Translations under genes and position numbers: made by a program | The notes under the pieces: model-generated | Told to the model about the DNA's origin: nothing | Seen by the model: only the letters and a program-made list of their open reading frames with translations | The model's database searches: none | In this document: in pieces, positions 1-24,301 of the stretch | Layout of the letters: each line of letters starts with the position of its first letter | How positions within the stretch are numbered: the stretch's first letter is position 1 | IMG/VR virus record: IMGVR_UViG_3300021197_000004 | Location: 1-24,301 of that record | Length of the DNA: 24,301 nt | Strand: one strand, 5' to 3' | Origin: a virus

Positions 1-23
1 CTAATTAGCGTTTTAACGTCCAT
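1..23 (-). CDS. Start of an unknown gene, cut by the window edge
   Basis: Only the first seven codons are visible, beginning MDVKTLI. The ATG shares its A with the TAA of the upstream gene (TAATG), the coupling used repeatedly in this phage. A GGGGAG stretch lies about 6 bases upstream as a ribosome binding site. Nothing can be said about function. Confidence 0.5.
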
Positions 24-478
24 TAGTGGCTCCCCATTACAAGTCTATCTAAATAAATTAAATCCTGATAAGAGTCCATTACAAGCTCTTCCATGCTTGG
101 CTCCAAATACATGTATAACTGATGCCTAATTTCTTCAAGGAAGTCAGGCGTATCCAGTATGTCCTCAAAATCGTCCAGAGCCTCCGACAAGTAAGCATCG
201 TTATCAACGTCCTTAGCGTTTCTATCCGCAGCATCGCGGAACATAGCAGCAGCCATCCTAGATGTAGCGTCCTCGCTGTAAATAGCCTCTAGGGCCAGTA
301 AGGGCTTGTCGCTAACTGTATGAGGAAATACATCGTCCATCCAAGTCGGGTGGGTGATTAACCAGAGAGCGATAAGTCCGTCCTTAGTCTTGTCTGGCAG
401 TTCCTGATAGCTGCCCTCCCACATTGGGGTTTCGTCGCGTATAAGGCCAACAGCGTCATTTAATACTTTGTAAGACAT
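23..478 (-). CDS. Hypothetical acidic protein, 151 aa
   Basis: I do not recognise a family. The product is strongly acidic, with a run of Asp/Glu-rich segments in the middle (about residues 85-125) and no membrane segment or cysteine motif. The start chosen is the ATG at 478, giving MSYKVLND, because it overlaps the upstream stop as TAATG and has a GGGGG stretch 7-8 bases upstream. A TTG two codons earlier is a weaker option. It is translationally coupled to the small membrane protein before it and to the gene cut by the edge. Acidic small phage proteins are sometimes inhibitors or DNA mimics, but that is only a thought here. Confidence 0.75.
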   Translation of the reverse strand: MSYKVLNDAVGLIRDETPMWEGSYQELPDKTKDGLIALWLITHPTWMDDVFPHTVSDKPLLALEAIYSEDATSRMAAAMFRDAADRNAKDVDNDAYLSEALDDFEDILDTPDFLEEIRHQLYMYLEPSMEELVMDSYQDLIYLDRLVMGSH

Positions 479-645
479 TAGCAAACCCCCAGCTTAATGC
501 AGTCATAGTATTCCATATTAGAGACTATTCCGTACAAAATAAGCAGTATAGCCGCGCCTACGAATCCAGCCCTAGATTCAGCCACTTCTTGCAGCTTGGC
601 TTCACGGGCCTTGATATCCTTTAAACAACATTCATTGATTTTCAT
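478..645 (-). CDS. Small membrane protein, 55 aa
   Basis: An AAGGGG ribosome binding site lies about 6 bases before the ATG at 645. The protein starts MKINECCLKD, has a charged amphipathic stretch (residues 9-26), then one hydrophobic segment (about 29-43, AAILLILYG core) and a short tail with a cysteine at each end. It is probably a single-pass inner-membrane peptide. Longer in-frame starts up to 711 would run through a GC hairpin and into the preceding gene, so I reject them. Function is unknown. It sits in a coupled chain with two downstream genes of unknown role. Confidence 0.65.
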   Translation of the reverse strand: MKINECCLKDIKAREAKLQEVAESRAGFVGAAILLILYGIVSNMEYYDCIKLGVC

Positions 646-668
646 ATTATTCCCCTTGTTTTTTGATT

Positions 669-684
669 GCCCCCCGTAGGGGGC
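669..684 (-). terminator. GC hairpin after the 96-aa gene, weak terminator
   Basis: On the minus strand GCCCCC, a TACG loop and GGGGGC form a 6-bp stem with a UNCG-type loop, 7 bases after the stop of the 692-982 gene. The bases that follow are A-rich rather than T-rich, so termination may be poor. It may act mainly as a 3' mRNA stabiliser. The intervening bases (TTAACC on the minus strand) match those before the hairpin at 7777-7790. Confidence 0.5.
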
Positions 685-691
685 GGTTAAG

Positions 692-982
692 TTATTTGCC
701 TTTGTATCCAAGATATTCCATAGCGTGTCTTGGAGTAGATTCTTGTTGTAATTCTAAAAAATCTTCAACGGAAACAGCTTTTTTACATAAAAAGTTAATC
801 CAAGACTTGTAAGGTTTGCGGCCGTATTTAAATCTAGCGATAAAAGCAGGTTTTGGCTTACCAACCCAAGAAGGGTGGCAGTCTGGGTGAACTTCATCCA
901 TGTTGGGCTGGCCTTCGTACGTTCCAGCATACATAAGATACATTCCGTCCCAAGTAAAATCTTCTTTATTAAATCTAGTCAT
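692..982 (-). CDS. Conserved hypothetical phage protein, 96 aa
   Basis: The N-terminus (MTRFNKEDFTWDGMYLMY) and the later motif FIARFKYGRKPYKSW resemble a small family I recall from phage genomes, without a known function. The protein is basic and aromatic-rich, with no membrane segment. It has its own promoter (TTTACA, 17 bases, TAGTAT) about 35 bases upstream and a hairpin directly after the stop, so it forms a stand-alone expression unit. Its leader, with TCAATAAATAAAGG before the ATG, closely matches the leaders of the 1098-1484 and 7798-8160 genes. A host-takeover or accessory role is possible but not shown. Confidence 0.8.
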   Translation of the reverse strand: MTRFNKEDFTWDGMYLMYAGTYEGQPNMDEVHPDCHPSWVGKPKPAFIARFKYGRKPYKSWINFLCKKAVSVEDFLELQQESTPRHAMEYLGYKGK

Positions 983-1016
983 AATGTATTACCCTTTATT
1001 TATTGATTGAGGTTAT

Positions 1017-1045
1017 ATACTAACAAACATTTACATAAATGTAAA
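1017..1045 (-). promoter_or_regulatory. Sigma-70-like promoter overlapped by a palindrome
   Basis: On the minus strand TTTACA (1040-1045) is separated by exactly 17 bases from TAGTAT (1017-1022), and the ATG lies 34 bases further on. The -35 box is one arm of a near-perfect palindrome, TTTACAT-AA-ATGTAAA, at 1030-1045. A protein bound there would block RNA polymerase. This is a prediction from sequence only. Confidence 0.6.
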
Positions 1046-1066
1046 CAATTATTTAAACTATTTTGC

Positions 1067-1089
1067 AAAAAAAAAGCCCCCGAAGGGGC
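1067..1089 (-). terminator. Intrinsic terminator of the 128-aa gene
   Basis: On the minus strand a 5-bp stem GCCCC/GGGGC closes a TTCG tetraloop and is followed directly by nine T residues. It lies 8 bases after the stop of the 1098-1484 gene. This is a textbook Rho-independent terminator and separates that gene from the next promoter. Confidence 0.9.
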
Positions 1090-1097
1090 GGTAAGTC

Positions 1098-1484
1098 CTA
1101 AAAGGAAGGATCGCGGTAGGATTCCCTGCGGCCTATAAAAGCACCGCCATGGCCAGCGTTATAGCGGCCTGTATTTGGATTCTTGTAAACAGGTTTTAGT
1201 GAACCATCAACAATTCGGAATGTTTCCTCTCTGCCATCTGGGTCACGGCTATATTCGTAAACCTCGTCACCGTAACCAGTGCCGCCAACAATCTTGGCGT
1301 AGTCTTCCTGAAGAACAACGTATTGGTGTTTGCCTTTGGTAAATAGATTGGTTACTGTAGCGGCATAGCGGTCAGTCCAACCAGTAAGGGTAGCAGGATC
1401 ACCAACATTAATTTCTAGCTCTTCGTGATCGTAGCGAGAGTACATATAGTTAACCAGAGAGCCTGTATTTATACCTAATTTCAT
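1098..1484 (-). CDS. Conserved hypothetical protein, 128 aa
   Basis: The protein resembles a conserved family I recall from phages and bacteria. Shared blocks are VGDPATLTGWTDRYAATV (about residues 27-44), a TGRYN segment and a C-terminal RESYRDPSF. The family has no assigned function to my knowledge. There is no membrane segment and no cysteine. The ATG at 1484 is preceded by the leader shared with two other genes, containing AAAGG, and the gene ends at a strong TTCG-loop terminator. It is therefore a monocistronic unit, which suggests an early or host-interaction role. That role is inferred from arrangement only. Confidence 0.85.
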   Translation of the reverse strand: MKLGINTGSLVNYMYSRYDHEELEINVGDPATLTGWTDRYAATVTNLFTKGKHQYVVLQEDYAKIVGGTGYGDEVYEYSRDPDGREETFRIVDGSLKPVYKNPNTGRYNAGHGGAFIGRRESYRDPSF

Positions 1485-1520
1485 AATGATTTACCTTTGT
1501 TTATTGATTAATGAATGTTC

Positions 1521-1548
1521 ATACTATCAAAAACCACTATTAAAGTAA
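1521..1548 (-). promoter_or_regulatory. Probable promoter of the 128-aa gene
   Basis: A TAGTAT -10 box (1521-1526) lies 36 bases before the ATG, the same place as in the two sister cassettes. The -35 region (TTACTT with a 16-base spacer) is poor. The surrounding 1485-1621 interval is very AT-rich, holds two oppositely oriented TTATAAC-type repeats near 1570 and 1603, and contains no credible gene. Confidence 0.4.
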
Positions 1549-1621
1549 CCAATTATGTAAACTATCTTTATAACTTGTTGTAATAACTATAGCCTGGTTA
1601 TAACTTTCTAGTATATGTAAC

Positions 1622-2053
1622 TTAAAGCTCGCCAATTCTCCAAAGTTCTTGTTTTGTCTTTTCGCTTAGATTTCTAGCAAACTGGATTACTTCTTCCCTG
1701 TTAAACTTAGGCGATGCCCTCCAAGCCAAACGCTCCATAGCTTTTACCCTTCGCTCCCCATAGGTATCAACCATATATTGCCTGTATCGTAGCACATAGT
1801 GGGATTGCTTCATGCCCCATAGGTTACACGATGGGCATTGCGGGTGAATGTTTTCTTCGAATAGCTTAAATACTGTTCTGCCTCTAGGGATAAAGTGCCC
1901 GCCTTGCATGGCCTTGTAATGGTCTATCTTGCCGCAGGTAACGCACTGGCAGTATCCGTTGTCATCGCTTGCCTTTAGCCTTACAAGCCTTTGCAAGAGC
2001 TTGGCTGCCTTCTCTACTTCTTGGGCGACCGTAGACTTTTTACGCTTCGCCAT
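1622..2053 (-). CDS. ninG: NinG/Rap-like recombination protein
   Basis: NinG (Rap) of phage lambda is a zinc-containing nuclease that processes branched recombination intermediates. The diagnostic features are present. A CxCxxC cluster is at residues 35-40. It is followed by GGHFIPRG (51-58) and then FEENIHPQCPSCN, with His70, Cys73 and Cys76 completing an HNH-like zinc site. The length of 143 aa is shorter than lambda NinG, mainly at the N-terminus. The start chosen is ATG 2053, which overlaps the DUF3310 gene by 14 bases, with GAGAG upstream. A TTG five codons earlier is possible. It is the last gene of the replication and recombination run before the cassettes. Confidence 0.88.
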   Translation of the reverse strand: MAKRKKSTVAQEVEKAAKLLQRLVRLKASDDNGYCQCVTCGKIDHYKAMQGGHFIPRGRTVFKLFEENIHPQCPSCNLWGMKQSHYVLRYRQYMVDTYGERRVKAMERLAWRASPKFNREEVIQFARNLSEKTKQELWRIGEL

Positions 2054-2255
2054 TGATCTCTCGCTCAATCAAAAAATCAACGTAGTGCTTAATCTTTCGC
2101 AATGAATCTACCCCGCCCTTATCCTTCCAGCGAGTTATGTACTTAACGATATTACCTTCGCAAAAGTCTAGCTCGTTAGCCATTATGTATTCGATAGGCT
2201 GGATCGCTTTGTTTTTGTAGTGGTCTCCACCGACCTGATTGTCTAGTGCGCTCAT
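2040..2255 (-). CDS. DUF3310-family protein (nucleotide-kinase-related)
   Basis: This 71-aa protein is a compact match to DUF3310. The signature VGGDHYKNKAIQPIEYI is at residues 8-24, followed by LDFCEGNIVKYITRWKDKGG and a C-terminal KIKHYVDFLI helix. The domain occurs at the end of T7 gene 1.7 nucleotide kinase and as stand-alone small proteins in many phages. The stand-alone form has no proven activity that I know of. The ATG overlaps the zinc-ribbon gene stop by 4 bases (ATGA), so translation is coupled. A link to nucleotide metabolism during phage replication is reasonable from the family. Confidence 0.9.
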   Translation of the reverse strand: MSALDNQVGGDHYKNKAIQPIEYIMANELDFCEGNIVKYITRWKDKGGVDSLRKIKHYVDFLIEREINGEA

Positions 2256-2431
2256 TCTTCATCCCTTTTTTCAACAACTTCAATTTCTGTAGGCAAACCA
2301 ATGTTGCAATGAGAGCAAATACCGTAAGCATTGCCATCATCGCCAACCCAATACTCAAGACTATTCCCACACTCACAAAAGCATTTAGTAGCAATAATTC
2401 CATTTGACGGAAAGTTAATGACATTGCTCAT
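2252..2431 (-). CDS. Small zinc-ribbon protein, 59 aa
   Basis: The product starts MSNVINFPSNG and contains two cysteine pairs, C19-E-C21-G and C39-S-H-C42, typical of a small zinc ribbon. An extra Cys17 lies just before the first pair. The gene fits the operon precisely. Its ATG shares an A with the phosphoesterase stop (TGATG), and its TGA overlaps the next ATG (ATGA). A longer open frame over the same bases (2176-2424) is hydrophobic, lacks this fit and runs into DUF3310, so it is a shadow. The target of the ribbon, nucleic acid or protein, is unknown. Confidence 0.8.
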   Translation of the reverse strand: MSNVINFPSNGIIATKCFCECGNSLEYWVGDDGNAYGICSHCNIGLPTEIEVVEKRDEE

Positions 2432-3597
2432 CAGCCTACCTTAATCTTTACGCGAGAATCTTCTCCGCTATCTTTATGATAGACCACAGCACTCATTGAT
2501 CGCTCTGCTCCGTAGCCAGAATCTGAGTGCCATTGATCGGTGGCGGTTAGACTACCCCAGTGTTCGAAGTGCATAGAGCCTACTTCTCTGGCGGTGTGGT
2601 GGTGGATATGACCTAAATGGCAGTATCTGTTTTTGCTTTCGCTCCACTCATTATCAAGGTTCTTAATCACTGCTTGGAGTATCTGCTCATGCTTAATTCT
2701 GTCACCATGATGGAATACGAATAGATTGTTGTGCCACTGATAGTGTATGAATTTAGAGTAATTAGGCACGACATCAACTCGCGGCTCTTGATCGTATAGA
2801 AGCTCTAAACAGCTAGATAAGTGACAGGCCATATCGTGATCGTGATTGCCACGCACATTAATAACCACAACTTTTTTGTGGGTTTCAAGCATTTTTGTAA
2901 TTAAAAACCTAAACAGCCTGCCAGCAAGTTTAAATGTTCTCGAAATTCTCGAATCCACATCAACGGGGGTTCCTTTCGTAGTAGTGTTAAAGCTGGAATC
3001 GGCATGGAAAAAATCGCCTACATTTAAAAGAACTCCAACCTCAGCATTACCAACCCTATTTGCCAGCCTGTTTGTGGATTCTACTAATATTTGACTTGCT
3101 ATCTTTATATCCCAGTCATCAGAATCCATCTTGGTCTCGCTATCCGCAAGCATCCCAAAGTGGTGGTCGCCAATCATATACATAGCAAGATAGTCAGAGT
3201 TTACAGATTTAGGTTCTTTTGTGGGTTTCATAAACCCTTTGAGATCGTCGGTCATGCCTTCCATCATGGCATCGATCTTGGCTCTAATATCGCGTTTCTG
3301 AGGCTCTTGTATTACCCATTGGAGGGCAACTGATCCATCATCTTTATATGCTGTGGATATTCTTTTAGCTTCAAAGCCTTCTGCGGTCTGGTGGACTAAA
3401 TCCCTGTGCGGGGATACGCCCTGACTTGATGCTATACCCTCTAACCTGCGAAGCATTTTATCTATATTTCGCCTAGAGCTTCCGATCTTTTTGCTTGCTT
3501 TGTTAGCCGAGCCTGTCTCAATCACTGCATCTAGTATTTGATGATGCCTTTCGGTAGTTGCGAATTCCTTTAATACCCTTGGGTCTATCTTACTCAC
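2431..3597 (-). CDS. HTH-containing calcineurin-like metallophosphoesterase
   Basis: The C-terminal two-thirds is a metallophosphoesterase with every metal-binding motif in order: GDHH (residues 144-147), GDFFHAD (194-200), GNHDHD (250-255), HHGD (296-299) and GHIHHH (329-334). The first 60 residues look like a helix-turn-helix, with alternating helices around QILDAVIETGSANKASKKIG and a following RRNIDKMLRRL helix. This suggests a nucleic-acid-targeted phosphodiesterase or phosphatase. The start chosen is GTG 3597, because AGGAGG lies four bases upstream and the codon overlaps the previous stop (TAGTG). Starts further upstream would lie inside the NinB-like gene. The substrate is unknown. It sits among recombination genes, so a DNA or nucleotide substrate is plausible. 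Confidence 0.88.
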   Translation of the reverse strand: MSKIDPRVLKEFATTERHHQILDAVIETGSANKASKKIGSSRRNIDKMLRRLEGIASSQGVSPHRDLVHQTAEGFEAKRISTAYKDDGSVALQWVIQEPQKRDIRAKIDAMMEGMTDDLKGFMKPTKEPKSVNSDYLAMYMIGDHHFGMLADSETKMDSDDWDIKIASQILVESTNRLANRVGNAEVGVLLNVGDFFHADSSFNTTTKGTPVDVDSRISRTFKLAGRLFRFLITKMLETHKKVVVINVRGNHDHDMACHLSSCLELLYDQEPRVDVVPNYSKFIHYQWHNNLFVFHHGDRIKHEQILQAVIKNLDNEWSESKNRYCHLGHIHHHTAREVGSMHFEHWGSLTATDQWHSDSGYGAERSMSAVVYHKDSGEDSRVKIKVG

Positions 3598-4073
3598 TAT
3601 GCCTCCTGCTGGGCTTGTAAATCGGCATACTCGCTTTCTGCGGGTATTGATAACCGAATGCCCTGCTTGGTAGCCCAATGATAGACGTTATCAAGATAGT
3701 GTACAAATTCGCCTTTCGTTAGCTTGCTGGTGCTTTTGACTTGATCTGGGATTTGCTGTTTACCAATAGAGTAACTAGCGGTGCCAAGAAACCGCTTCTT
3801 TAACCATAATTTCCAAACCTCGGCAGGGTCTTCGTGATCAATCTTGTGGCCGTTGTCTGCCATTTTCTTTGCTATTTCCTTGTACCAAACATGAGACATA
3901 GCGTTCTGGCTTAGGCTTCTGGGGTTTTCATAGGGGTCTAGCTTGACTGCCAAAGGCGTACTGTAGTCCCAGTCTTGCATACGCTTAATGATATGAGGCA
4001 GCCTTTTCTCTAGCTCCTGCTTACTGCTTACCTTTACATGATCGCCCTGACTCACAGCTTTACCCGCAACCAT
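3597..4073 (-). CDS. NinB-like recombination protein
   Basis: The segment PRSLSQNAMSHVWYKEIAK (about residues 51-69) matches the RSLxQN signature of lambda NinB (Orf) and related phage proteins. These bind single-stranded DNA and stand in for RecFOR during phage recombination. The rest follows the family pattern, with a WKLWLKKRFLG region and an aromatic C-terminal helix (FVHYLDNVYHWA). An ATG at 4073 overlaps the upstream gene by 22 bases. A GTG at 4055 would overlap its TGA by 4 bases with GGGT upstream and is about equally likely. With NinG downstream this gives a Nin-type pair. Family assignment rests on the short signature. Confidence 0.72.
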   Translation of the reverse strand: MVAGKAVSQGDHVKVSSKQELEKRLPHIIKRMQDWDYSTPLAVKLDPYENPRSLSQNAMSHVWYKEIAKKMADNGHKIDHEDPAEVWKLWLKKRFLGTASYSIGKQQIPDQVKSTSKLTKGEFVHYLDNVYHWATKQGIRLSIPAESEYADLQAQQEA

Positions 4074-4369
4074 TTATCCATCATGCGTTCACAACTGTTT
4101 TCTAGCCTGCTAGCCGTTGCCACCCTTTCCCTCGCTGCCTTGTCATAACCCAGCCGATTCTTTTCAAATGCAAAAATCGGTTTTAGGTGGTCAGGCGTAC
4201 AGTATTGCGTACCATATAGCCTGCCTTTTAAGGTGCTGTACTTCAGGGTCTCAGCGTTCATTTCGTTGCAGACTTTTACATACTCAGCAATCGTGTAGCA
4301 TTTACCATGCTCCAGCTTTGGATGCTCGCCCCTAAACTCGACTAACCTTTTTGCATTCTTACTACGCAT
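4052..4369 (-). CDS. Hypothetical phage protein, 105 aa
   Basis: I cannot assign a function. The protein is basic, and its middle part (YTIAEYVKVCNEMNAETLKYSTLKGRLYG, given here by its ends at about residues 25-53) suggests a helical segment like those in small DNA-binding phage proteins. A CTPDHLKP motif follows. There is no membrane segment. The start overlaps the end of the replisome-organizer-like gene by 8 bases and its end overlaps the NinB-like gene, so the three are probably cotranslated. A role in replication or recombination is inferred from position alone. Confidence 0.75.
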   Translation of the reverse strand: MRSKNAKRLVEFRGEHPKLEHGKCYTIAEYVKVCNEMNAETLKYSTLKGRLYGTQYCTPDHLKPIFAFEKNRLGYDKAARERVATASRLENSCERMMDKWLRVKL

Positions 4370-4733
4370 TCTTTAATTCCCCGTCATAATAATAGCCAAA
4401 TTTAGAGAGGTAATATTGCTGCATCATTAGCCTTTTATCACCTTCCAAAAAAGTTACATCAGCAAGCTGCATATCAATAGACTTGCTGCGGATGCTATCG
4501 GACTTGCTGATTTTATTAGCGTGCGGTGAGCCGCCCTTATTTTGCGCTTTGGTTAGCCAACGGTTTACGAATCCCTTTATGCCTTGTTTGGTCTTGCGTT
4601 TGGCTGGGTTAGCATCGCACCATGATTCCATAGCCATAAGCTCTTGGTGTACGTTAACTGCTGGAAAGGCTCTCTGCCATGCAATGACATCTTTCTGCTC
4701 AGGCTGCCAATCTTCTTTGGTATTAAGTAACAT
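4362..4733 (-). CDS. Replisome organizer / helicase-loader-like protein
   Basis: The block PAVNVHQELMAMESWCDANPAKRKT followed by KQGIKGFVNRWLTKAQ (about residues 24-64) resembles the C-terminal part of phage replication initiators and DnaT-like loaders, which bring host DnaB helicase to the phage origin. At 123 aa the protein lacks the N-terminal winged-helix origin-binding domain of a full initiator. It is therefore either a stand-alone loader module or a reduced form. GGGGA lies about 6 bases before the ATG at 4733. No helicase or polymerase gene is visible in the window, so the other replication partners must lie beyond the left edge or come from the host. Confidence 0.6.
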   Translation of the reverse strand: MLLNTKEDWQPEQKDVIAWQRAFPAVNVHQELMAMESWCDANPAKRKTKQGIKGFVNRWLTKAQNKGGSPHANKISKSDSIRSKSIDMQLADVTFLEGDKRLMMQQYYLSKFGYYYDGELKNA

Positions 4734-4742
4734 TAATTTCCC

Positions 4743-5234
4743 CTACCCGTAATTAGCAAACTTGCCATGCAAATCTTGACGCATTTTCAAAGCGGCATAT
4801 TTAGCATCTTTAAGGTTGTCGTAAATGCCACCATATTTAGGTTTGCCTTTGCAACCAATTTGAACAATGTATTTTTTGCTGGCTTTATGCCAACAAACGC
4901 CTTTAATGCCAGTTTTATTCCTCTTCGATAATTTGGAATTGCTTGCATTTTGCGCCTGAGTGCATTCCCTTAAATTTTCAATTCTATTATCACTCCTATC
5001 ACCGTTGATGTGGTCAATAACCTTGGGCAAATAACCATATGTCGCGTAGAAAGCAGCTCTATGCCCATGTACCTTTTGTGCTCCTAAAGATAAAAAAACA
5101 TAACCCTGAGAGTTAATGTAGCCAGCCTTATCGCCAGCCCTTCTTTTAGGGTTATCTTTAATATGATAGAAATGGCCATCTTCTCTGTACTCTAGTATTT
5201 CTAACAGTTTGTCATAAACTTGAACATCTAACAT
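4743..5234 (-). CDS. HNH endonuclease with AP2 DNA-binding domain
   Basis: Two domains are clear. An HNH_3-type nuclease contains His58-Arg59, the core D74-H75-I-N77-G-D79 and the NRIENLRECTQAQNASNS block (about 83-100). An AP2-like DNA-binding domain begins near residue 108 (TGIKGVCWHKASKKYIVQI) and ends at the C-terminus. This pairing is common in free-standing phage homing endonucleases, which cut intron-less or allelic sites and spread by repair. The ATG at 5234 has AGGAG six bases upstream. It is flanked by a region without a convincing gene and a replication gene, with no intron halves visible, so it looks like a free-standing insertion. Confidence 0.92.
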   Translation of the reverse strand: MLDVQVYDKLLEILEYREDGHFYHIKDNPKRRAGDKAGYINSQGYVFLSLGAQKVHGHRAAFYATYGYLPKVIDHINGDRSDNRIENLRECTQAQNASNSKLSKRNKTGIKGVCWHKASKKYIVQIGCKGKPKYGGIYDNLKDAKYAALKMRQDLHGKFANYG

Positions 5235-5544
5235 TTTAAGCTCCTATGGCTCGGCAAGCCTCGCCTTGTTATTGATAAATTATATTTTGATAAATTGAAT
5301 TTACCTTTAACCCTTTTACTATAAAATAAAATATGCGATCTAAGGGCAAAGCAACTCAGCGGTTAGTTTGTGTTTGTATCGGATATCCAACCTATCCATC
5401 AACAGAAACCGATCTGTATCAGGGGCTATGCACTGGAGGGTCAACCACGCTCTGACGTTTTATTTAAGGATTTCGTCAGCCTCTAGCCCAAACACTTGTA
5501 CATTTAATATTACCTAAGCCAAAATGTACACAAAAAGCAATAGT
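5235..5544. other. Intergenic region of about 310 bases with inverted repeats
   Basis: No convincing gene is seen on either strand. From left to right it holds the HNH leader with an imperfect GC hairpin (5248-5265), an AT-rich stretch (about 5275-5335), and an inverted pair CTGACG/CGTCAG (5452-5457 and 5474-5479). A second inverted pair, TGTACATTT/AAATGTACA, lies at 5497-5505 and 5522-5530. Two very short open frames occur: plus strand ATG 5333, 40 codons, and minus strand TTG 5444 to TAG 5340, 34 codons. Neither has a good ribosome binding site. The block lies between a Cro-like regulator and an HNH gene and may be a regulatory region or the scar of an insertion. Confidence 0.6.
5497..5530. 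repeat. Inverted repeat TGTACATTT / AAATGTACA, operator-like
   Basis: Two 9-base arms are perfect reverse complements, separated by 16 bases. Each arm contains the self-complementary hexamer TGTACA. The pair lies 15-48 bases beyond the stop codon of the small HTH gene. Spacing and symmetry suit binding by a dimeric regulator, and the half-site resembles the AAATGTAAA arm in the promoter at 1030-1045. Binding by the neighbouring HTH protein is a guess. Confidence 0.45.
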
Positions 5545-5754
5545 CTAGTTATAATCAAAAGTTATAAAGTCTTGTATCGTTATATCCAAACATGAACAAA
5601 TTAACTGAATAGTATGTATCTTTAAGTTTTTGCTTTTACGCCAGCGCAATACCTGCTGGGGTGAGGTGTCAGCTATTTTGGCAAGCTGTCGGCTGTTTAC
5701 GCCTTTGTTGTTTTGTGCCGTTATAAGGCATTTGCCTGTATCGATTAATTCCAT
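5545..5754 (-). CDS. Small Cro/XRE-like HTH regulator, 69 aa
   Basis: This small protein has the layout of a Cro-type DNA-binding domain. A first helix is followed by NSRQLAKIADTSPQQVLRWRKSKN (a helix-turn-helix at about residues 19-43), then a helical C-terminus IHTIQLICSCLDITIQDF. It has no oligomerisation domain beyond that. An AAGG lies about 9 bases before the ATG at 5754. It is probably a repressor or activator of an adjacent promoter. Its neighbourhood, with palindromic TGTACA arms just beyond its stop, a recombination operon upstream and a plus-strand terminator behind its start, is that of a phage control region. No integrase or C1-size repressor is seen, so lysogeny is not supported. 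Confidence 0.75.
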   Translation of the reverse strand: MELIDTGKCLITAQNNKGVNSRQLAKIADTSPQQVLRWRKSKNLKIHTIQLICSCLDITIQDFITFDYN

Positions 5755-5817
5755 GATATTAAACCTTGTGATATATTAATTAGGTCGGTTCCCCCGATCG
5801 ACAACCTCCTATGGTTT

Positions 5818-5841
5818 GCCCCCCGAAAGGGGGGCTTTTTT
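5818..5841 (+). terminator. Plus-strand intrinsic terminator
   Basis: A 7-bp stem GCCCCCC/GGGGGGC closed by a GAAA tetraloop (5818-5835) is followed by six T residues (5836-5841) on the plus strand. It lies directly beyond the stop of the SSB-like gene. Read on the minus strand the hairpin is followed by AAACC, so it would not terminate efficiently in the direction of the known genes. It is the only terminator in the window facing plus, and no plus-strand gene precedes it. Confidence 0.75.
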
Positions 5842-5844
5842 ACC

Positions 5845-6159
5845 TCAGAACGGAATGTCAGCATCTAGCTCTTCCATCGTCATATCTTCTTTAGCCGTAG
5901 TTCCTTGCCCCGCAGAACCTGCTGGTGATCCTGAGTCGGTATAAAATACCTTAACATTGCCAAGAATAGGGGTTTTAGTCCCAGCGTCACGCTCTTCTTT
6001 ATCGACGGTCTGGCTGATAAAACCATTGTTGTCATACTGATCAGCTACTGCTGTATCTACAAAGGTAGTTAGGTCAAGATAAGTGCCTTTTGCTCCCTTA
6101 TACAGGCGCGACTTGTCGATTTTGGTAACATCAATTCGTACTGATAAGCCTACTTTCAT
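5845..6159 (-). CDS. Single-stranded DNA-binding protein-like, 104 aa
   Basis: The protein has a compact beta-rich body (residues 1-75) with the block DVTKIDKSRLYKGAKGTYLD, a low-complexity Gly/Ala/Ser linker, and an acidic C-terminal tail ending DADIPF. That tail is the hallmark of bacterial and phage SSB proteins, which use it to recruit partner enzymes. At 104 aa it is shorter than E. coli SSB. The ATG overlaps the exonuclease stop by 4 bases (ATGA), so SSB, exonuclease and annealing protein form one coupled operon. The tail and operon support the call. The fold itself is inferred. Confidence 0.75.
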   Translation of the reverse strand: MKVGLSVRIDVTKIDKSRLYKGAKGTYLDLTTFVDTAVADQYDNNGFISQTVDKEERDAGTKTPILGNVKVFYTDSGSPAGSAGQGTTAKEDMTMEELDADIPF

Positions 6160-6755
6160 TTTAACTTCTCCACTTGGTTTAAAATTTCCGCTACAGCCTT
6201 ATCGACCTCAGCGGCTAGTTTTGCGATATATTCATCATCGCGGTCAACACGCACAAGAACGTGCGGCATTTCTGGGTGGTAGGCAAAAAAGTCCCACCAC
6301 TCCCGTTTGGTTATCCACATACAGCCTTGAATTTGCTGCCAGTATTTTTTTACTCCTTCTTGCGGGTTAATCATATATTCCGCGTGCGTGGTAGGAGCAG
6401 GGCATTTAATTTCTAAACCACCTTGATTGTCTACCAATCCATCTGGAGAGCAACCAAACTTAAAGCTGGTGTCGAGGATAAATCCAGTCTCGATAACATT
6501 GTTGCCGGATATAAACTCGTATGCCTCTCTAGCTTCAGGCTCTAGATCAGTACCTCTCTGCATCCATTCGTTTACATATACAGGCTCTGCACACCCTCTA
6601 ATATTTTCTGCCACCAACTGCGCGATATATTTTGTCGCTTGTGATGATGGCTTTCCTGTTTGGGTTATAAGTCGCGCAAAACCACTGGCTGAAGGCTTGC
6701 CTAATCTTGCGGCAAGCCACTCATCCGTTCCCTGTTCATGGTCTAGGATAATCAT
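6156..6755 (-). CDS. YqaJ-like (lambda Exo-type) recombination exonuclease
   Basis: This is a PD-(D/E)xK nuclease of the YqaJ/lambda exonuclease class, which chews one strand of double-stranded ends to expose single strands for annealing. The motifs are in order: EQGTDEWLAARLGKPSAS at residues 7-24, RGTDLEPEA (67-75), the metal-binding CSPDGLV with Asp105, LEIKCP with Glu115 and Lys117, and the YWQQIQGCMW helix (138-147). The length of 199 aa is normal for the class. It is coupled by 4-base overlaps to the SSB-like gene downstream and the DUF1071 annealing protein upstream, the usual two-component recombinase pair. Confidence 0.93.
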   Translation of the reverse strand: MIILDHEQGTDEWLAARLGKPSASGFARLITQTGKPSSQATKYIAQLVAENIRGCAEPVYVNEWMQRGTDLEPEAREAYEFISGNNVIETGFILDTSFKFGCSPDGLVDNQGGLEIKCPAPTTHAEYMINPQEGVKKYWQQIQGCMWITKREWWDFFAYHPEMPHVLVRVDRDDEYIAKLAAEVDKAVAEILNQVEKLK

Positions 6756-7330
6756 CCATACACCCTGCGCTTGTTACGCAGAGCGTGCATAGCCCTGTCA
6801 AACTGCAAAGCAAGTAGTTGGCTTGGATTTTCGCACTTAAAATGCTTACAAAATGCGCCAACATCAGCATCACTTTCTTCAATCATGGCTTTAAGCTCTT
6901 TAGCTTGATCCTCAGTGATAATGGCATTTGCAACAACAGGGTTTATATCTTCGCCCGCATAAATGTGATGGCCAAGCCCGAACATTGCAAAACATTTAAC
7001 CAGACAGCGCATTTTGCTGGAGTTAATTGCAAATTTATCAGGGTTAGATATTGCTTTGTTTCGATGGTCCATAACAGGTAACCACATGTGTCGCATCATC
7101 ATCTGATCTTGCTCTGTACCAGTATGAATATGTACACAGCAAGTTACTTCTACTGTTCCTGTATCTTCACATTTATCTTGTTCAAACGAATAATGCAGAT
7201 CAGGGTAATGCTCCATCATAGTGCCGTAAGCCCATGCCCACGACAGATATGATAAGTTACCTTTTTTCTCAATATGCTGAGATACATCAATGGCAGATAA
7301 AGTTTGCCAAACTTGTTTAGATAAGCTCAT
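6752..7330 (-). CDS. DUF1071-family single-strand annealing protein
   Basis: The diagnostic motif SYLSWAWAYGTMMEHYP (residues 27-43) and the later FAMFGLGHHIYAGEDI region match DUF1071 proteins. These are regarded as single-strand annealing proteins functionally like Erf, Sak or Red-beta. They pair complementary strands exposed by the partner exonuclease. The C-terminal third is helical and charged and ends in RNKRRVYG. GGAGG precedes the ATG at 7330 by 6 bases, inside the preceding 59-aa gene. The next gene, coupled by 4 bases, encodes the YqaJ exonuclease. Confidence 0.88.
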   Translation of the reverse strand: MSLSKQVWQTLSAIDVSQHIEKKGNLSYLSWAWAYGTMMEHYPDLHYSFEQDKCEDTGTVEVTCCVHIHTGTEQDQMMMRHMWLPVMDHRNKAISNPDKFAINSSKMRCLVKCFAMFGLGHHIYAGEDINPVVANAIITEDQAKELKAMIEESDADVGAFCKHFKCENPSQLLALQFDRAMHALRNKRRVYG

Positions 7331-7496
7331 TTAGACCTCCTACAGTCAGCTCAGTTTTTGCAGTATTGCACTGCTCCAAAGCATACTGGTCTGCATAGCC
7401 CCAGTAATACTCTGGATTTTCTACATCCCGTACAGGATGCCCATGTAAACAGTCGTATTCGCCCTGTTCGTAATAACTTAAATCGTTAATGTTCAT
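7317..7496 (-). CDS. Small conserved-looking protein, 59 aa
   Basis: The ATG at 7496 overlaps the preceding TGA by 4 bases (ATGA), and the end overlaps the annealing-protein start by 14 bases. The protein starts MNINDLSYYEQGEYDCLHGHP and continues with GYADQYALEQ, so its pattern is YxQGxxDCxxGxP, a gap of about 12, then GYxxQYxxEQ. I recall similar small phage proteins of unknown function. The spacing of the Gly, Pro and aromatic residues loosely recalls ribosome-modulation-factor-like peptides, but the match is superficial. It is an acidic soluble peptide with no membrane segment. Confidence 0.75.
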   Translation of the reverse strand: MNINDLSYYEQGEYDCLHGHPVRDVENPEYYWGYADQYALEQCNTAKTELTVGGLNELI

Positions 7497-7756
7497 CGTT
7501 CAATCCCCTCGAATATATCCATGCAAATGTTTTCCCATAGTTCACCCCAGTTAATTCCATCAAAATCAAGAAAATCCTTAATCATGGTCGGAGTTTCTGC
7601 AACCTGTTCGTCAATAATTGACTCAATAAAACCTTGCAGATTGTCTGGGCTTTCGCAACAATCTTCTTCCAGCAAATTTCTAATGTAATCACCAAACCAA
7701 AGATTGATAAGCCAAGTATTACGATTAGTCCAGCCGTTATATTTTTTTATAGTCAT
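7493..7756 (-). CDS. NGWTNxxTW-type small phage protein, 87 aa
   Basis: The N-terminal motif YNGWTNRNTWLINLWFGD (about residues 6-23) is shared by many small phage and plasmid proteins, which I associate with the DUF7249 family. The role is unknown. The rest is acidic and helical, with a cysteine pair (CC, about 33-34). Of two adjacent ATGs the second (7756) is preferred, because the AGGAGG ribosome binding site lies 5 bases before it but only 2 before the first. It is the first gene of a coupled run leading into the recombination operon. Confidence 0.82.
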   Translation of the reverse strand: MTIKKYNGWTNRNTWLINLWFGDYIRNLLEEDCCESPDNLQGFIESIIDEQVAETPTMIKDFLDFDGINWGELWENICMDIFEGIER

Positions 7757-7776
7757 CATTGCCTCCTACAGCAAAT

Positions 7777-7790
7777 GCCCCCGAAGGGGC
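7777..7790 (-). terminator. TTCG hairpin after the 120-aa gene
   Basis: On the minus strand GCCCC, a TTCG loop and GGGGC form a 5-bp stem, 7 bases after the stop of the 7798-8160 gene. Only ATTTG follows, so it is at best a partial terminator. Readthrough would feed the recombination operon, which shows no clear promoter of its own. Confidence 0.6.
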
Positions 7791-7797
7791 GGTTAAA

Positions 7798-8160
7798 TTA
7801 TGCGCCGAGTTCAAATTTATTGGTTTTGCCAGCATAATTAGTATGTTTGAACATCCACTTGCCGTTAGTAAATTCCAAAAAACAAGGCGACTCCCATTCT
7901 TCACACACCACCTTTTCATCATCCTGTACTGACCAATCCATAATATATTCTGCCCAGTAGTCATCGCGCTGACTGATAGTTGTATCAAGGGTAGGAATAC
8001 CGTTCTCTAGGATTCTTTTAACGCAAGCGCCAGAAAGGTTTTCCATAACGTATGTATTACCGCCTTTAGACTTCCAGTGTTGCGGACATTCGCCCTTACC
8101 TTCCCAAGTGTGCGCTCCGTAGTTTTCTTCTAATTGAGTATTTATTACTAATTTAGCCAT
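7798..8160 (-). CDS. Conserved hypothetical phage protein, 120 aa
   Basis: The N-terminus MAKLVINTQLEENYGAHTW, followed by GECPQHWKSKGGNTYVMENL, matches a conserved small family I recall from aquatic phages. The family has no known function. The product is soluble and contains four cysteines and several tryptophans, so a metal site is conceivable but there is no clear CxxC pair. It has its own promoter (TATAAT at 8194-8199), the shared TCAATAAATAAAGG leader and a TTCG-loop hairpin after the stop. The same unit design is seen around 692-982 and 1098-1484. Confidence 0.85.
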   Translation of the reverse strand: MAKLVINTQLEENYGAHTWEGKGECPQHWKSKGGNTYVMENLSGACVKRILENGIPTLDTTISQRDDYWAEYIMDWSVQDDEKVVCEEWESPCFLEFTNGKWMFKHTNYAGKTNKFELGA

Positions 8161-8193
8161 AACGTATTACCTTTATTTATTGAATGTGGTTAC

Positions 8194-8222
8194 ATTATAG
8201 GCCATATTAGTTAAAAAGTACA
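8194..8222 (-). promoter_or_regulatory. Promoter of the 120-aa gene and recombination operon
   Basis: A consensus TATAAT (8194-8199) lies 33 bases before the ATG at 8160. Seventeen bases further upstream is TGTACT (8217-8222), a mediocre -35 box. It follows the endolysin terminator directly, so it starts a new transcript. Genes down to the regulator at 5545 have no clear promoter and may be reached by readthrough of the hairpin at 7777. Confidence 0.6.
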
Positions 8223-8243
8223 CTTTTTTGTTAATTAATATGC

Positions 8244-8271
8244 AAAAAAAAGCCCCGCACTTGGCAGGGCT
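8244..8271 (-). terminator. Strong intrinsic terminator after endolysin
   Basis: On the minus strand an 8-bp stem, AGCCCTGC with GTGGGGCT-side partners including one G-T pair, closes a 5-base loop (CAAGT). It is followed by a run of T residues (8244-8251). It ends the late morphogenesis and lysis transcript. Confidence 0.88.
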
Positions 8272-8288
8272 AGTGTTCTATGTGGAAC

Positions 8289-8681
8289 TTAATACGACCA
8301 AATAGCAGGGCAGGGGAAGCCGTCCTCTTCTGTGCAGGCATCTAGGTGGATAAACCGACCACCACCTTTCTGCTGGATACCTATTCTCTGTATACCATGC
8401 TTCTGTGCCACTCTAATGATTTCTAAAGCGTTTTCTCCGCTGGCCAGTATATCTACCGCCTTACCGTGCGTATGCGCTCCTTTGACCTCTTTGCGGGCTT
8501 CTATGGGGTGTTCTGGCGACCTGTAAGCAGAGGATAGTGCAAAACTAAAGCCGCACTCTTCGCGAATAGCGTTTAAAGTCTTTAGGAAGTCAGGATCAAA
8601 GCCTTGGTCGCCTGTGTGTCGGCAGGCCAATTCTTTCGGCTTAAAGTAATTCTTGTCTTCTGTCTTGGGTGATTTAGCCAT
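8289..8681 (-). CDS. M15-family peptidase endolysin
   Basis: The protein is a stand-alone zinc peptidase of the M15_3 type, which cleaves peptide cross-links in peptidoglycan at lysis. The zinc ligands are visible. The motif GAHTHGKAVD (residues 68-77) supplies His70 and Asp77, and RFIHLD supplies His112. The upstream YRSPEHP (53-59) is the usual substrate-side arginine region. At 130 aa it is a minimal endolysin without a cell-wall-binding domain or signal peptide, so it needs a holin to reach the wall. The holin gene ends one base before this gene's start, and the strong terminator follows. Confidence 0.92.
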   Translation of the reverse strand: MAKSPKTEDKNYFKPKELACRHTGDQGFDPDFLKTLNAIREECGFSFALSSAYRSPEHPIEARKEVKGAHTHGKAVDILASGENALEIIRVAQKHGIQRIGIQQKGGGRFIHLDACTEEDGFPCPAIWSY

Positions 8682-8682
8682 T

Positions 8683-9063
8683 TTACTTTCCCTCTATGTT
8701 CTTGGTCTTTTCGAAGCTACGCATACCGCCTAACCCTAATAGACCGCCAAGTATAGGCATAAGTGTACCACCATCTGCTTGCGGTATCACAATGCCGAAT
8801 CCAGCAGCAATAGGTGAGATTAAGTAGTTGACTCCAAGGGCAAGGACGCAGACCCAGCCTGTTGCTGGTCGCCAAGAGCTTTGGAACCAGTTTCCTTTGG
8901 CTTCTTGAGTATTGAGTTTAACCTGTGCCAGTGCAAGTTCCTGTGCGTGTTTATCCGACAAGGTGCTGATTTCGTGCGCGAGTTTGGCCTTCTGATCTTT
9001 GTCCTCCACAAATTTATCAAGTAAGCCCGTTACTGGGCCGATTAATGAAGCGACGATGCTCAT
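8683..9063 (-). CDS. Holin, DUF3154 / GTA-holin type
   Basis: The 126-aa product has an N-terminal amphipathic stretch (SIVASLIGPVTGLLDKF) and a charged coiled-coil-like part (20-55). The family-typical WRPATGWVCVLALGVNYLI membrane segment follows (about 65-83), then further hydrophobic segments to residue 114. The C-terminus is charged (FEKTKNIEGK). The WRPxxGW motif matches DUF3154/GTA_holin_3TM. Such proteins open the inner membrane for the endolysin. The start is ATG 9063, which overlaps the preceding TGA by 4 bases. Longer starts would lie inside that gene. It is immediately upstream of the M15 endolysin. Confidence 0.85.
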   Translation of the reverse strand: MSIVASLIGPVTGLLDKFVEDKDQKAKLAHEISTLSDKHAQELALAQVKLNTQEAKGNWFQSSWRPATGWVCVLALGVNYLISPIAAGFGIVIPQADGGTLMPILGGLLGLGGMRSFEKTKNIEGK

Positions 9064-9245
9064 ACAATACCTTTCTCGATTAGGAACAAGCCGATAATCA
9101 GGGGATACATACCCCAAAGCATTAGCTCACTTTTCCTGAATCTTTCTGACCCATCATCCAATCGCTTTTCGATATTCGCGTATCGGATAGCGCATTCTTT
9201 CTCGTGGCCTTCTAAACGTATCAGGGCTTCTTTAACAGTGGCCAT
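9060..9245 (-). CDS. Small coiled-coil membrane protein, 61 aa (lysis-associated)
   Basis: Residues 1-40 form a charged amphipathic helix (VKEALIRLEGHEKECAIRYANIEKRL region) and residues 41-59 a single membrane segment (LMLWGMYPLIIGLFLIEKG). This layout is like XhlA-type hemolysin and accessory holin proteins. It directly precedes the holin with a 4-base overlap, so a role in lysis, as accessory holin or antiholin, is reasonable. The family match is by architecture rather than a unique motif. AGAGGAAA precedes the ATG at 9245. Confidence 0.72.
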   Translation of the reverse strand: MATVKEALIRLEGHEKECAIRYANIEKRLDDGSERFRKSELMLWGMYPLIIGLFLIEKGIV

Positions 9246-9455
9246 TCAGCTTTCCTCTTTCTCCAGATCAGCAACTAGCATATTAATAAATGCGTCTTTG
9301 CCTACTGAAAGCTGGTCTAAGTTAAACTGAGTAGACTTGATTTTCCTGTCGAGATCGTTGCAGTGATTAACCATCGCCTGCTGCTGCTCAGTCATGTCTT
9401 CGTAAATGTATTCTTGATCGTTGATCGTGATGGGAGTTGTTTTTTTCTCGCCCAT
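9246..9455 (-). CDS. Small DUF6447-like protein, 69 aa
   Basis: The pattern TPITINDQEYIYEDMTEQQQ, then a helical DLDRKIKSTQFNLDQLSVGKDAF and a final LEKEES, matches small phage proteins I associate with DUF6447. The function is unknown. It is soluble and mostly helical, with no cysteine-based site. A very strong ribosome binding site (AAGGAG) lies 7 bases before the ATG at 9455. It stands at the head of the lysis cluster, with its stop one base before the next start, so it may be a lysis regulator or an unrelated structural helper. Confidence 0.75.
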   Translation of the reverse strand: MGEKKTTPITINDQEYIYEDMTEQQQAMVNHCNDLDRKIKSTQFNLDQLSVGKDAFINMLVADLEKEES

Positions 9456-9491
9456 GTTAATCTCCTTTTTAAGTTAATTTATTACCAAGGG

Positions 9492-9950
9492 TTAAATTAT
9501 TCCGCTTTTTACGAGATAGTAGCTACCAGCGAAAAATGCCAGCACCACAATTGTAGCACCGATATTCTTTACTGTATCACCAATCTGACGTTGCTTCTTG
9601 AGCTTAGCAAGTCTAATTTTTTCTAGTTTATGCTTGTGGTCTAGAATAGACTTGTTCTGTAGCATCAGCATGTCACGCCAGACCAGCTTAGGCGTTATCT
9701 TCTTTAGCTCCTTCTCCTGCTCTCGTATGGCGTTCTTAGCCCATGCAAGCTCCAGAGCCTCTTCCTGTGTTAGTACATGATCGCCTGCTTTAGTAGCTTC
9801 TTCAATGCTCTCTACAGCTACCTTGCTGTCAGTGAGGCTAGTAAATAATCCCGACAGACCTGACAAGTGATCCCCAGACTCTTTTACGGTAGCAATGCCA
9901 TCGTTAAGAGCCTTGAGGATACCTACAACTGCTGAGATTTCTGCAATCAT
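9492..9950 (-). CDS. Tail-anchored helical membrane protein, 152 aa
   Basis: The N-terminal part (MIAEISAVVGILKALNDGIATVKE) is hydrophobic-amphipathic. A long helical, charged middle contains EEALELAWAKNAIREQEKELKK and LVWRDMLML. The C-terminus has one membrane span (about residues 130-149, IGATIVVLAFFAGSYYLV). Similar proteins are common in marine and cyanophage genomes without a proven role. Its place just before the lysis genes fits a spanin-like, holin-like or virion membrane role. The start overlaps the upstream stop as TAATG. Confidence 0.75.
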   Translation of the reverse strand: MIAEISAVVGILKALNDGIATVKESGDHLSGLSGLFTSLTDSKVAVESIEEATKAGDHVLTQEEALELAWAKNAIREQEKELKKITPKLVWRDMLMLQNKSILDHKHKLEKIRLAKLKKQRQIGDTVKNIGATIVVLAFFAGSYYLVKSGII

Positions 9951-10192
9951 TACGCGCTATACCCGTTACCTGCGCTGATGGCTGCATTGGCTGCGGTCAT
10001 GTCTTCGCTGCCCCAATCGTCTTTAGCAACCATAAGCTCTAGGTGCTGTACGTTGCGGTCTACGCAGCCTTGACGGTCTTCGGTATCGTCTTCTGCCATA
10101 GAGTCGCCTGCGATGATTGCGGTGATTAAAGCTACGCTGTCGCCCATTGCTGAGTAGTCTTGTGCTAGTTGTTCTTCGGTGCGTGGTTCCAT
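9950..10192 (-). CDS. Hypothetical acidic protein, 80 aa
   Basis: I do not recognise a family with confidence. The protein is acidic, with alternating short helices (EEQLAQDYSAMGDSVALITAIIAGDS, then RNVQHLELMVAKDDW) and no membrane segment. AGAGGA precedes the ATG at 10192 by about 8 bases. It lies 16 bases after the large fibre gene and is coupled by TAATG to the membrane protein that follows. It may be a fibre chaperone or an unrelated small protein. Position is the only clue. Confidence 0.75.
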   Translation of the reverse strand: MEPRTEEQLAQDYSAMGDSVALITAIIAGDSMAEDDTEDRQGCVDRNVQHLELMVAKDDWGSEDMTAANAAISAGNGYSA

Positions 10193-10208
10193 TGTTTTAT
10201 TCCTCTAA

Positions 10209-13200
10209 TTAAATTGCTGAGATGATGAAGGCGAGTAGTTCACTGTAGCGAACACCCATCCTAGTCTTTTCTTCGTTGGTTTCTTCGTCAGTCCAAGTAG
10301 TGCTGATGAACATTGCGTAGTCACCTGCGTCTAAACCCTCAGCAGCAAACGCAGCCTGTAGGTCTTGAGCAATGATTCCAAAGTGGACGCGAGCCTCATC
10401 GCCCTTCTCAGCTACTGAAGACTTCCAACGGAACTTACGCAGCAACCCTTTACAGGCTACAGCTACGCGTTGTTCTGCGTCAGACAGCTCTGCAATGTCC
10501 TGCTTCTCGTTGCGGTCAGATGTCTGGATAGTGCCGTTGGTGGCGTAGATGTCATCAAAGCGAACAGAACTGATTCCTAAGTCTATAGCATTATCCCTTC
10601 CGCTATTTGTTGAACTGTTAAAAGGAATTACTGCATCATTAGCATTGTTAAATTCTAAACCTGTATCTGCGGAGCCAATAGATAGCTGACCAGCCCTAGT
10701 ACCAATCCTGCCCACTTCACTCGAATCTTTATAAAAAAGCTGAGTAGGGCCGTCGCTGGATAGCCTCGTTAATACGCTTGCTTGAGTTCCGCTTGCGGTC
10801 GAATAAACTTGACCATTGCTGTATAAAACAGTGCCTGCTGTAGTCTGCGATGTAGCGGTCTTACCCACCAATAGGTTGCCCGAGCTATCAAAGATACCCC
10901 GTGGATTACCATCACCATCTGACAAGACGATGTTGTTGCTTGAGGTGCGGATGTCGAGGCCGTTTTGGTTGCCGTTGTAGCCGCCAATGATGGTATTCTT
11001 TGAGCCTGTGGTCATTAAATGACCTGCACCGTAGTTGCCTACGTTTGCAATGGTTCCTGAACCAACAAAGGTGTTGTATAGACCCGTTGTTAAATTGGAG
11101 CCTGCTCGTCTACCGACTGCTGTATTAAAAGTACCTGTAGTTAGAGTAATCAGTGCTTCATGCCCGATGGCTGTATTCACCCCACCTGTTGTGCAGGCTT
11201 TCAATACGTCAGCTCCAACAGCCACGTTTTCAGATGCGGTGGTGCTTGCGGTTAAAGCATTATGACCGACTGCTGTGTTGTCTCCATCTCCGCTTCCGCT
11301 AAACGCCCTCAAAGCAGAGTCACCGATGGCTACGTTTTTGCTTGCGGTGTTTGAGGTGTATAAAGACCTAAAGCCAAGAGCTACGTTAGATTGTCCAGAA
11401 GTGATTCCGTATCCAGCATCTTTACCAAGTGCAGTGTTCTCACTGCCTGTGGTGTTTGCGACTAAAGCACTTCTACCAACGGCTGTGTTGTTCCCTCCAG
11501 TAGTTATGTTAGCGCCAGCGTCCTTACCTACAGCAGTATTTGCAGAAGCAGTTGTACAGGCATATAAAGTACCACTACCAAGAGCTGTGTTAACGTCTCC
11601 TGTGGTGTTTGATTGTAAAGCAGACGTACCAACTGCTGTGTTGGAAGATGCTGTGGTGTTTGCGGTTAAAACATTTGCACCCACTCCTACGTTAGAAGAA
11701 CCTGAAGTGTTTGCGGCTAATACGCTGTGTCCAACTGCTGTGTTAGCGCTTGCGGTTGTAGCGGTACTTAAAGCCGCGTTTCCTATAGCTATGTTAGTCG
11801 AACCAGTTGTTATGGCGTAACCTGCATTTACTCCAAAGGCGTGATTGTAACTACCTGTGGTATTTGATTGTAAAGCGCCTTTACCAGTTGCTACGTTCTC
11901 TGTGCCTGTGGTGTTTGCTGTTAAAGATTTATAACCAACGGCTGTGTTGTTACTGGCTGTGGTGTTTGCGTCTAGAGCGTCTACTCCCATTGCAGTATTA
12001 TTACTACCTGTTGTATTAAGTCCTAAAGCCGCATAACCATACGCTGAGTTATCATTACCTGTGGTGTTAGCATCTAACGAAACCGTACCCACTGCTGAGT
12101 TACGAGTACCTGTAGTGTTTGCGACTAAAGCACTTTTACCAACTGCTGTGTTATGTGATGCTGTAGTGTTAGCATAAAGTGCGCCTTGACCCACAGCCGT
12201 ATTTTCTACTCCAGTAGTATTGCCACTTAAAGAAGAAGAACCTACAGCAACGTTTTCAATACCAGTGATATTAGCGTCTAAAGCTGATGCGCCAACTGCT
12301 GTGTTGTTGTGACCTGTGGTGTTTGCTTCTAAAGCAAATCTACCGACAGCCGTATTGTTACTAGCCGTTGTATTTCGGTGAAGTGCCTGTAAGCCCACAG
12401 CAGTGTTTTGTGAACCTGTGGTGTTGAATCTCAAGGCGTACATACCAATGGCGGTATTCTCAACCCCCGTAGTGTTACTTGTTGCTGCGCTAAAACCTAC
12501 AGCCGTATTGTCTCTGCTGGTGTTTGCGTATAAAGAAGCATAGCCAACTGCTGTGTTTGAAGCGCCTGTGGCGTTTGTGCTTAAAGAATACGCGCCAACT
12601 GCGGTACTGTAGAGACCAGTAGTAATCGCAGTACCTGCTTCATCACCCACGACAGTATTATAATTACCACCGCTTACAATGCTGTTACCTGCGTTGACAC
12701 CGAAACGGACGTTAGAGGTTCCTGCGGTTGGGGTGGATAGAGAGCCGTCTGATGCTATGCGGAATCTTTCGGCATCAGCCGTGATAAACCTAATGTAGTT
12801 AGCGTTGTCTGAGTGGATAGAGTAGGCGTTACTGGCTCCCCAACGGACACGATAGTTTGCATCTAAGTCTAACTGTCCTACGGATATGTCCACGTTGCCC
12901 GTAACGTCTATGCCTGTTTGGCTTATGACCATATTAGATGGAGAGCCATCATCATCACGGAAAGTCACGCTGTCACTGTCAATGTACAATGTGCCTACTG
13001 TGTTCTGTAAATGCGTGTAGCCAGAAGCGTGATGCTTAATTTTAAATTCGTCACTATCGCCTAGTGTTAATTCATCCCCGTCGCCCAATGCTATGCCACC
13101 GTTGGCTGTGATTTCGCCTGTGCTTGTAAGTGCCGCAAACGTAGGACTGTCACCTGTAGCAACACCCTGATTCAAAGCCTTAACGCTTGCAATAGCAGTC

Positions 13201-13457
13201 AACTCGCTGTCCATTAAGGCACCAGCGGCTGTCACGTTGGCTGTGTCTGTTACGTCTGCGGAGGCTTCGATGCCATCTAGCTTAGTACCGTCAGTAGCGA
13301 CATCACGACCATCAACAGTGGAAGTGGTCGTTATAGCACCAGTAAAAGCCGCACCAGATAGCTCGGCCTTATCGGTATTTAAATTGGTAAAGTTAGCATC
13401 AACTTCATTATTAGTTAGGGGCGAGCCTTTGCCTGCCCTTGTTGTAATAGTAGACAT
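10209..13457 (-). CDS. Large tail fibre with 17-residue repeats and S74 chaperone domain
   Basis: This 1082-aa protein is a trimeric fibre. Residues 1-35 (TRAGKGSPLTNNEVDANFTNLNTDKAE) resemble virion-attachment starts of aquatic phage fibres. Residues 267-794 hold about 31 units of a 17-residue repeat, NTAVGxxALxxNTTGxx, as in YadA-like trimeric heads, followed by two degenerate units. The last 105 residues are an S74 intramolecular chaperone, starting TSDRNEKQDI. Ser980 and Lys985 keep the i, i+5 catalytic spacing of known self-cleaving members, so the chaperone probably cuts itself off after trimerisation. GAGGGGG lies 6 bases before the ATG at 13457. The shaft between 120 and 260 is beta-rich. 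Confidence 0.93.
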   Translation of the reverse strand: MSTITTRAGKGSPLTNNEVDANFTNLNTDKAELSGAAFTGAITTTSTVDGRDVATDGTKLDGIEASADVTDTANVTAAGALMDSELTAIASVKALNQGVATGDSPTFAALTSTGEITANGGIALGDGDELTLGDSDEFKIKHHASGYTHLQNTVGTLYIDSDSVTFRDDDGSPSNMVISQTGIDVTGNVDISVGQLDLDANYRVRWGASNAYSIHSDNANYIRFITADAERFRIASDGSLSTPTAGTSNVRFGVNAGNSIVSGGNYNTVVGDEAGTAITTGLYSTAVGAYSLSTNATGASNTAVGYASLYANTSRDNTAVGFSAATSNTTGVENTAIGMYALRFNTTGSQNTAVGLQALHRNTTASNNTAVGRFALEANTTGHNNTAVGASALDANITGIENVAVGSSSLSGNTTGVENTAVGQGALYANTTASHNTAVGKSALVANTTGTRNSAVGTVSLDANTTGNDNSAYGYAALGLNTTGSNNTAMGVDALDANTTASNNTAVGYKSLTANTTGTENVATGKGALQSNTTGSYNHAFGVNAGYAITTGSTNIAIGNAALSTATTASANTAVGHSVLAANTSGSSNVGVGANVLTANTTASSNTAVGTSALQSNTTGDVNTALGSGTLYACTTASANTAVGKDAGANITTGGNNTAVGRSALVANTTGSENTALGKDAGYGITSGQSNVALGFRSLYTSNTASKNVAIGDSALRAFSGSGDGDNTAVGHNALTASTTASENVAVGADVLKACTTGGVNTAIGHEALITLTTGTFNTAVGRRAGSNLTTGLYNTFVGSGTIANVGNYGAGHLMTTGSKNTIIGGYNGNQNGLDIRTSSNNIVLSDGDGNPRGIFDSSGNLLVGKTATSQTTAGTVLYSNGQVYSTASGTQASVLTRLSSDGPTQLFYKDSSEVGRIGTRAGQLSIGSADTGLEFNNANDAVIPFNSSTNSGRDNAIDLGISSVRFDDIYATNGTIQTSDRNEKQDIAELSDAEQRVAVACKGLLRKFRWKSSVAEKGDEARVHFGIIAQDLQAAFAAEGLDAGDYAMFISTTWTDEETNEEKTRMGVRYSELLAFIISAI
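11076..12659 (-). repeat. About 31 tandem 51-base coding repeats in the fibre gene
   Basis: The interval encodes consecutive 17-residue units with the core NTAVG and NTTG. One unit is 16 residues and one is 19. Two longer degenerate units follow to about 10935. The DNA units are diverged at third positions, so the array is old and under protein selection rather than freshly duplicated. It keeps the other frames open and explains the long plus-strand open frames in this stretch. Confidence 0.9.
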
Positions 13458-13473
13458 AGGTAGCCCCCTCTAA

Positions 13474-13923
13474 TTAAGATGCAGTTAGTGTAATAGTCCA
13501 AGTGACTGACATGGTATCGTCGGCTTGCTTGTTTACAACTGGGAAAATAACATGGCAAAGCATAGTGCCAGAAGTAGCAGCGTTAAAGATGCCTGCCTCT
13601 GTAACCGCACCAGTGCCTTCACCTGCTTCGAAAGACGAAACATAGGTAATGGTATTGCTAGAAGCAGTAGTGCTGTCTAACGCTTCCCTAGATCCTAAAA
13701 TCGACTCCAGATCAGTATCACCAGCCGCAGCAGCAGTAGTACCGCTACCTAAAGCCATGTGAGACATAACGCCAGCAGAAGCATCAGCCATACGAGAGCA
13801 AATGTAGGTCAGACCCGCACTTACTACCAAGTTGTTAATTTCACGGCTATCTTTTACCTTGCCGTCTTTGTCTTTCAGAACTATCGCAACATCGCCGCGA
13901 AGTTTTAAATCATCATTAATCAT
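13474..13923 (-). CDS. Conserved phage tail-associated protein, 149 aa
   Basis: The sequence follows a family seen in tail regions of phages, with an N-terminal strand region (DLKLRGDVAIVLKDKDGKVKD), the motif HMALGSGTTAAA, an EALDSTTASSNTITYVSSFEAGEGTG stretch given here by its ends at about 79-105, and VTEAGIFNAATSGTMLC before a C-terminal WTITLTAS. It is beta-rich and probably a structural protein near the fibre, such as a collar or fibre adaptor. There is no enzymatic motif. It lies between two fibre genes in the late operon. Exact role unknown. Confidence 0.8.
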   Translation of the reverse strand: MINDDLKLRGDVAIVLKDKDGKVKDSREINNLVVSAGLTYICSRMADASAGVMSHMALGSGTTAAAAGDTDLESILGSREALDSTTASSNTITYVSSFEAGEGTGAVTEAGIFNAATSGTMLCHVIFPVVNKQADDTMSVTWTITLTAS

Positions 13924-13933
13924 AAGTCACCTG

Positions 13934-14776
13934 TTAAAAGGATTGTGAGTAGCCGACATAATCTTCGGCAAAGTAATCGAAAGAGCAATAGCCCTGACCG
14001 CGCATCGAACCAGAATCGGATGCACCCATTGTATCACTCAAACCCCTAGAACTGGAATAAGCAAACAAATCGACAATAGTAGCCAGATCGGATCGAACTT
14101 TTACAAAGGTCATTTCTTGGTCATCATCTGCGGTGGCTTCACCGTCCAGATCATCTGTGACACCAGTGACCTCATCTATAAACTTGTGAAAGTCCATAGC
14201 CTGATCTTCAGCAGCAGAAGAAGAATCAGATATAATCTTGTTGGGAGAGAAAACAGCACTATCAGTCATGGCCGAACTATCAGCCAAGCCCTTACCAAAT
14301 GCCACCGCCTCAGAGTCAGTAAATGCACTAGCATCTGCAAACGCTTTGCCTGCGCCTAAGCTAATCGACTCAGCAGCAGTAAAGGCATCCGTATGCGATC
14401 TGTTAAATGCAGTCTGAATGTCTATGCTCTCAGCTACAGAGGATGAATCATCCAACAGCTTACCAATGCCTAGCGTATCTATCTGGTCTGCTAGTGATCC
14501 AGAGTCGCTTTGAACCTTGCCAATACTAAATGCAGCAGCGTCAGCAGTGGAGGATGCATCAGAAGCCACCTTACCAGTGCCTAGAGCAGCAGAGTCAGTT
14601 GCACCCTGTGTATCTGTCAGGGTCTTACCAACGCCCTTAGACGGCAAATCAGACAGCCCCAAAGCGTCAGCAAAAAACCTGAAGATTAGGAAGTCACCGA
14701 ACTTAATTTCAGCAACAGCCTTCTTAAAGCCAATATCGGCTACGGCTTTCTTAAATGCAATGGCTGCCTTAATCAT
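13934..14776 (-). CDS. Repeat-rich tail fibre protein, 280 aa
   Basis: Residues 34-261 consist of about twelve units of roughly 18 residues with the pattern LSDSSSxxDSxxxxxGKx. Asp-Ser and Gly-Lys positions are kept and the spacers vary. The N-terminus has a smaller internal duplication (FKKAVADIGFKKAVAEI). The C-terminus ends QGYCSFDYFAEDYVGYSQSF, an aromatic tail I recall from aquatic phage structural proteins. The regular Asp and Gly spacing suits a metal-bound or beta-solenoid fibre, though no structure is known to me. The start shares bases with the BppU-like stop (TAATG). A side-fibre or needle role is inferred from position. Confidence 0.8.
   Translation of the reverse strand: MIKAAIAFKKAVADIGFKKAVAEIKFGDFLIFRFFADALGLSDLPSKGVGKTLTDTQGATDSAALGTGKVASDASSTADAAAFSIGKVQSDSGSLADQIDTLGIGKLLDDSSSVAESIDIQTAFNRSHTDAFTAAESISLGAGKAFADASAFTDSEAVAFGKGLADSSAMTDSAVFSPNKIISDSSSAAEDQAMDFHKFIDEVTGVTDDLDGEATADDDQEMTFVKVRSDLATIVDLFAYSSSRGLSDTMGASDSGSMRGQGYCSFDYFAEDYVGYSQSF
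13994..14677 (-). repeat. About twelve 54-base coding repeats
   Basis: Each unit encodes about 18 residues of the LSDSSS...GK type. One unit is enlarged by about 10 acidic residues (around residues 195-222 of the protein). The DNA is diverged, so the repeat is visible mainly at protein level. Confidence 0.75.
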
Positions 14777-15102
14777 TAGAAGTCGGCTCGAATGTAAAAG
14801 TCTAGCACTTGGAATATAGTCTCTACTGTTCCACTGTCATAAGTGATTTCGATCTCACCCTCATAGTAGCCCTCATCAAGCACCAGCTGGGTTCCTGAGA
14901 ATGAAAAGACAGCAATACCGTCTGCAAAGTTGCCACCTACGTCAGCAGCCGCCAATGTAAACAAAGTGGTAGTGGTGCCTTTAGCCCTAAACTTCAGCGC
15001 ACAAGAGCCGCCAGAAAAGTCTATAGCAACGCCTGTGTCATCACGGGTCAGCTTTGCTTGAATCTGTGGGGCTTGGTCGCCCTGTACTAATTGATAAATC
15101 AT
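14776..15102 (-). CDS. BppU-like baseplate/tail-tip protein, 108 aa
   Basis: The protein resembles the N-terminal domain of lactococcal-phage BppU and its many relatives: MIYQLVQGDQAPQIQ, then LTRDDTGVAIDFSGGSCALKFRAKG, an AVFSFSGTQLVLDEGYYEGEIEI segment (given by its ends at about 64-87), and a strand-rich end. It is a beta-sandwich that links receptor-binding parts to the tail tip. It lacks the fibre extension of full BppU proteins, which may be supplied by the next gene. GAGG lies before the ATG at 15102, which follows the upstream stop by one base. Confidence 0.8.
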   Translation of the reverse strand: MIYQLVQGDQAPQIQAKLTRDDTGVAIDFSGGSCALKFRAKGTTTTLFTLAAADVGGNFADGIAVFSFSGTQLVLDEGYYEGEIEITYDSGTVETIFQVLDFYIRADF

Positions 15103-15103
15103 T

Positions 15104-15301
15104 TCACGCCTCTAGCGGGTCAACAAACCCGTATCGTTTTATGCCGTCATAACTGGTCTGTATAAAAAATGTATATATATCAGTGCGTTGCCGCAACTCT
15201 TCTCTGCGATTGCTAACAGCTTCATTTGCTGTTGGCGCATCTGCCACCGTATCTGTAATAGTATCAGTGCCGTCTAGCGTAGTATATCCAACTTCTATCA
15301 C
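15104..15301 (-). CDS. Small tail-region protein with GTG start, 65 aa
   Basis: The start chosen is GTG 15301. The preceding GGAG is 8 bases away and the GTG overlaps the TGA of the tip protein by 4 bases (GTGA). In-frame ATGs at 15328 and 15343 lie inside that gene. The product is beta/alpha, with VIEVGYTTLDGTDT, an NRREELRQRTDIYTFF helix and a final YGFVDPLEA. No family is recognised. It is coupled to both neighbours and is probably a small tail-tip or assembly protein. Confidence 0.7.
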   Translation of the reverse strand: MIEVGYTTLDGTDTITDTVADAPTANEAVSNRREELRQRTDIYTFFIQTSYDGIKRYGFVDPLEA

Positions 15302-18270
15302 GATACATTCTCCATAGTGCCGACCCATTTTACCAGCCTGCAAGTAACATTGCTGATATTTGTCGTGCCTACAATACTAGGTCTAAATTCAGTGACAGTG
15401 GTAGATTCTCCATACGTGTTAGAGAAAGGAATTCTGACACTGACCGTTTTCCCTGTTGGCACAAAAATATTGTTATTTATGCCGTAATCAGCCTCGACCC
15501 AAGTACCTGAGGCAGTGAACTTGCTGGCACTGAAATACATCGTTTCGCCATTAGAAAAAAACGGGCTAGACGAAGAAACCATAACATAAGTGCGATTGTT
15601 GCCTGAATCATAATAAACGCTATTAACATTACCAGTTGTACCGCTTCCAGAACTGTTATCGGCAACCCCGCCAGTATTATCAAGCAATGCAAGTACATTG
15701 CCGCTGATATAAACCCACTGATTAAATGGTGGCGCACCAGATGCGAGAGTTACAGTTCCAACTGCGCTTCCTGTAGCCCCTTTGCTTTTTCTCTGCATAT
15801 TTAAAGTAAACTGCACCTGATGATCTGTACCACTGCTGTTCGCAGTAGAAAAGTCAAAATCTAAATCGAGCCTTTGACGCTTTGATATACTTAAAGATGG
15901 CGCAGGAATAGCAAAGTCTTGCCCAAACTGAGTGCTGCTAGTAGCGGTGATATTCTCATATATAGATGCAGGGTAAAGCTCAGACACATCGCCCGATAGC
16001 TTGTCTACCGTTATGCTAGATGCCTGTATTTCAGTAGCAGTTAAAGTATTGGCCGCAATCTGAGATGAAGTAATCGTGTTTGATGCGATCTCTGTGGCTG
16101 TAATAGTGCCTGCAACAATCTCTGTGGCTGTTACAGCGTTAGCAGCAATTGAATCTTGATTTACAGCATCTGTGGCTATCAGTGCATTTGTTACTGCATC
16201 ATCTTGAATGTTGCTCGTGCCGACTGCATCATTTCCTAGATCACCAGCCGCAATTGTAGTAGTGGTTGCATTGACCACACTGCTAAAGGCAGAACCATTG
16301 CCAGTAAAATCAATTGCCTTTACTTTGTAGTAGAAGGTAGCCGCATTGGCTAGATCATCATCAGTAAATACTGTACCGTCTGTATTACCGATTAGTGAAT
16401 ATGTGCCACCAGAAGTAGTCGAACGGTATACATCAATATGGCTAAGGTCTTTTTGAGTCGGGTTAGTCCAGCTAATGCTTATATGCTGGTACTGACCGCT
16501 TGCAGATACAGATGATGGAACGCTGGGCGCAGTAGTATCGACGGCAGCAGTAGGGGCAGAGGATATATATGTTGACGATACGCCAATTTCGTTTACAGCT
16601 TTAACTCGCACATTGTATTGCTGGCTGTTCTGTAAGCCAGTAATTACTGCTGGTGATGCCTTTGCATCCATAGTGAAGTAGTTGCTATCTGATGCTTTTT
16701 TCCACTCGACAACATAGTGATCAGTGAACGCATCATCTGCGTCAGTCCACGCAACATTGAATGCGGTGTTAAAAGTGCCATCAGAGTTAAGGAACGAATC
16801 GCCTGTAATGTTTAGGCTAGTAGGGGCAGCAGCAGTTAGACCGTCATACAGAGCAACCTCACCAGCACCAAGATATACTTCTTCATCGGAGGTAGTCCAG
16901 TCCCAGATAGATGCCGCAGTCTCAATAGCATCTACGTTGACTACAATCTGACCATCTGCAAAGTCTAAGTTATACCCAACAACCTCAAACACCTTATTGG
17001 AATAACCCAGTCGAGCATTCGTTACATTGATATTGTCGCCAATCTTAAAACGTAAAGCACTGAGATTACATGGTATGGTTATTGCTTCTTGCTGTCTGCT
17101 GCGGAACAGGGCCAGCTTTGCAATACGTTGTGCGCGAATATTATTAACCGTAAAAGGTAACGGCATATCTAAATAGATTGGATCGCCATCTTCAGCCGCA
17201 AAAGTGCTAGATAGCTGTGCAGGGTAGTCCGCTAGTATGTAGTTATCATCCTCAGATAAAAACACGCCTTTTACGCCATTGTAAGCATTACGCCTCGATT
17301 GCTTGGTCTGAATGCTTATATCACCAACAGCGACCGATTCATCTACGCTGTAGGTAGGGGCCACATATTCGCCTGCATATATCTCAAACTTACCTGCCGA
17401 GAAAACAAGCCGCCCAATCATAGAGCCAAGCATTGCGTCTAAGTTGCCTTTTATAGAGCCAGCAGTATCTACAACGCCATCTAATTGATATCGCTTTTGA
17501 GTCCCACCAGCAGCAAGGGTTACCGTTTCTTCACAAACAGTTGCAGCAGCAGTAATGCTAGACGTTAAGATATTTCCTACAGTCTCACCCAGACCGTATT
17601 TAGTGTCTCGCAAGTAATCATAAACGCACAAGGCTGGATTTTGAGACCATTCAGTAACACTGGTAGCAGGATTTAAAACCTTTTTCCCGCGAACTACCGT
17701 TGAGATATTAGGCAAGCCATTAGCAAACTGATCAACGTCATAGGTCAGTCTGACCACCATATAGGCTGTGTCTAGCAGCTTGTGGTCTGATGTCCATTTA
17801 GTTGACGCTGCGTTTAAACCTGCATCGGCTGTAGTCTGATCTCCCTCGTGAAAACCTATGCTTACATAGTTGCCCCAAGTCCCAACAAAACTACCATCCC
17901 ATATTTTAACATCGTTAAACCAGACTTCCTCGAAGGCATCAATCTCATGCCCAGCTACAGCGATAACCAACCATAAGTATTTATTGTCAGTGCCTGTTGA
18001 CTCAAGGTAAACGATATTCCCGCCTACTCTAGCTCTGCCATAGACTATCTTGCGCGATTGTGCAGCTTCTCTTGTTGTTATTGACCTGCCTTCCATAGCA
18101 GCCCCTAAATCAATGCTTGGCATTAGGGCTTGCGATACCAAAGATAAACCAGCACCAATAGCAAAAGCAGCAGCTATAGATGGTAATCCAACCGCCAAAC
18201 CAAAAATGCTTATGCCAGCCGCTGCCGTTCCTATTGCGCCTGCTAGACCTGCTATTACTGCTGTAGCCAT
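15298..18270 (-). CDS. gpJ-like tail tip / host specificity protein, 990 aa
   Basis: The first 60 residues are Gly/Ala-rich and hydrophobic (MATAVIAGLAGAIGTAAAG and on), like the gpI-derived N-terminus of fused tip proteins. Residues 65-460 form the gpJ-like core. Landmarks are ARVGGNIVYLE (80-90), the NPALCVYDYLRDTKYGLGE motif (211-229), and a QSRRNAYNGVKGVF block. Two fibronectin type III domains follow (about 481-575 and 580-670). Ten-residue repeats with TATEI/ITSSQI cores (about 675-760) probably form a coiled trimer stalk. The last 230 residues are beta-rich. It forms the central tip that contacts the host receptor or DNA-ejection trigger. AGGG lies before the ATG at 18270. Confidence 0.88.
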   Translation of the reverse strand: MATAVIAGLAGAIGTAAAGISIFGLAVGLPSIAAAFAIGAGLSLVSQALMPSIDLGAAMEGRSITTREAAQSRKIVYGRARVGGNIVYLESTGTDNKYLWLVIAVAGHEIDAFEEVWFNDVKIWDGSFVGTWGNYVSIGFHEGDQTTADAGLNAASTKWTSDHKLLDTAYMVVRLTYDVDQFANGLPNISTVVRGKKVLNPATSVTEWSQNPALCVYDYLRDTKYGLGETVGNILTSSITAAATVCEETVTLAAGGTQKRYQLDGVVDTAGSIKGNLDAMLGSMIGRLVFSAGKFEIYAGEYVAPTYSVDESVAVGDISIQTKQSRRNAYNGVKGVFLSEDDNYILADYPAQLSSTFAAEDGDPIYLDMPLPFTVNNIRAQRIAKLALFRSRQQEAITIPCNLSALRFKIGDNINVTNARLGYSNKVFEVVGYNLDFADGQIVVNVDAIETAASIWDWTTSDEEVYLGAGEVALYDGLTAAAPTSLNITGDSFLNSDGTFNTAFNVAWTDADDAFTDHYVVEWKKASDSNYFTMDAKASPAVITGLQNSQQYNVRVKAVNEIGVSSTYISSAPTAAVDTTAPSVPSSVSASGQYQHISISWTNPTQKDLSHIDVYRSTTSGGTYSLIGNTDGTVFTDDDLANAATFYYKVKAIDFTGNGSAFSSVVNATTTTIAAGDLGNDAVGTSNIQDDAVTNALIATDAVNQDSIAANAVTATEIVAGTITATEIASNTITSSQIAANTLTATEIQASSITVDKLSGDVSELYPASIYENITATSSTQFGQDFAIPAPSLSISKRQRLDLDFDFSTANSSGTDHQVQFTLNMQRKSKGATGSAVGTVTLASGAPPFNQWVYISGNVLALLDNTGGVADNSSGSGTTGNVNSVYYDSGNNRTYVMVSSSSPFFSNGETMYFSASKFTASGTWVEADYGINNNIFVPTGKTVSVRIPFSNTYGESTTVTEFRPSIVGTTNISNVTCRLVKWVGTMENVS

Positions 18271-18274
18271 TCTA

Positions 18275-18730
18275 TTACCCTAAAAAGCATTTGTGGTAAA
18301 CACGCTCTAAAAGATTAAATCCCATGCGCGTCATTAGGTTGTCAAAGGGGAACTCTGTTTTCATATTTAAAGTCATCAGAGAAACACCATTTTCTTTGCA
18401 ATGTGATTCTGCAAATTTAATTAGGTCTGAACCAGTAGCAGTTTTTCTATACTCAGGCTTTACATAAATCACATCAGTAGAAGCAAAAATATGATCTTTG
18501 TGGTGAATGCTTTTTGATACCATAACCACACAGTAACCAACTAGCTCGCCACCTTCCCTAGCAGTAAATATGTGCAATATGCCCATCTGATCTAGCAAAG
18601 CATATTCTTTCCAGTCTGGGTCTAGTGGTATTGTATCTTGGTTTGGCTCAGTCTCTGCCCAATGTTTATCAAGCAGTGGCTTTATATCTTCTTTGACATT
18701 AGCCATGCATTCATGTGCAATCTTTATCAT
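18275..18730 (-). CDS. GNAT-family N-acetyltransferase in the tail module
   Basis: The 151-aa protein has a GNAT fold. The strand DVIYVKPEYRKTATGSDLIKF (given by ends, residues 86-106) holds the acetyl-CoA loop in the form RKTATG rather than the strict Q/RxxGxG/A. A helix AESHCKENG follows, then a final strand with FNLLERVYHKCFLG. Relatives are sometimes found between tail genes in phages. The target is unknown and could be a structural protein or a host protein. It overlaps the upstream tail gene by 4 bases (ATGA) and lies 4 bases before the tip gene, so it is part of the late operon. Confidence 0.85.
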   Translation of the reverse strand: MIKIAHECMANVKEDIKPLLDKHWAETEPNQDTIPLDPDWKEYALLDQMGILHIFTAREGGELVGYCVVMVSKSIHHKDHIFASTDVIYVKPEYRKTATGSDLIKFAESHCKENGVSLMTLNMKTEFPFDNLMTRMGFNLLERVYHKCFLG

Positions 18731-19359
18731 CTGCCAATCCTCATTCCTCCACCACCACGCCCAGTATAGGTAGGATTCGATGCAGGTGAAGCTCTGCCCC
18801 AGATAATTTCTTTTTCTACTATTGCTGTTACGAACTCAAAACCTTTGTCGGTAGGGTGATCGATCTTCTGATCTTCTGCGGTGTAGCGCCTGACCTTTGC
18901 CCTTTCAAATGCAATTAATTTATTTTCGCAAGCAATAGATATAGTAGATGTCTCGCCTGATTCAGCGATAGTCATAGTATCCATAAAGCCAGCAAATATC
19001 ACAGTCGGGTCAGCTACTAAATCGCCAGAAGCATCAAACGCGCCAAGCATTACAGTTATGGGCCTGCCCTGATATTCGTGATCTTTAGCTATCACCACCA
19101 AAGATGATTTAACGCCTGTTAGGGTTACGTTAATACCACTGGCCTGCATATCAGATGTCTCAGTGACTGGGCTAATTCCTAACAAGTCACCAACGCCAGT
19201 ATAAGTCTCACTGTCATAGGTAAGATCGCCAACACCTGACCAAAGGTTTAATTCGTTAGGCGTTTCGCCTGAATCAAATACCATACGCACAAGGAATATA
19301 GGGCGCACGACATCAGCAGTTGATACTGCCTGCATTGCACTGGATAAAGCCCTACTCAT
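18727..19359 (-). CDS. Tail hub-like protein, DUF2163-type, 210 aa
   Basis: The protein begins with a helix, then strands IFLVRMVFDSGETPNELNLW and LTYDSETYTGVGDLLGIS (about residues 43-60). A mid domain carries VTLTGVKSSLVVIAKDHEYQGRPITV, given here by its ends at about 78-103. The C-terminus is Gly/Arg-rich (TGRGGGGMRIGR). The layout recalls DUF2163 proteins of tail tips. It is likely a hub component between the distal tail and the gpJ-like tip. The ATG overlaps the preceding stop by 4 bases. Family membership is moderate, position strong. Confidence 0.72.
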   Translation of the reverse strand: MSRALSSAMQAVSTADVVRPIFLVRMVFDSGETPNELNLWSGVGDLTYDSETYTGVGDLLGISPVTETSDMQASGINVTLTGVKSSLVVIAKDHEYQGRPITVMLGAFDASGDLVADPTVIFAGFMDTMTIAESGETSTISIACENKLIAFERAKVRRYTAEDQKIDHPTDKGFEFVTAIVEKEIIWGRASPASNPTYTGRGGGGMRIGR

Positions 19360-19916
19360 AACGCCTCAACCATAGCAAAGCTAAAGCCCTGTAAGCTGGC
19401 CTCATTAGTAGACCAAGAAACCTCATTAGAAGCCATGCGCCAAAGGCTCTTAGGTTGGGTGAAGTCTAATGCCTGACCTGTAGCTATTGCCTCGCGTAAG
19501 GGCGGCTGAAACTCTAAAGTACCAGCGCCTGATGATTTGTCTGCTGTCACCATGTATAGATAACTGCCTAGCTGAAAGTATGTTCCTGCCGATACCGCTG
19601 TGCTGCCTCCAGAGGTTGTCAGGGTCTCTGCCCTGATAGCAGTAGTTCCACTTGTAGTCACATTGGCTGTATCTGTATGCAGTGGGTTACCGAAAGTAAA
19701 TGTACCTTCACGCCCTTTAAGACCAATGATAAATGCTTCGACTGATCTTGCCTCTGTATAAGTAAGAGGCGGCAAAGCAACCTCTGCCTCCCACCTTGCG
19801 CCCTGATGGGTATAGACCTGAGTATCTAAAGTAAACGGAGACTCAGCGACAGCCACAACACGCTTCAGGCGCATTGACATATTCTGTATGCCGACATTCG
19901 GAAAAGATAAAGGCAT
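19356..19916 (-). CDS. Distal-tail-like minor tail protein, 186 aa
   Basis: The protein is beta-rich, with an N-terminal strand block (MPLSFPNVGIQNMSMRLKR), a middle containing AFIIGLKGREGTFTFGNPLH (about residues 61-80), and a C-terminus ending SLQGFSFAMVEAL. The gene sits directly after the tape measure, the usual place for a distal tail (Dit) or lambda gpM/gpL-like protein. GGAG lies 8 bases before the ATG at 19916, inside the end of the tape-measure gene. I call it a Dit-like minor tail protein from position and beta character. No unique motif confirms it. Confidence 0.7.
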   Translation of the reverse strand: MPLSFPNVGIQNMSMRLKRVVAVAESPFTLDTQVYTHQGARWEAEVALPPLTYTEARSVEAFIIGLKGREGTFTFGNPLHTDTANVTTSGTTAIRAETLTTSGGSTAVSAGTYFQLGSYLYMVTADKSSGAGTLEFQPPLREAIATGQALDFTQPKSLWRMASNEVSWSTNEASLQGFSFAMVEAL

Positions 19917-19919
19917 TCG

Positions 19920-21740
19920 TTATGCTCCAACCATTGCTCTTGAGAAGTTACCACCACGCACCCTAGCGTCTGCTACAGCGCCTTTAGCGGCTTGCGCTAT
20001 CTGTGGCATAAGTCCAATTATCTCGGCTCTAACAGTGCTTTGGATGCCTGTGGTGACGTTTATGGTTTGGTTAACTACAACACCTGAGCCACCGCCTAAC
20101 TTGTTATTAGGAATTATCGCACCATTTTGATTAGGAACAAAAACTTCTTGGCCTCGCTCTCCAACCAAGGTTGGCTGGCCTCTATTCACAGAGCCGCCAA
20201 TAGCTGCGGTAGCAGAATAGTCTTGACCCATACCAATTCCACCCCCAGCCGTCATCCCAGAGCCAGTTGAGCCTGTGCCTCCAGTACCAAAAGAGCTAGT
20301 AATAAAACCAAATGCCGCATCAACAATGTATTTCTGGATTAGCATTTTAATTAAGCTGTCAACAACGCTTTTGGCCATTGACTTTATAGCATCGGCAAAG
20401 TTAGCTGCACCTGTTATCCCAGCGGTCAGAGAGTCTGTTAAACCATCTAGTCCCTGCTTGGTCAGGTTCTGAATATTGGTAGTCATATCAGGAATGCTGT
20501 CACTCCATGACTTAAAGCCAAGCTCGATGTCGTTTAACGCTGGAACAATAGCGGCTGGTATCGTACTAGCAGTGGCTTTAAAGTTTTCTAAGCTGGCTAT
20601 TGCTAAATCAATTTCTTTGCCAAACCCAGAAAGAAAATCAACTTCACTAATGTCGGCAGCGGCTTCTGCATCCTGAGCCTCATGGTAAAGTTCAAGTAAC
20701 TTTTTGCGCCTCTCCATCAACTTATCTGTTGCGGCTAACTGAGCATCGACAGACATATTGGTAGTATTTTTAACGCCTTCAATTTGCTTATCTAGCTTAT
20801 CAAGATCGGCTCTGTATTCTTTACTGCTTTGCAGCCCAACATTAAACGTGTCTTTTAGCTGATTTTTTAGTTCTATGGAGCCTTTGTAGACTCTTATAAA
20901 TCCGTTGGCTAACTCTTGAAACCCGACAACTGCTAGTTTAATTCCTTTAAGCAAGTCAATCGCCAATGATCTAGCAAATGCCTCAATCCCGCCCTTAGCC
21001 TCAATAGATCGCTGTAGGAATGCAGTAAACCGCACAACCATTGTCTTTATAGCAGGGGCAAATGCCGCCACAGTTTGATCTGTAACGCCTTTAAACAGGC
21101 TTTGCAGTTTGGTTAGGGAGTCAACTGTATCCTCGACACCTTTGGCAGCACTGCTAGACATTGTTAAACCTAATGCCTTAGCCTCGCCCAGCATTTCTTT
21201 GAGGCCATCGCTGCCTTGGGATAGGGTGTTTACAAGCGCAGCACCTTCGGAGTCAAACAGCTTAAACGCTAAACGCAGTCGGTCTGATTCTGATTTAACA
21301 TCTTGGAACGCATCAGCCAAAACAATCATGCGTTCATCAAGCGGCATTCTGTTTAGTTCTTGGGCATTTATACCCAGTTCCTTAATTGCGCCTTTAGCCT
21401 CACCCATGCCCTGCGCTGCTTCGGCAGTTCTACGGGTAAACCTTTGCAGGGCCATATCCATCGTTTGAGTAGCCACGCCAGTAAGGTCAGCCGCATATCT
21501 TAATGCGCCCAAAGCCTCAGTTGTTGTGCCTATTTTTGCAGCGGTCTTTGCTAGGGAGTCTGTGGCGTTTAGGGATGATCTAACTAACAAACCAAAACCA
21601 GCAGCACCAGCAACGCCAACCAGTGCAGTTCTTAGGCTAAACACAGAGCCAGCTATTGCCTTCAATCCATTAGCAGCAGAACCAAAACCTTTCTTGGTTT
21701 TATCAAATGCCCTAATCGTGATGTTTACATTTTCAGCCAT
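19920..21740 (-). CDS. Tape measure protein, 606 aa
   Basis: The N-terminus (ITIRAFDKTKKGFGSAANGLKAIAG) and the hydrophobic segment VGVAGAAGFGLLV are typical of tape measures. A long helical body with DALAKT-like and TTTEALGALRYAADLTG blocks follows. The C-terminal IGGSVNRGQPTLVGERGQE and VFVPNQNGAIIPNN motifs are conserved among siphovirus tape measures. It sets tail length and is ejected with DNA. At about 0.15 nm per residue, 606 aa predicts a tail near 90 nm. The start overlaps the -1 frame of the chaperone by 8 bases. Confidence 0.93.
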   Translation of the reverse strand: MAENVNITIRAFDKTKKGFGSAANGLKAIAGSVFSLRTALVGVAGAAGFGLLVRSSLNATDSLAKTAAKIGTTTEALGALRYAADLTGVATQTMDMALQRFTRRTAEAAQGMGEAKGAIKELGINAQELNRMPLDERMIVLADAFQDVKSESDRLRLAFKLFDSEGAALVNTLSQGSDGLKEMLGEAKALGLTMSSSAAKGVEDTVDSLTKLQSLFKGVTDQTVAAFAPAIKTMVVRFTAFLQRSIEAKGGIEAFARSLAIDLLKGIKLAVVGFQELANGFIRVYKGSIELKNQLKDTFNVGLQSSKEYRADLDKLDKQIEGVKNTTNMSVDAQLAATDKLMERRKKLLELYHEAQDAEAAADISEVDFLSGFGKEIDLAIASLENFKATASTIPAAIVPALNDIELGFKSWSDSIPDMTTNIQNLTKQGLDGLTDSLTAGITGAANFADAIKSMAKSVVDSLIKMLIQKYIVDAAFGFITSSFGTGGTGSTGSGMTAGGGIGMGQDYSATAAIGGSVNRGQPTLVGERGQEVFVPNQNGAIIPNNKLGGGSGVVVNQTINVTTGIQSTVRAEIIGLMPQIAQAAKGAVADARVRGGNFSRAMVGA

Positions 21741-22220
21741 TGTTCTCGCTCATTATCTGGAAGTAGGCCAACCACTCGTTAAAGTGACTGACAGGCATTT
21801 GCTCTGCTTCTTCTATGCTCATGTGAAGGCGGTCAGCCAAGGAAAGCAGATTCATCCTCGACTGATCGCTTCTCAGTTTCCCTCAGCTGCCTCTACTGAC
21901 TCGATCTGTGCAAACATCTGATTTGCGATTTCACTAATTACGTTAGTTTCTTCGCCCATCAAATCGATGCGATCCTCAGCAGAAGTAAAGAGCTTATTGC
22001 CGCCCTCATCTTCTGCCTTCATAACGATCAAATCCACCATCGCGCCAACTGTGGTGTTGTTTAGGAAGTTAGGGTGCTTCTTCTGCAACTGGTCTAAGTC
22101 ATAGCAGGTAATGCTTCTGCAATACAACTTAAACGCTCCAGATTCGTCACCCCATTCTGGCACCTGTACTTCTCGTGCCTCAACCTTTCTTCTACTGCGT
22201 AACTCTTTAGCTAATCCCAT
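21733..22220 (-). CDS. Tail assembly chaperone gpGT, product of -1 frameshift
   Basis: If ribosomes slip back one base at GGGAAAC (21876-21882), the 115 codons of the shorter chaperone continue for 47 more codons to a TGA at 21733-21735. The extension begins LRSDQSRMNLLSLADRLHMS, continues with IEEAEQMPVSHFNEWLAYFQ and ends SENNG. This is the usual C-terminal T domain, which binds the tail tube while the G part coats the tape measure. Base 21876 is read twice, giving 162 aa. Lambda G/GT is the model. The fusion is assembly-only and absent from the virion. Confidence 0.85.
21873..22220 (-). CDS. Tail assembly chaperone gpG-like, 115 aa
   Basis: This is the unshifted product of the frameshifted gene, ending EAAEGN at TGA 21873. 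It has an N-terminal basic helix (MGLAKELRSRRKVEAREVQVP), a GDESGAFKLYCRSITCYDLDQLQKK domain given by its ends at about 24-48, and an acidic helical C-terminus. Gene position between tail tube and tape measure is exactly that of lambda gpG. AAGGGGA lies before the ATG at 22220. Confidence 0.88.
   Translation of the reverse strand: MGLAKELRSRRKVEAREVQVPEWGDESGAFKLYCRSITCYDLDQLQKKHPNFLNNTTVGAMVDLIVMKAEDEGGNKLFTSAEDRIDLMGEETNVISEIANQMFAQIESVEAAEGN
21876..21882 (-). promoter_or_regulatory. -1 programmed frameshift slippery site GGGAAAC
   Basis: On the minus strand the heptamer G GGA AAC is in the zero frame (codons GAG GGA AAC) and lies directly before the TGA stop. It fits the X XXY YYZ rule. 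The -1 frame then stays open for 47 codons and encodes a T-like extension. Confidence 0.88.
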
Positions 22221-22232
22221 GGTTTAATCCCC

Positions 22233-22634
22233 TTATGCTGTTGCTTCAGTTACTGCTCCGCTGCACTGGATGGAGAAGCTGGCTTCTACCATACCATCGA
22301 AAGAACCAGTAATAGAGCGAGAAGTCACAATGCCGCCACCAGAGAAGTAAGATTCGCCAGTGCCAGTACCTGTTGGATAAATCTCAAAATCTACCGCAGC
22401 GCGTTCGTCTAGGATTAATTGCTGTGCATCAGCTTCGTCCCAGTAGCACTCGATAGATACTGTATTGGTCTTTAGACCTTCTTTATAAGATCGTGCGGTA
22501 TCACCCATCACTGAGTCTTCAATGGTATCTGCTGAACCATCAAACGTGAAAGAACGAACCTCACCCACAACGGCCACAGAGCCGCCAGATGCCGCGATTT
22601 TTACTACACCAGATGCGCCTGTTTTAGTCGCCAT
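22233..22634 (-). CDS. Major tail tube protein, 133 aa
   Basis: The protein is a beta-rich tail tube monomer: MATKTGASGVVKIAASGGSV, then VGEVRSFTFDGSADTIEDS and a middle DTARSYKEGLKTNTVSIECYWDE (given by its ends at about 45-67). It ends in a SFSIQCSGAVTEATA strand. Gene order, with a tail terminator before and a gpG-like chaperone after, supports it strongly. The tube hexamer stacks around the tape measure. AGAGG precedes the ATG at 22634 by about 9 bases. No Ig-like extra domain is present. Confidence 0.88.
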   Translation of the reverse strand: MATKTGASGVVKIAASGGSVAVVGEVRSFTFDGSADTIEDSVMGDTARSYKEGLKTNTVSIECYWDEADAQQLILDERAAVDFEIYPTGTGTGESYFSGGGIVTSRSITGSFDGMVEASFSIQCSGAVTEATA

Positions 22635-22655
22635 GATAATTACCTCTAATTAAAG

Positions 22656-23090
22656 TTAAGTTGTGCCGCGAGTGTACTGGTACAAAACACGGATTGTCAT
22701 AATGACCCCACCAACGGGATCAATAGAACCTTCGTCAATCTCGACTCTAGTGATCTGCGTATCAAGGGCATAGCCCCCACGCAAACGGTCAACGTCAAGA
22801 CCTTCTTCTATTGCTTCGATAATATTGTTGCGGGCAGAATCAATAACAGACCCTTTAACGTAGCAAATAAATTCGTAGTTAATAGTAGCCATTCGCTGAG
22901 TAATTGACCCACCGATGCTGCTATCTTCTCTATCCTCGTCTGCACTTCGAACAAGGATAGCAGGAAATTGTGCGCTTGATAACTTAGTAAAATCAAACGG
23001 CTCTCTCGTTACATACTTAATATCTACTGGCGTTTTAACTGCCTGAAGCGTAGCCACCAAGTTGTTTGCAATGTTCTCTCTAACGCTCAT
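22656..23090 (-). CDS. Tail terminator / completion protein, 144 aa
   Basis: The protein begins with the helix MSVRENIANNLVATLQAVK, followed by alternating strands (VDIKYVTREPFDF, FPAILVRSADEDRED, NYEFICYVKG) and a helix (SARNNIIEAIEEGL), then a final strand VIMTIRVLYQYTRG. The alpha/beta layout is that of lambda gpU-like tail terminators, which cap the tube and join it to the head. The ATG overlaps the previous stop by 4 bases (ATGA). It sits directly before the tail tube gene, as expected. Confidence 0.78.
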   Translation of the reverse strand: MSVRENIANNLVATLQAVKTPVDIKYVTREPFDFTKLSSAQFPAILVRSADEDREDSSIGGSITQRMATINYEFICYVKGSVIDSARNNIIEAIEEGLDVDRLRGGYALDTQITRVEIDEGSIDPVGGVIMTIRVLYQYTRGTT

Positions 23091-23509
23091 TTCAATGCCC
23101 TGAAGAATACTTCGCCAAGTTGCTTTTCTTCTCTATCGCTAAACCCAAAAAACGGTCTAGTCTTATTGTTCATTGCAGCCTTTTTAGATTCAGTGGCTCT
23201 AGTAAAGAATATCTCAGCTTTAGTGCTGCTTGCCCTTGATGTCATCGAGCTTAACATCTGACCTGTAAACTGTAGGTCTGGGTTTGTGCTTCTTCCTCTA
23301 CTAGCCCTAAATGCAGCATATACGGGCGTATACTTTTTAAACTTCCCGCCCTTAAAGCCAACGCCTTTACTGGTTCTGGCCTCAATGATATTAATACCGA
23401 CTTGAGCAGTAATCGACAAAGCCCTTTTAACGCTTGCTGATAGCTCCTTGCCTTTCTTGCCAATACGCTTTGCAACAGCCTTGGCATTGGTATCAATCTT
23501 GACCTGCAT
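23087..23509 (-). CDS. Neck / tail completion protein, HK97 gp10-like, 140 aa
   Basis: The 140-aa basic protein starts MQVKIDTNAKAVAKRIGKKGKELSAS, given here by its ends at residues 1-26, and carries the block PDLQFTGQMLSSM (about residues 78-90), then RPFFGFSDREEKQLGEVF near the end. The LxxTGxML and PFFGFSxxE motifs are typical of gp10/gpG-like virion morphogenesis proteins that join head and tail. The start shares bases with the connector stop (TAATG) and lies before the tail terminator, the usual order. Confidence 0.8.
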   Translation of the reverse strand: MQVKIDTNAKAVAKRIGKKGKELSASVKRALSITAQVGINIIEARTSKGVGFKGGKFKKYTPVYAAFRASRGRSTNPDLQFTGQMLSSMTSRASSTKAEIFFTRATESKKAAMNNKTRPFFGFSDREEKQLGEVFFRALK

Positions 23510-23919
23510 TATCTATCTAACCGCTGGCCAACAGGTTGCTTCTCATCGTAGTCAACAGTGCCATCACCGTCTTCATCATAATCAACGCCATCTGCCAATA
23601 CAGATTCTAGCTCTTCACCATATCGCGCTTTGTAAAAGTCGATCATGTTTCCGAATCGATCACCATCTACCCAGTTAGTCAACTGCGGCAGTGCATAACG
23701 CCATAGCACCAAATAAGCCGATACCGTGGTGAACTGCGTTGCTGTGAGCTTAGTATTATCCATCTCACCAGATATATTCTTGCGGGGCCACCACTTAATC
23801 CGTAGCTCGCGCTGTATGTCTGCCTGTGCTTTGGGGTGTTCCAATACAAAAGACTCGATACCTAGATCGAGAATATCGGGGATTAGCTTTAATAAATCTG
23901 CGTCGCTTGAATAAGCCAT
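23509..23919 (-). CDS. Head-tail connector-like protein, 136 aa
   Basis: The first part (MAYSSDADLLKLIPDILDLGI) and a helical body (TATQFTTVSAYLVLWRYALPQL), followed by FYKARYGEELESVL, are typical of gp36-like or DUF4054-like head-completion proteins, which seal the portal for tail joining. The last 25 residues are acidic (DYDEDGDGTVDYDEKQ), an EF-hand-like run that may bind calcium. The start chosen is ATG 23919, which overlaps the preceding TAA and has AGGTG 8 bases upstream. An ATG two codons earlier is also possible. Confidence 0.78.
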   Translation of the reverse strand: MAYSSDADLLKLIPDILDLGIESFVLEHPKAQADIQRELRIKWWPRKNISGEMDNTKLTATQFTTVSAYLVLWRYALPQLTNWVDGDRFGNMIDFYKARYGEELESVLADGVDYDEDGDGTVDYDEKQPVGQRLDR

Positions 23920-24206
23920 TACCATTTCACCTTATCTGCCCAGTAAGCCGCTGATGCTGTCTTATCTTTGCGGCCTCTTGCTATGTCTTTTGCAAACCTC
24001 GCCTTAAACGACCTGCGCTTTGCCTTGTCTGCTTCTGATTCGTTCTTGCGGGGTGGCTTGTTGTCTGCACCCTGTTGACCGAACCTAATTAACTTTATCT
24101 TGTCGCCTTCTTTAGCAAGTACAGCGTGGCTCTTGCTGTCATGCTTGGGGGTGCGCTTAGGCTTGTTGTAGCCCTCGAACCTTTCACCGCGATAAGTTAT
24201 AGCCAT
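23919..24206 (-). CDS. Small basic conserved protein, DUF5872-like, 95 aa
   Basis: The protein begins MAITYRGERFEGYNKPKRTP and contains KSHAVLAKEGDKIKLIRFGQQG, given here by its ends at about 26-47, followed by RRSFKARFAKDIARGRKDKTASAAYWADKVKW to the end, also long and only partly quoted here. It is very basic. This matches small proteins near the capsid genes of aquatic phages, which I associate with DUF5872. Such proteins may coat DNA or the capsid interior, but no function is proven. A hairpin lies between it and the capsid gene, with GAGG before the ATG at 24206. Confidence 0.8.
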   Translation of the reverse strand: MAITYRGERFEGYNKPKRTPKHDSKSHAVLAKEGDKIKLIRFGQQGADNKPPRKNESEADKAKRRSFKARFAKDIARGRKDKTASAAYWADKVKW

Positions 24207-24217
24207 GTAAACCTCGT

Positions 24218-24243
24218 AAGAAAGCCCCCTCCGAAGAAGGGGC
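24218..24243 (-). terminator. UUCG hairpin after the capsid gene, attenuator-like
   Basis: On the minus strand GCCCCTTC-TTCG-GAGGGGGC forms an 8-bp stem (one G-T pair) closed by C(UUCG)G, at 24224-24243, followed by TTTCTT. Only part of the transcript may stop here, since the following structural genes have no visible promoter. This would give more capsid than tail mRNA. Confidence 0.75.
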
Positions 24244-24251
24244 AGTCAGTC

Positions 24252-24301
24252 TTACAGTACAGCGTCAGACAGAATCTCAACACCGAATGCATCGTCAAGC
24301 T
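24252..24301 (-). CDS. Partial 3' end, probable major capsid protein
   Basis: Only the last 15 codons and the TAA are in the window. They encode LDDAFGVEILSDAVL. An ending of this kind is common in major capsid proteins of marine siphoviruses, and the gene is followed by a terminator hairpin and head-completion genes, as a capsid gene would be. The short length makes this a contextual call. Confidence 0.55.
   Translation of the reverse strand, partial: LDDAFGVEILSDAVL

Follow-up and report, generated by a model that had tools for sequence, protein, structure and literature searches.

A shared promoter-leader and hairpin frame around dissimilar small genes at two genome sites in uncultured marine siphophages

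The locus and its shared flanks

The DNA analysed here, hereafter the window, is a 24.3-kb virus record (24,301 nucleotides) in which essentially every gene lies on the minus strand. It encodes a tape measure protein together with a siphovirus-type central tail fiber J, and its early region comprises a Sak annealase, an exonuclease, NinB/Orf, an HNH gene and NinG/Rap (Table 1). Three small minus-strand genes, referred to as slot genes g1, g2 and g3, occupy two sites: site I lies between the endolysin and the DUF7249-Sak-exonuclease operon (g3), and site II after NinG/Rap and before the gene at 23-484 (g2 and g1). A first guess that the latter gene encodes a small terminase found no support in the family search. 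Megablast of the window against cultured phages returned just two short matches, in a tail gene (10209-13457, minus strand) encoding a 1082-aa protein with dozens of NTTGxxNTAVG repeats; no other part of the window resembles cultured phages at the DNA level, the matches being to Roseobacter phages CRP-1 and CRP-7. The TerL of one related contig has HTVC111P-type pelagiphages as its nearest relatives (55%). A NinG query against bacterial and archaeal genomes yielded zero confirmed relatives.

Table 1. Features of the two sites and their anchors (positions in the window; all on the minus strand)
Feature	Position	Strand	Remarks
Endolysin, peptidase M15-like	8289..8681	-	phrog_894, 5.7e-24; upstream anchor of site I; predicted terminator 8251-8271
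Site I predicted promoter and 5' leader of g3	8158..8235	-	TGTACT-17-TATAAT; TCAATAAATAAAGGTAATACGTTATG; profile 44 bits
Slot gene g3	7798..8160	-	120 aa; relatives at 44 viral loci
C(UUCG)G hairpin of g3	7777..7790	-	7 nt past stop; no U-tract; then AGGAGG of next gene
DUF7249 gene	7493..7759	-	PF23907, 2.6e-13; first in core recombination operon
Sak single-strand annealing protein, Rad52-like	6752..7330	-	PF06378, 4.7e-39; phrog_8492; site I anchor
Phage recombination exonuclease	6156..6755	-	phrog_149, 9.9e-42; RecE-like phrog_434
NinB/Orf recombination mediator	3597..4073	-	phrog_72, 1.6e-27
NinG/Rap junction endonuclease	1622..2068	-	phrog_5034, 1.4e-18; upstream anchor of site II
Site II first predicted promoter-leader, of g2	1482..1562	-	21 bits, weakest of the three
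Slot gene g2	1098..1484	-	128 aa; relatives at 10 viral loci
C(UUCG)G hairpin and T9 tract of g2	1067..1089 (stem 1076-1089)	-	8 nt past stop; predicted intrinsic terminator; next promoter adjoins
Site II second predicted promoter-leader, of g1	980..1057	-	TTTACA-17-TAGTAT; 36 bits; promoter scan
Slot gene g1	692..982	-	96 aa
C(UACG)G hairpin of g1	669..684	-	7 nt past stop; no U-tract
Ribosome-binding region of next gene	653..668	-	AATCAAAAAACAAGGG; repeats the leader's second half behind the g1 hairpin
Small gene behind g1 hairpin	478..645	-	55 aa; relative directly behind leader in other phages (family 12)
Conserved downstream anchor of site II	23..484	-	no family match

A first-pass annotation of this DNA had placed the three dissimilar genes in near-identical cassettes, with a -10 box 33-36 bases ahead of each ATG, a shared leader word and a hairpin 7 or 8 nt past each stop. 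The boxes can be read directly (TAGTAT, TAGTAT and TATAAT, ending 34, 36 and 33 nt ahead of the ATGs of g1, g2 and g3), the hairpins are present at the proposed distances, and the word TCAATAAA(T/C)AAAGG has, at zero mismatch, exactly three matches in the 24.3 kb, one for each gene. When the 72-nt upstream regions of the window were aligned pairwise (703 pairs), the top three scores belonged to the three slot-gene pairs (23, 21 and 5, the third being marginal alone), with the next best pair at 2. A leader profile built without the window scored 44 (g3), 36 (g1) and 21 bits (g2), compared to 8.4 bits for the best of 100 dinucleotide shuffles of the window; a profile from site I leaders only detected the site II leaders of the window, and the reverse also worked. 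The similarity is far above that of the other intergenic regions of the window, and the shared flanks are thereby upheld, but not the wording "near-identical", as two leaders compared across 72 nt share 56-69% of their positions, and 66-85% within the final 32 nt.

The leader consensus reads ACAAAA..GTTTAC.TT-n-TAT..T...ACCTCAATCAATAAA.AAAGGTA, followed by the ATG. Compared with cultured phages it gave a best E of 0.6, and the element is therefore not known among the cultured phages searched. The exact leader pattern, when run over all viral contigs, also finds chance matches within genes of other phages (e.g. ...ACAGTCAATAAATAAAGGCATAGAGCTTATG), for which reason the counts given below rest on the full promoter-leader profile. 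At 1030-1050, and in several site II promoters of related phages, the -35 box is located inside an inverted repeat (GTTTAC-N6-GTAAAC type), which only some of the leaders have; this repeat is a possible operator, with the HTH gene at 5545-5754 as candidate regulator.

The three hairpins differ in what follows them. As the g1 and g3 stems lack a U-tract, a clear (predicted) terminator is present at g2 only, which makes g2 probably monocistronic. The other two read as UNCG tetraloop stems ahead of the ribosome site of the next gene; transcription of g3 probably continues into the Sak operon, and that of g1 probably into the genes at 478-645 and 23-484. The expectation of three monocistronic transcripts is thus plausible for g2 and fails for g1 and g3.

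Occupants of the two sites in related phages

Searches with three proteins and with the leader pattern, later extended by NinG and Sak as further queries, brought together about 390 loci; 20 whole contigs were read, and leaders were counted in a 150-sequence set at E<1e-3. The related contigs, from uncultured marine siphophages, contained 104 leaders, of which site I accounted for 45 and site II for 53, with 6 elsewhere. Each site holds one to three units, and most related contigs carry 2-4 leader copies. Directly behind a leader, 43 protein families were found (18 at site I, 25 at site II), a few of which are core genes such as DUF7249, and some families are present at both sites. The DUF7249 gene has its own leader copy in most relatives but none in the window, where it directly follows the g3 hairpin. 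In 13 instances the leader is the predicted promoter of the core DUF7249-Sak operon, which would place the slots under early control.

A perfect GC hairpin near the stop was identified for 62 of 98 slot genes, exactly 7 nt past the stop in 33 and 10 nt in 12, and preceded by AACC in 36. The loops are UNCG in 40 and GNRA in 13 (together 53 of the 62), and this interchange of loop types at one place indicates a function as RNA; the stems may serve in mRNA 3' protection or cistron insulation. A U-tract stands behind about 14 of the 62, while hairpins without one run into leader-like sequence and a ribosome site (e.g. AATCAAAAAACAAGG). No perfect GC hairpin lies within 50 nt of the stop in the other 36 of the 98 slot genes, so the 3' half of the frame is optional.

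Pfam and PHROG searches found no match for the g3 protein, and its structure model, although confident (pLDDT 90), had no PDB fold match; the same was true in PDB for the g1 model (pLDDT 91.5). The leader-borne copies of the g2 family were all at site II (7/7), whereas g1 is located at site II in the window and contig G004 and at site I in G003. A protein 61.5% identical to g1 is present in Methylophilales phage Melnitz, and g1 relatives occur at at least 80 viral loci, well outside this phage group. In unrelated phages these relatives have no leader; among those loci it was found only in L110. For 38 slot proteins, Pfam and PHROGs returned DUF7249 (2), one weak unrelated match and function-less PHROGs. 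Judged by size, novelty and turnover, the slot genes may be host-takeover or counter-defence factors, and the slot position is where such genes are expected. The leader profile represents a practical bait in this respect, having pulled out ~40 families of small early genes, almost all of unknown function.

That different genes occupy the same flanks in related phages, as the annotation had anticipated, is best seen in contig pairs with an unrelated gene between flanks of at least 80% identity over at least 150 bp on both sides. There were 27 such pairs, representing 18 distinct family pairs, which share lineages and are not independent. Homology breaks at a median of +3 from the A of the ATG and returns at a median of -1 from the last base of the stop, although the conserved frame makes any exchange appear exact to the reading frame, so that these medians do not locate the real crossover points within leader or hairpin. 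In the best case (L292/L277) an identical 72-nt leader precedes unrelated genes, with flanks of 904 and 902 bp at 94% and 93% identity, and three further loci (L340, L336 and L337) carry three different genes between flanks that are 95-98% identical. Among the non-homologous blocks in 24 collinear contig pairs, 32 of 73 fall within slots.

The nearest leader of another gene was at the same site in 82% of cases, compared to 49% (maximum 62%) after permutation; leaders thus cluster by site, not by gene, and expression signals are usually not carried along with the gene. This is illustrated by g1, whose leaders from different sites are 58-64% identical to each other, whereas those of G003, G004 and the window reach 85-89% identity when compared with other genes' leaders from the respective site. 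The end of the G003 g1 leader is exactly the 14 nt found ahead of g3 in the window, one 14-nt stretch before the ATG is common to six families, and families 7 and 18 were each found with both of the same two leader ends. Other kinds of change were also detected: G002 has one extra leader-gene-terminator unit relative to G001, and in G005, relative to G001, a frame is inserted between a leader and the next ATG.

Explanations for the shared frame

The contig comparisons show that the frame remains at its genome site and that whole reading frames are replaced from start to stop, and we consider it likely that these sites are two fixed expression slots. A slot would consist of a constant early promoter with its whole 5' leader, one small accessory gene and, usually, a tetraloop GC stem ~7 nt past the stop, continued either by a U-tract and another promoter (a tandem cassette) or by the leader-like ribosome site of the next gene. 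With promoter, ribosome site and 3' hairpin already present, an incoming gene would be expressed early at once, and a non-T4 phage lineage could change its accessory genes with expression undisturbed.

In co-infected cells the short conserved flanks may undergo homologous recombination or annealing of single strands, and the Sak annealase, exonuclease, Orf and Rap that the phage itself encodes beside the slots may assist in this exchange. Exchange of short diverged sequences has been described for the Rad52-like phage recombinases Red-beta, RecT and Erf, and assistance to lambda Red for Orf and Rap; Sak is not among the annealases shown active on diverged DNA (PMC3945230). By analogy, flanks of ~75 nt and 20-40 nt would be plausible substrates. 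As the g1 relatives outside the group have no leader, entry from outside cannot use flank homology; a gene would first enter by another route, after which shuffling within the group could use the frame. The swapping of genes at conserved flanks and one common control scheme had been offered as alternatives in the first-pass annotation, and both hold, since genes swap in the frame and the leader also promotes the core operon.

It could be argued that the control scheme is all there is, with an early promoter-UTR copied or selected and gene turnover resulting from illegitimate recombination that is kept when expression survives. The 13 core-operon leaders fit this explanation, as do the leaderless g1 relatives outside the group, which imply that some entry was non-homologous. 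We nevertheless regard it as unlikely, because the same genes turn up at both sites and are swapped between phages with 90-98% identical flanks, gene and leader end occur in a four-gamete combination, and remnants or variable spacers should be more frequent after illegitimate joining than the +3/-1 medians indicate. Small accessory genes with their own promoter and terminator are known as morons from lambdoid phages, and single insertion of such autonomous units, each with its own signals, would account for the g2 unit, with its predicted promoter and intrinsic terminator, and for the extra unit of G002 relative to G001. The site-bound leaders refute moron insertion as the general mode, and the U-tract is missing from most hairpins; we judge this explanation improbable overall, with whole-unit gain staying as a secondary mode. 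Of the three genes, g2 alone fits the picture of signals travelling with the gene, while in the slots generally they belong to the site and the gene alone is replaced. Finally, the relatives are all metagenome contigs and the within-genome copies amount to ~75 bp repeats, so that chance look-alikes among AT-rich leaders, or chimeric contigs joined at repeats, might be suspected. Shuffles reach 8.4 bits against 21-44, the copies within a genome differ, and arrangements repeat in separate metagenomes (G003 with L184 and L130; G004 with L047 and L196), which counts against chimeric assembly and renders an artefact extremely improbable.

Returning to the fixed slots, we put forward tentatively, and with some doubt, that the promoter-UTR and tetraloop-hairpin ends have been selected as recombination handles in addition to expression signals, Sak-type annealing swapping whole reading frames between co-infecting siphophages. 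If true, this would represent a dedicated siphophage gene-exchange architecture, comparable to an integron but exact to the reading frame and operating with no site-specific recombinase. Many natural contig pairs narrow the swap down to start and stop codons, and with such short, defined flanks a long-standing question becomes open to direct testing, namely whether the joints of phage mosaics are recombination sites under selection.

Comparison with known systems and other variable positions

Promoter early stem-loops (PeSLs) of T4-like phages were reportedly described by Arbiol in 2010 and Comeau in 2014. They are repeated composites of promoter and stem-loop, set around small genes of unrelated kinds in variable regions, and the shuffling of these genes has been attributed to them (PMC4503421). 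These promoter-terminator cassettes are the closest known system and appear to work in the same way. The likeness lies in the multiple similar copies in each genome, next to small genes unrelated to one another (here of 43 families in all), and, for tandem cassettes only, the order seen at 980-1089 of the window (C(UUCG)G stem, T9, TTTACA-17-TAGTAT, leader). In contrast to PeSLs, the phages here are of siphovirus type and not T4-like myoviruses with T4-type early promoters, there are only two fixed sites with site-bound leaders, the conserved element spans the whole 5' UTR up to the start codon, most stems are intercistronic tetraloops and not terminators, and exchanges resolve to start and stop codons.

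Cluster K mycobacteriophages carry SAS/ESAS elements, the SAS being a conserved asymmetric 13-nt sequence (GGGATAGGAGCCC) near the start codons of many gene families, accompanied in about half of cases by a 17-bp inverted repeat, with no shown promoter and no 3' partner (PMC3203893). The position just ahead of the start codons of many families' genes is shared with the leader, but GGGATAGGAGCCC differs from the consensus found here (ACCTCAATCAATAAA.AAAGGTA), and ESAS tends to track the gene family whereas the leader tracks the site. In the nin region of lambdoid phages, short flanks known as boundary sequences serve as exchange points close to orf and rap. A corresponding event here would take place at short, diverged flanks, likewise beside orf and rap, although the lambdoid boundary sequences are not promoter-leaders. 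Phage T4 mRNAs contain ultrastable intercistronic CUUCGG hairpins, which the UUCG stems between genes resemble; unlike these, the stems described here are fixed ~7 nt past the stops of swappable genes, and UNCG and GNRA loops interchange.

Variation was also observed at positions that have no leader. The HNH gene at 4743-5234 (minus strand), which has an AP2-like domain, is replaced by other sequence in relatives and represents a third variable site. A glycosyltransferase-like gene (G002 18427-19089, cluster c55), present in some relatives only, belongs to a variable region downstream of site II. Lastly, a strong GC stem at 5818-5835, kept in position and sequence in most relatives, has a T-run on the plus strand, whereas on the coding strand no such run comes after the stem; it may end plus-strand transcription, or serve as an intercistronic stem ahead of the HTH gene at 5545-5754.
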